Source: Acidimicrobiia bacterium (GTDB lineage: Bacteria > Actinomycetota > Acidimicrobiia > Acidimicrobiales > Aldehydirespiratoraceae). From it: DNA of 45,869 nt. The number at the start of each line of letters is the position of its first letter. The first letter of the stretch is position 1. The notes under the pieces are model-generated. The model saw only the letters and a program-made list of their open reading frames with translations. It had not been told where the DNA came from and did not search any database. Positions 1 through 45,869 of the stretch are shown one piece after another. The translations under genes and the position numbers were made by a program. The stretch is from the NCBI GenBank assembly GCA_024421085.1, contig JAHQYN010000016.1, forward strand, positions 1-45,869. The letters are read 5' to 3'.

Positions 1-1
1 C

Positions 2-100
2 CCCCGATTCGCAGCAGGCGCCGTCCTCCACACCGGCCGCAACAAATACCACCTCACAGACCAAATCGAAGCCATCCCCATCAACGCCCTCTGGTCCTGA
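2..100 (+). CDS. C-terminal end of a DUF4143-type ATP-binding protein (partial)
   Basis: Frame 2 is open from the window edge to TGA at 98-100 and reads RFAAGAVLHTGRNKYHLTDQ..AIPINALWS. This resembles the last strand and tail of the DUF4143 domain in AAA+DUF4143 ATPases, which typically end with a hydrophobic 'G-V-L-x-T-G ... P-x-x-A-L-W' pattern. Only 32 residues are inside the window, so the ATPase core cannot be seen. These proteins are common in accessory DNA, often as stand-alone genes of unknown substrate. The family call is from the tail pattern only. Confidence 0.5.
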   Translation, partial: PRFAAGAVLHTGRNKYHLTDQIEAIPINALWS

Positions 101-110
101 CACACCAATC

Positions 111-131
111 CGCGATTGCGAGAAGATCGCG
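111..131. terminator. Stem-loop after the DUF4143 gene
   Basis: CGCGAT at 111-116 pairs perfectly with ATCGCG at 126-131 around a 9-nt loop, 11 bases after the stop codon of the preceding gene. No T-run follows, so Rho-independent activity is uncertain. It may simply be a 3' stabilising hairpin. Confidence 0.3.
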
Positions 132-150
132 ACAGTTCGACTCAACCTCC

Positions 151-522
151 TCAACCGAGCCTGACCGCGAGCGAGCCCACTTGACAAATCCGCGGTTGTC
201 GCGTAGTTACATGTGGGCCGCTCAACGCGGTGCCGAACAGACGACCGAGGGCGACGCTGAGCATTGACGACGACACGTAGGGCCGATCGTTCACGTAGGG
301 TGCAAGACCCTGGGGTTGACGTGCTTTGGACCCCCGCGCCAGGTCGATCGGGTTGACCTCCACGAACAGCGTCGCCGTGCAGCGCTGAGGCGTCGCCTCG
401 GGATAGAAGACATCGGCGCGTCCGAAGCCGACATCCACCGACCGCACCCGGTCAGGGTGCTCGTGCAGCAGGAACCCCAGATCGGATGCCTCAGGGGCCG
501 TCGATGTGAGCGACACGAGCAT
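151..522 (-). pseudogene. hen1 N-terminal fragment (3'-terminal RNA ribose 2'-O-methyltransferase)
   Basis: From ATG at 522 the protein reads MLVSLTS..SDLGFLLHEHPDR, then FYPEAT..RCTATL, then YVNDRPYVSSSMLSVALGR and FGTALSG. This is the conserved start of bacterial Hen1, which methylates the 2'-OH of repaired RNA ends with its partner Pnkp. Intact Hen1 is about 460 residues: an N-terminal domain, then a metal-dependent methyltransferase. Only about the first 100 residues remain here. Homology stops near position 213, and about 20 unrelated residues run to the stop at 151. No methyltransferase domain and no pnkp lie nearby, so this should not be functional in RNA repair. An in-frame ATG at 561 exists, but family starts favour 522. 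The fragment lies between the DUF4143 tail and the R-M pair, suggesting a deletion or insertion scar. Confidence 0.75.
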
Positions 523-624
523 GAACCGTCGATTCAACCCGATCATGCGCGGTCGTGGCACCCAATTTCCGTCTTGCTGCTGACGCGTCGAGTGGATCGA
601 GTGAGTCGAAGCCGCGTTCGACGG

Positions 625-1797
625 CTACTTGAGTATGTCCAGCACGGATTCGGCTATGGCTTGGCCCAGCAGTGGCGGTACAGCGTTGCCGATCTGCTTC
701 GCGATCTGTGTGCGTGTGCCGGAGAACACGAAGTCGTCGTCAAACGACTGCAGCCTTGCTCCCTCGCGCAGGGTGAGCGCACGGTCCTGGAAAGGGTGGA
801 TGCACTTGTTCGAAGCTGGGTGTACGAAGTTGACGGTCAGCGTCACCGCAGGTTCATCGGGATCGAGCCGCGAATAGCACGACGAGAATCCCGATGTGAT
901 CAGGTGTTGCGGTACGGAACTGATGTTCGAACCGGAATGGCGGATAATCTTGAGCATGCGTTCGGTGTGGCCCGTCGCCACATGGAGGTCAAGGTGGTTT
1001 GCACGCTGGCGCCGTGCCGCCTGATAGTCGTTCTGTGGGAGAAGGTCGTACTCGTTCGCGGCTTCGCCTGCGGCAACCGGGGGAAGATCCCCTATCGCCT
1101 CCATGGTGGTCAGCGCGGAGGGCAGTTTCGACTCTTCGTCGATTGCGAACAGTTCTGGTTGATCGGGAAGTGGTGGTGGTAGGAGCCGCCGTGCAGGGTC
1201 GCGAACGCCGATTGTGCGGAACTCGCCTGCGTGAGTTGGCGAGGGGAACCGGGGTTTGCTTCCATGTTGAACGCCGACCATCACGAGGCGCTCCCGCTTC
1301 TGAGGAACGCCGAAATGGGCCGCGTTGAGAATTCGCCAGTCCGACGTGTAGCCGAGCATGTCGAAGCGGTCCTGCATCTGTTCGATTGATGTCCCGCGGT
1401 TGTGGGTAGCCAGGCCCACAACGTTCTCCATCACGAACACGGGCGGTCTGAAGTAGCTGACGTATCCAGCGAACTCTTCAAAAAGCGAGTTCCGCGGGTC
1501 GTCCTCGACAGCGGACCGAAATGGGCGGATCGACGAGAAGCCCTGGCAAGGAGGCCCTCCCACGATAACGTCCACTTCGCCCTGCTTCAGCTTGGCTCGG
1601 TGCGACACGTGCTCAAGTGGTACTTTCCGTATGTCCTCGTTGAGCGCGATCGCGGCTGAGTGGTTGAGGCGAAAGGTCTCAATAGCGGCAGGCAGCACAT
1701 CGATGCCGAACACGACGGAGAAGACACCTGTGTTCTCGAACCCTTTCGAGAACCCGCCCGTGCCACAGAACAGGTCCATCACTTTCAGTTGGGCCAT
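625..1797 (-). CDS. DNA (cytosine-5) methyltransferase of a type II R-M system
   Basis: A 390-residue C5-MTase with the canonical motif order: motif I DLFCGTGGF (8-16), the catalytic PCQ loop of motif IV GGPPCQGFS with Cys84, motif VI ENV (124-126), motif VIII QKRER (166-170), a target-recognition stretch, motif IX RLDPDEPAVTLT and motif X QIGNAVPP near the C terminus. It transfers methyl from SAM to C5 of cytosine in a specific DNA site; the site cannot be read from sequence. A strong Shine-Dalgarno (GGAGGTGGAG) lies just upstream of ATG 1797, whereas the divergent nuclease gene has none. This asymmetry would favour methylation before cleavage. The gene faces the HTH-nuclease gene at 1888 across 90 bp carrying a perfect palindrome. 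Confidence 0.93.
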   Translation of the reverse strand: MAQLKVMDLFCGTGGFSKGFENTGVFSVVFGIDVLPAAIETFRLNHSAAIALNEDIRKVPLEHVSHRAKLKQGEVDVIVGGPPCQGFSSIRPFRSAVEDDPRNSLFEEFAGYVSYFRPPVFVMENVVGLATHNRGTSIEQMQDRFDMLGYTSDWRILNAAHFGVPQKRERLVMVGVQHGSKPRFPSPTHAGEFRTIGVRDPARRLLPPPLPDQPELFAIDEESKLPSALTTMEAIGDLPPVAAGEAANEYDLLPQNDYQAARRQRANHLDLHVATGHTERMLKIIRHSGSNISSVPQHLITSGFSSCYSRLDPDEPAVTLTVNFVHPASNKCIHPFQDRALTLREGARLQSFDDDFVFSGTRTQIAKQIGNAVPPLLGQAIAESVLDILK

Positions 1798-1831
1798 TCC
1801 GCTCCACCTCCATTACTTGGAAGAGTACGAC

Positions 1832-1855
1832 TCTATGAGACTATAGTCTCATAGA
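1832..1855. promoter_or_regulatory. 24-bp perfect palindrome, putative operator between M and R genes
   Basis: The bases from 1832 to 1855 equal their own reverse complement, centred between 1843 and 1844; the core is GAGACTATAGTCTC. The GACT..AGTC half-sites recall the C-boxes bound by XRE-family controller (C) proteins of R-M systems. The site lies 34 bp upstream of the methylase start and 32 bp upstream of the HTH-nuclease start, the right place for a shared operator. A possible -10 (TACGAT, 1874-1879) is only 8 bp before ATG 1888, so the nuclease mRNA may be leaderless, as C-controlled transcripts often are. Binding by the adjacent HTH domain is inferred. Confidence 0.7.
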
Positions 1856-1887
1856 CGTGTCTCTCGCTGGTCATACGATTGTAAACC

Positions 1888-2793
1888 ATGGGTACGACAC
1901 CTCTCGAGGATCATGCAGACGACGCGGCAAGAACGTTGGCTCGAGCCGTGGGCGCGATTGTCGCCAGACTCCGCGGTGAACGCAATTGGTCATTAGAGGA
2001 CCTCGCAGATGAAGCTGGTCGCCATCGCACTCACATCGGACTTGTTGAGAGAGGCGAGCGACACCTCAGTGTTGCGGCAGCATTTCGTCTCGCCCAAGCG
2101 CTGGGCCTGCCACTCTCTGATCTCATCAAGCTTGCAGAAGCCCAGGTGGCGGGGACGAACGCCCCGGTCCACTATCCGCCGCGGGTATCCCCGACTGGTG
2201 CAAGCCGTGGCATCACAGCCACACGTTCCGTCACCGGATTGGATGAGGAATGGATCCCCTCCGCCATCGAGTCCACCTACGCGACACTGGATCGGATCGA
2301 TGAGCAGCTCGTCAATACAGGAACACGACCCCTCGCCGAGGTGGTAGAGCTGGCCAATCTGTCTGCGATCATAGGCAACCTCCTGAGATCGGCCCTGCAT
2401 GGGAACTCCGGTGGTGTCTACGAGAGCAACGCTCCCCACCAGTTCCCCGACCTTGTGTCTCGGCGTGGAACCTCCCAGAATCTGGAGATCAAGGTTGCGC
2501 TTGAAGGCAACATGCCGAAGGGGCACCTGCCGAAACCTGGAGCGCACCTGCTCTGCCGCTACGTTCTTGCCGATCGTGACGGCAGCTACACACGCGGTGA
2601 AAGGGGCAACGTCGTCTGGATTTGGGAAGTCCGACTTGGAGAGTTGTTTGAGGACGACTTCAACGTGTCGAACACCCCGGGGGATTCGGGCAAGACCGCA
2701 GTCATCGGTGCTGCGGCTTTCTATCGACTGACCTGCGTCTACTACGACGAACGGTTTCGCCCCATCGCCAAGCCTCGCGCCGGTCACAACTAA
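1888..2793 (+). CDS. XRE-type HTH protein fused to a PD-(D/E)xK nuclease (probable restriction endonuclease)
   Basis: 301 residues. Residues about 17-84 form an XRE/Cro helix-turn-helix (LARAVGAIVARLRGE.., WSLEDLADEAGRHRTHIGLVERG, SVAAAFRLAQALG). After a linker, residues about 180-295 hold a candidate nuclease core, P187-D188 followed by E200-I-K202 (PD-x11-ExK), then KGHLPKPG, RGERGNVVWIWEV and NTPGDSGKTAVI. The divergent C5-MTase makes this the likely cognate restriction enzyme. Fusion of a controller-type HTH to the nuclease would let one protein both repress or activate the locus and cleave DNA. I do not recognise the specific REase family, and the target site is unknown. No Shine-Dalgarno is seen before ATG 1888, which suggests weak or leaderless translation. 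A stand-alone regulator with a non-catalytic C-terminal domain is the alternative. Confidence 0.75.
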   Translation: MGTTPLEDHADDAARTLARAVGAIVARLRGERNWSLEDLADEAGRHRTHIGLVERGERHLSVAAAFRLAQALGLPLSDLIKLAEAQVAGTNAPVHYPPRVSPTGASRGITATRSVTGLDEEWIPSAIESTYATLDRIDEQLVNTGTRPLAEVVELANLSAIIGNLLRSALHGNSGGVYESNAPHQFPDLVSRRGTSQNLEIKVALEGNMPKGHLPKPGAHLLCRYVLADRDGSYTRGERGNVVWIWEVRLGELFEDDFNVSNTPGDSGKTAVIGAAAFYRLTCVYYDERFRPIAKPRAGHN

Positions 2794-2928
2794 TGGTCGG
2801 CAAGCGAGGGGGAAGACCGTCTACGGGGAGGGTTGCAACGCGGCGAAGTACCCGCGCCGATTCACCGCCAGACGTTGCGGTACCACCGTGGGTCTGATGG
2901 AGTGGCGAAGGCGCTCCGGAAAAAAATC

Positions 2929-3016
2929 TGGCGGAGGGTGTGGGATTTGAACCCACGGAGGCTTGCACCTCACACGCTTTCCAAGCGTGCCCATTCGGCC
3001 GCTCTGGCAACCCTCC
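2929..3016 (-). tRNA. tRNA-Ser (GGA anticodon)
   Basis: The minus strand gives an 88-nt class II tRNA with encoded CCA. The acceptor GGAGGGT (3016-3010) pairs with ACCCTCC (2939-2933). The anticodon arm CACGC-TTGGAAA-GCGTG gives anticodon GGA (reads UCC/UCU), a long variable arm follows, and the T-arm is GTGGG-TTCAAAT-CCCAC. A run of seven T (2926-2920 on the minus strand) lies just past the CCA end. The gene is divergent from the SRP RNA. Confidence 0.97.
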
Positions 3017-3084
3017 GGGTACACCCGTGGTGCGGGCATCGGCTCAACACGATAGCATGGAATCACCGTTCCCGTTTCGGGGTG

Positions 3085-3187
3085 TGGCGGTCGGGTCCTG
3101 TGCAACAGGCGTCCGTGAACCGGGTCAGGGCCGGAAGGCAGCAGCTCTCAGCGGCGCCGCCTGTGTGCCGCAGACAGCCTGGCCGTC
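3085..3187 (+). ncRNA. ffs: Signal recognition particle RNA (small bacterial, 4.5S type)
   Basis: The diagnostic SRP domain IV is present: GTGAACCGGGTCAGGGCCGG followed by AAGGCAGCAGC (3115-3145), with the GGAA tetraloop and the asymmetric internal loop bound by Ffh. The flanks pair as a long hairpin, with GTGGCGGTC..GGTCCTGT on the 5' side complementary to ACAGCCTGGCCGTCAC on the 3' side, allowing G-U pairs. The RNA scaffolds Ffh for co-translational targeting to the membrane. Its place just upstream of dnaX is typical of actinobacteria. The exact ends are estimated from the pairing. A possible -10 (TAGCAT) lies at 3053-3058. Confidence 0.9.
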
Positions 3188-3189
3188 AC

Positions 3190-3214
3190 TCCCGGAAACG
3201 GGAACCTGCGTTTT
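3190..3214 (+). terminator. Hairpin plus T4 after SRP RNA
   Basis: TCCCG-GAAA-CGGGA (3190-3203) is a 5-bp stem with a GNRA loop, followed after 7 nt by TTTT (3211-3214). A near-complementary hairpin, CCCG-TTT-CGGG, sits at 3071-3080 before the RNA, so the two could also pair and enclose it. Weak as a terminator by itself. Confidence 0.4.
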
Positions 3215-3268
3215 GAGTGGCAAGGGTCTGGCAGCCCTGTCACAGGCGCACAGTAGGATTGGCCCCGC

Positions 3269-5110
3269 ATGGCCTATCAGTCCCTCTACCGCCGCTACCG
3301 ACCGCAGAAATTCTCCGAGATACGCGGCCAAGCCCACATCGTTGCCGCCCTGCGCAACGCCGTAGCGACAGACCAGGTCGGCCACGCCTACCTGTTCCAC
3401 GGCCCGCGAGGCACCGGCAAGACCAGTTCAGCCCGGGTACTCGCCAAAGCGCTCAACTGCGAGAACCTCGGCGAAGACTCCGAACCGTGCGGCACCTGCG
3501 AAAGCTGCGTGGCCATCGAGCAGGGTCGTTCCTTTGACCTGCACGAACTCGACGCGGCGAGCAACAACGGCGTCGAGGACATGCGCGACCTGTTGAGCAA
3601 GGTCAACCTCGGCAACCCGGGCCAGATGAAGGTCTACATCCTCGACGAGGTCCACATGTTGACCAGGGGGGCAGAGAACTCCCTGTTGAAGACGCTCGAG
3701 GAGCCGCCCGGCCATGTTGTCTGGGTGCTTGCCACAACCGAGCCGCACAAGGTCGTCGACACGATTCGGAGCCGTTGCCAGGTGTTCGGGCTCGGACTTC
3801 TCGGTGCACAGGAGATGACCGCCCATGTCCGCTGGGTCATCGAGGACGCCGGGCTCGACGTAGGCGACGATGCGGTCGACTACGTGGTGTCGGTTGGCGG
3901 CGGATCGGTCCGCGACACGCTGAGTGCGCTGGATCGGGTGGTGGCCGCAGGCGGCGCGGTCGAGATCGACCAGACGACCGACCAACTGCTGCAAGCGCTC
4001 GCTGCCAAGAGCACCGCGGAGGCGCGCACCGCGGAGGCGCTCACCGCGGTGGGCGAGGCGACGGGCCGCGGCCGTGATCCCCGGACCATCGGTGAGATGC
4101 TGCTCGCGGGGCTGCGGGACGCGTTCTTGACCCTCATGGGGTCTCCCCCGCCGCGGATCACCGCCGCCGAACAGGAACGCGCCTCGGGGATCGCCGAACA
4201 GATGTCTGCGCTGCAACTCACGCGGGCTCTGGAGACTCTGGGGACCGCGCTCGTGGAGATGCGTCAGGCGCCCGATCCGCGGGTCCACCTCGAAGTGGCG
4301 CTGGTGCGGCTCTGCCGACCTGCAGGCGACGGTTCGGTCGACTCGCTGCTCGAGCGCATCGAACGACTGGAGTCCCGTCTCGCTTCCGGTGCTCCGGCTG
4401 CACCGGCCGCAGCTGCCCCGACCCCAACCGCACCGGCACCGGCCGCCCCGGCCGCGGGGTCCTCTGCCGAGTCTCCCCCGGTTCCGGCTGCTCAGGCGTC
4501 GCCGGTCGTGGATGCGCGGGCCGAGGCTGCGACCGTGTCGACAGTCCCTCCCGCGTCGGAGGTTGGGCGAGAGACGGCTGAGCCTCGGCAGGTACAAGCA
4601 CCCCGCAGAACACCTGAACTGCCGCCCCCACAGCGGCTGAATGGTCTCGCCGACGCGGCCGGACAACAAGACATCCGGTCACTGCAACCCGATTCTCCGA
4701 GAGAAGTGGTCGCGTTGGCCGAACAGCATCTTGCGCTGGGACGCGACCTGGTGGTCGCAAGGGCCAACAGCCTGCTCGGCCCCGACAGGCCGCGCCCCCC
4801 CGAGGCGCTGCAGCGACTCTGGCAGGCCCTAGTCGATGAGTTCGGCCCCGATTCGGCACCCGAAGTCCCAGCTCTCGCCGATGAGGAACCCGAGAATGGC
4901 TCTGCTGAAACCCGAGCCGTCACCCGCCGTTCCCCCGTCGAAGCCGAACCCGTCGAAGCCGAACCCGTCGCAACCGAACCCCGCGCAGCCAAACCAATTG
5001 AAGCCCACCCTGCGCACCCCCGCCGCCCCCCCCCCCCGTCCCCCCGCCGAACCCAAACCCGCCGAAGCCAACCCCGTCGCACCCGAGCCCGTCGAAGCCA
5101 AACCTGTTGA
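3269..5110 (+). CDS. dnaX: DNA polymerase III subunit gamma/tau (zero-frame product)
   Basis: The clamp-loader ATPase begins MAYQSLYRRYRPQKFSEIRG. It has Walker A GPRGTGKTSS (Lys51), a zinc module C64/C74/C77/C80 (CGTCESC), Walker B DEVHM (126-130) and the sensor/arginine-finger region TTEPHKVVDTIRSRCQ. Domains I-III span about residues 1-360, followed by a Pro/Ala/Glu-rich linker typical of actinobacterial tau. The zero frame ends at 5110 in a non-native Arg-rich tail ([12 protein letters not shown]..). The normal acidic tail continues one frame over after the C12 run at 5026-5037. The tail frame overlaps recR by GTGA, showing that the gene really ends at 5396. Either the run length is wrong by one base, or the run is slippery and yields two products. 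Confidence 0.93.
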   Translation: MAYQSLYRRYRPQKFSEIRGQAHIVAALRNAVATDQVGHAYLFHGPRGTGKTSSARVLAKALNCENLGEDSEPCGTCESCVAIEQGRSFDLHELDAASNNGVEDMRDLLSKVNLGNPGQMKVYILDEVHMLTRGAENSLLKTLEEPPGHVVWVLATTEPHKVVDTIRSRCQVFGLGLLGAQEMTAHVRWVIEDAGLDVGDDAVDYVVSVGGGSVRDTLSALDRVVAAGGAVEIDQTTDQLLQALAAKSTAEARTAEALTAVGEATGRGRDPRTIGEMLLAGLRDAFLTLMGSPPPRITAAEQERASGIAEQMSALQLTRALETLGTALVEMRQAPDPRVHLEVALVRLCRPAGDGSVDSLLERIERLESRLASGAPAAPAAAAPTPTAPAPAAPAAGSSAESPPVPAAQASPVVDARAEAATVSTVPPASEVGRETAEPRQVQAPRRTPELPPPQRLNGLADAAGQQDIRSLQPDSPREVVALAEQHLALGRDLVVARANSLLGPDRPRPPEALQRLWQALVDEFGPDSAPEVPALADEEPENGSAETRAVTRRSPVEAEPVEAEPVATEPRAAKPIEAHPAHPRRPPPPSPRRTQTRRSQPRRTRARRSQTC

Positions 5111-5396
5111 AGCCGCCCCTGTCGAAGCCGCCCCTGTCGAAGCCGCCCCTGTCGAAGCTGCACCCGTCGATCTGCCCGCGGTTCCCGCAGATGATGCAAC
5201 CAACGACCCCGAACCGAGCGGCGGCGCAACAGGCTTCGATGAGACCGCGGGGGCCGACCCGGTGGACTCCGACGGGCTTGACCTCGACGAGCTCATTGAT
5301 GCGTCTTCGCACACCGACCAGGTGGTCGAGCTTCTCAACGAGGCATTCCCGGGTGCCGAGATCGACGCTCCCGCCGAATCCAGGGCGGGCCGGTGA
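5038..5396 (+). CDS. dnaX: C-terminal tail of DnaX in the +1 frame
   Basis: After C12 the +1 frame reads [13 protein letters not shown], then PVEAAP repeats, an acidic stretch ([17 protein letters not shown]) and [15 protein letters not shown], ending at TGA 5394-5396. The closing 'V-x-L-L-x-E-A-F-P-G-A' is a usual C terminus of actinobacterial DnaX, so this is the authentic tau tail and not a separate gene. Dropping one C (or adding two) restores one reading frame of about 708 codons. Within the tail a 15-bp unit is repeated four times (5103-5162). Confidence 0.8.
5103..5162 (+). repeat. Four 15-bp tandem repeats in the dnaX tail
   Basis: CCTGTCGAAGCCGCC units at 5103, 5118, 5133 and 5148 differ by one to three bases and encode PVEAA in the tail frame. 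A related 15-bp unit encodes PVEAE near 4935-4965. The period is a multiple of three, so copy number changes the tail length without breaking the frame. Confidence 0.9.
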
Positions 5397-6043
5397 GCTA
5401 CTCCAATTCAGTGCAGGAGTTGATCGACCAGCTCGGTCGGCTACCGGGGATCGGCCCCAAATCGGCGCAACGGGTTGCGTTCTACCTGCTCAAGGTGCCG
5501 CGCGAGGATGCCCTGCTGCTCTCTCGGGCGATCATCGAAGCCAAGGAGCGGGTGTCGTTCTGCCAACGCTGCTTCAACCTCTCCGAATCAGGAGACGAAT
5601 GCTCGATATGTCGCAATCCGCGCCGCCACGACGGGCTACTCTGCGTGGTCGAGGACAGCCAGGACATCGTTGCGATAGAGCGCACGCAGGAGTTTCGGGG
5701 CCGCTACCACGTATTGGGAGGTGCGTTCAGCCCGATCGACGGTGTCGGCGTGGAGCAACTGCGGGTCAAGGAGTTGCTGAGACGGGTCGCTGACGAAGAC
5801 GTTACCGAGGTGATCGTTGCGACCAACCCCAACCTCGAAGGTGAAGCCACCGCGGCGCTGCTCGTGAAGTACCTCAAGCCGATGGGGGTGCGGGTCACCC
5901 GGATCGCCATGGGCCTGCCGGTGGGCGGCGATCTCGAATACGCCGACGAGCTCACGCTCGGCCGCGCCCTCGAGGGTCGCAAGATTATTGACGACGGCGA
6001 GACCTCAGCGGCAGCGGGCGCCGCGCAGGCCGGTACTCTCTAA
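5393..6043 (+). CDS. recR: Recombination mediator RecR
   Basis: 216 residues, full length. It has a helix-hairpin-helix ([20 protein letters not shown], about 14-33), a four-Cys zinc finger (C57, C60, C70, C73) and a Toprim domain beginning [10 protein letters not shown] (82-91). RecR acts with RecF/RecO to load RecA on gapped DNA. The GTG start at 5393 overlaps the stop of the dnaX tail frame (GTGA), indicating coupled translation and the classic dnaX-recR operon; no ybaB gene lies between them. Confidence 0.97.
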
Positions 6044-6046
6044 CGC

Positions 6047-6448
6047 GTGCAACTCACAGAAATCGACCACATCGCCATCGCCGTCAACGACCTCGATGCC
6101 GCGGTCGCCTACTACCGCGAGGCTTTCGGCGCCGGGGTCCACCACCGCGAGACCGTCGACTCAGACGGTGTCGAAGAAGCTCTGATCAAGGTCGCCGACA
6201 GCTACATCCAGCTTACCGCGGCGACCCGGCCCGACTCCCCTATTGCCAAGTTCCTCGAGAAGAGAGGCGAGGGGCTGCACCATGTCGGCTACCGAGTCGA
6301 CGACTGCGCCGAAGCGCTCGCGCAGATGGTCGCGGCGGGCGCCACTCCCATAGACAAGGTGCCGCGGCCCGGTTCGAGGGGCACCACGGTGGCTTTCGTC
6401 CACCCCAAGGGATCCCTGGGCACGCTGATCGAGTTAGTGCAGGAGTGA
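6047..6448 (+). CDS. mce: Methylmalonyl-CoA epimerase
   Basis: A 133-residue vicinal-oxygen-chelate (glyoxalase-fold) protein with two beta-alpha-beta-beta-beta modules. Putative metal ligands are in place: His in EIDHIAIAV, Gln in SYIQL, His in LHHVGYRV and Glu in GTLIELVQE. It interconverts (2R)- and (2S)-methylmalonyl-CoA in propionate/odd-chain/valine metabolism, feeding methylmalonyl-CoA mutase. The start is GTG 6047, 3 bp after recR. No mutase gene lies in the window. A generic VOC protein is the less likely alternative. Confidence 0.88.
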   Translation: MQLTEIDHIAIAVNDLDAAVAYYREAFGAGVHHRETVDSDGVEEALIKVADSYIQLTAATRPDSPIAKFLEKRGEGLHHVGYRVDDCAEALAQMVAAGATPIDKVPRPGSRGTTVAFVHPKGSLGTLIELVQE

Positions 6449-6469
6449 CCCCGATGGAAGGCTCAGCAG

Positions 6470-7348
6470 ATGTTCGTTCATCTTGTTGACGGGACCTACG
6501 AACTGTTCCGCTTTCACTACGCCCCGTCCAACCGCGATCCCCGTCTCGGTGCGCAGCGTGGTGTGCTCAACACTGTGCTCGACCTCGTGGCTGACGGTGC
6601 CACCCACATCGGAATCGCCACCGACCAAGTGATCGAGTCGTTTCGCAATGACCTCTACGTCGGTTACAAGGACGGCAGCGGGGTTGAGCCCGACCTGATG
6701 GCGCAGTTCCCCGAAGTGGAGGAACTGTTGGCGTTGGCCGGGTTCGCGGTGTGGCCCCAGATCACCAATGAGGCCGACGACGGGTTGGCGGCCGGTGCAG
6801 CAATGGCAGCCGCTGATCCGAGGGTCGAACAGGTCATCATCTGCACGCCCGACAAAGACCTCGCCCAATGCGTGACCGCCGACGGGCGAGTCGTGCAACT
6901 GGATCGCCGCCGCGGCATCACCTACGACCGCCAGGGCGTGATCGAGAAGTTCGGCGTGCCGCCAGAGTCGATTCCCGACTATCTCGGAGTGGTCGGTGAC
7001 TCCGCGGACGGGTTCCCGGGGCTTGCAGGGTGGGGCGCGAAGTCTGCAGCCAAGATCCTGTCGAAGTTCGGGCACATCGACCGGGTTCCGTTCGACGCAG
7101 CCGAATGGGACCTCGATGTCCGTGGTGGCGCCAAACTGGCCCTCACACTCAGTGAGCACTTCGAGGAAGCGCTGCTGTTCCGGCGAATCGCCACGGTCGA
7201 TCTCGACGCTCCGGTGAGCGCATCGGTCGACGAGATGCTCTGGGCCGGTCCCGGATCCGGATTCGATCAACGCTGTTCAGCCATCCGCGCCGAACCGATC
7301 GCGCAGCGCGCCCACCGGCTGTTCGCCGAGTTCAACGCGAGGGCTTGA
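6470..7348 (+). CDS. 5'-3' exonuclease (flap nuclease, PolA N-terminal-like)
   Basis: 292 residues resembling the stand-alone 5'-nuclease domain of DNA polymerase I. The N terminus is MFVHLVDGTYELFRFHY with the first metal Asp. An acidic cluster follows (NEADDG, TPDKDLAQCV), then the helix-3-turn-helix DNA-binding element DYLGVVGDSADGFPGLAGWGAKSAAKIL (about 169-196). It probably removes RNA primers or flaps. It sits 21 bp after mce with no clear functional link. A full polA is not in this window. Confidence 0.88.
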   Translation: MFVHLVDGTYELFRFHYAPSNRDPRLGAQRGVLNTVLDLVADGATHIGIATDQVIESFRNDLYVGYKDGSGVEPDLMAQFPEVEELLALAGFAVWPQITNEADDGLAAGAAMAAADPRVEQVIICTPDKDLAQCVTADGRVVQLDRRRGITYDRQGVIEKFGVPPESIPDYLGVVGDSADGFPGLAGWGAKSAAKILSKFGHIDRVPFDAAEWDLDVRGGAKLALTLSEHFEEALLFRRIATVDLDAPVSASVDEMLWAGPGSGFDQRCSAIRAEPIAQRAHRLFAEFNARA

Positions 7349-7429
7349 CCTTCGAGCATCAAGCCATGAGGGGCGTGCGCGGGTCTTTCGGATCAGGTTT
7401 GGGAGCGACCGGCTCTAGAACGGGAGCGG

Positions 7430-8116
7430 TCATGTTGTGGTCTCGACCAGCCGAGCGCGGGATGCGGACTGGAGTCTTTCGACTGCCAAGTCAGCGAAGT
7501 GCTCGACCAGTTCCGCGGCGTATCCATCGCGCCCGGACTCCGTAGCAGCGACGATGCCGCTGCACAGTCCGCCGAACGGCTCCCACACGACATCGCCGGG
7601 ACGTGTGGATGCTGTGACGATACGACGCATGAACTCCAGCGGTTTCTGGTTGAGATGAACGGCGGCGTTGCGGCCCGGACGATGCACCCGCGGCGCCGAG
7701 CGGACTCGGTTGCCCTTGAAGCGCTCACTGCCATTGAGAGGTGGCGCCGCCCACACATTGGTGATTCCGTGGGTGTGGCTCCAGACATCCCGCAGCGAAC
7801 CCCATTCCTCCGCGCTGACCGGAGCCTTGCCGTCCAGTGAAAAGTACGGGGAGCCGCCGCGTAGGCCGTGCTGGTTGGCGTAGCTAACGAGCCGGTGCAT
7901 CATTTCAGGTGGAGGGAAGTACCAGAGCCAATCCTGTGTCAGGTACTTGCGCGTGGCCGCGTTCGCCACCCCACAAGCGACGACCTTGTTCGTGAAGACG
8001 ACCTTGTTGGCGAGGAACCCGGCAATGGCTCGTCTGCCCTTCGTGATCAGCCGTGGGCGTTCAGCACCTCGCTGATGCCCATCGGTGCCGCTCGCTCGAG
8101 TTGGCTGTAGCTGCAC
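7430..8116 (-). pseudogene. C-terminal part of a DNA (N6/N4) methyltransferase, 5'-truncated
   Basis: The C-terminal half has the SAM-binding part of a beta-class amino-methyltransferase: NQKPLEFMRRIV followed by GDVVWEPFGGLCSG (motif I) and GRDGYAAEL. The catalytic motif IV (D/N/S-P-P-Y/F), which precedes motif I in this class, is absent. Recognisable homology begins at about RPRLITKGRR near 8055, right at the stop codon of ligC, and everything upstream is ligase sequence in another frame. The 5' part has apparently been lost by a junction with ligC. The stretch TNVWAAPPLNG is not a proper motif IV. A non-catalytic product is possible; I favour a dead fragment. Confidence 0.65.
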
Positions 8117-9123
8117 GATGCGGCTTCACGGTCGGGGCGCCAGCGAACGAAACGGGTCGTGCCACGGAACCTCCCGTTGAGCACTGCCTCGTACTTCACC
8201 TCGGCCACCAATTCACAGTCAAGCGGAGTCCAGTCCTGAGCGGGCTTGCCGCTGGTCCATCGCGAGGGGGCGCCAGGCATGAGGCCTCCCTGGTGGGCTT
8301 GCGGATCCATCCACTCCGACCAGGGATGGTCCGCGAAATCCTCGATGATGTTGGGCGCCAGAGTGTCTACGAACTCGGCGCGCAGGCCGGCCTTGAAACT
8401 GGAGGCGACGCCCAGGTGATGCAGTCGCCGGTCTTCGTCGTGCAGACCTACCAGCAGGGAACCCACACCCTCGCCGTCCTTGTGCATCCGGTATCCGGCG
8501 ACGACCACGTCGGCGGTGCGAGTGTGTTTGACCTTGTACTGCGCCCGCTTGTTGGGCAGGTACGCACCGTCGCGGGGCTTGGCGATCAGTCCGTCGAGCC
8601 CGGCGCCCTCAAAGCTCCGGTACCAGTGCTCTGCGACCTTCCGGTCAAGCGTGGAGGGAACCAGATGAATCGGCGGTTCGAAACCCGACGAGATCGCCTC
8701 GAGGATCCGGCGGCGATCCCGGAACGGCTCGTCGGTCAAGGCGGTGTCGTCGACAGCGAGCACGTCGAAAGCCACGAACTCAGCAGGAGTCTGTTGCGAC
8801 AGCCGCTCCACCCGTGACGCAGCCGGGTGGATCCGCTGCTGGAGAGCGTCGAAACCGAGGTGGTCGTCGACGGCCACGATGATCTCCCCGTCGACGACGC
8901 AGCGCGCAGGCAGACACTCACGCAGAGGCTCGAGGAGTTCGGGGAAGTAGCGGGTCAGCGGCTTCTCGTTGCGCGAGCCCAGGTGCAGGTCGTCGCCGTC
9001 ACGAAAGACGATGCAGCGGAATCCGTCCCATTTGGGTTCGAAGGCGAGATCACCAACCTCGGGGATCCCGTCGATCGCCTTGGCCAGCATCGGTTTTACC
9101 GGCGGCTTGACGGGCAAGTCCAT
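8047..9123 (-). CDS. ligC: ATP-dependent DNA ligase, LigC type
   Basis: 358 residues, the usual LigC length. Adenylation motif I is EPKWDGFR with the nucleophilic Lys31. Motif III is VDGEIIVAVDD; motif IV/V features include GLDGLIAKPRDGAY and YKVKHTRTADVVVAGYR. The OB-fold domain follows. Actinobacterial LigC joins nicks using ATP and acts in repair pathways beside the NAD-dependent LigA. The start at 9123 is preceded by TAA, which closes a 20-codon decoy made by duplication of the gene's own first codons (9085-9193). The 3' end abuts the truncated methylase. Confidence 0.93.
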   Translation of the reverse strand: MDLPVKPPVKPMLAKAIDGIPEVGDLAFEPKWDGFRCIVFRDGDDLHLGSRNEKPLTRYFPELLEPLRECLPARCVVDGEIIVAVDDHLGFDALQQRIHPAASRVERLSQQTPAEFVAFDVLAVDDTALTDEPFRDRRRILEAISSGFEPPIHLVPSTLDRKVAEHWYRSFEGAGLDGLIAKPRDGAYLPNKRAQYKVKHTRTADVVVAGYRMHKDGEGVGSLLVGLHDEDRRLHHLGVASSFKAGLRAEFVDTLAPNIIEDFADHPWSEWMDPQAHQGGLMPGAPSRWTSGKPAQDWTPLDCELVAEVKYEAVLNGRFRGTTRFVRWRPDREAASCSYSQLERAAPMGISEVLNAHG

Positions 9124-9193
9124 GAGTTACCCCGTCACCGACCCAAGACGCAGCATCGGTTTCACCGGCGGCTTGACGGGCAGGTCCATGAGT
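9085..9193 (-). repeat. 43-bp direct repeat duplicating the start of ligC
   Basis: Copies 9085-9127 and 9151-9193 differ at two positions and start 66 bp apart. Each contains the ligC start ATGGACCTGCCCGTC. Translation from the upstream ATG (9189) gives the first 12 ligase residues, then RLGSVTG, and stops at TAA just before the real ATG at 9123. This makes a small upstream reading frame that could tune ligase translation. Confidence 0.88.
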
Positions 9194-9245
9194 CTTGAGC
9201 CTACGCGGGTTTGCTGTCGGCGTCCGTACCTAGCACGATGCGGAT

Positions 9246-10382
9246 ATGAGCGACGACATCCGGCCCTTCACAATCGACATACCCGACTCGGCAATCGACG
9301 ATCTGCGCGAGCGCTTGGCACGCACCCGCTGGCCCGAAGCCGAGACGGTCGACGACTGGTCACAGGGCATTCCCCTCACCTACACCCAGACGCTGTGCGA
9401 ATACTGGGCGACCGAGTACGACTGGCGACGCTTCGAGCGCCAGATCAACTCCTATGACAACTGCCTGACCGAGATCGACGGACTCGACATCCATTTTCTC
9501 CATGTCCGCTCGCCCCATGACGACGCCACCCCGATGGTCCTGACGCACGGCTGGCCGGGGTCGGTGGCAGAGTTCATGGCCGTCATCAAGCCGCTCACCG
9601 ATCCGACCAACCACGGCGGCTCAGCCGCAGACGCATTCCATCTGGTCATCCCGTCGCTCCCCGGCTACGGCTGGAGCGCCAAACCGTCGAGGCCCGGGAT
9701 GGGTGTGCCGTGGATCGCCACCGCCTGGAACACCTTGATGGTCCGGCTCGGCTACGAGTCCTACGTCGCCCAGGGAGGCGACTGGGGCAGTGCGGTCACG
9801 ACCACAATCGGATCACAGAATCTGGGCAACGTCCGGGCGATCCACACCAACATGCCGGTAGCGGGACCGACGCCGGAGTCGCTGGCCGACCCGACCCCGC
9901 AGGAGCAGGCGGCGCTGGAGTCTCTGGGCCATTACGACCGCTGGGATTCGGGCTATTCCAAACAGCAGTCGACCCGGCCCCAGAGTCTCGGATACGGGCT
10001 CGTCGACTCCCCCGCCGGTCAGTGCGGCTGGATCGCCGAGAAGATGTGGGCGTGGACCGACAACGACGGCGACCCCGCCAGCGCGCTCTCCTTCGATCAG
10101 ATGCTCGACAACATCTCCATCTACTGGTTCACCGCCACCGGCGCCTCCTCGGCCCGCCTGTATTGGGAGAGCTTCGCCCAGTTCGGCGACGACAGCGTTG
10201 AGGTCCCCACGGGCTGCAGCGTCTTCCCCAAGGAGATCATCCGCGCCAGCAGGCGCTGGGCCGACAAGCGCTACACCAACATCGGCTATTGGAACGAACT
10301 GGAAGTCGGCGGCCATTTCGCCGCATGGGAACAACCCGACCTGTTCGTCGCCGAGATGCGCGCCGCCTTCAGCGTCCTGTAA
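9246..10382 (+). CDS. Epoxide hydrolase (alpha/beta-hydrolase, EHN family)
   Basis: 378 residues. The N-terminal EHN domain (residues 1-110: PFTIDIPDSAIDDLRERLARTRWP..) is characteristic of microsomal-type epoxide hydrolases. The oxyanion-hole motif is HGWPGS (101-106). The nucleophile elbow is GGDWGS with Asp179, and the catalytic His is in GGHFAAWEQPDL near the C terminus. It hydrolyses epoxides to diols; the substrate is unknown. It is divergent from ligC and monocistronic. Confidence 0.9.
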   Translation: MSDDIRPFTIDIPDSAIDDLRERLARTRWPEAETVDDWSQGIPLTYTQTLCEYWATEYDWRRFERQINSYDNCLTEIDGLDIHFLHVRSPHDDATPMVLTHGWPGSVAEFMAVIKPLTDPTNHGGSAADAFHLVIPSLPGYGWSAKPSRPGMGVPWIATAWNTLMVRLGYESYVAQGGDWGSAVTTTIGSQNLGNVRAIHTNMPVAGPTPESLADPTPQEQAALESLGHYDRWDSGYSKQQSTRPQSLGYGLVDSPAGQCGWIAEKMWAWTDNDGDPASALSFDQMLDNISIYWFTATGASSARLYWESFAQFGDDSVEVPTGCSVFPKEIIRASRRWADKRYTNIGYWNELEVGGHFAAWEQPDLFVAEMRAAFSVL

Positions 10383-10421
10383 CCCCGGCGCGCCGTTCGT
10401 GCCGCTCACCGGCCAGGTTCG

Positions 10422-10594
10422 GCAGCTTTGGCGACCGACGATCGGTTCGGTGCCAGTGGCTGGTGAGGGTGCCGGTGTGCAGACAGGGCAGCTTTGGCGA
10501 CCGACGATCGGTTCGGTGCCAGTGGCTGGTGAGGGTGCCGGTGTGCAGACAGGGCAGCTTTGGCGACCGACGATCGGTTCGGTGCCAGTGGCGG
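10422..10594 (-). repeat. 66-bp tandem repeats (2.6 copies) downstream of tRNA-Sec
   Basis: Units start at 10422, 10488 and 10554; the third is cut at the tRNA 3' end. The copies are essentially identical. Each carries the hairpin ACCGA-CGA-TCGGT. On the minus strand this is the sequence just past the tRNA-Sec CCA end, so the unit may be a duplicated tRNA 3' trailer or terminator. In the plus direction it follows the epoxide hydrolase stop (10382). Confidence 0.92.
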
Positions 10595-10684
10595 AGGTGG
10601 ACGGGAATCGAACCCGCCGGACGGGGATCACCCGTCCCACCCGCTTTGAAGGCGGGGGAGCCCACCAGGCGCTCAGACACCTCC
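10590..10684 (-). tRNA. selC: Selenocysteine tRNA (UCA anticodon)
   Basis: 95 nt on the minus strand with encoded CCA. The acceptor starts GGAGGTG (10684-10678) and closes with CCACCTCC. The D-stem is extended (GAGCGC.../GGGCTC). The anticodon arm CCCGC-CTTCAAA-GCGGG gives UCA, which reads UGA. The variable arm is very long (GGGACGGGTGATCCCCGTCC region) and the T-arm is CGGG-TTCGATT-CCCG. These are the hallmarks of tRNA-Sec rather than a suppressor tRNA-Ser. It implies selA, selB and selD plus at least one selenoprotein elsewhere in the genome; none is in this window. Confidence 0.94.
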
Positions 10685-10757
10685 ACACCAGACGTTACCG
10701 CCGAACAGGAGACTGTTGACGGTGTGGGATCGGTCGCGGCGCTGTAACCTCACCTGC

Positions 10758-10838
10758 ATGTCGAAGAACCGCTTGCTTCTAGGTGTCGTGCTGATCGTGT
10801 TGCTGGTGCTGCTGGGCCGCAAGATAAAAAAAGTCTGA
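10758..10838 (+). CDS. 26-residue single-span membrane peptide
   Basis: ATG 10758 to TGA 10838 encodes MSKNRLLLGVVLIVLLVLLG followed by RKIKKV. This is one hydrophobic helix with Lys/Arg at both ends, a plausible small membrane protein. It is divergent from tRNA-Sec. No family is recognised. Its last codons contain an A7 run. It may be real or chance; the clean topology favours real. Confidence 0.45.
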   Translation: MSKNRLLLGVVLIVLLVLLGRKIKKV

Positions 10839-10855
10839 TTCGCGGCAATCGGCGG

Positions 10856-10883
10856 TTGACACCGCCAGCTCACCGGCTATGGT
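10856..10883 (+). promoter_or_regulatory. Sigma70-like promoter before the tad operon
   Basis: TTGACA (10856-10861), a 16-bp spacer and TATGGT (10878-10883). Transcription would start near 10890, leaving a leader of about 78 nt before GTG 10968. A direct repeat ATGGTGTGA (10879 and 10899, 20 bp apart) overlaps the -10 and could bind a regulator. Confidence 0.5.
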
Positions 10884-10967
10884 GTGACATGCACCGGCAT
10901 GGTGTGAAATATCACTTCCCCCATAACAACGACTTCCCCCGTCAAAAATCAAACTCTGGGAGTTGTC

Positions 10968-11621
10968 GTGTTTTTTGTTTGCTGGTCGCCCAAGGGCGGA
11001 TCAGGTACCTCAGTCACAGCCGCCGCGTTGGGCCTGACGATTGCGTCGTCGGGCCGCGAAACTTTGCTAGTCGACACTGTCGGCGACCTGCCGATGGTGC
11101 TCGGGTTGCCGCCCGGCACAGGCGACGGGCTGTCTGACTGGCTGCTGGCGCCGTCCGACGTGTCCGCCGACGCGTTGTCTCTGCTCGAGGTGCCTGCAGG
11201 CGAACGCCTGCAGCTGCTCGGTGCGGGCAACGCAACACAGTCGGCGATAGATCCCGAGCGGGCCGTGCTGGCCGCGGAGCTGCTGTCGCGGTCTGCCCGC
11301 TGGGTCGTGGTCGATGCGGGCAGCACGGGCCCTCCTGACCGGTGGCTGGTGCATGGCGCACGACCGGTGATGGTGATTCGGGCCTGTTACCTGGGCATTC
11401 AAGCTGCCCTCTCCCGGCCCTTGGCGCTTGGAACCTCGGTCGTCGTGGTGGAAGAACCCGGCAGGGCTCTGCGACTGTCTGACGTAACCGCGGTGTTCAA
11501 CGGACACAGGGTCATTGCCGTGCCGTGGGACCCGGCGGTCTCTCGGGCGGTCGACTCGGGCCTGCTCGCGCACCGGATGCCGCGTTCGCTGAACCGCCTG
11601 AGCGAGGTGCTCGGTGACTGA
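10968..11621 (+). CDS. TadZ/CpaE-like MinD-family ATPase of the Tad pilus
   Basis: 217 residues with a deviant Walker A near the N terminus, SPKGGSGTSVTAAALG (7-22), where the usual final Lys-Thr is Gly-Thr-Ser, followed by LLVDTVGDLP. CpaE/TadZ proteins place the secretion machine at a pole or envelope site. The start is GTG 10968. The 3' end overlaps the next gene by 8 bp, so they are co-translated. It is short for CpaE, lacking an N-terminal receiver-like domain, as in actinobacterial versions. Confidence 0.75.
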   Translation: MFFVCWSPKGGSGTSVTAAALGLTIASSGRETLLVDTVGDLPMVLGLPPGTGDGLSDWLLAPSDVSADALSLLEVPAGERLQLLGAGNATQSAIDPERAVLAAELLSRSARWVVVDAGSTGPPDRWLVHGARPVMVIRACYLGIQAALSRPLALGTSVVVVEEPGRALRLSDVTAVFNGHRVIAVPWDPAVSRAVDSGLLAHRMPRSLNRLSEVLGD

Positions 11622-12681
11622 AGCGCTGATGGTCGATCTCGCCGCGACGGTCCACGGCGACCTCTTGGACCAGGGCGGCGGCGCCGCGGAGATCTTCCCC
11701 GCCATCTCCCGCCACGCCCCATTGCTCGGCGCTCGTGAACGGGAGTCGCTGCACCGTCAGGTCTCGGCCCGTCTGGCCGGCCTCGGACCGATCGAACCGC
11801 TGCTCGTAGACCGGGAGATCAGCGAGATCATGATCAACGGACCCGGCGTGGTCTGGTACGAACGCCACGGGCGGGTCGAGTCCAGCGGAGTGGTGCTGAC
11901 CGCCGCTGAACTTGAGTTGCTCGTCGAACGGATCGTGGCGCCGATCGGCCGGATCGTGGACCCGCGAAAGCCCTGGGTCGACGGGCGCCTCGCCGACGGC
12001 AGCCGAGTCAACATAGTGGCCGCACCCGTCGCCATCGACGGCCCCTACGTCACCATCCGGCGGTTCGTGTTGCGAGCCGAGGACGTGGCCGATTTCGGAC
12101 CGCCGACCGTCGCCTCGATGCTCGCGGAACTGGTTACAAAACGGCGCAGCATCATCGTCAGCGGCGGCACCGGCGCAGGCAAGACCTCGCTGCTCAACGC
12201 GCTGGCCGCGCACATCGCGACCGAATCTCGGGTGATCACCATCGAGGATGCCGCTGAGCTTCGGCTCCGCCATCCCCATGTGGTGCGCCTCGAGGCCCGA
12301 ACCGACGGCATCGAAGCGGTCGGCGCCGTGGAGATCCGCGACCTGCTGCGCAACGCGCTGCGGATGCGCCCCGACCGCATCGTGCTCGGCGAGGTCCGCG
12401 GCCCCGAAGCGCTCGATCTGGTCCAGGCGCTCAACACCGGGCATTCGGGGTGCCTGTCGACGATCCATGCGAACTCCCCGACCGATGCCCTGCGCAGGCT
12501 GGCATCGCTGGTGATGTCGGCCGGAACCGGGCTGCCCCACGACGTGGTCCGCACCCAGATCGGTTCTGCGCTTGACGTTGTTGTGCAGGTCGAACGCACG
12601 CCGTCGGGGGCACGTGAAGTGGCCGCGGTAGTCGAAGTGGTCGACGGGGAGACAGTGCGCCCCCTGTGGTGCGGAGAGTGA
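11614..12681 (+). CDS. Tad pilus assembly ATPase (CpaF/TadA)
   Basis: 355-residue type II/IV secretion ATPase. The N-domain has LGPIEPLLVDREISEIMINGP and a conserved RVNIVAAPVAIDGPYVTIRRF. Walker A is GGTGAGKTSLLNALA (about 183-197), the Asp box VITIEDAAELRL, Walker B RPDRIVLGEVRG and the His box LNTGHSGCLSTIHANSP. It powers pilin extrusion (and often retraction) at the inner membrane. The start is GTG 11614, inside the end of the preceding gene. Confidence 0.93.
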   Translation: MTEALMVDLAATVHGDLLDQGGGAAEIFPAISRHAPLLGARERESLHRQVSARLAGLGPIEPLLVDREISEIMINGPGVVWYERHGRVESSGVVLTAAELELLVERIVAPIGRIVDPRKPWVDGRLADGSRVNIVAAPVAIDGPYVTIRRFVLRAEDVADFGPPTVASMLAELVTKRRSIIVSGGTGAGKTSLLNALAAHIATESRVITIEDAAELRLRHPHVVRLEARTDGIEAVGAVEIRDLLRNALRMRPDRIVLGEVRGPEALDLVQALNTGHSGCLSTIHANSPTDALRRLASLVMSAGTGLPHDVVRTQIGSALDVVVQVERTPSGAREVAAVVEVVDGETVRPLWCGE

Positions 12682-13694
12682 CGGCGAACATGCAACCCAG
12701 TGAAAGCGCACCCCCGTCGACGCCGCGACCGACCGCAGCACGAAGCGCGAACACGCCACCGAGTGACAGCGCACCCCCCTTCGCGCCTCGACCGAATGCC
12801 ACGCAGGGATCGACCGCGCCTCAACCGAATGCCACGCAGGGATCGACCGCGCCTCAACCGAATGCCACGCAGGGATCGACCGCGCCTCGACCGAATGCCA
12901 CGCAGGGATCGACCGCGCCTCGACCGAATGCCACGCAGGGATCGACCGCGCCTCGACCGAATGCCACGCAGGGATCGACCGCGCCTCGACCGAATGCCAC
13001 GCAGGGATCAACCGCGCCTCGACCGAATGCCACGCAGGGATCAACCGCGCCTCGACCGAATGCCACGCAGGGATCAACCGCGCCTCGACCGAATGCCACG
13101 CAGGGATTGACCGCGGTGCGCAGGGTCGACGCGGCTCGTGCCCGAAGGCGTCGGCGGCTCGCGGCGATCGCTCAACTTCCGGAGATGCTCGACGTGTTGG
13201 CGCGTGAGTTGCGAGGCGGACGCAACCTGCACGAAGCGATCCAGGCGGCGTCGTCGCTGCCGTCGCTGCAGGGCCTCGGTCTCGACACCCTGGTTGCCCG
13301 CTTCGCATCCGGTGAACGCCTCGTGGAGGCCCTCGACCGCTGGGCCGGGGAACTCGACCACCCCGACGGCGACCTGGTTCGAGCCGTTGTGAGCCTCGGC
13401 TCGGTCACAGGCGGCGCGCTGGCCGGTTCGATGGAACGCGCCGCGTTGACTCTGCGAGAACGCGCTGGGCTGGTCGACGAGGTACGGGTGTTGACCGCAC
13501 AGACCAGGGCCTCGGCGATGGTGCTGTTCGCAGCGCCGATCGGGTTCTTGGTGCTGCTGTTGACTCTTGATCCTTCAAGCAGCGCGGCAGTCTTCACCAC
13601 CGGTACAGGCCAGGTCTGCGTGGCTGCGGGTCTGCTACTCGATGCCGTCGGTTTCGCCTGGATGCGACGACTCGCCGCCTCGGTGACCCGATGA
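12678..13694 (+). CDS. TadB-like type II secretion F-domain membrane protein with N-terminal peptide repeats
   Basis: The C-terminal part (about residues 145-338) has the T2SSF pattern: LPEMLDVLARELRGGRNLHEAIQAAS, then GSVTGGALAGSMERAALTLRER, then two hydrophobic spans (MVLFAAPIGFLVLLLTL and VCVAAGLLLDAVGFAWM). This fits the platform protein that couples the ATPase to pilin. Residues about 30-145 are ten copies of an 11-residue unit (APRPNATQGST) where other TadB proteins have membrane helices. GTG 12678 overlaps the preceding TGA (GTGA); ATG 12690 and GTG 12666 are alternatives. The 33-bp period leaves all frames open here, which creates false reading frames. Confidence 0.8.
   Translation: MTANMQPSESAPPSTPRPTAARSANTPPSDSAPPFAPRPNATQGSTAPQPNATQGSTAPQPNATQGSTAPRPNATQGSTAPRPNATQGSTAPRPNATQGSTAPRPNATQGSTAPRPNATQGSTAPRPNATQGSTAPRPNATQGLTAVRRVDAARARRRRRLAAIAQLPEMLDVLARELRGGRNLHEAIQAASSLPSLQGLGLDTLVARFASGERLVEALDRWAGELDHPDGDLVRAVVSLGSVTGGALAGSMERAALTLRERAGLVDEVRVLTAQTRASAMVLFAAPIGFLVLLLTLDPSSSAAVFTTGTGQVCVAAGLLLDAVGFAWMRRLAASVTR
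12783..13112 (+). repeat. Ten 33-bp tandem repeats inside tadB
   Basis: Ten head-to-tail units of 33 bp (GCGCCTCGACCGAATGCCAC..GGATCGACC) differ at only a few positions: CTCAACC for CTCGACC in units 2-3, and ATCAACC or ATTGACC in the last units. There are no spacers, so this is not a CRISPR. Variants are clustered by neighbour, as expected from recent slippage or unequal exchange. The coded peptide is Pro/Thr/Asn-rich and flexible. Confidence 0.97.
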
Positions 13695-13801
13695 CCGGCG
13701 ATGCGCTGCCAACCAGCGGCGACCCGATGACCAGCGGTGCGCTGCCAACCAGCGGCGACCAGCCGAACAGCGGTGACCAGTCGAACGGTGGTGCGCTGTG
13801 A
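13691..13801 (+). CDS. 36-residue repeat-derived small reading frame between tadB and tadC
   Basis: ATG 13691 overlaps the tadB stop (ATGA) and its own TGA overlaps the tadC GTG (GTGA). The peptide begins MTGDALPTSGDPMTSGALP and is built from a 36-bp direct repeat (13688 and 13724, two mismatches). It may serve only to carry ribosomes from tadB to tadC. No family is recognised. Confidence 0.4.
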   Translation: MTGDALPTSGDPMTSGALPTSGDQPNSGDQSNGGAL

Positions 13802-14523
13802 GGGTTGTGCTGGTCGTCGGTTGCTGTGTGCTCAGTGCGGTCTGGTTCCGCCCCTGGCGGGTGCGGCCGCGGCCGCTGGTCGACACCCCCGCGGCCCGCC
13901 AGAGCGTCGCCGCGGGCTCGTCGCGGGGTTCGGCCAGACAGCGGGCGCTGCTCGGCGTGGTGGTCCTCGGTGCGCTGATCGTGGGGTGGACACAACCAGT
14001 GTTGATCGTTCCGTTGGTCTTCGTCTACGCGGTCATAGTGATGCGGGGCCGCCGAGCCTCCACCGACGACGATGCCGTGGCCAAGACGTTGCCCGAGGTC
14101 GTTGATCTGCTGTTGGTCGGCGTGGGCGCCGGCCTGACCCCCAGAGAGACGTTGCAGCGCTGCCAAGCCTGGTTGCCAGACCCGTTCGCAGCGGCCGTAC
14201 AGCGGGCGCTCGCCAGAGCATCGGCAGGGGCCGCTTTCGCCGACGCGCTCGACCGGGCGATGACGCCTCTGGGGGATCAGGTGCGTCCACTCGTGGCCGC
14301 ACTCAACGCCGGTGAACGCGACGGCTCTTTGCTGGCCGGCAGCCTGCTGCGGGTGAGCGACGAGGCTCGTCGCCTGCGGCGGGTGGCAGCGCAGCAACGT
14401 GCGCGCCGTGTGCCCGTCGCCATGCTCGGACCGCTGTTGCTGTGCGTTCTGCCCTCGTTCGCGCTGCTGACCCTGGTTCCGTTGGTGCTCGGCTCGCTCA
14501 GCGATCTCGGTGTGGCCGTCTGA
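13798..14523 (+). CDS. TadC-like type II secretion F-domain membrane protein
   Basis: 241 residues. N-terminal membrane spans (VVLVVGCCVLSAVWF; LLGVVVLGALIVGW; LIVPLVFVYAVIVM) are followed by the T2SSF domain LPEVVDLLLVGVGAGLTPRETLQRC and LNAGERDGSLLAGSLLRVSDEAR, with a C-terminal hydrophobic hairpin (MLGPLLLCVLPSFALLTLVPLVLGSL). It pairs with TadB as the inner-membrane platform. The start is GTG 13798, coupled to the upstream small frame. Confidence 0.85.
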   Translation: MRVVLVVGCCVLSAVWFRPWRVRPRPLVDTPAARQSVAAGSSRGSARQRALLGVVVLGALIVGWTQPVLIVPLVFVYAVIVMRGRRASTDDDAVAKTLPEVVDLLLVGVGAGLTPRETLQRCQAWLPDPFAAAVQRALARASAGAAFADALDRAMTPLGDQVRPLVAALNAGERDGSLLAGSLLRVSDEARRLRRVAAQQRARRVPVAMLGPLLLCVLPSFALLTLVPLVLGSLSDLGVAV

Positions 14524-14613
14524 GCAGACCCCGAAGAGCCTGGCTTGTTCGAGAGACCAAACACCGAACCCAAGAAAATACTGGAAAACACCAAAGAACA
14601 CAGGAGGAAAACA

Positions 14614-14841
14614 ATGTTGTTGCGTCAATGGCTGGTATTCGAGGCGGCGGTCTGCACGGCCGTCGCCCAGGTGAGATCACGGCTCACCGAGGACCGTGGT
14701 CAGGCTACTGCCGAGTATGCGCTGGTGGTGCTCGGCGCGGCCACGGTGGCGATGATCCTGATCGCCTGGGCCACGTCCACAGGAAAGATCTCGTGGCTGC
14801 TCAACAAGGTGGTCGACTCGATAGCAGATCGGGTCTCGTGA
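14614..14841 (+). CDS. Flp-type pilin (DUF4244-like)
   Basis: 75 residues from ATG 14614, chosen because a perfect AGGAGG lies 7-12 bases upstream. A basic leader (QVRSRLTEDRGQ) leads into the prepilin cleavage region G-Q-A-T-A-E-Y-A and a hydrophobic helix (ALVVLGAATVAMILIAW), then a short polar tail. Glu+Tyr after the cleavage site matches Flp pilins. It is the likely major subunit of the Tad pilus. The 90-bp gap before it, unlike its coupled neighbours, and the strong RBS suit higher expression. Confidence 0.85.
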   Translation: MLLRQWLVFEAAVCTAVAQVRSRLTEDRGQATAEYALVVLGAATVAMILIAWATSTGKISWLLNKVVDSIADRVS

Positions 14842-15227
14842 GACGACGCTGTCTCGTGAGACGACGCTGTCGCGAGAGCCGCGGTCAGGCGACCGTCGAG
14901 TTCGCCCTGCTGCTACCGGTGGCGGTGGTTGCGCTGCTCGTGGTCGCCCAGATCGGTCTGGTGGTTCGTGCCCGGGTCATGCTCACCCATGCCGCTCGGG
15001 AGGGGGCCCGAGTCGCGGCCGTCGGCGGATCCGACGCCGAGGTCACCGCCGCGGTCGTCGATGCGGGTTCGCTGGACCCCGCACAGCTCACGGTTGCCGT
15101 GACCCGCGACGCCACGGTGGTCAGGGTGCTGCTCGTCTACGTGATGCGAACCGACGTCTCAGTCGTCGGCGCGCTCCTCGACGACCCCGAGATGTCGTCA
15201 GTCGCGGCCATGTACCGAGAACAGTGA
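14838..15227 (+). CDS. TadE-like pseudopilin
   Basis: 129 residues from GTG 14838, overlapping the pilin stop (GTGA). A basic N terminus (RRRCLVRRRCRESRGQ), itself from an 18-bp duplication (14838 and 14856), precedes ATVEFALLLPVAVVALLVVAQIGL, the TadE membrane/cleavage segment. Then come REGARVAAVGG and a small exported domain. TadE-family proteins are minor pilins of the Flp system. No TadF, TadG or prepilin peptidase follows. Confidence 0.85.
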   Translation: MRRRCLVRRRCRESRGQATVEFALLLPVAVVALLVVAQIGLVVRARVMLTHAAREGARVAAVGGSDAEVTAAVVDAGSLDPAQLTVAVTRDATVVRVLLVYVMRTDVSVVGALLDDPEMSSVAAMYREQ

Positions 15228-15283
15228 GCGCCGGGAACCACGGCGGGTGTCGAGCCGAGCGTGCTGGTCGCTACCGTTTCAGG

Positions 15284-15619
15284 ATGCATCTTGTCGAGAC
15301 GTTCGAGGTGGGGCCATGGTCGGTCACCGCAGTCGCAGGGGAGCTCGACGTCGTCGGCGGGCCGGAGTTGCGACAGCATGTGATGGCACAACTCAGCGAG
15401 GGCAGCAGTCATCTGGTGCTCGACCTCAGCGGAGTCGACTTCATCGACTCGTTCGGGCTCGGCGTCGTCGTCGGCGCGCTGAAGCGCACCAGGCTCCTCG
15501 ACGGAGACCTGCGGGTGGTTGTACCTGCGCCGCGGATTCGTAGAGTCTTTGAGGTGTGCGACCTCGACCGAGTGTTCAAGCTTCACAAGACAGTGCAAGA
15601 AGCGGTCTCGACCGCATGA
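15284..15619 (+). CDS. Anti-sigma factor antagonist (STAS domain)
   Basis: 111 residues from ATG 15284: a single STAS domain with ELDVVGGPELRQHV, LVLDLSGVDFIDSFGLGVVVGA (phospho-acceptor Ser56) and a C-terminal helix. It is a RsbV/SpoIIAA-type switch: unphosphorylated it would bind the anti-sigma kinase encoded next door. No sigma factor or PP2C phosphatase is adjacent, so the target is unknown. An earlier in-frame ATG (15224) would add a non-conserved leader. Confidence 0.88.
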   Translation: MHLVETFEVGPWSVTAVAGELDVVGGPELRQHVMAQLSEGSSHLVLDLSGVDFIDSFGLGVVVGALKRTRLLDGDLRVVVPAPRIRRVFEVCDLDRVFKLHKTVQEAVSTA

Positions 15620-15631
15620 CCGCATGACCCG

Positions 15632-16144
15632 ATGACCCCAGGCCGAGACCTCCCGGCGGCGACCCGCCGCAAGAGCCCCGACTCTGCCGCTGCCTACACC
15701 GGCGAGGTGGTTCTCGAGATCCCGGCGCAGATGGAGTTGGTGTCGCTGGTGCGCTCGGTGGTGTCCGGAGCGGCCCAGTTGCACCCCTGCTTCGAGCCCG
15801 AACGCGTCGAGGACCTCCGGGTCGCTGTCTCGGAGGCGACAACCAATGCCATCCAGTCCCACCAGGGGGTCGATTCCGCCGCACAGATCCGACTCACCTG
15901 CAACGTCACCGAAGAGCAGATCGAGGTGACGATCCGCGATCACGGCAAAGGGTTCGACCCCGACGCACTGCCGCGCCTCCCTGACCCGGACTCCCCCGAA
16001 CGGCTGCTGCATGAGTCCGGGATGGGGCTGCGGCTCATGCGGATGCTGGCAGACGAGACCGAGATCCGGCCGTCCTCATCGGGGACGTCTGTGCGCCTGG
16101 TTTTCTGCGGATCGAAGCGCAGTCGGGCCGCAGTGGGCCGGTAG
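15632..16144 (+). CDS. Anti-sigma regulatory factor, HATPase kinase (RsbW-like)
   Basis: 170 residues with a GHKL ATPase fold. The N box is VAVSEATTNAIQSH, the G1 box RDHGKGFDPD, and the G2 box ESGMGLRLMRMLAD. It is a Ser/Thr kinase that would phosphorylate the STAS partner and sequester a sigma factor. It starts 12 bp after the STAS gene. The partner-switch pair lies straight after the Tad genes, so control of pilus or surface behaviour is possible but only suggested by position. Confidence 0.88.
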   Translation: MTPGRDLPAATRRKSPDSAAAYTGEVVLEIPAQMELVSLVRSVVSGAAQLHPCFEPERVEDLRVAVSEATTNAIQSHQGVDSAAQIRLTCNVTEEQIEVTIRDHGKGFDPDALPRLPDPDSPERLLHESGMGLRLMRMLADETEIRPSSSGTSVRLVFCGSKRSRAAVGR

Positions 16145-16152
16145 CGTCGCGC

Positions 16153-17523
16153 ATGATCATGTCTGAGGAATCGCCACCAAGATCGTCCCCCAAGCGACGA
16201 CGCCGCGAATTCAGGTTCGTTGAGGCGCTGGGTCGCCCGCTGCGCAGGTTCCTGCACATCCAGGCCGCGGGCGGCATCCTGCTGCTCGGCGCCACGGTCA
16301 TCGCCCTGATCTGGGCCAATTCGGCTTACAGCGACACGTACCACGAGCTTCTCGAGACGCACATCTCCATTGAGATCGGATCCCACGTCCTGTTGGACCT
16401 CGCCCTCGAAGCCTGGATCAACGATGCCCTGATGGCCATCTTCTTCTTCGTCGTCGGCCTGGAGATCAAGCGGGAGTTCGTCGTCGGGACGCTCCGAGAC
16501 CCGCGTGCGGCCGCCCTTCCGGCGATCGCCGCCATCGGCGGTATGGTCCTGCCGGCCGCGATCTACTTCTCCTTCAACCCCAGCGGCATGGGCGCCGACG
16601 GCTGGGGCATTCCCATGGCCACCGACATCGCCTTCGCCGTCGGTGTGGTGTCGCTGCTCGGCAACCGCGTGCCGAGCGTCATGAAGGTGTTCCTGTTGAC
16701 CCTTGCCATCGTCGACGACATCGGCGCGATCGCGGTCATTGCGATCTTCTATACGAGCAATCTCTCCGGCTGGTGGCTGCTGGCCGCGGTCGGGGCGATC
16801 CTCGCGGTGGTCGGCATGCGTCGAGCCGCGGTCGGCTGGACTCCCGCTTACGTGGTCGTGGGGTTCTTCTTGTGGTTCGCGGTGCATGAATCGGGGATCC
16901 ACGCCACGATCGCCGGGGTCATCCTCGGTCTGCTCACGCCGGCTGTTCCGCTCAACGAGGTGAATCCCGACGAGGAGCCGGTCCTGAGCGCGCTGCGCGG
17001 CAATGCCAACGCCATGGTCGTCCGCCGTGCGAACTTCGACTTGAAGGACCAGGTCTCGGTCGTGGAACGGCTCGAGGACCTGCTCCATCCAGTCTCGAGT
17101 TTCCTGATCATCCCGGTCTTCGCCTTGGCCAACGCCGGGATCGACCTGTCGACCGAGACCATCGTCGACGCCGCCACCAGCCCGGTCACGCTCGGCATCG
17201 CTGCGGGCCTCGTCTTCGGCAAGACCATCGGCGTCACGCTCGCCACTTGGCTCAGCGTCAAGTCGGGCCTGACGTCGCTGCCGGAGTCGGCCACCTGGAC
17301 CCACGTCGTCGGGTTGGCGGCCACCGCCGGTATCGGCTTCACGGTGTCGCTGTTCATCGCTGGCCTGGCCTTCAGCGACCCGCTGTTGACCGAAGCGAAG
17401 ATCGGCATATTCGGCGCCTCGGTCGTCGCCGCGGTCATCGGAGCCCTGATCCTGCTGCGCACAAAACCGGTCGAGGAGATCGAGACGGACGACCCCATGC
17501 TGGTGGGAACCTCCAGCCCCTGA
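16153..17523 (+). CDS. nhaA: Na+/H+ antiporter NhaA
   Basis: 456 residues, with about 12 membrane spans by hydropathy reading. NhaA signatures: FFVVGLEIKREFVVG, WGIPMATDIAFAVGVVSLLG (Asp of the unwound helix) and LTLAIVDDIGAIAVIAIFY (the Asp pair that carries ions), later PLSSFLIIP-like VSSFLIIPVFALANAGI. It exports Na+ in exchange for protons and sets pH/salt tolerance. It starts 8 bp after the anti-sigma gene; alternative starts are ATG 16153 and ATG 16159. Confidence 0.95.
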   Translation: MIMSEESPPRSSPKRRRREFRFVEALGRPLRRFLHIQAAGGILLLGATVIALIWANSAYSDTYHELLETHISIEIGSHVLLDLALEAWINDALMAIFFFVVGLEIKREFVVGTLRDPRAAALPAIAAIGGMVLPAAIYFSFNPSGMGADGWGIPMATDIAFAVGVVSLLGNRVPSVMKVFLLTLAIVDDIGAIAVIAIFYTSNLSGWWLLAAVGAILAVVGMRRAAVGWTPAYVVVGFFLWFAVHESGIHATIAGVILGLLTPAVPLNEVNPDEEPVLSALRGNANAMVVRRANFDLKDQVSVVERLEDLLHPVSSFLIIPVFALANAGIDLSTETIVDAATSPVTLGIAAGLVFGKTIGVTLATWLSVKSGLTSLPESATWTHVVGLAATAGIGFTVSLFIAGLAFSDPLLTEAKIGIFGASVVAAVIGALILLRTKPVEEIETDDPMLVGTSSP

Positions 17524-17599
17524 TGTTGCGTGACTGCATTCGAGGGCTACATTTCCCGATTGCCCGACAAGTTTTCTCTGTTTGGATTGACCGTTCCCC

Positions 17600-20344
17600 G
17601 TGACCAACGCACTCGTTATCGTCGAATCGCCTGCCAAGGCCAAGAAGATCGCGGAGTTCCTCGGCGCCGGCTACACCGTGGAGTCGTCGATCGGCCACGT
17701 CCGCGACCTTCCGCGCAACGCCGCTGAGGTGCCCAAGGCCTACAAGAACGAGCCCTGGGCCCGCACCGGCATCAACGTCGACGACGGGTTCAAGCCGCTC
17801 TACGTGGAGAGCGCCGACAAACGGTCCCATATTCGTCTGCTCAAGCAGTTGGTGAAGGACAGCGACGAGCTGTATCTGGCGACCGACGAGGACCGCGAGG
17901 GCGAGGCGATCGCCTGGCACCTCATCGAGGTGCTCAACCCGCAGGTCCCGGTCAAGCGGATGGTGTTCCACGAGATCACGCCCGCGGCGATCGCCGCGGC
18001 GGTGGCCTCGCCGCGCGAACTCGACCGCAAGATGGTCGACTCTCAAGAGGCGCGCCGCATCCTCGACCGGCTCTACGGCTACGAAGTGTCGCCGGTGCTC
18101 TGGAAGAAGGTGCTGCCGCAGCTGTCCGCGGGGCGGGTGCAGAGCGTCGCCACCCGGATCGTGGTCCAACGCGAGCGCGAGAGGATGGAGTTCCGCGCTG
18201 CGAGCTACTGGAGCGTGAGCGGCACTTTCGCCGCAGTCGAGGGCGACACGAGGGAGTTCTCGGCGTTGCTGTCGTCAATCGACGGGGTGAGGCCAGCTGG
18301 CGGCCGAGACTTCGGCGACGACGGACGACTCGCCCGCGACGACGTGACCGTGCTCGACGGCGCCGCGGCGTCGGCACTCGTCGGCGACCTGGAGGGTGTG
18401 TCCTATGTGGTTCGGTCCCGTGAGTCAAAGCCCTACCGCCGCCGACCCGCAGCGCCGTTCATCACCTCTACCTATCAGCAGGAGGCGGGCCGCAAGCTGA
18501 AGATGTCTGCCCAGATGGCTATGCGCGCCGCGCAGGGGCTCTATGAGAAGGGCTACATCACCTATATGCGAACCGACAGCACGACGCTGTCGGAGACCGC
18601 GCTGCAAGCCGCCCGCGCCACGGTCAAGAACCGCTACGGCACGCAGTACCTGCCGGACGCCCCCCGGCGCTACACCAAGAAGTCCAAGAACGCCCAGGAG
18701 GCGCACGAAGCGATCCGCCCCGCCGGTGAATCGTTCCGGTCCCCTGAAGAGGTCGCCAGAGAGGTTCCCCGCTCCGAGGCGCGGGCCTATGAGCTGATCT
18801 GGAAACGGACCGTCGCCTCCCAGATGACCGACTGCACCGGCGAGACCGTGCAGCTCCGGCTCGGGGCCACGAGCCGCAGCGGCAGAGACGTGGTGTTCAG
18901 TGCCAGCGGCACAGTGATCTCGCACCGCGGCTTCCGCGAGGTCTACGAGGAGACTTCCGACGGGGCCGGCGATGAGAACGAGGAGCGGCGCCTGCCCGCG
19001 ATCGACGGGGGCGACGAGGCCCGTGCGACCGCCCCGCTCAAGCCCGAGGGGCACGAGACCAGCCCACCGGCGCGCTACACCGAAGCTTCGCTTGTGAAAC
19101 GGCTCGAGGAGCTCGGCGTTGGTCGTCCCTCCACCTATGCGTCGATCATCGGCACCATCCTCGACCGCGGCTACGTCTGGAAGAAGGGATCGGCACTGGT
19201 TCCCACGTTCACCGCGTTCGCGGTGGTCAACCTGATGGAGCGGCACTTCCCCAACCTCGTCGACTATCGCTTCACCGCCCAGATGGAGGACGACCTCGAC
19301 AAGATCGCCAGGGGCGCAGAGGAGTCCGAACCCTGGCTGACACGCTTCTATTTCGGCGGGGGCGAGGGCACTGAGCCCGGCCTGAAGGAGAAGGTGTCGA
19401 CCCGTCTTGCCGACATCGATGCCCGCGCCGTCAACACGATTCCGTTGGGGATGACCGACGACGGTCAGCCGATCGCCGTGCGGGTCGGCCGCTACGGCCC
19501 CTATGTGCAGCGCGGCGAGGCCGATGAGAACGGCGCCGGCAACAGCAGCACCGCCTCGATCCCCGACGACCTCCCCCCCGATGAGCTGACCCTCGACAAG
19601 GCGCTGGAGTACTTGGAGACGCCCAGGGAGGGGCGCGTGCTGGGCGCCGATCCCGAGACCGGCATGAACATCTATGCCAGAGCCGGCCGGTTCGGCCCCT
19701 ACGTGCAGGTCGGCAACAGCGACGAGCAGGACCAGAAGCCGCGCTCGGCGTCGCTGTTCGCCACGATGACCCTGGAACGGGTCACCCTCGACGATGCTCT
19801 GCGGCTGCTGTCGCTGCCGCGCACCGTCGGTGCCGACCCCGCGGACGGCGAGGCGATCACCGCCCAGAACGGACGGTACGGCCCCTACGTCAGCAAGGGC
19901 TCGGACAGTCGCAGCCTCGACAACGAGGAACAGCTCTTCACGGTGACGCTCGAGGAGTGCTTGGCGCTGTTCGCGCAGCCCAGACGACGCCGCGGGCAGG
20001 CACCCAAACCGCCGCTGCGCGAGCTGGGGGAGGATCCCGACACCGGCAGGGCGATGGTTGTCAAGGACGGTCGTTTCGGCCCCTACGTCACCGACGGCGA
20101 GCACAACGCATCGCTTCGCAAGGGCGACACGGTCGAGGAGCTGACGGTCGAACGGGCCGCGGAGCTGCTGGCGGAGCGGCGCCTGCGGGGCCCCGCCAAG
20201 AAAGCCGCCAAACGGGCCCCGAGCCGCCAGAGGAACGCCAAGAAGACCGCAAAACGCCCCCGGAACGCCAAGACGACCGCCAAGAAGCGGGCCCCGACCG
20301 CCAAGAAGACCGCGAAGAAGACCGCCAAGAAGCGGGCAACCTGA
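17600..20344 (+). CDS. topA: DNA topoisomerase I
   Basis: 914 residues. Toprim starts ALVIVESPAKAKKIAEFL with DEDREGEAIAWHL. The type IA active-site Tyr is in GYITYMRTDSTTLS. The C-terminal region has four topo_C repeats with R-(Y/F)-G-P-Y-V motifs (RYGPYVQRG, RFGPYVQVG, RYGPYVSKG, RFGPYVTDG) instead of zinc ribbons. It ends in a Lys/Ala-rich tail (KKTAKKRA repeats) as in mycobacterial TopA, which aids DNA binding and processivity. It relaxes negative supercoils. The start is GTG 17600. It contains a C7 run (19572-19578) without frame damage. Confidence 0.97.
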   Translation: MTNALVIVESPAKAKKIAEFLGAGYTVESSIGHVRDLPRNAAEVPKAYKNEPWARTGINVDDGFKPLYVESADKRSHIRLLKQLVKDSDELYLATDEDREGEAIAWHLIEVLNPQVPVKRMVFHEITPAAIAAAVASPRELDRKMVDSQEARRILDRLYGYEVSPVLWKKVLPQLSAGRVQSVATRIVVQRERERMEFRAASYWSVSGTFAAVEGDTREFSALLSSIDGVRPAGGRDFGDDGRLARDDVTVLDGAAASALVGDLEGVSYVVRSRESKPYRRRPAAPFITSTYQQEAGRKLKMSAQMAMRAAQGLYEKGYITYMRTDSTTLSETALQAARATVKNRYGTQYLPDAPRRYTKKSKNAQEAHEAIRPAGESFRSPEEVAREVPRSEARAYELIWKRTVASQMTDCTGETVQLRLGATSRSGRDVVFSASGTVISHRGFREVYEETSDGAGDENEERRLPAIDGGDEARATAPLKPEGHETSPPARYTEASLVKRLEELGVGRPSTYASIIGTILDRGYVWKKGSALVPTFTAFAVVNLMERHFPNLVDYRFTAQMEDDLDKIARGAEESEPWLTRFYFGGGEGTEPGLKEKVSTRLADIDARAVNTIPLGMTDDGQPIAVRVGRYGPYVQRGEADENGAGNSSTASIPDDLPPDELTLDKALEYLETPREGRVLGADPETGMNIYARAGRFGPYVQVGNSDEQDQKPRSASLFATMTLERVTLDDALRLLSLPRTVGADPADGEAITAQNGRYGPYVSKGSDSRSLDNEEQLFTVTLEECLALFAQPRRRRGQAPKPPLRELGEDPDTGRAMVVKDGRFGPYVTDGEHNASLRKGDTVEELTVERAAELLAERRLRGPAKKAAKRAPSRQRNAKKTAKRPRNAKTTAKKRAPTAKKTAKKTAKKRAT

Positions 20345-20386
20345 CGGTCTGGGCGCATTCGGGCTCTCACGGTCTAGTCTCGCGCG

Positions 20387-21829
20387 GTGGACGAACAGAT
20401 CCCTTCGAGCGGTGCCGCCCGGTTGGGGGAGGCGCTCAGAGCGTCCCGCGGTCCGGGTCCCATCGAGACGATGTTCGGTTCGAGGGAGTTCTTCCGGCTG
20501 TGGATCGCACAGGTCATCTCCGCCACCGGCGACTGGCTGGGATTCATCGCGACCGTCGCGTTGGCCGGTCGACTCAGCAAGGGTTCCGAGGGCACGGCCA
20601 TCGCTCTGGTACTCGCGGCGCGGGTAGCACCGGGGTTCTTTTTGGCAACCGCCGCGGGGGTTCTCGTCGACCGACTCGACCGCAAGCGGGTGATGCTGGT
20701 CTGTGACGTGTCTCGGGCCTTGGTGCTCTTCGCGTTGCCGTTCGTCGACAACCTCGCGGGTCTGATCGTTGCCTCGTTCATTCTGGAGATCTGCACGATG
20801 ATGTGGTCGCCGGCCAAGGAGGCGGTGGTTCCCAACATCGTCCCCACCGAGAAGCTCACAACCGCCAACTCGCTGAACGTCGCGGCCGCCTACGGCATGT
20901 TTCCGGTTGCCACCGGGATCGCCGCGCTGTTGGCCAAACTCGCCGAGTCTTTCAGCGACGAGGGTTGGGTCAACACTCTCAGGCTGAATCAGGAGGGACT
21001 GGCGTTCTATGTCGACGGCCTCTCGTTTCTGGCGACCGCGCTGATCGTCTCGACCATCTCCTTTCCGCGCCGCAGTCGTGAGGAGCGGAAAGGCACCGAG
21101 AGGGGGAACTGGGAGATCGGCGGCGCGGTGCGCGAGTTGCGTGAGGGCTGGCAGTTCATTGCTGTCAACCCGATAGTGCGGACGGTCAACGTCGGTCTGG
21201 CGGTCGGGATGATCGGCGGGGGGATGCTGATTCCACTCGGCAAGCTGTTCGTCACCGACGTGATTGCGGGCGACGATGCCGATTACAGTCTCATTCTCTT
21301 CTCACTCGGGTTGGGCATGGCGCTCGGCGTGATCACCGCCTCCGCGCTGCAGAATCGCATCAACCGCTCGGCGGTGTTCCCGATGGTGCTGATCCTGGCG
21401 GGTATCGCCCTGTTCGTCTCGGGATCATCCTCACTGCTCGGGATTGTGGTTCCGGTGATCGGGGTTGCGGGGTTCGCCGCGGGGCCGATCTATGTTCTGG
21501 GTTTCACGCTGTTGCATGAACATGTTGAAGACGAGTTGCGGGGACGGATCTTTGCCGCATTGGTGGTGCTCGTGCGGTTCTGCCTGCTTATTGCACTTGG
21601 GCTGGCACCGTTGTTGGCCGACGGCTTCGATGTGCTCTCGGATCGTTGGTGGGACTCCGATTGGGACTTCTTCGGCGTGACCATTGCCGTGCCCGGTGTC
21701 CGTCTCACTCTGTGGCTCTCAGCGATCACGGTTGTTGCGGCCGGAGCGCTCGCGTCCTGGAGCCTCCGTGCCAGCGGTTCTGAGTCGGAGTCACCCGAAC
21801 CGGCAGCGCCGCGCGGAGACAGCCGATGA
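20387..21829 (+). CDS. MFS transporter (MFS_3 / exporter-like)
   Basis: 480 residues with about 12 hydrophobic spans. The N half has FFRLWIAQVISATGDWLGFIAT, and the loop 2-3 motif GVLVDRLDRKRVMLVCD matches the MFS motif A pattern. It resembles the enterobactin-exporter/macrolide-efflux branch. The substrate is unknown. The start is GTG 20387. Its stop overlaps tmk by ATGA, so it is the head of an MFS-tmk-holB operon. Confidence 0.88.
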   Translation: MDEQIPSSGAARLGEALRASRGPGPIETMFGSREFFRLWIAQVISATGDWLGFIATVALAGRLSKGSEGTAIALVLAARVAPGFFLATAAGVLVDRLDRKRVMLVCDVSRALVLFALPFVDNLAGLIVASFILEICTMMWSPAKEAVVPNIVPTEKLTTANSLNVAAAYGMFPVATGIAALLAKLAESFSDEGWVNTLRLNQEGLAFYVDGLSFLATALIVSTISFPRRSREERKGTERGNWEIGGAVRELREGWQFIAVNPIVRTVNVGLAVGMIGGGMLIPLGKLFVTDVIAGDDADYSLILFSLGLGMALGVITASALQNRINRSAVFPMVLILAGIALFVSGSSSLLGIVVPVIGVAGFAAGPIYVLGFTLLHEHVEDELRGRIFAALVVLVRFCLLIALGLAPLLADGFDVLSDRWWDSDWDFFGVTIAVPGVRLTLWLSAITVVAAGALASWSLRASGSESESPEPAAPRGDSR

Positions 21830-22434
21830 GCGGCCGTCTGATCGTGTTGGAGGGGATCGACGGATCAGGCAAGTCCACCCAGGTCCGCAGGTTAGCCCAG
21901 GGTCACGATTTCGATGTCACCTTCCAGTTCGGGGCGACGGAAGTGGGCAGTGCCATCCGATCGATCCTCCTTGACCCGAGCAACCGCCGACTCGATGATC
22001 GCACCGAGGCCATGTTGATCATCGCCGACAAGGCCCAGCATGTGCGTGAGATCGTGCGCCCCGCCCTCGACAGCGGACGCACCGTCGTCTCGGACCGCTA
22101 CTGTGCCTCGACCCTGGCCTACCAGGGTTACGGTCGCGGCCTCGACCGGCGACTCCTCGACGAGATGATGCAGTTCGCCACGCAGGGATTGGCGCCGGAC
22201 CTCACAGTGCTGCTCGATATCGACATCGCCGCGGCGCGCGGGCGGCTGGGTGATCAGCGCGACCGCATCGAGCGTGCGGGAATCGAGTTCTATCAGCGGG
22301 TAAGAGACGGCTACCTCAAGCTCGCCGCGCAACACCCCGACTCCTGGGTCGTCATCGACGCGGCAGGCTCTGTCGATGAAGTAGCCGCCCGGGTTGCGTC
22401 GGTGGTCGATGACTGGCTGCGTGAGAACCCATGA
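21826..22434 (+). CDS. tmk: Thymidylate kinase
   Basis: 202 residues. P-loop LEGIDGSGKSTQ (8-19), the DRY catalytic motif VVSDRYCASTLAYQGYGRG and a C-terminal lid region GDQRDRIERAG. It phosphorylates dTMP to dTDP. Start ATG 21826 (ATGA overlap). Linkage to holB is widely conserved in bacteria. Confidence 0.97.
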   Translation: MSGRLIVLEGIDGSGKSTQVRRLAQGHDFDVTFQFGATEVGSAIRSILLDPSNRRLDDRTEAMLIIADKAQHVREIVRPALDSGRTVVSDRYCASTLAYQGYGRGLDRRLLDEMMQFATQGLAPDLTVLLDIDIAAARGRLGDQRDRIERAGIEFYQRVRDGYLKLAAQHPDSWVVIDAAGSVDEVAARVASVVDDWLRENP

Positions 22435-23501
22435 CGGCTGATCCGTGGGAGTCGCTGATCGGCCAGCCGGAGGCGACGCGTCGCCTGCGCGCCGCGGTGG
22501 CGTCGCCGGTCCATGCCTACCTGTTCGTCGGTCCCGCAGGTGTCGGCAAGCGCTTGGCCGCGCAGATCTTCGCCGGCGAACTGCTCGCCGAGGCCGACCC
22601 CGCCGGTGCGGGCCGGCACCGGCGCCTGGCGCTCGACTCGACACATGCCGACGTGGTCGTCTTCGCCCCGAAGGGCAACAACCTGCGCCTCGGTTCGCGC
22701 AGTGACCCGGGCGAGATCCCGGCGATCATCGGCGAGGCATCGCGCTCACCGACCGAGGGCTCACGCAAGGTGGTCGTCGTCGAGGAGTTCCAGTCGGCGG
22801 ACGCCCCGGCCTCCTCGGCGCTGCTGAAACTGGTGGAGGAACCGCCGCTGACGACGATCTTCGTGCTGCTGGCAAGCGACGTGCCGCCGCATCAGGCGAC
22901 GATCGAGTCGCGCTGTTTGAGGGTCGATTTCCCTCCCGTGCCCGCCGAAGCCATCGCCGAGACGCTGGTCGCCGAAAATCTGGCCGATTCAGAACGTGCG
23001 CAAGTCGTGGCCGCGGCCGCCAACGGCAGCGTCGACCGGGCCCGTCTGCTGGCGAGCGATGAACGACTGGCCATCCGCCGCGATGCTTGGTGGTCGGTCC
23101 CGGACCGTCTCCACGGCTCCGGTGCCGCGGTCGCGGAACTGGTCGAGGAACTCAGGGGGCTGATCGAAGACGCGGCGGCGGTCAAGGAGGCCCAGCATCA
23201 GCGGGAGCTGGAGGAATTGGCCCAGCGCGAGGAGCAGATGGGCACCCGCGGTTCGGGTCGCCGCACCCTCGAGACCCAGCAGCGGCGCGAGCTCCGCCAG
23301 TTCCGCACCGAGGAGCTCCGGTTCGGTTTCGCCACGCTGGCGTCGCGCTACCGCGAGACAATCCTGTCCGGCGAGGGTGGCGAGGCGGCTCTCGAAGCGG
23401 TGGACCACCTGGCCCGAAGCACCGACGCGTTGATCCGCAACCCCAACGAGTCCCTGCTGCTGCAGGCACTGCTGCTGAGACTGTCTCCCATCGACATGTA
23501 G
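22431..23501 (+). CDS. holB: DNA polymerase III subunit delta'
   Basis: 356 residues. The N-terminal AAA+ module has FVGPAGVGKRLAAQIFAGELL, KVVVVEEFQSADAPASSALLKLVEEPP and SRCLRVDFPPVP. The zinc-finger Cys found in many DnaX/HolB proteins are missing, as is common in actinobacterial delta'. The C-terminal half is helical with a charged, coiled-coil-like stretch (about 235-290: EAQHQRELEELAQREEQMG..). It is the clamp-loader wrench of the replisome, acting with DnaX encoded at 3.3 kb. Start ATG 22431 overlaps the tmk stop. Confidence 0.9.
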   Translation: MTADPWESLIGQPEATRRLRAAVASPVHAYLFVGPAGVGKRLAAQIFAGELLAEADPAGAGRHRRLALDSTHADVVVFAPKGNNLRLGSRSDPGEIPAIIGEASRSPTEGSRKVVVVEEFQSADAPASSALLKLVEEPPLTTIFVLLASDVPPHQATIESRCLRVDFPPVPAEAIAETLVAENLADSERAQVVAAAANGSVDRARLLASDERLAIRRDAWWSVPDRLHGSGAAVAELVEELRGLIEDAAAVKEAQHQRELEELAQREEQMGTRGSGRRTLETQQRRELRQFRTEELRFGFATLASRYRETILSGEGGEAALEAVDHLARSTDALIRNPNESLLLQALLLRLSPIDM

Positions 23502-23544
23502 GCCGTGACAGGTAGGCCGTGACAGGTATTGCGGCATTCCGCCA

Positions 23545-23572
23545 TTGAAGGGCTGCGGTAGGCTGGTACCTT
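23545..23572 (+). promoter_or_regulatory. Putative promoter of tRNA-Thr
   Basis: TTGAAG (23545-23550), a 16-bp spacer and TACCTT (23567-23572), with the tRNA 5' end 11 bp further on. A 14-bp tandem repeat (GTAGGCCGTGACAG twice, from 23498) lies just upstream, spanning the holB stop. Confidence 0.4.
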
Positions 23573-23582
23573 TCGATGTCTT

Positions 23583-23655
23583 GCCCGAGTAGCTCAGTCG
23601 GCAGAGCGACGCTCTCGTAAAGCGTAGGTCAGGAGTTCAATCCTCCTCTCGGGCT
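23583..23655 (+). tRNA. tRNA-Thr (CGT anticodon)
   Basis: 73 nt without encoded CCA. The acceptor GCCCGAG (23583-23589) pairs with CTCGGGC (23648-23654). The D-arm is GCTCAGTCGGCAGAGC. The anticodon arm ACGCT-CTCGTAA-AGCGT gives anticodon CGT (reads ACG), and the T-arm is AGGAG-TTCAATC-CTCCT. Confidence 0.97.
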
Positions 23656-23685
23656 CGTTCTCCACCCGGCGCACCCCCTTTGCAT

Positions 23686-23760
23686 ACAATGGCTTCGCGA
23701 ACAATGGCTTCGGGAACAATGGCTTCGGGAACAACGGCTCCGGGAACAACGGCTTTGGGC
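23686..23760 (+). repeat. Five 15-bp tandem repeats
   Basis: ACAATGGCTTCGGGA units at 23686, 23701, 23716, 23731 and 23746; the last two are diverged (ACAACGGCTCCGGGA and ACAACGGCTTTGGGC). They lie between tRNA-Thr and a small membrane protein gene. In frame with that gene they encode Met/Ala-Ser-Gly-Thr-rich residues, so they could extend its N terminus if an upstream ATG were used. Confidence 0.93.
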
Positions 23761-23796
23761 TCACAAACCGCAGACATGGGGCCTACACTGGCGCAC

Positions 23797-23925
23797 ATGA
23801 CTCTCGCAGTTGTCTGGCACTTCTGGATCGCAGTCCCGCTCGCCTTCGGGGCCGTCGTGGCGGTGATCGCTACCATCGTGGGCTACCTCAACAAGGTCAC
23901 CTCCACCCGTTACCCCCGAGACTGA
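23797..23925 (+). CDS. 42-residue single-span membrane protein
   Basis: From ATG 23797 the product begins MTLAVVWHFWIAVPLAFGAV and continues through a hydrophobic helix to the polar tail LNKVTSTRYPRD. The helix and tail look like a conserved small membrane protein rather than chance. It ends 13 bp before the metalloprotease gene and may be its operon partner. Upstream in-frame ATGs inside the 15-bp repeats are alternatives. Function unknown. Confidence 0.6.
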   Translation: MTLAVVWHFWIAVPLAFGAVVAVIATIVGYLNKVTSTRYPRD

Positions 23926-23938
23926 ACAGGACCGCCCA

Positions 23939-25012
23939 GTGCCAACCGATCCCGTCGACTGGGACATCGCCAAGAACGTCGCCTACAAGACGGCGGGCCG
24001 AGACCCGTATCAGGCGGGGTATTTTCACGCAGGCCTCGAGGAGGACTTCGACCGTTTCACCGCCCAAGCCGAGGAGCTCGTTGCACAATGCACCGGCCTG
24101 CGTTCGCTCAGCGGCAGTGCCCGTGGTCGGGTGACAGACCGCAAAGGCTGGATCGACGCTAATCTGGCATCGTTCCAGAGGCTCCTGCGCCCGATCGTCA
24201 CCAAGCTCGGAGAACAGCTCGACGAGGGCGCGGTGCGGGGGTTGGGCGGCAAGATCGCCGGTGCGGAGCTCGGGGTGATGCTCGGCTGGATGTCGAAGCG
24301 GGTGCTCGGCCAGTACGACTTGCTGGTGATCGAGGACGAGAACCCCGATGAGCAGGACATCGTCTATTACGTGGCACCCAACGTGCTGTCGCTGGAACGC
24401 CGCTACGCCTTTCCGCCCCAGGAGTTCCGACTGTGGCTGGCGTTGCACGAGGTGACCCATCGGGCGCAGTTCACGGGGGTGCCGTGGATGCGACAGCACT
24501 TCTTGGGGCTGGTCGAATCGACGATGGACAGCCTTGACCCCGACCCCAAGCGGGTGGTGGAGGCCGTCTCCCGGCTGCTTGAAGCGCGCCGGCGCGGCAA
24601 CGACGTCATGGGCCAGGGCGGGGTCATGGGCCTGTTCGCCTCCGAGGAGCAGCTCGTGGTGATCAACGAGGTCGCGGGCCTGATGAGCCTCCTCGAGGGC
24701 CACGGCGATGTGACGATGGACCGGGCGGGTCTGGGCCTGGTCCCCTCCGCTCCCCGTTTCGCCCGGGTGCTCCGCAACCGGCGCCAGAATGTGCGGGGCT
24801 TCGCCAGGGTGTTCCAGAGGCTCTCGGGGCTCGAGGCAAAGATGAAGCAGTACGCCGAGGGAGAGCACTTCATTGCGGTGGTCGAGGGCCGCGGAGGGGC
24901 TGAACTGCTTGATCGGGCCTGGGCTGAGCCGGCCAACGTCCCCTCGATCGCCGAGATCCGCGACCCGGAACTGTGGATCGCGCGGGTGTCTCCGCTCAAT
25001 GCTGCGGCTTGA
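23939..25012 (+). CDS. Zinc-dependent metalloprotease-like protein (DUF2342)
   Basis: 357 residues with the actinobacterial DUF2342 pattern: VDWDIAKNVAYKTAGRDP, a helical middle, YYVAPNVLSLERRYAFPPQEFRLWLALHEVTHRAQF (HExxH zinc site within LHEVTH), then VVINEVAGLMSLLEGHGDVTMD with a likely third-ligand Glu. The physiological substrate is not known. It directly precedes tilS and hpt, the same order as in mycobacteria. The start is GTG 23939. Confidence 0.85.
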   Translation: MPTDPVDWDIAKNVAYKTAGRDPYQAGYFHAGLEEDFDRFTAQAEELVAQCTGLRSLSGSARGRVTDRKGWIDANLASFQRLLRPIVTKLGEQLDEGAVRGLGGKIAGAELGVMLGWMSKRVLGQYDLLVIEDENPDEQDIVYYVAPNVLSLERRYAFPPQEFRLWLALHEVTHRAQFTGVPWMRQHFLGLVESTMDSLDPDPKRVVEAVSRLLEARRRGNDVMGQGGVMGLFASEEQLVVINEVAGLMSLLEGHGDVTMDRAGLGLVPSAPRFARVLRNRRQNVRGFARVFQRLSGLEAKMKQYAEGEHFIAVVEGRGGAELLDRAWAEPANVPSIAEIRDPELWIARVSPLNAAA

Positions 25013-25015
25013 GCT

Positions 25016-25900
25016 GTGGACACCGCAGCGCTGCTGGCTCGCTGTGACTTCGGGACCGCCTGTGATTTCGGTGGGAACCGTGAGCTTGCGTTGGCGGTGA
25101 GCGGCGGCGCCGACAGCACCGCCATGGCTGTGCTCGCGGCGCGAGCGGGCCGCTCGTTCACGATCTGGCATGTGGACCACGGTATTCGCGGCGCTGGTGC
25201 CGCTGAGGCCGAGGTCGTGGAGAAGTTGGCGTCGTCGCTGGGTGCGCCGTTCGAGCTGCGGCGGCTCAACCTGAGTGACGGCCCGGATCTGGAGGCTCGG
25301 GCACGGGAGGCCCGATACCGGGCGCTGCCGACCGATGTGTGCGTGGCGCACACGGCCGACGACCGGGCCGAGACGATACTGCTCAACCTGCTGCGCGGCG
25401 CTGGTCTGGCCGGGGTGGCTGCGCCGTTCTCCCGTGTGCGTCGCCCGATCATCGGCCTGCGCCGGGCCGAGACCCGCGCCGTGTGCGAGTCAGCAGGCGT
25501 CGAGGTGGTCGACGACCCGATGAACGACGACGAGCGCTTCGCCCGTGTCGCCGTGCGAAATCGGTTGATGCCGTTGGCCGCCGAGGCCCTGGACCGAGAC
25601 CCGGTCCCCTTGCTGAACCGCCACGCCGACCTCGTCGCGGATGCGCTCGCGGTCATTCAAGGCGCCGCCGCCGCGCTCGACCCGACCGACACCGCAGCGC
25701 TGCGCTGCGCCCCGCGGGCCGTCGCCTCAGAGGCGCTGCGGCAGTGGCTGATGTCTGAGACCGGTTCTGCGACCGCAGTCGACGCCGCCTCGATCGATCG
25801 GGTCATGGCCGTGGTGGACGGCACGCACCGCGCCACCGAAGTCGAGGGCGGCCACCGAGTAACCCGGACCGCCGGTCGCCTCCGCCTCGAGCGCTTGTAG
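25016..25900 (+). CDS. tilS: tRNA(Ile)-lysidine synthase
   Basis: 294 residues. The PP-loop is [17 protein letters not shown] (SGGxDS). [15 protein letters not shown] and [25 protein letters not shown] are family motifs, with [17 protein letters not shown] further on. It makes lysidine at C34 of tRNA-Ile(CAU), changing its decoding from AUG to AUA. It is short, lacking most of the C-terminal domain of E. coli TilS, as in other actinobacteria. GTG 25016 lies 3 bp after the metalloprotease stop. Confidence 0.93.
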
Positions 25901-25911
25901 GGTTCGGGGCG

Positions 25912-26463
25912 ATGACGGTTCCGAAGGGGAGCATCGGTCGAGTCCTGGTCGGCGCCGAGGAGCTCGCGGTGCGCGTTCGAGAACTGGGAGCGCAGATCAC
26001 CGAGGACTACGCCGGGCGCAGCCCGCTGCTCGTCGGCGTGCTCAAGGGAGCTTTCGTGTTCATGAGCGACCTGGCCCGGGCGATCCGGCTGCCGGTCGAG
26101 ATCGACTTCATGGCGGTCTCCTCCTACGGCGCGTCGACGAAGTCGAGCGGCGTGGTGCGCATCGTCAAGGACCTGGACCTCGATGTCGCAGGCCGGGACG
26201 TGCTGTTGGTCGAGGACATCGTCGACTCCGGGGCGACCCTGAGCTATCTGCTGAGGTTCCTCGACGAACGTCAGCCGGCCAGCCTGAAGGTCTGCGCCCT
26301 GCTGGTACGCGACCGCGGCGGCACCGACGAGATCGAATACGTCGGGTTCTCGGTTCCGGACGATTTCGTCGTCGGTTACGGCCTCGATGTCGCCGAGCGT
26401 TACCGCGAACTCAACTCCATAAGTGTCTTTGAGCCCGCAGACTCAGCTAGCTTGCCAACGTGA
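25912..26463 (+). CDS. hpt: Hypoxanthine phosphoribosyltransferase
   Basis: 183 residues. The PRPP loop is [18 protein letters not shown], the N-terminal part has [18 protein letters not shown] and [19 protein letters not shown], and a C-terminal [17 protein letters not shown]. It converts hypoxanthine/guanine plus PRPP to IMP/GMP. In mycobacteria ftsH follows; here folE follows directly, with a GTGA overlap. Confidence 0.96.
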
Positions 26464-27077
26464 ACCTGCCCGACGACTACTCCCGGCCGCTGGTCAACGG
26501 GGCCCACGCACCCCAGATAGACCAGCCGAGAATCGCCGCCGCGGTGCGGGAGATCCTTGCCGCGATCGGTGAGGACCCCGAACGCGACGGCCTTGTGGAG
26601 ACCCCGAACCGGGTGGCCCGGCTGTATGCCGAAGTGTGCGCGGGGCTCCACGAGGATCCCGTCTCCCATCTCAAGACCACCTTCGAGGTCGGCCACGACG
26701 AGATGGTCATGGTTCGCGACGTCCCCCTCTACTCGCTGTGCGAACACCATCTGATCCCCTTCTTGGGCACTGCCCACGTGGCATACATCCCCAGCGGGTC
26801 CGGCCAGGTCACCGGGCTGTCCAAGCTGGCCCGCCTCGTCGACGGCTACGCGAAGCGCCCGCAGGTGCAGGAACGGCTGACCACCCAGATCGCCGAGGCC
26901 ATCGAGGCGTCGCTCGATCCCCGCGGGGTGCTGGTGGTGATAGAGGCCGAGCACCTCTGCATGTCGATGCGAGGCGTCCGCAAGCCGGGCACGACCACGG
27001 TCACGTCGAGCGTCACCGGAATCTTCCGTGAGAACGTCGCTACCCGCGCCGAGGCCATGCGCTTCATCGGTCGCTGA
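26460..27077 (+). CDS. folE: GTP cyclohydrolase I
   Basis: 205 residues. Zinc ligands are in [11 protein letters not shown] (Cys94, His97) and EHLCMSMRG (Cys167); [20 protein letters not shown] and [24 protein letters not shown] are family signatures. It converts GTP to dihydroneopterin triphosphate, the first step of folate synthesis. Start GTG 26460 (coupled to hpt). It is the first of five folate-cluster genes on this strand. Confidence 0.97.
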
Positions 27078-27081
27078 AGCC

Positions 27082-27867
27082 GTGCCCCTGGTCATGGGCA
27101 TTGTCAACGTCACCCCAGACTCGTTCTCCGACGGTGGGCTCTGGGTCGAGGCCCGCGCGGCAGTCGCCCACGCAGAGTCGTTGATCGAACAGGGTGCCGA
27201 CGTCATCGATGTCGGCGGTGAGAGCACCCGGCCCGGGTCTGTGCCGGTAGATCAGGCCACGGAACTGGCGCGGACGATCCCGGTCGTGTCGGCGGTGGCC
27301 GCCACGGGCGTGGAAGTCTCCATCGACACCACCAAACCCGAGGTTGCGAGGGCCGCGGTCGATGCGGGGGCGACGATCATCAACGATGTGTCCGCGTCGC
27401 TCGAAGCCGTCGCGGCCGCGACCGGTGCGGGATGGATCGCCATGCATGCACTGGGCGACAGCGCGACCATGCAGGACGATCCCCGCTACGACGATGCAGT
27501 GGAGGACGTCGCCGGTTTCCTGGCTGAGGCCGTGGACCGCGGCCGTGCCGCAGGAGTGGGGCGCATCTGGATCGATCCTGGTATCGGCTTCGGCAAGACG
27601 ACCCGGCACAACCTTGAACTGTTGGCCAACATCGACCGTTTCACCGAGATCGCGCCGGTGCTCGTCGGCGCGAGCCGCAAGAGCGTCGTCGGAGCGGTCC
27701 ATGCGGCGTCCGACGGACTCGGAGGCGTCGCGTCGATCAGCGGATCCGCTGATCGGCTCGAAGGCTCTGTGGGGATCGCGGTCTGGAGCGCGTATCTTGG
27801 AGTGGACATGATCCGAGTGCATGACGTCCGGCCTACCGTCCACGCCTTGAGCCTGCTGACCCGGTGA
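27082..27867 (+). CDS. folP: Dihydropteroate synthase
   Basis: From GTG 27082 the protein begins VPLVMGIVNVTPDSFSDGG, the DHPS signature loop, with DVGGESTRPGS, INDVSA, MHALGD (in place of the usual MH-x-x-G) and WIDPGIGFGKTTRHNLELL, SRKS and GSVGIAVWS. About 261 residues. It condenses DHPPP with p-aminobenzoate and is the sulfonamide target. Upstream in-frame starts (27028) would overlap folE by 50 bp without conserved residues, so 27082 is preferred; ATG 27094 is possible. Confidence 0.93.
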   Translation: MPLVMGIVNVTPDSFSDGGLWVEARAAVAHAESLIEQGADVIDVGGESTRPGSVPVDQATELARTIPVVSAVAATGVEVSIDTTKPEVARAAVDAGATIINDVSASLEAVAAATGAGWIAMHALGDSATMQDDPRYDDAVEDVAGFLAEAVDRGRAAGVGRIWIDPGIGFGKTTRHNLELLANIDRFTEIAPVLVGASRKSVVGAVHAASDGLGGVASISGSADRLEGSVGIAVWSAYLGVDMIRVHDVRPTVHALSLLTR

Positions 27868-27877
27868 CAGAACCGAC

Positions 27878-27934
27878 ATGAAGGGCACAGACATGAACGG
27901 CACCGGCATGAACGGCACCGGCAGACGGCGATGA
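27878..27934 (+). repeat. Three 15-bp repeats forming an 18-codon coupled mini-frame
   Basis: ATGAACGGCACCGGC-type units start at 27878, 27893 and 27908 (the first is diverged). From ATG 27878 they read MKGTDMNGTGMNGTGRRR and stop at TGA 27932-27934, which overlaps the ATG 27931 of the next gene (ATGA). It may pass ribosomes from the folP region to the next gene, or be chance from the repeat. Confidence 0.6.
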
Positions 27935-28647
27935 ACCGATCAATGGCAGTGAGGGGCCGCTGGGCACAGGGCATCGAGCCGAGGCATTTCCGCTGGGTCC
28001 TCAAGGACCAGGTGGCCGTTTGTGAAAGGCCCGGCGGCTACGGTTTCGACCACCGCAAGGTTCGCCGCTTGGAGGAGATCATCTGGATCCGTGAGCAGGG
28101 GTTTCACTTCGTTGTCTCGCTGATCGGCTCCAAGCACAATCTTCACAACTACGAGGAACTCGGCCTGCCCTACCATCATGTGCCTTTCGCCGGTCTGAGT
28201 GACGGGCCGTTGGGTCTGACCCGGGTGATGGCGGCGATCCGCGACCATGTCCGTGCCGGGCACAAGATCGTCGTTCACCGTGAGGAGTTGGGCGAGACGA
28301 TCACGGGGATGGTCGGCGCCTACCTGCTGTGGATGGGTCTGGTGCCTGACGCCCCCCGGGCGATCATGGTGACCGAGCGGCTCTTCGAGCGGGAACTGAC
28401 CTCTACCGGCCGCGAGATGGTGGCGATGTTGGAGCGCTGCGATCCCCAAGACGAGGTACCGACGGGCGCTTTCGTGAACATCGTCGACGAGTCCGAGGAT
28501 GCCGGCTCTGACGCTGACACCGATTCTGACGCTGACACCGGCGCCGGGGGCGGGTCTGAGGCTGACGCCGGCGACGGGGGCGGGTCTGACGGGTGCCGGT
28601 CTGACGGGGGCCAGTCTGACGGGGGTGGGTCTGATGACCCCGCCTGA
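27931..28647 (+). CDS. Dual-specificity-phosphatase-fold protein lacking catalytic Cys and Arg (putative pseudophosphatase)
   Basis: 238 residues. Residues about 15-160 follow the DSP/PTP layout: FRWVLKDQVAVCERPGGYGF, LEEIIWIREQGFHFVVSLIGS, YEELGLPYHHVPFAGLSDGP, then HKIVVHREELGETITGMVGAYLLWMG. The usual active-site loop HCxxGxGRT is replaced by H116-R-E-E-L-G-E-T123, so Cys becomes Arg, Arg becomes Glu and the loop is one residue short. The fold call is from pattern reading; with this loop it should not cleave phosphoesters and may bind a phospho-ligand or protein. The C-terminal 45 residues are Asp/Gly/Ser repeats. It sits between folP and folB and overlaps folB by 14 bp, implying co-translation with folate enzymes. 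Function unknown. Confidence 0.6.
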   Translation: MNRSMAVRGRWAQGIEPRHFRWVLKDQVAVCERPGGYGFDHRKVRRLEEIIWIREQGFHFVVSLIGSKHNLHNYEELGLPYHHVPFAGLSDGPLGLTRVMAAIRDHVRAGHKIVVHREELGETITGMVGAYLLWMGLVPDAPRAIMVTERLFERELTSTGREMVAMLERCDPQDEVPTGAFVNIVDESEDAGSDADTDSDADTGAGGGSEADAGDGGGSDGCRSDGGQSDGGGSDDPA

Positions 28648-28996
28648 CGTCATCCGACTGCGGGGCTTGCGCCTTTTGTGCATCTGCGGTGCCCTGCCCG
28701 AGGAACAGGGGCGCCGTCAGCCCTACGAGTTCGACATCGACGTGGTAGCTGGCTCAGCGGCCACGGTGACCGACGAGCTCGATGACACGATCGACTACGG
28801 ATCGATCCTCGCCCGGGTCGAGGAAGTCACCCGCAACGAGTCTTTCCAACTATTCGAGCGGATGGCGCAACGGGTCGCCGAGGCTGTTCTGGCCGATGAG
28901 CGGGTCACCGAAGTCACCGTCGAGGTTCAGAAGCTGCGCCCGCCGGTCACCCAGTTCCTCGACTCCAGCGGTGTGCGGATCGTCCGCCGGCGATGA
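28634..28996 (+). CDS. folB: Dihydroneopterin aldolase
   Basis: 120 residues from ATG 28634: IRLRGLRLLCICGALPEEQGRRQPYEFDIDV, DELDDTIDYGSILARVEEV and FQLFERMAQRVAEAVL, matching FolB with the pterin-binding Glu and a tunnelling fold. It releases glycolaldehyde from dihydroneopterin. The usual 'GxxGV.. E' beginning is GALPEEQ here. The start lies inside the repeat tail of the preceding gene; longer in-frame starts only add repeat-encoded residues. Confidence 0.9.
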   Translation: MTPPDVIRLRGLRLLCICGALPEEQGRRQPYEFDIDVVAGSAATVTDELDDTIDYGSILARVEEVTRNESFQLFERMAQRVAEAVLADERVTEVTVEVQKLRPPVTQFLDSSGVRIVRRR

Positions 28997-29487
28997 CCGA
29001 GCCACACCGGGCGTTCCTCGGTCTCGGTTCAAACCTCGGGGATCGGATCAGCTACCTGCGTGAAGCGGTGGCCGCGGTCCCAGACCTGGCCGCGGTGTCT
29101 GGTGTCTACGAGACGGCGCCGATGGGCGGCCCCGAACAGGGTCCGTACCTGAACCTGGCAGTGCAACTGCGGACCCGGCTCGGTGCCCGAGAGCTGCTCG
29201 GCGTGTGTCAGGGCCTCGAGAGTGCTGCTCAGAGGGTACGGGAAGTCCGCTGGGGTGCCCGCACCCTCGACGTGGACGTGCTCTGGGTCGACGGTGAGAC
29301 GCTGGCCGAGCCCGACCTCGTCGTCCCCCACCCGCGGATGTTCGAACGCAGTTTCGTGCTCATCCCGCTGGCCGACCTCGCCGCGGACCTGCTTCCCGAC
29401 GGGTTCGACGTTGAGAGCGCCGGCCTGCAGGATCAGGTGGTGCGCCTCGGCCGTCTCGGCAGTCTGGCACCGTTGACCGACCCATGA
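28993..29487 (+). CDS. folK: HPPK (2-amino-4-hydroxy-6-hydroxymethyldihydropteridine pyrophosphokinase)
   Basis: 164 residues. FLGLGSNLGDRISYLREAV at the N terminus, YETAPMGGPEQGPYLNLAVQL, then the signature WGARTLDVDVLWVDGETL and VPHPRMFERSFVLIPLADL. It transfers pyrophosphate from ATP to hydroxymethyl-dihydropterin, the substrate for FolP. ATGA overlap with folB. Confidence 0.97.
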   Translation: MTEPHRAFLGLGSNLGDRISYLREAVAAVPDLAAVSGVYETAPMGGPEQGPYLNLAVQLRTRLGARELLGVCQGLESAAQRVREVRWGARTLDVDVLWVDGETLAEPDLVVPHPRMFERSFVLIPLADLAADLLPDGFDVESAGLQDQVVRLGRLGSLAPLTDP

Positions 29488-30191
29488 GACGAGTCCGCAC
29501 AATCGGTGGTGGACGGGCCGGCACGTCGCTGGGCGCCGCGCTCGAATCTGCGGGCTGGGAACTGCTGGGCTGTCTGGGCCGGGGTGACGACCTGGGCGGG
29601 GCAGCCGCGCGCACCGACGTGCTGGTGATCGCCACGCCCGACGATGCCGTCGAGACCGTAGCCGGGTCGGTCCGCAGCGTGGACTCGACGCTGGTGGTTC
29701 ATCTCTCGGGGGCGTTGGGCCTCGATGTTCTCGACGGGCACCCGCGCCGCGCGGCGATGCATCCGCTGGTGTCGCTGCCGACGCCGGACCTGGGCACCGA
29801 GCGGCTGCGCGGCGCCTGGTTCGCGGTGGCCGGCGACCTTGGAGTCAACTCGCTGGTCGAGGCGCTCGGCGGCCGCTCGTTCCCCATCGACGATGGCGCC
29901 CGGCCCCTGTACCACGCCGCCGCGGTGATCTCGTCGAACCATCTGGTGGCTCTGCTGGGCCAAACCGAACGGGTGGCTGCGGCGGCTGGCGTGCCGCTCG
30001 AAGTGATGCTCGACCTAGCGCAGGGCACCCTCGACAACGTCCGGCGGCTCGGTCCCGCCGCAGCGCTCACGGGCCCTGCAGCACGCGGAGACGAAGCGAC
30101 GATCGCGCGCCATCTCGAGGCCCTGCCCGCCGACGAACACGCTCTCTACGAAGCCTTGGTCCGCGAGGCGCAACGGTTGGCCGACGGCTGA
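29484..30191 (+). CDS. Rossmann-fold DUF2520 protein
   Basis: 235 residues. The N-terminal nucleotide-binding loop is TIGGGRAGTSLGAAL, followed by VLVIATPDDAVETVA, VVHLSGALGLDVL, AAMHPLVSLPTP and the C-terminal helical domain with DGARPLYHAAAVISSNHLVALLGQTER. This is the Rossmann-like plus DUF2520 arrangement found after folK in mycobacteria, there followed by panC/panD; here no pan genes follow. It is probably an NAD(P)-linked oxidoreductase of the hydroxyacid-dehydrogenase superfamily. Substrate unproven. ATGA overlap with folK. Confidence 0.88.
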   Translation: MRRVRTIGGGRAGTSLGAALESAGWELLGCLGRGDDLGGAAARTDVLVIATPDDAVETVAGSVRSVDSTLVVHLSGALGLDVLDGHPRRAAMHPLVSLPTPDLGTERLRGAWFAVAGDLGVNSLVEALGGRSFPIDDGARPLYHAAAVISSNHLVALLGQTERVAAAAGVPLEVMLDLAQGTLDNVRRLGPAAALTGPAARGDEATIARHLEALPADEHALYEALVREAQRLADG

Positions 30192-30235
30192 CGCGCTGAT
30201 CAGACGCGGCTTCCAACCCCGCAACGGGTCCCCCA

Positions 30236-30382
30236 CTTCCGTGCGGGGGGAGCTCGGTTCGGCTACGTCAGGGCGGCGAAGTCATCATGCCTCCCGCTTC
30301 CGTGCGGGGGGAGTTCGGTTCGGCTACGTCAGGGCGGCGAAGTCATCATGCCTCCCGCTTCCGTGCGGGGGGGAGCTCGGTT
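30236..30382 (+). repeat. 61-bp tandem repeats (2.4 copies) in a 300-bp gap
   Basis: Units begin CTTCCGTGCGGGGGG at 30236, 30297 and 30358. Copies one and two differ at one base (AGCTCGG/AGTTCGG); the third is partial and has one extra G. The gap 30192-30495 holds nothing else that I recognise. The period is not a multiple of three, in keeping with non-coding DNA. Confidence 0.93.
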
Positions 30383-30495
30383 GTTCATCCTCAGACAGTC
30401 AAAGACTGGTACTCCCCTGTTCGCGTGCGGGAGAGCATTCGTGGCCGACGGACTGCCCGCGCTTTGACGCCTGTTCCGCTAGCGTGCCGGGGAGT

Positions 30496-31355
30496 ATGCC
30501 GGTGCTTCTGGGAGTTCTAGCGTCGGTGTTGATCGGCGTGTCGGACTACTACGGCCGTTTCTGCGCGCGGCGTGCCCACGCCATGACCTCAGTGGGAACC
30601 GCCTTCATCGGCGGGCTCGCGATCACGTCCGTGCTGTTGTACTTCGTGCCGAGCGCGATCGATTTCGAGGCGCTCGTGTTGGGGGCCGGCTCAGGCGCGC
30701 TGATGGCTTTCGCGCTCTCAGCCATGTGGCACAGCATGGCCATATCGTCCGCGGCCGTCGCGTCGCCCATCGTGGCCGCATTCACGGCTCTGGGGCCCCT
30801 CGTCTATGGAGTCGGCGCCGGGGAGCGCCCCTCGCCTGTCGTGGCTGCGGGAATCGCGCTCGCCGTCGTCGGCCTGTTGGCCGCGGTCATCGTTCCCGAC
30901 CTCGCCGGACAGCTCCGAGCGGGCATCGCCTTCGCGGCAACGGCGGGGGGGGGCTCCGCCGCTGCGGCCCCGGGGGCGGGGCGCCCTTCGCCGTGGCGAC
31001 CGTAGTGCTGGCACAGACCAGCCTCGACAGCGGCATGTGGCCGGCGGTGAGCCAGCGCTTCGTGGCGACTGCGTTGATGCTGGCCGCGACGAGAGCGCTG
31101 CGCATCCCGCAGATGCTGCCGCGCACGCTTCGACTCGCCGGGTTGATCGGAGGGATCATCGGCGGCGCGGGGATGGCTGCGCTGATCGCCGGTCTGCAGC
31201 GGGGTCCGGTCGGCGCGGTTGCGGTCGCTGGTTCGCTCTACCCGGTAGTCACCATCGCCTTGGCGGTGCTGTTCGACGACGACCGGCTCCGCTGGTGGCA
31301 GATCATCGGCATCACCGCGGTGTTGACCGGCACAACCCTGATGACCATCGGCTGA
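30496..31355 (+). pseudogene. EamA/DMT-type transporter with a frame break
   Basis: From ATG 30496 the first frame encodes MPVLLGVLASVLIGVSDYY and about five membrane spans, then runs into non-native residues and stops at 31005. The remaining spans (VATVVLAQTSLDS.., LAGLIGGIIGGAGMAALIAGL, VAVAGSLYPVVTIALAVLF, IIGITAVLTGTTLMTIG) are in frame 3 and end at 31355. Together they make one DMT exporter of about 285 residues with two EamA-like halves. The break lies in the G-rich stretch 30945-30981, most simply at the G9 run 30945-30953; a -1 shift rejoins the halves. It may be intact in the real chromosome if the run length is misread. Substrate unknown. Confidence 0.75.
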
Positions 31356-31651
31356 TCAAGCGTTCAAGTCCCTTCGCGCCACCACCGAGCACGACCTCAA
31401 CACCATCAATCACCCCAGACGGCCGCCGTCATCCCAACATGGTTAGCCAGATAGGCCAACAACCGCGCTCCCGCACCAACAGCCAACCCCCCGACCGCGA
31501 ACCAAAACATTCAACGCCACGAAGGGCACTCAACCAACACTACCAACCACCTACTGGCAAGTCTGGCTTAGAGCCGCCCCTGCAGAGGATCAAATCCTCC
31601 ACAGGGGCCGCTCACGAGAAGAAAAGCCAGCGTCAGTTCAGGCGTGGATCC
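31356..31651. other. Intergenic region between convergent genes
   Basis: The 296 bp between the DMT transporter (plus) and the SLH/LysM gene (minus) is low in G on the plus strand (many CAAC/CACC words). I see no gene in it. Its only clear structure is the hairpin at 31571-31613. Confidence 0.6.
31571..31613. terminator. Large bidirectional hairpin between convergent genes
   Basis: GAGC.GCCCCTG (31571-31582) pairs with CAGGGGCCGCTC (31602-31613), and inside it AGAGGAT (31584-31590) pairs with ATCCTCC around a CAA loop. The nested stem is about 18 bp with small bulges. No long T-run is adjacent. Its place between convergent genes suits a shared terminator. Confidence 0.6.
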
Positions 31652-33376
31652 TCAGGACGGAAGTTCCAGAACCCAGCCCGGACGAAGCAAGTTCTGGTTG
31701 GTCAGGCTTCGACCGTCGGCTTGGGGCTTGCCCTTGTTCAGTTCAAATATCTCATTCCAACGTTGACTCGACCCCAGATGCTCCTGGGCGATCGATGACA
31801 GCGAATCCCCAGACTTGACGGTGACCGTGGCGTTCGCCGTCGGCGCTGGCTCCGGCGCTGGCTCCGGTTCTGGCGCAGGTGCCGCGGGCCTGACCATGAC
31901 AGCGTTGGTGACAGAGGGCCAGGGAATTGGATCTTGTGCAGGATTGGCGAGGAGACTATGGAACAACGCTGCTGCGGCTGCCCGGTCAACAGAGCTGACA
32001 TCGTCCACTTCGTACTCAAACATCGGAACCACGGGGTCACAGTTGCATTCTTGCACTGGGGTTGGCAACATGATTCGCCGAACCCAGCCATTCGCCTCAA
32101 GCCATTTGTTGAGTTCTGCGACGTAGCTGCTTGTCTCAGCTTCTGGAGCCCCTGTTAGTGTTCGGCCGGGAACCAAAGGAACCCGATACTTAGTTTCAAC
32201 ATCAGCTGGCAAGTCAGCTGGCCTCACCCCATATAGATTGTGAATGAACGCTCCATTAGTTTGGAGCATATCAGCAAACCGACGCACGACCACGGCGATG
32301 TTTGCGGGCGAAATCGAAGAATCTATGCAAAATCGGGGAACGGACGTTGTTCTAAGTTCCTTAGCCAAGACTCGATCGCCTGGATCGCAACTGAAAATCA
32401 AATCTTCGCTTCTTGCCCAACCAATCGCTAGATCTGCAGCATGGCCTTTCGGAACATCACTAAACTGGTCCGAGCCTGCCTCGGCTCCTGAAGGTTGACC
32501 AGCGACCAACCACAGGTGACGCACGAACTCACCCCGGGTTATCGCGGACGCGCCGTCGGTTAGATTGTTGAACGCTACAGACACGTCGGCCAACGACGAT
32601 AGCCTGTCATGGCGAGACATCGCGTCGTCCAAGACGATCCTGAAGAAGACATCGCTTCCTGGAGTCAACCTAATCTGCGCGTCGTCCAAAGCGAAGCCAA
32701 ACTCGTCGGAAGCTCTCAACGTGTACAAACCAGGGGCGAGCCCTTGGAACTCGAAGTACCCCAACGAACTAGTCGCACTTGCCAAAGAATTAGTTGAACT
32801 CTCCGAACATGGGAAGGCGAGTCTACAGAGCTGTATCGAGTCGGAACTTCTCAAATGTCTACCGCCGTTGGCATTCTCTGGCCCCACTACAATACCTCTG
32901 ACACTACTGCCGAGTGGTAGTGTCGCGTCAAGACCTGTCAGGTGCCCGTATTTGGGAACAGTGAGGACGCTCGCATCCCCTGGGCCTCCTTCTTTTTCTC
33001 TTTCCTTGTAGTACTCGGTGGCGTACACACCGTCCCTGGACGTGAACTTAAGAGTGAACGAATGTTCCCGTCCCAGTTTGCCGTCAACGGAGTAGTTGCC
33101 GTGAGAGTCGGTGAACGTATGGAAGTCCCGCACCAGGAGCGGCTTCCCGTCCGGCCCAATCACCGGCTTCCCGTCCGGCCCAATTACCATGAGCGGCTTC
33201 CCGTCGGGCCCGATCACAGACGCGCCGTCCGGCCCAACCACGGACCCGCCTACGTGAATCCCACGGATTCCATTTCCGGCTTGGTCGGTTATCCGGCCCG
33301 AAATATTCGCCGTCTCAACCGGCGGCTCATTGGCCGCTTCCCCCCCCCGCGGGAACGCCTTCGCCTCCTTGAGCAC
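31652..33376 (-). CDS. Secreted SLH-like / LysM surface protein (main frame)
   Basis: 574 residues in this frame. The N-terminal region ISGRITDQAGNGIRGIHVGG is a carboxypeptidase-regulatory-like beta domain, carrying IGPDGKP repeats. A second beta domain follows (SSVRGIVVGPENANGG.., GYFEFQGLAPGLYTLRA). An SLH-like segment is ITRGEFVRHLWLVAGQP..FSDVPKGHAADLAIGWARSEDLI. Then come a Cys-containing segment, a Pro/Glu linker (EPEPAPEPAPT) and a C-terminal LysM (TVKSGDSLSSIAQEHLGS..WNEIFELNKG). It probably binds the cell wall or peptidoglycan. The signal peptide is in another frame (33327-33518), separated by the run of nine C at 33340-33348. GC is visibly lower than in the flanking genes. Confidence 0.75.
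   Translation of the reverse strand: MLKEAKAFPRGGEAANEPPVETANISGRITDQAGNGIRGIHVGGSVVGPDGASVIGPDGKPLMVIGPDGKPVIGPDGKPLLVRDFHTFTDSHGNYSVDGKLGREHSFTLKFTSRDGVYATEYYKEREKEGGPGDASVLTVPKYGHLTGLDATLPLGSSVRGIVVGPENANGGRHLRSSDSIQLCRLAFPCSESSTNSLASATSSLGYFEFQGLAPGLYTLRASDEFGFALDDAQIRLTPGSDVFFRIVLDDAMSRHDRLSSLADVSVAFNNLTDGASAITRGEFVRHLWLVAGQPSGAEAGSDQFSDVPKGHAADLAIGWARSEDLIFSCDPGDRVLAKELRTTSVPRFCIDSSISPANIAVVVRRFADMLQTNGAFIHNLYGVRPADLPADVETKYRVPLVPGRTLTGAPEAETSSYVAELNKWLEANGWVRRIMLPTPVQECNCDPVVPMFEYEVDDVSSVDRAAAAALFHSLLANPAQDPIPWPSVTNAVMVRPAAPAPEPEPAPEPAPTANATVTVKSGDSLSSIAQEHLGSSQRWNEIFELNKGKPQADGRSLTNQNLLRPGWVLELPS
33140..33239 (-). repeat. IGPDGKP-coding repeats in the SLH/LysM gene
   Basis: CGGCTTCCCGTCCGGCCCAA-type units (plus-strand view) start near 33140, 33164 and 33194, with a diverged fourth near 33221. 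They encode repeated I-G-P-D-G-K-P, a short collagen-like or turn-rich stretch. Spacing is in multiples of three. Confidence 0.85.
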
Positions 33377-33518
33377 TCACCGACGAGATGCCCGCCAGTA
33401 ACGTTGCCGACAACACCACAACGGCGAGCACACTCAGGGTGCGCCGCGATCGAGCGAGTATTGATGAGACGACCGGGGAACCCCGCCGATCGTCCTTTGA
33501 GATGCTGACCTTACGCAT
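33327..33518 (-). CDS. Signal peptide start of the SLH/LysM protein, other frame
   Basis: ATG 33518 has a good Shine-Dalgarno (GGAAGGAAG). The peptide is basic (MRKVSISKDDRRG..ARSRR), then hydrophobic (TLSVLAVVVLSATLLAGISS) and ends VSAQGGEG, a plausible signal peptidase I site after VSA. It stops at 33327 while the mature protein continues in the neighbouring frame past the C9 run. A one-base correction would give a secreted protein of about 620 residues. Confidence 0.75.
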   Translation of the reverse strand: MRKVSISKDDRRGSPVVSSILARSRRTLSVLAVVVLSATLLAGISSVSAQGGEGVPAGGGSGQ

Positions 33519-33800
33519 GTCTTCCTTCCGTCATTTCAGACTATGTCCGCTGGGGACACGACACATGATCTTCATGTGCGCGGGACGACGGTACCATGCT
33601 TCGCGCGCCCCCGGCAACAGAACGCAACCAATTCTTCAGATTTTTCTCCAAGCGTGCCCGCCACCGACCCGAGCACCCCGACCTCGTCGACGCAACCGGG
33701 CGCAGTTTGAGCCTTGTCGGGTTCCTCGCGTCGCGCCGAATGCAGGGGTCGTGCGGCGGGCGTGCTCCACCACCGCGGTGATGCCTGTCGGACGGCGCAG
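33519..33800. other. Intergenic stretch with no recognised gene
   Basis: It carries the upstream region of the SLH/LysM gene. I find no coding sequence with family features on either strand, no tRNA and no clear repeat. A diverged remnant of accessory DNA is possible given the drmB/drmC pieces next to it. Confidence 0.5.
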
Positions 33801-33986
33801 TCAGGATCGTCGGCGGGGTGGTTCGCAAGGTTCGACCTGTCGGTTCCTCTTCTCCGGTCCTCCGATGCCGGGGCCGTGGAGTTCGCAAATCAGATGGCGA
33901 ACAATTGGGGCTAGGAGATCACTAGGTACACCTCGGGCCGCGTCGGCAACCGCAGCGGTGAGGGCACCGAGCGCCGTGCTGCTCAT
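33801..33986 (-). pseudogene. drmC-like N-terminal fragment (DISARM)
   Basis: From ATG 33986, which overlaps the drmB stop (ATGA), the peptide begins MSSTALGALTAAVADAARGV and continues PSDLLAPIVRHL. Small helices followed by 'P-x-x-L-L' resemble the beginning of DrmC, the phospholipase-D-fold protein that follows drmB in DISARM loci. From codon 26 the DNA is the 28-bp repeat shared with the nuoN end (33883-33910), and beyond it no PLD motif (HxKxxxxD) exists. The DrmC label rests mainly on position and a short pattern. Confidence 0.4.
33883..33910 (-). repeat. 28-bp direct repeat, left copy (att-like)
   Basis: TCGCAAATCAGATGGCGAAC followed by AATTGGGG on the plus strand. It matches 35890-35917 at 27 of 28 bases in the same orientation. 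The right copy covers the last codons and stop of nuoN; this copy lies 2,007 bp away inside the drmC-like fragment. Confidence 0.9.
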
Positions 33987-34231
33987 GTGAAATGGGCGTT
34001 GCCGGGGTCGCCGAGGATCGGGACGATCGCCCCTCGGTCGAGGTAGCGATTGCCGACTTCGCACGATGTCTCGGATGCGAACAGACACGCGTGACAGGCC
34101 GAGTTGTGCAGCGAGTCGCCGATCTCTCCAGCGCGGTGGTCGGCGCACATGGGATCGGTCGAGCAGAGCTTGGCGCGGCTCACGGCATCCCGCAGCACAC
34201 CCGCCAGTCGGTTCGGTTCAGACAGCGCCAC
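33983..34231 (-). pseudogene. drmB C-terminal fragment (DUF1998, DISARM)
   Basis: 82 residues from GTG 34231: ALSEPNRLAGVLRDAVSRAK, then CSTDPMCADH, LHNSACHACLFASETSCEVG and NRYLDRGAIVP. This is the Cys-rich DUF1998 tail (C..DP.C..H, ACHAC, ETSCE..N..LDR) of the helicase-associated protein DrmB from DISARM antiphage systems. In-frame homology seems to extend to about 34250 (SNGGLV) and is then closed by a TGA. Intact DrmB is several hundred residues, so the gene is 5'-truncated. The stop overlaps the following drmC-like start, the normal coupling of the two genes. Confidence 0.7.
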
Positions 34232-34420
34232 GAGACCACCATTCGATTTGAATCAGCACATCGTTGCTTCCCTGGGCACAACTGCACCATGCGGACCTGG
34301 CCCAGAATCAAATGAGGCCCACAGGGACCGGTGACCGCACCACGGCCATGACTCCCGAGGACCCGTCCTACTCCGGCGAATGCTGGTTGGGGCACCGTTG
34401 GCTGCAGAGTCGTGATCTAA

Positions 34421-34473
34421 GTTGTGAGTTAGTGCGTCATGTTGTGAGTTTGTGGTTTATGTTGTGCTATCAT
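34421..34473 (+). promoter_or_regulatory. Three 20-bp-phased GTTGTG repeats and -10 box before the AAA ATPase
   Basis: GTTGTGAGTT at 34421 and 34441 and GTTGTGCTAT at 34461 are exactly 20 bp apart, i.e. about two helical turns, on one DNA face. TATCAT (34468-34473) would place transcription start at or next to ATG 34481, giving a leaderless mRNA. No Shine-Dalgarno is seen. The array suggests cooperative binding of a regulator, perhaps the gene product itself. Confidence 0.55.
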
Positions 34474-34480
34474 TCTGCGT

Positions 34481-35803
34481 ATGAACAATCTGTTGGGCGA
34501 CGACGAGACATCCCAGCAGAACCTCTTCACGCCTGACTTCGGGCAACCCCCTCACTCCTATGTCGGGCGCGATGACATGCTTCGCGATGTGAGGACTGGT
34601 CTCGGTGCCGGGCCGCGAGATCCGCGCTTCACTTCGGTGCTGCTTGGGCCACGCGGCTCCGGCAAGACGGTGACGCTCAACATGATCGAAGACGTTGCCT
34701 ACAAAGCTGGGTGGCTGGTTCTTCCTCTCGACGCGAGCACATCCAACATCGTCGAACGGCTCGAGGAACGCATCGAATGGGCTCGCGACGAGAACGAGAC
34801 GCTGACCGCCGCGCCGAGAGGCGGAACGGACACGACCACGACGGGCGTGCGAGTTCTCGGTGCTGAATGGCAGCGACGGGTAGTACGAGCGATAGAACCG
34901 AAATGGGGTGCCCGCCGGCAGTTGACGACCTTGGCCGAACATGCCGCGGCGAACGGCTCGGCCGTTTTGTTGACGGTCGACGAACTGCACAGCGGCGGAG
35001 TCGAAGAACTCCGGCGCCTGTCATCTGACCTGCAGCACATCACCAAACGCGAGCAGCGACCACTCGCTTTCGTCGGCGCAGGTCTCGCCGAGATGAAACA
35101 CACGCTGCTTGAGGACAAGAAGATGACGTTCTTTCAGCGCTGTCAGAGCTTCGACATGCCGCCGCTCACGAGAGCCGACGCAATGAAGTGCCTCTCCAAG
35201 ACCGTGCGAGACGCTGGCGGCGAGTTCGGCGGGAACGCACTGAGCGACCTCGCCGAGGCCGCAGGGCCGTTGCCGTTTCGGATGCAGCTGCTGGGATACT
35301 ACGCGTGGACCGTTGCCGATGCCCCACACTCCCCCGTCAGCGAGACAGCGGCCGACCAGGCGATCAACGAGACCGACCAAGACATGCATCAACGTGTCTT
35401 CAGCCCGACCTGGCACACGCTGAACGAGCACGAGCAGTCATTCCTGCGAGCACTGTCGGAGTCGGGAGGCCACGCGAGTCCGCAACAAATTGCTGGTCGG
35501 ATCGGCGGCCCGATCAGCGCATCGTCGATCGCGCGAGCGGACAACCATTTGGTGAACGTCGGCTGCATCGCCCACGAACCCGACGGCTCAATCCGTTTCG
35601 GGCCTGTCATGGCCCACGAATCCGTCGTCTGGTTTGCCGAACGAGAACGCCAATACGCAGGAACTGCCGCCCATGAGTCGGCCTCGCGCCGCGCGGGCGC
35701 CGAGGCCGGTGCGCGGCAAAGGTGCAGCAAACACATGCCGCGAGCAAACGCCAGATGCATTCTCCGCGCCGGTCACGCCGGACGTTGCAGATCCAGATGG
35801 TAG
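34481..35803 (+). CDS. AAA ATP-binding protein with Cys/His C-terminal tail
   Basis: 440 residues of the actinobacterial AAA_16 (ORC/STAND-like) type. It has SYVGRDDMLRDVRTGL, Walker A LLGPRGSGKTVTLN (55-68), Walker B AVLLTVDELHSGG (about 162-174), sensor-like LAFVGAGLAEM, and a C-terminal winged-helix region (LNEHEQSFLRALSESGGHASPQQIAGRIG). The last 27 residues hold C415-x2-H418-x7-C426-x5-H432-x3-C436, a small putative zinc knuckle. The cellular role of this family is not established. It is alone between drmB remnants and nuoN, inside the 28-bp repeats. Confidence 0.8.
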   Translation: MNNLLGDDETSQQNLFTPDFGQPPHSYVGRDDMLRDVRTGLGAGPRDPRFTSVLLGPRGSGKTVTLNMIEDVAYKAGWLVLPLDASTSNIVERLEERIEWARDENETLTAAPRGGTDTTTTGVRVLGAEWQRRVVRAIEPKWGARRQLTTLAEHAAANGSAVLLTVDELHSGGVEELRRLSSDLQHITKREQRPLAFVGAGLAEMKHTLLEDKKMTFFQRCQSFDMPPLTRADAMKCLSKTVRDAGGEFGGNALSDLAEAAGPLPFRMQLLGYYAWTVADAPHSPVSETAADQAINETDQDMHQRVFSPTWHTLNEHEQSFLRALSESGGHASPQQIAGRIGGPISASSIARADNHLVNVGCIAHEPDGSIRFGPVMAHESVVWFAERERQYAGTAAHESASRRAGAEAGARQRCSKHMPRANARCILRAGHAGRCRSRW

Positions 35804-35889
35804 TCGAGGACCCGATCTGCGGCACCGTCCTCACCAAGCCGGATCTAGCCCAGCCGGAGACGTCACGAAGCGCGGTGAGAGGAACTCGC

Positions 35890-35917
35890 TCGCAAATCAA
35901 ATGGCGAACAATTGGGG
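35890..35917 (-). repeat. 28-bp direct repeat, right copy (nuoN 3' end)
   Basis: Covers the last codons of nuoN (..PQLFAI and stop) and 7 bases beyond. It is identical to 33883-33910 except one G/A. Confidence 0.9.
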
Positions 35918-37681
35918 GATGGCTTCGAGGGCGAGTCTGTCGATGGGTCCGGGGAAGAGGCCGAAACCGACGGTGATCGCCAGGGCGATGCCGATGGCGA
36001 GGCTGGCCGCGGGGTGGACCCGTTCAGGCCTGGCCTCGGCGGATGTCTCGGAGTCTTCGGCGGGCGAACCCACATACACCGAGAGCACGATGCGCAGGTA
36101 GAGGAACGCCGACACCACCGCCGAGACCATGGCCACCACCGCCGGCCAGAAGGACCGGGCGTCTACCGCGGCGCCGATGACCTCGAACTTCGCCACGAAT
36201 CCCGTGGTCAACGGCACGCCCGCCTGGGCCAGCAGGAAGATCGTCAGAACCAGCGCCAACACCGGGCGGCGAGCACCCAGTCCATTGAGGTCGTCGAGGC
36301 TGGTGCGGCGGTCGCCCCTGCCGGAGACGACCGTGAGGACACCGAACGTGCCGATCACCATGAAGGCGTACGCCGCCAGATAGAAAACCACCGCCGCCGT
36401 GCCTCGAGCGGTGGTGGCGGCGGCATGCACCCCCACCAGAATGAACCCGGCGTGGGAGATCGACGAGTAGGCCAACATGCGCTTCACGTCACGCTGCACG
36501 ATCGCCAGCACCGCTCCGACCAGCAGCGTCAGGACCGCCAAGGCAAGAATCGCCGGCTGCCAGTCGAGCCGGTACTGACCGAAGGTCACCACGAACACAC
36601 GCACGAGCGCCGCGAAGCCCGCAACCTTGACCGCAGAAGCCATGAACGCCACGACCGGTGTGGGAGCGCCCTGATACACGTCGGGCGTCCAGGCATGGAA
36701 GGGAACCGCGGCGACCTTGAATCCAAGCCCGACGAGCAGCATCGCCAGGCCCGCCAACAGCATGGCGTCGTCCAGAATCACAACCGTGGCGAGGTAGGAC
36801 TGGATCTCACCGAGGTTCAAAGAACCGGTGGCACCATAGACCAACGCCATTCCGTAGAGCAGGAAGGCCGACGAGAAGGCCCCGAGCACGAAGTACTTCA
36901 GACCGGCCTCCAACGACTCGCTGCGACGCACATGCGAGGCGGCCATGACATAGACCGGGATGGACAGCGTCTCCAGACCGAGGAACAGCACGATCAGGTC
37001 GCCGGCCCCGGCCATCACCACGCCGCCAGCCGCCGACAGCATCATCAGCACATAAATCTCGGGTCCGTCGATGCCCTCACGGCGCAGGTATTCGTCGAAC
37101 AGGAGCGCGCACAGCGCCACCGCCGACACGATCACACCTGCGACCACCAGGGTGAACCCGTCGAAGGAGAACTGGTCGCCGATAGCTCCCACCGGGTTGC
37201 CGGCAAGGCCCTCCGGCCTGTCACCGGTGCCTGCTATCGCCGACCAATCTGCTCGGTAATAGCCCTGCCACAAATGGTCCCGCCACAACTCAGCGATCGC
37301 CGCGAGCGCCACCAGGGCTGTGCCGGCTGTGAAGATCGCATCGAACCTGACTCGCATCGTGCTTACCAACAGGCCAGCGACCGCCAGAACCACCGCTGCG
37401 AGCACCACGAACGCCGGCGTTCCGATATCGGAGCGCAAGCCGGTCAGAGGCATCGCGTTGCCGACCAGACCGGCCACGACCCAGGCGACCGCGACCGTCA
37501 CCGGGCCGACCGCTATCGTCGCAATACGCTCGACCGGTTCCGGCAGACGTTTCATGACCGAGCGGAACATGATGAGCACCAACGCCCCGGCCGCCAACAC
37601 GATCAGCGGGCTCAACCCGGCCAGCGAATAATTCGGGGGCACGACCTCAGACGGGATCGGCGCGACTGTCTGAGCGAGCAT
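35897..37681 (-). CDS. nuoN: NADH-quinone oxidoreductase subunit N
   Basis: 594 residues, rich in membrane spans, with antiporter-like features: GLETLSIPVYVMAA (Glu of TM5), LGFKVAAVPFHAWTPDVYQGAPTPVVAFMASAVKVAGFAAL (two Lys) and VQRDVKRMLAYSSISHAGF. It is one of three proton-pumping antiporter-like subunits of complex I. It is longer than E. coli NuoN (about 485), through extra N-terminal and loop residues. The start ATG overlaps the nuoM stop (ATGA). It is the last gene of the operon; its 3' end carries the right repeat of the neighbouring segment. Confidence 0.96.
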   Translation of the reverse strand: MLAQTVAPIPSEVVPPNYSLAGLSPLIVLAAGALVLIMFRSVMKRLPEPVERIATIAVGPVTVAVAWVVAGLVGNAMPLTGLRSDIGTPAFVVLAAVVLAVAGLLVSTMRVRFDAIFTAGTALVALAAIAELWRDHLWQGYYRADWSAIAGTGDRPEGLAGNPVGAIGDQFSFDGFTLVVAGVIVSAVALCALLFDEYLRREGIDGPEIYVLMMLSAAGGVVMAGAGDLIVLFLGLETLSIPVYVMAASHVRRSESLEAGLKYFVLGAFSSAFLLYGMALVYGATGSLNLGEIQSYLATVVILDDAMLLAGLAMLLVGLGFKVAAVPFHAWTPDVYQGAPTPVVAFMASAVKVAGFAALVRVFVVTFGQYRLDWQPAILALAVLTLLVGAVLAIVQRDVKRMLAYSSISHAGFILVGVHAAATTARGTAAVVFYLAAYAFMVIGTFGVLTVVSGRGDRRTSLDDLNGLGARRPVLALVLTIFLLAQAGVPLTTGFVAKFEVIGAAVDARSFWPAVVAMVSAVVSAFLYLRIVLSVYVGSPAEDSETSAEARPERVHPAASLAIGIALAITVGFGLFPGPIDRLALEAIPQLFAI

Positions 37682-39306
37682 CAGTGGCCGTCCTCGCCCT
37701 CTGAGGAACCGTCGTCGTCAGCCCCGGACCCGCCCAGCAGGTCCATGTTCGCCACCGGCTCGGAGAAGTCCTCGACATGGAAATCGACGTGCTCGATGAG
37801 CGCATCGACCGCCGGTTCCATCCGCTCGATGACCGGCTTGGGATACACGCCCATAAAGACGATGCCGACCACGAACGGCACCAGCAGCAGCCCTTCACGC
37901 AACTTCAGATCGCTGATCTCGGCGTTGGCGCCCTCCGCCGGCCCGTGGAAAACCCGTTGGTAGGCCCACAGAAGATAGAGGGCCGCAATGATCACTCCGG
38001 TCGCCGCGACCACCGCCCACCAGCGGTGAGCCGCGTAGGCTCCGAGCAGTGTCAAGAACTCGCCGATGAAACCGTTGAGTCCGGGTAGGCCCAGCGACGA
38101 CAAGGTGACCAGAATGAAGACCCCGGCCAGTAGTGGCGCTGGCTTCTGAAGACCTCCAAGCTCGGAGATCATGCGTGTGTGGCGTCGGTCGTAGATCATC
38201 GCCACCAACAGGAACAATGCACCCGTCGACAAACCGTGGTTGACCATCTGCAACAGGCCGCCGACCAGGCCCTCGGTGTTCAACGCGAACGAGCCGATCA
38301 TGATGAAACCGAGGTGGGCCACCGACGAATAGGCGACCAGGCGTTTCAGGTCGCGCTGCATCGTCGCCGCGATCGCGCCGTAGATGATGCCGGCCGTGCC
38401 CAGAGCGACCAGCGCCGGAGCGAACCACACCGCTGCCTCGGGGAACAGGTAGATGCCGAAACGCAGGAAACCGTAGGTCCCGAGCTTCAGCATCACCGCG
38501 GCGAGGATCACCGAGCCCGCGGTCGGGGCGTTGGTGTGGGCGTCGGGCAGCCAGGTATGGAACGGGAACAGCGGCACCTTCACCGCGAAGGCCAACGCGA
38601 ACGACAAGAAGATCCAGCGCGCCGTATCAGTCGCTATCGACTGGGAGTTCGCCAGTTCCACCAGGTCGAAGGTGAGCACCCCGGTCTCGGCTTGGTTCAA
38701 GAACGCCAACGACAGGATCCCCACCAGCATCAGCGCCGATCCGAACATCGTGAAGATGAAGAACTTCGTGGCCGCATAGGCCCGTTCACCGTGGCCCCAC
38801 CTGCCGATCAGGAAGTACATCGGTACCAGCACGATCTCAAAGAACGTGAAGAAGGCGAAGAGGTCGAGGGCCAGGAAGACCCCCATGCAGCCGGCCTCGA
38901 GAACCAACAGCCACGAGTAGTAGGCCTTGGGGCCGTGCTCCGCGTCGACCCCGACGATAGTCAACGGGAAGATCAGCCCGGTCAATACCACCAGCCACAG
39001 AGAGATCCCGTCGACTCCCAGCGACCAGGAGATCCCCAGGGACTCGATCCAACTGTGATGGTCGCGCAACTGGAACTCGGCCGCTTGCGCCGTGCTGAAA
39101 TCGGTGAGCACCCACACAGACATGGCACCGACCACGGCGCTGAACAGGAATGCGACCTGCTTGAAATGCTCGGGACGGTTGTTGGGCAGCAGCAACAACA
39201 CCAGAGCGCCGATCACCGGGGTGACCACCAGGGCGCTGAGCACCGGGAAACTGGTCGCGGCCGAACCTGTTTCTGCGGCGAACATGGCGGCGAGAAGAGA
39301 CCCCAT
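37681..39306 (-). CDS. nuoM: NADH-quinone oxidoreductase subunit M
   Basis: 541 residues from ATG 39306, which overlaps the nuoL stop (ATGA); reading further upstream only gives nuoL sequence in another frame. Key elements are LFAFFTFFEIVLVPMYFLIG (Glu), FAVKVPLFPFHTWLPDAHTNAPTAGSVILAAVMLKLGTYG and MQRDLKRLVAYSSVAHLGF. The C-terminal tail after the last span is acidic (DDDGSSEGEDGH). It is an antiporter-like proton channel of complex I. Confidence 0.96.
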   Translation of the reverse strand: MGSLLAAMFAAETGSAATSFPVLSALVVTPVIGALVLLLLPNNRPEHFKQVAFLFSAVVGAMSVWVLTDFSTAQAAEFQLRDHHSWIESLGISWSLGVDGISLWLVVLTGLIFPLTIVGVDAEHGPKAYYSWLLVLEAGCMGVFLALDLFAFFTFFEIVLVPMYFLIGRWGHGERAYAATKFFIFTMFGSALMLVGILSLAFLNQAETGVLTFDLVELANSQSIATDTARWIFLSFALAFAVKVPLFPFHTWLPDAHTNAPTAGSVILAAVMLKLGTYGFLRFGIYLFPEAAVWFAPALVALGTAGIIYGAIAATMQRDLKRLVAYSSVAHLGFIMIGSFALNTEGLVGGLLQMVNHGLSTGALFLLVAMIYDRRHTRMISELGGLQKPAPLLAGVFILVTLSSLGLPGLNGFIGEFLTLLGAYAAHRWWAVVAATGVIIAALYLLWAYQRVFHGPAEGANAEISDLKLREGLLLVPFVVGIVFMGVYPKPVIERMEPAVDALIEHVDFHVEDFSEPVANMDLLGGSGADDDGSSEGEDGH

Positions 39307-41642
39307 CACCAACTCGCTCTCGACAGGAACCAGGCGAACAGCGCCACCGCACCGATCGCGACCATCAGCGCGTAGCCGCGGACGAACCCGCTCTGGACCC
39401 GTCGCAGCGCGTTGCCTCCCTGCCGGACCCAACGGCCGACGCCGTTGACTGTGCCGTCGACCACCGTCGTGTCGAACGCCACGAGTGCATCGAATCCCTT
39501 GCGGCCCGGCCCGCCCATGAACCTGGTGATCGACTCGTCGATGAACCAGCCGCGGGCGAACAGCGGCCGCTCGACGCGCTGCACCCAGTGCTTCGCACCG
39601 CGCAGGTAGACCATCGCGGCCGCGGCGATGCCCGCAGCGCCGCCGATCACCGCCACGACTGCCAACGCCCATTTGGCCCCCGCGCCGGCGATGAGATGCG
39701 CCTCGTTGGGGTACAGCGACGGCTCGAGCCACTTGCCCAAGAAGTGAAGGTCGCTGCTGAACGGAAGGTTCATCACCCCTGCGACGACCGCAGCCGCGGC
39801 CAGCACGACCAGCGGTAGGGTCATCAACCAGGGTGATTCGTGCGGGTGATATTCACGCCGGGCTTTCACTGAGGCACCGAGGTCTGCTGTGTCGAGCCCG
39901 CCCGTGTCGGGTTCATCGAAGATCGTAGCGTCGGGGCGGGGCGCGCCAACCGCGGCCGCGGTCACCACCTGCTCGTGTTGCGTCTGGGCGGCGAGAACCG
40001 CCCGCTGGGCTTCGGCGTGCGCCTCGACCGCGGCGGCGACCGCAGCCTGAGCAGTCTCGACTGCGCCGTCGGCCCGTTCGAGGTTCTTGGTTGCCTTCGC
40101 GGCAGCCCGTTCGTCTGTCGGGTCCGCCTCGGCCAGCTCGGCGCTGCGGGCAGCGAGTTTCACCCGAGCCGCTTCGAGCTTCTCGTTGGCCTTGGTTACA
40201 GCCTCTTCGGCTGAACCGAGTCGGGCCTCGGCCTCGTCGACGGCGACCGAAGCGCTGCTGACACGGCTCGACCAAGCCTCGGTGATCTCCTCTGGCCGCA
40301 CGTCGGCGAAGCGGTAGCGTCCGAAGAAGGTCATGAACACCTGGCGGCTCATGTAGAAGGCCGTGAGCACCGCGGTGATCAGACCGATGAGCCAAAGCAG
40401 CTTGTTCGACTCCCAGGCGAACGCCAGGATCTCGTCCTTGGACCAGAATCCCGAGAACGGCGGCACTCCGGCGATGGCCAACCAGCCGACGATGAAGGTG
40501 GCCGAGGTGATCGGCATCAGCTTGCGAAGCCCGCCGTAATGGCGCATGTCCTGGTCGTTGTCCATGCCGTGGATCACCGACCCCGACCCCAGGAAAAGCA
40601 GCGCCTTGAAGAACGCGTGGGTGACCATGTGGAAGATCGCGGCCACATACGCTCCGGAGCCGACGGCTAAGAACATGTATCCGAGTTGGCTGATGGTCGA
40701 ATAGGCCAGCACCTTCTTGATGTCGTTCTGTGCCACGGCGACAGTCGCTGCCAACAATGCGGTGATGGCGCCGACCCAGGCGATCAGCGAGGGTGCCCAC
40801 GCCGCGGACTCGGCGATTATCGGATTGACCCGGGTGAGCAGGTACACACCGGAGGTGACCATCGTCGCCGCGTGGATCAACGCGGACACTGGCGTGGGGC
40901 CGGCCATGGCATCCGGCAGCCAGACGTAGAGGGGGATCTGTGCCGACTTGCCCGCCGCGCCGACGAGCAGCAGCACCGTGATCGCGGTGGCGGTCGATTC
41001 CGCCAACCCGCCCGCATTGTCGAACACTTCGACGTACTGGATCGATCCCAGCGTCGTGAACGTGACGAACATTGCGACCATGAAGCCCCAGTCACCGATT
41101 CGGTTCGTCACGAAGGCCTTCTTGCCCGCCGATGCGTTGTGCTCGTCGGTGAACCAGAACGAGATCAGGAAGTAGGAGCAGACGCCCACGCCCTCCCAGC
41201 CCAAGAAGGTCAACAGCATGTTGTCGCCGAGCACCAGCATCAACATCGCGAAGGCGAACAGGTTCAGGTACATGAAGAACTTCGAGAAGTCGGGGTCGCC
41301 GTGCATGTAACCGATCGAGTAGAGGTGGATCAGCGCACCGACACCGGTGATGAACAACGTCATCGTCACCGACAACGGGTCGACCAGAAAGCCCACATCG
41401 ACCGAGAAGTCGCCGACGGGAACCCACTCGAACAGCGTCTGTAGGTGCGTGCGGTCGCTGACCGGGCGGTCGCGCAGGCCCGCAAAGACGAGCACCGAGG
41501 CAACGAAGGAACCCGCCATCGCGGCAGTTGCGAGCCAACCGGCGGCAGGCTCGCCGAGTCGGCGCCCGAACAGCAGGATCAACCCGAACCCGGCGAGCGG
41601 GAATGCGACTATGAGCCAAGCGAGGTCGAGCAACTGGTTCAC
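39306..41642 (-). CDS. nuoL: NADH-quinone oxidoreductase subunit L with coiled-coil insertion
   Basis: 778 residues from GTG 41642 against about 610-650 usual. The core is typical: FLGWEGVGVCSYFLISFWF (Glu), AGKSAQIPLYVWLPDAMAGPTPVSALIHAATMVTSGVYLL, AQNDIKKVLAYSTISQLGYMFLA and the long C-terminal helix region. Between the cytoplasm-facing segment after YMSRQVFMTFFGRYRF and HPHESPWLMTLPLVVLA (about residues 455-595) lies an extra block of Ala/Glu/Lys-rich heptad-like sequence (VDEAEARLGSAEEAVTKANE.., NLERADGAVETAQAAVAAAV). This predicts a long coiled coil or helical hairpin in a loop that is normally about 20 residues. Confidence 0.95.
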   Translation of the reverse strand: MNQLLDLAWLIVAFPLAGFGLILLFGRRLGEPAAGWLATAAMAGSFVASVLVFAGLRDRPVSDRTHLQTLFEWVPVGDFSVDVGFLVDPLSVTMTLFITGVGALIHLYSIGYMHGDPDFSKFFMYLNLFAFAMLMLVLGDNMLLTFLGWEGVGVCSYFLISFWFTDEHNASAGKKAFVTNRIGDWGFMVAMFVTFTTLGSIQYVEVFDNAGGLAESTATAITVLLLVGAAGKSAQIPLYVWLPDAMAGPTPVSALIHAATMVTSGVYLLTRVNPIIAESAAWAPSLIAWVGAITALLAATVAVAQNDIKKVLAYSTISQLGYMFLAVGSGAYVAAIFHMVTHAFFKALLFLGSGSVIHGMDNDQDMRHYGGLRKLMPITSATFIVGWLAIAGVPPFSGFWSKDEILAFAWESNKLLWLIGLITAVLTAFYMSRQVFMTFFGRYRFADVRPEEITEAWSSRVSSASVAVDEAEARLGSAEEAVTKANEKLEAARVKLAARSAELAEADPTDERAAAKATKNLERADGAVETAQAAVAAAVEAHAEAQRAVLAAQTQHEQVVTAAAVGAPRPDATIFDEPDTGGLDTADLGASVKARREYHPHESPWLMTLPLVVLAAAAVVAGVMNLPFSSDLHFLGKWLEPSLYPNEAHLIAGAGAKWALAVVAVIGGAAGIAAAAMVYLRGAKHWVQRVERPLFARGWFIDESITRFMGGPGRKGFDALVAFDTTVVDGTVNGVGRWVRQGGNALRRVQSGFVRGYALMVAIGAVALFAWFLSRASW

Positions 41643-41643
41643 C

Positions 41644-41952
41644 TCAGCCCCTCAACACCGAGATGTCGTCGGCGGTGGCATCGGCCCGGTGCCGGTTGAT
41701 GGCCACCACCAGCGCAAGCCCGACCACCACCTCAACAGCCGCCACCACCAGCACGAAGAACACCGCGATCTGGCCCGAGACATCGTTGAGCTCCGTGCCG
41801 AGCGACACGAAGGTGATATTGACGGCGTTGAGCATCAACTCCACGCACATGAACATCACCAGCGGATTGCGCCGCACCAGCAGACCTACCGCGCCGATAA
41901 CGAACATGGCCACCGACAACAGCAGATACCAGTCATTGGTGAGTTCCATCAA
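41644..41952 (-). CDS. nuoK: NADH-quinone oxidoreductase subunit K
   Basis: 102 residues with three membrane spans: WYLLLSVAMFVIGAVGLLV, NPLVMFMCVELMLNAVNITFVSLG (Glu in TM2) and AVFFVLVVAAVEVVVGLALVVAI (Glu in TM3), then HRHRADATADDISVLRG. It links the antiporter-like subunits to the proton path. ATG 41949 is an equal alternative start. One base separates it from nuoL. Confidence 0.95.
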   Translation of the reverse strand: MMELTNDWYLLLSVAMFVIGAVGLLVRRNPLVMFMCVELMLNAVNITFVSLGTELNDVSGQIAVFFVLVVAAVEVVVGLALVVAINRHRADATADDISVLRG

Positions 41953-41955
41953 AGA

Positions 41956-42603
41956 TCACCTCCCCGGCACTTGTTTGGAATCCAGCGTTTCAGCGTTCGA
42001 CCCGTCGGGGTCCGGCGCTGAGGGGGATGCGGGCGGCAGGTCCATGGAGGCGGTCTCGAGATCGGTGAGCATCTCGCTGCGCAGCAGCCTGCGGGTCAGC
42101 ATCACCGCACCGATCACCGCGACCGTCAACAGGGCGGCGGTGATCTCAAAGGACAGTGCGTAGTCGGTGAACAGCACCCGCCCGATGCGTTCAATGTCGG
42201 TGAATCCGTTGTCGAGGGCGCGTTCGCCGCCGCGCTGCACGGCTCCGGTGAGCGTGTCGGTCGCCACCACCACCAGAGCCAGGCCGAGGCCGAGGAGGGC
42301 CGCCCCGACTATGACCGTGAGCGGGCGCTGGCCCGCAAGGGGTTCGACCGACCAGTCGTCGGCCGTGTCGACACCGAGCAGCATGATGACGAAGAGGAAC
42401 AGGATGACGATGGCCCCGGCGTAGACCACGATCTGCACTGCGGCCAGGAAATGCGCTTCCTGCAGCACGAACAGCACTGCGACGCCGAACAGCGTCTGGA
42501 TCAGGAACAGCGCCGAGTGCACCGGGTTGCGCGATGCGACCACACCGACGGCACCGCTCAACACAATCGCCGCGGCGACCGCGAAGACGATCACTTCGCT
42601 CAC
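41956..42603 (-). CDS. nuoJ: NADH-quinone oxidoreductase subunit J
   Basis: 215 residues with five membrane spans, beginning VIVFAVAAAIVLSGAVGVVASRNPVHSALFLIQTLFGVAVLFV and IVVYAGAIVILFLFVIMLLGVD (the TM3 signature). The C-terminal tail after the last span is soluble and Pro/Asp-rich. GTG 42603 overlaps the nuoI stop (GTGA). Confidence 0.94.
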   Translation of the reverse strand: MSEVIVFAVAAAIVLSGAVGVVASRNPVHSALFLIQTLFGVAVLFVLQEAHFLAAVQIVVYAGAIVILFLFVIMLLGVDTADDWSVEPLAGQRPLTVIVGAALLGLGLALVVVATDTLTGAVQRGGERALDNGFTDIERIGRVLFTDYALSFEITAALLTVAVIGAVMLTRRLLRSEMLTDLETASMDLPPASPSAPDPDGSNAETLDSKQVPGR

Positions 42604-43277
42604 GCGTCACCTCCGCCAGACGTGCCCGCGTCTGCGTCTGCGTCGGCGGTCTCAGCGGACTGGCCGAGTTCGGGGGCTCGCACGCCGTAGCCGAGCTCCT
42701 CCGACCACTGCACCACGCCTTCGTAGCGATGGTCGCCCGACGGCGACGTGGCGCGCATCCACCCGGAGGTCAACTCGTCCTCGCCCTCACGCCAGTCCTC
42801 CCACGGAAGCTTCTGGGGCTTGCCGTCGTCGCCGACCAGCAGTTCGTCGCGGGTGTAGATCGCGTCGTTGCGGTTCGTGAAGGAGAACTCGAACAGTTTC
42901 GATTCGGTGATGGCCTGCGTCGGGCACGCCTCCACGCACAGGTCGCAATGGATGCAGCGCAGGTAGTTGATCTCATAGACGTAACCGAACCGCTCGCCCG
43001 GTGACGTCGGATTGTCCGGGTCGTTGTCGGCACCGCGCACATGGATGCACTTGGCCGGGCACACCCCGGCACACAGTTCACAACCGATGCACTTCTCCAT
43101 GCCGTCCTCGTAGCGGTTGAGGACATGACGGCCGTGCAGGCGTTCGACCTTGGGCCGCTTCTCGTCGGGTTGGCCGGGTTTGGCCATACCCCCGCGGTAC
43201 TCCTTGGTGACCCGCTCCTCGAACAGCTTCTTGAAGGTGACCGCGAAGCCCTTCAGATAGTCGGTCAGTTCGGCCAC
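42600..43277 (-). CDS. nuoI: NADH-quinone oxidoreductase subunit I
   Basis: 225 residues from GTG 43277 (VAELTDYLKGFAVTFKKLFEERVTKEYRG). Two [4Fe-4S] ferredoxin motifs, CIGCELCAGVCPAKCI and CIHCDLCVEACPTQAI, carry electrons toward N2. The C-terminal extension is acidic (TADADADAGTSGGGDA). A longer reading back to 43442 would use residues inside nuoH without homology, so 43277 is preferred; it overlaps nuoH by 13 bp. Confidence 0.95.
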   Translation of the reverse strand: MAELTDYLKGFAVTFKKLFEERVTKEYRGGMAKPGQPDEKRPKVERLHGRHVLNRYEDGMEKCIGCELCAGVCPAKCIHVRGADNDPDNPTSPGERFGYVYEINYLRCIHCDLCVEACPTQAITESKLFEFSFTNRNDAIYTRDELLVGDDGKPQKLPWEDWREGEDELTSGWMRATSPSGDHRYEGVVQWSEELGYGVRAPELGQSAETADADADAGTSGGGDA

Positions 43278-44545
43278 GGCACACCCCCTTCGGTCGGCTC
43301 GTGAAGACCAGCGCGATCTTCCTCGAGTTCGGCGAGACGGGCGATGCGAGCCGAGCGCAGCGCCATCATCAACAACCCTGCACAGAGCATGCAGACAACC
43401 CCGAATCCCACCGCGAAGGCACCGACTTCGACGCTGCTCCAACCGCGGTCACGGCCTGTCCGGATGCCTGCGAGAACCAGGAACCATGCCAGCGACAAGG
43501 GGATCAACACCTTCCAGCCGAGGTCCATCAACTGGTCGTAGCGGAGCCGCGGCAGCGTGGCCCGCAACCACACGAAGGCAAACAGGAAGACCATCAACTT
43601 CAAGAAGAACCAGAAGACGCCGATCCACCAGCCCTGCGGCACGAACAGTGCGGGGCCGGCCGGGCCGCCCAGGAAGAGGGTGACGATGATCGCGCCCATG
43701 GTGATCTGGTTCATGAACTCCGCCAGGTAGAACAGAGCGAAGCGGATCGACGAGTACTCGGTGTGGAAACCGCCGACGAGTTCCTGTTCGGCCTCGACCA
43801 AATCGAACGGCGGGTGGTTGAGCTCCGCGGTACCCGCGATCAGAAAGACGACGAACGGGATGAAGCCGGTCAAGATGATGTTCCAGCTGGGGATGAACCC
43901 GCCGAACCCCGCGCCGGTCTGCGCCAACACCATCTCGTGCATCGACAGCGTGCCGCTGATGAGCACCACCGAAGCGATCGACAGGCCCAGCGCGGCTTCG
44001 TAGCTGACCATCTGAGCCGAGGCTCTAACCGAGCCCAGCAGCGGATACTTCGAGCCCGAGGCCCAGCCAGCGAGCATCACCCCATAGATTGCCAGCGACG
44101 ACATCGCCAGGAAGAAGAGGATGCCGACGGGCGGGTCGGCCACCTGCAGCAGAGTGTCGTGGCCGAGAATCGTGACAACCCCCTCAGAGCCGTCCGCGCG
44201 GTTGAAGTCTCCACCGATCGGCACTATCGCGAACACCAGGAAAGCCGGGATCAGCGACAGGTACGGCGCCATCTTGAAGACGAACCGATGGGACTTCTCG
44301 GGGATGAGGTCTTCTTTGAAGAACAGCTTGATGCCGTCGGCCAACGTCACCAGGATCCCCCAGGGGCCGGCCAGGTTGGGGCCGATCCGGTTCTGCATGT
44401 CGGAGATGACCTTGCGCATGAACCAGATGTTGAGCATCACCGCAACCAGCAGGAACACGAAGACCAGAACCACTTTGAGCAGCACGACCACGACTTCGCT
44501 CAAGCCGAACGAGTCGACGAAGAGGGGATCGACAGCGAACGTCAC
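43265..44545 (-). CDS. nuoH: NADH-quinone oxidoreductase subunit H
   Basis: 426 residues from GTG 44545, which overlaps the nuoG stop (GTGA). Eight membrane spans. Signatures are MRKVISDMQNRIGPNLAGPWGILVTLADGIKLFFKEDLIP, AELNHPPFDLVEAEQELVGGFHTEYSSIRFALFYLAEF and LRATLPRLRYDQLMDLGWKVLIPLSL. It forms the quinone chamber of complex I. The C-terminal tail is Arg/Ala/Glu-rich and slightly long. Confidence 0.96.
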   Translation of the reverse strand: MTFAVDPLFVDSFGLSEVVVVLLKVVLVFVFLLVAVMLNIWFMRKVISDMQNRIGPNLAGPWGILVTLADGIKLFFKEDLIPEKSHRFVFKMAPYLSLIPAFLVFAIVPIGGDFNRADGSEGVVTILGHDTLLQVADPPVGILFFLAMSSLAIYGVMLAGWASGSKYPLLGSVRASAQMVSYEAALGLSIASVVLISGTLSMHEMVLAQTGAGFGGFIPSWNIILTGFIPFVVFLIAGTAELNHPPFDLVEAEQELVGGFHTEYSSIRFALFYLAEFMNQITMGAIIVTLFLGGPAGPALFVPQGWWIGVFWFFLKLMVFLFAFVWLRATLPRLRYDQLMDLGWKVLIPLSLAWFLVLAGIRTGRDRGWSSVEVGAFAVGFGVVCMLCAGLLMMALRSARIARLAELEEDRAGLHEPTEGGVPWPN

Positions 44546-45869
44546 AGCCGCTCCACCCTCACGTCGGTCACCGACGCCGCGGCATCGATGAGGGGCCTCA
44601 CGTCTGCGAAGGGGGTCCGCCACGGCACAGCCGCCGAACCGGCGGGCACGCCGGGATCGATCTGCACTGGCATGTTGAGGTGGCCGCGGGCCGACTCGAC
44701 CCGCACGACCGTGCCCGCCTCAACACCGATCTTGTCGAAGTCGACCGGGTTCAGTCGCAACTCGAGTGACGGACCGAGCCCGCTGCTCGCGGGGCTGTGG
44801 CGGAGCGCGGTGCCCTCGTCGTACATCCGTCGGGTGGTCAGTAGGCGCAGCGAATAGCGGTCGTTGAGCGGACTCGGGGACCCCGACGGGCCCGGCGGCC
44901 CGATGTCTCCGTTGCCCTCCAGCAGTACCCCCTCCACTCGGGAGGCATCGAGCGCGGCGGGGGTCAGCGGGGCGTGGATCTCAGAGACCGAGGCCAGCTC
45001 AGCGCGGATCGCTGCGGGTGAGTCGACACCGAGATCGTGCCCGAGTCGGGCTGCGATCTCCGCAGCGATCATCCAGTCGGGCCGCGAGATCCCCGCAGGC
45101 GTGACGATCTGCTCGACGACGCTGACCCGGCCTTCCAGGTTGGTGAATGTGCCAGACGATTCTGTGGGTGCCGCGGCGGCCAGGACCACGTCGGCTGCCG
45201 CTGAGAGGGTGTCGTTCGGCAACAGGTCGACGGCAATCACCGTCGCCGCGCCGGCCACGCCTGCACGAGCGAGCTCCGCGTCGGGGAAGTCGTTCAACGG
45301 GTCAGCCCCGAGCAGGATCAGCACGTCGATCTCACCTGCTTGGGCCGCCCGCAGGATGCCCTCGGTGTCGTGGCCGACTTCGCCGGGAACGCCTGGCCAC
45401 ACGTCGGCGAAACGCTCGGCGCCGTGCTCCAGTGTTGTGCGGCCGGGGAGCAGTCCGGGCGACAGGCCAGCATCGAGCGCTCCGTGAACATTGCCGCGTC
45501 GCAACGCAGACAGGAACGAGACGTTGGGCAGGGCCGACAGGGCCACCGCGGCATCGACCGTGGCATCGGCGGACTCGCTCAGCGATCCCCTGCCGATGAC
45601 CACCGTCACCGGCCCCGAGATGGCCCGCGCGGCCGCCCTGAGCTGTTGCCGGGCACTGTGCTGTTGCCGGGCGTAACCGGAGCCCTCCGCACTGGTGCTG
45701 TGCTGTTGCCGGGCGTAACCGGAGCCCTCCGCACTGGTGCTCTGCTGTTGCCGGGCGTAACCGGAGCCCTCCGCACTGGTGCTCTGCTGTTGCCGGGCGT
45801 AACCGGAGCCCTCCGCACTGGTGCTCTGCTGTTGCCGGGCGTAACCGGAGCCCTCCGCACTGGTGCTCT
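44542..45869 (-). CDS. nuoG: NADH-quinone oxidoreductase subunit G, C-terminal part (runs off the window)
   Basis: The frame is open from the window end to TGA at 44542-44544. It holds the molybdopterin-oxidoreductase-like domain: VTVVIGRGSLSESADATVDAAVAL, LRRGNVHGALDAGLSPGLLPGR, DVLILLGADPLNDFPDAELARA, ESSGTFTNLEGRVSVVEQIVTPAGISRPDWMI, and a C-terminal beta domain (LELRLNPVDFDKIGVEAGTVVRVESARG). Upstream of ISGPVTVV are at least five in-frame 14-residue repeats. The N-terminal Fe-S part lies outside the window. It is the first nuo gene seen here and couples to nuoH by GTGA. Confidence 0.92.
   Translation of the reverse strand, partial: STSAEGSGYARQQQSTSAEGSGYARQQQSTSAEGSGYARQQQSTSAEGSGYARQQHSTSAEGSGYARQQHSARQQLRAAARAISGPVTVVIGRGSLSESADATVDAAVALSALPNVSFLSALRRGNVHGALDAGLSPGLLPGRTTLEHGAERFADVWPGVPGEVGHDTEGILRAAQAGEIDVLILLGADPLNDFPDAELARAGVAGAATVIAVDLLPNDTLSAAADVVLAAAAPTESSGTFTNLEGRVSVVEQIVTPAGISRPDWMIAAEIAARLGHDLGVDSPAAIRAELASVSEIHAPLTPAALDASRVEGVLLEGNGDIGPPGPSGSPSPLNDRYSLRLLTTRRMYDEGTALRHSPASSGLGPSLELRLNPVDFDKIGVEAGTVVRVESARGHLNMPVQIDPGVPAGSAAVPWRTPFADVRPLIDAAASVTDVRVERL
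45661..45869 (-). repeat. 42-bp tandem repeats in nuoG (at least five copies)
   Basis: Units begin at 45661, 45703, 45745, 45787 and 45829 (plus-strand view CTGTTGCCGGGCGTAACCGG..) and continue to the window edge. They are identical apart from CTGTGCTG/CTCTGCTG at one site. In the nuoG frame each encodes STSAEGSGYARQQQ. A shortened copy lies just downstream (45646-45660). The array extends past the window, so the full copy number is unknown. Confidence 0.95.

Follow-up and report, generated by a model that had tools for sequence, protein, structure and literature searches.

A predicted fusion of a controller protein with a PD-(D/E)xK restriction endonuclease outside the PvuII family in an Acidimicrobiia genome

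Introduction

In published controller (C) systems, the OL operator serves activation and the OR operator serves repression (PMC4824078; PMC3115060). Mutation of OL in Csp231I abolishes activation, whilst mutation of OR abolishes repression, and the transcripts of C genes are commonly leaderless (PMC4824078). Fusions between a C protein and a restriction endonuclease (REase) have also been described. Liang and Blumenthal (2013) reported five of these in the PvuII family, with REase portions 50-69% identical to R.PvuII, and CR.NsoJS138I was found to cut DNA and to activate its own promoter 23-fold (PMC3850674).

Here we describe a locus from an Acidimicrobiia bacterium of the Aldehydirespiratoraceae. 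The stretch of DNA analysed, referred to as the window, comprises the 45,869 nucleotides at positions 1 to 45,869 of contig JAHQYN010000016.1 (assembly GCA_024421085.1). Judged from sequence and structural models, it probably carries a Type II restriction-modification (RM) module in which C protein and REase form one polypeptide ('CR'), the gene of a cytosine-5 (C5) methyltransferase (MTase) is divergent, and the nuclease is produced late and in a C-dependent manner. The idea of a C-REase fusion was already published in 2013; by its sequence, the CR protein found here is a variant with a REase of another family. It shares with CR.NsoJS138I and the other PvuII-family fusions an N-terminal C-protein HTH, a C-terminal REase (here a putative Type II enzyme), an MTase gene that is usually divergent, an upstream C-box and occurrence in distant phyla. 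Its linker of ~30 aa also resembles that of the cyanobacterial members. Unlike theirs, the REase here has no sequence similarity to R.PvuII and resembles it only at the level of the fold (Z 5.1), the MTase is a C5 enzyme, and only one palindrome was seen. The PvuII MTase is an N4 enzyme.

The locus can equally be set beside C.AhdI, C.BclI, C.Esp1396I and C.PvuII, with which it shares HTH homology, GACT..AGTC half-sites, a likely leaderless transcript and a fixed distance from box to start codon. Those regulators are separate small C proteins with both OL and OR (GACT-tat-AGTC twice, with GT between), whereas the CR protein is fused and no OR can be recognised before its gene.

Results

The CR gene (1888..2793, forward strand) was assigned by homology and modelling; it starts with ATG and encodes 301 aa. 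Its HTH domain spans approximately residues 21-84 (1948..2139, forward strand). The best PADLOC match for the N-terminus was Control_protein (2.2e-11, residues 24-83), Pfam HTH_3 matched residues 26-79 (2.7e-10), and matches among PDB sequences were C.BclI (1.2e-8, residues 18-84), C.AhdI (7e-4) and C.Esp1396I (4e-3). On these matches, the N-terminus is an HTH of the C family. Alignment and sequence delimit a linker of about 30 aa (residues 85-116; 2140..2235, forward strand), which leads to the predicted PD-(D/E)xK REase domain (approximately residues 117-301; 2236..2790, forward strand), recognised from the model, from PDB structure matches and from a profile match to a family of stand-alone REase-like proteins. 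Release of a free REase from an internal translation start in the linker was considered and rejected, because reading of the linker sequence revealed no start supported by a Shine-Dalgarno (SD) sequence. A frameshift artefact was also rejected as the source of the fusion, since assemblies independent of one another contain the same uninterrupted fusion.

The two halves of the putative catalytic motif are P187-D188 (2446..2451, forward strand) and E200-I201-K202 (2485..2493, forward strand). P187, D188, K202, H213 and T270 are invariant in 21 aligned relatives with identity down to ~15%, and E200 is kept in all of these except L009, which has Gly. An earlier note, made from the DNA sequence alone, had placed an XRE HTH and the P187-D188/E200-I-K202 core in one chain, and the open reading frame, the HTH matches and the motif conservation all agree with it. 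Pfam, NCBIfam and PDB sequence searches with the REase domain gave no match. The PvuII chain was absent from both the phmmer (E<=1) and the profile search (E<=10) of PDB sequences; as R.PvuII is present in the PDB, this lack of a sequence match places CR outside the PvuII family. Comparison of the fused-family profile with that of the stand-alone family by hhalign gave Prob 98 and E 4e-14, with PD..EIK aligned on PD..E[IV]K.

A full-length AlphaFold2 model built from a shallow alignment reached a pLDDT of only 57 in the C-terminal half and was set aside. With the distant stand-alone relatives added to the alignment, residues 100-301 were modelled at pLDDT 84.7 and pTM 0.83. Restriction endonucleases led the Foldseek results for this model (NaeI with E 7e-4, then EcoRV, PvuII and DpnI). 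NaeI also came top in VIA-align (Z 10.2, 152 residues, 3.5 Å), with further Z-values of 7.7 for SwaI, 7.1 for both NhoI and DpnI, 6.6 for EcoRV, 6.1 for SfiI, 6.0 for BglI and 5.1 for PvuII, and HincII was also among the PDB structure matches. Single middling Z-values carry little weight, and a Z of 5-10 speaks to fold rather than function. The C-terminal half was thus read as a PD-(D/E)xK nuclease because enzymes of this kind dominate the match lists and the motif is present. The fold check of residues 100-301 suggested in the earlier note therefore favours its reading, as nearly all top matches are PD-(D/E)xK restriction enzymes; going by the model, the domain has that fold. The NaeI endonuclease domain (PDB 1iaw, 1ev7) is the closest solved fold and shares the PD-(D/E)xK core, as do EcoRV/SwaI-type REases, but NaeI is only 10% identical, its own second domain is unrelated and it has no C-protein HTH.

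The structural matches also bear on two other readings of the protein. DpnI and NhoI are among them, which could suit a nuclease that depends on methylation (Type IV/IIM-like) or has no role in restriction, and that lies beside a methylase by chance. We find this scarcely credible, because MTase and CR occur together in every complete fused locus examined, plasmid and viral contig included, and the stand-alone relatives are likewise paired with MTases. REases with an additional DNA-binding domain are also well known, NaeI, EcoRII and DpnI being examples, and the HTH might accordingly be an accessory DNA-recognition or effector domain of a plain two-domain restriction enzyme. This is very unlikely, since a C-box palindrome precedes each fused gene and the host genome has a single copy of it; moreover, in split relatives the HTH is encoded by a small C gene of its own, and stand-alone relatives adjoin MTases even though they lack the HTH.

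The divergent gene (625..1797, reverse strand) encodes a DNA (cytosine-5) methyltransferase of 390 aa (PF00145, 5.2e-66; TIGR00675, 1.2e-62), so the C5-MTase of the earlier note is confirmed in both type and orientation. It has an SD-like GGAGG ~9 nt before its ATG, within a stretch read from the sequence as GGAGGTGGAG (1803..1812, reverse strand), and the CR gene has none. A search for the MTase promoter found one weak candidate. The earlier note had found this difference in keeping with an order in which the DNA is protected first. The difference itself stands, but we dropped protection through the missing SD, because the CR start codon follows a conserved TANNNT box by 7-9 nt, which favours a leaderless mRNA. 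Leaderless CR mRNA is probably the best explanation of the missing SD, which is then probably no device for weak translation.

The C-box core, GAGACTATAGTCTC, is a perfect 14-bp palindrome of the form GACT-AT-AGTC (1837..1850). It occurs once in the 3.5-Mb assembly, with no second copy at <=1 mismatch. The core is conserved between Acidimicrobiia and Psychrobacter; L029 (GGGACAATAGTCTC) is the only fused locus that departs from it, and the split locus L012 has one mismatch. The start codon lies 37-39 nt past the C-box in 12 of 13 loci (60 nt in L026), and most loci have a TANNNT that follows the box by 23-25 nt and precedes the start codon by 7-9 nt. This position is occupied in the window by TACGAT (1874..1879, forward strand), 8 nt before the ATG, a putative -10 box of the CR promoter. 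From this spacing we infer that CR transcription starts near 1886, that the ATG at 1888 is leaderless and that the box is centred near -42.

Two boxes stand in tandem in the split locus L028, on an Acidiphilium plasmid, and 38 nt separate the end of the distal box from the ATG. As the distance to the ATG is the same, the single box of the fused family would sit at OL. In the 38 nt after the box of the fused loci, no second GACT-N2/3-AGTC scored better than in shuffled sequence, although a degenerate OR is conceivable; the same search returned a perfect second box in L028, its positive control. Self-repression of the OR type thus seems to be missing or replaced, as no second operator is recognisable.

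A single operator without a recognisable OR would also be compatible with an HTH that is a pure autorepressor, binding the one palindrome, repressing the CR and/or MTase promoter and keeping the nuclease low. In favour of this, the palindrome lies between two divergent genes and reads TATAGT on either strand, and general repressors (RstR, HipB-like) are also among the HTH matches. Three observations nevertheless make pure autorepression unlikely. The centre of the site lies ~42 bp ahead of the predicted transcription start, the usual (class II) position of an activator; its distance to the start codon is that of the distal box in L028; and the best HTH matches are C proteins.

Around the C-box, the window has an extended perfect palindrome of 24 bp (1832..1855), the arms of which covary among loci. 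The palindrome measures 30 bp in L003 and L007, 26 bp in L008, 24 bp in L002, L004 and L005 and 22 bp in L034, and complementary arms are absent from L006, L009, L012, L026 and L029. The arm sequences vary between loci with their self-complementarity kept in most Acidimicrobiia loci, and the C-G to A-T change that separates L002 from L004 is a compensated one. Consecutive paired arm positions totalled 42; when arms were exchanged between loci 20,000 times, the mean was 6.5 and the highest total 31, with the caveat that related loci are not independent. Taken as MTase-strand RNA, the arms are predicted to form strong hairpins (z -2.4 to -4.3). Coevolution with the protein was rejected as the sole cause of the covariation: L002 and L003 share the HTH recognition segment and differ in their arms, so recognition by protein alone is insufficient. 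The covariation may stem from a hairpin of the MTase leader, from a cruciform or from template-switch mutation that perfects inverted repeats. We also entertain, as a tentative and rather doubtful possibility, a one-operator circuit in which the palindrome serves as activator site for CR and repressor site for the MTase. Folding back on itself, as a hairpin in the MTase leader RNA or as a DNA cruciform, it would add a further layer of control, and fusion, loss of an operator and hairpin would jointly take the place of the OL/OR switch.

Relatives of CR were found in species genomes (ten), on a Psychrobacter plasmid (one) and on a viral contig (one), and distant stand-alone relatives form a further set on plasmids and viral contigs. 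Of the 191 matches within the phylum, most were to the HTH alone, and these were disregarded. Searching viral contigs with the full-length CR protein gave no match, and a profile of the nuclease domain gave one fused relative there. Across ten loci (the window and nine more, including the Psychrobacter plasmid) the MTase-CR pair is the only common feature. By blastn and this recurrence test, the extent of the module common to relatives is 620..2793, with DNA similarity running out at about these positions, and the flanks differ. The earlier note would have been contradicted by a separate REase beside such relatives; at the nine relative loci nothing recurs besides the MTase gene and the CR gene. 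A hidden separate REase beside the module was rejected, as there is no third recurring gene.

Three relatives encode the C and nuclease halves in separate, adjacent genes. In L011 (Bacteroidetes) the C gene is followed by the REase gene; in L012, from the same class as the window, the open reading frames overlap and two SD-like stretches, GGGAGG and GAGGGAG, precede the REase ATG; and in L028 the two genes share an ATGA overlap. Split relatives and a recurring two-gene module are what the fusion reading predicts. The proposal of a controller-like HTH fused to a PD-(D/E)xK nuclease is hence supported by the C-protein matches, the C-terminal fold, the pairing with an MTase and the split relatives. 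A tree of the REase domain agrees with a single fusion event, though its support is weak (79/72).

Several individual loci showed further features. In L009 (5001-5885), E200 is replaced by Gly and the arms are not complementary, whilst both are intact in its neighbour L007, where the flanking genes are similar. The L009 nuclease is possibly inactivated, and with this substitution not every copy of the family need be active. In L011 (5824-7242) the C5-MTase is extended at its N-terminus by an HTH-like segment, like autoregulators of the M.SsoII type, and by this analogy both C and M may act as regulators there. Directly 3' of the CR fusion on the viral contig (L029, 3659-4836) lies an open reading frame for a Vsr-like patch-repair endonuclease, expected beside a C5-MTase. 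In the Streptococcus suis prophage phi-SsuHCJ31 (L027, 4926-5517), a frameshifted remnant of the same nuclease domain adjoins a SnaBI-like RM system.

The stand-alone REase-like proteins (Acidiphilium pACMV5, 4.9-kb Klebsiella plasmids, Rhizobium, Gordonia and phages) resemble CR in their homologous nuclease domain, PD..E[IV]K motif and neighbouring MTase. They differ in lacking the HTH and in having an MTase of the DPPY (amino) type where this was read, and the Acidiphilium REase has a separate C gene with tandem C-boxes. 'Hypothetical proteins' with PD..E[IV]K that are homologous to the CR REase domain and adjoin DNA methyltransferase genes were noted at L041 (2489-3094) and L042-L055, carried by small Klebsiella, Rhizobium and Gordonia plasmids and by viral contigs.

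In the window, the module adjoins the 3' end of a tRNA-Ser gene (2929-3016), followed by SRP RNA (3089-3187) and dnaX. From 2929/2931 onward, the region aligns with four other genomes of the genus, and the module side is unmatched. Horizontal acquisition of the module next to a tRNA gene would agree with this pattern, of which the contig shows only the one boundary. No repeat of the tRNA-Ser end that could serve as an attachment site was found in 1-2900, the contig starting at base 1.

Discussion

If CR activates its own promoter, as we prefer to read the locus, establishment in a new cell would begin with translation of the MTase from a normal SD, and the DNA would be protected first. The CR promoter, with a -10 box, no good -35 and a leaderless mRNA, would at first yield only a trickle. 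CR dimers would then bind the palindrome centred ~42 bp before the predicted transcription start and activate their own promoter, making the rise of the nuclease late and steep. The delay of the nuclease would on this model come from C-dependent transcription. As this site also precedes the MTase gene, CR binding may damp the MTase as well, and fusion in one chain would fix regulator and nuclease at 1:1.

These results suggest that fusion of C regulator and REase is not confined to the PvuII family, and that the CR module is recurrent: several Acidimicrobiia carry it, as do a viral contig and a Psychrobacter plasmid. A group of 'hypothetical proteins' from plasmids and phages can now be tied to one REase family. 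The natural contrast between fused and split loci, together with the apparent loss of the repression operator, makes the question posed by Liang and Blumenthal directly testable: how fusion affects expression timing, and whether the C and REase halves compete for dimerisation.
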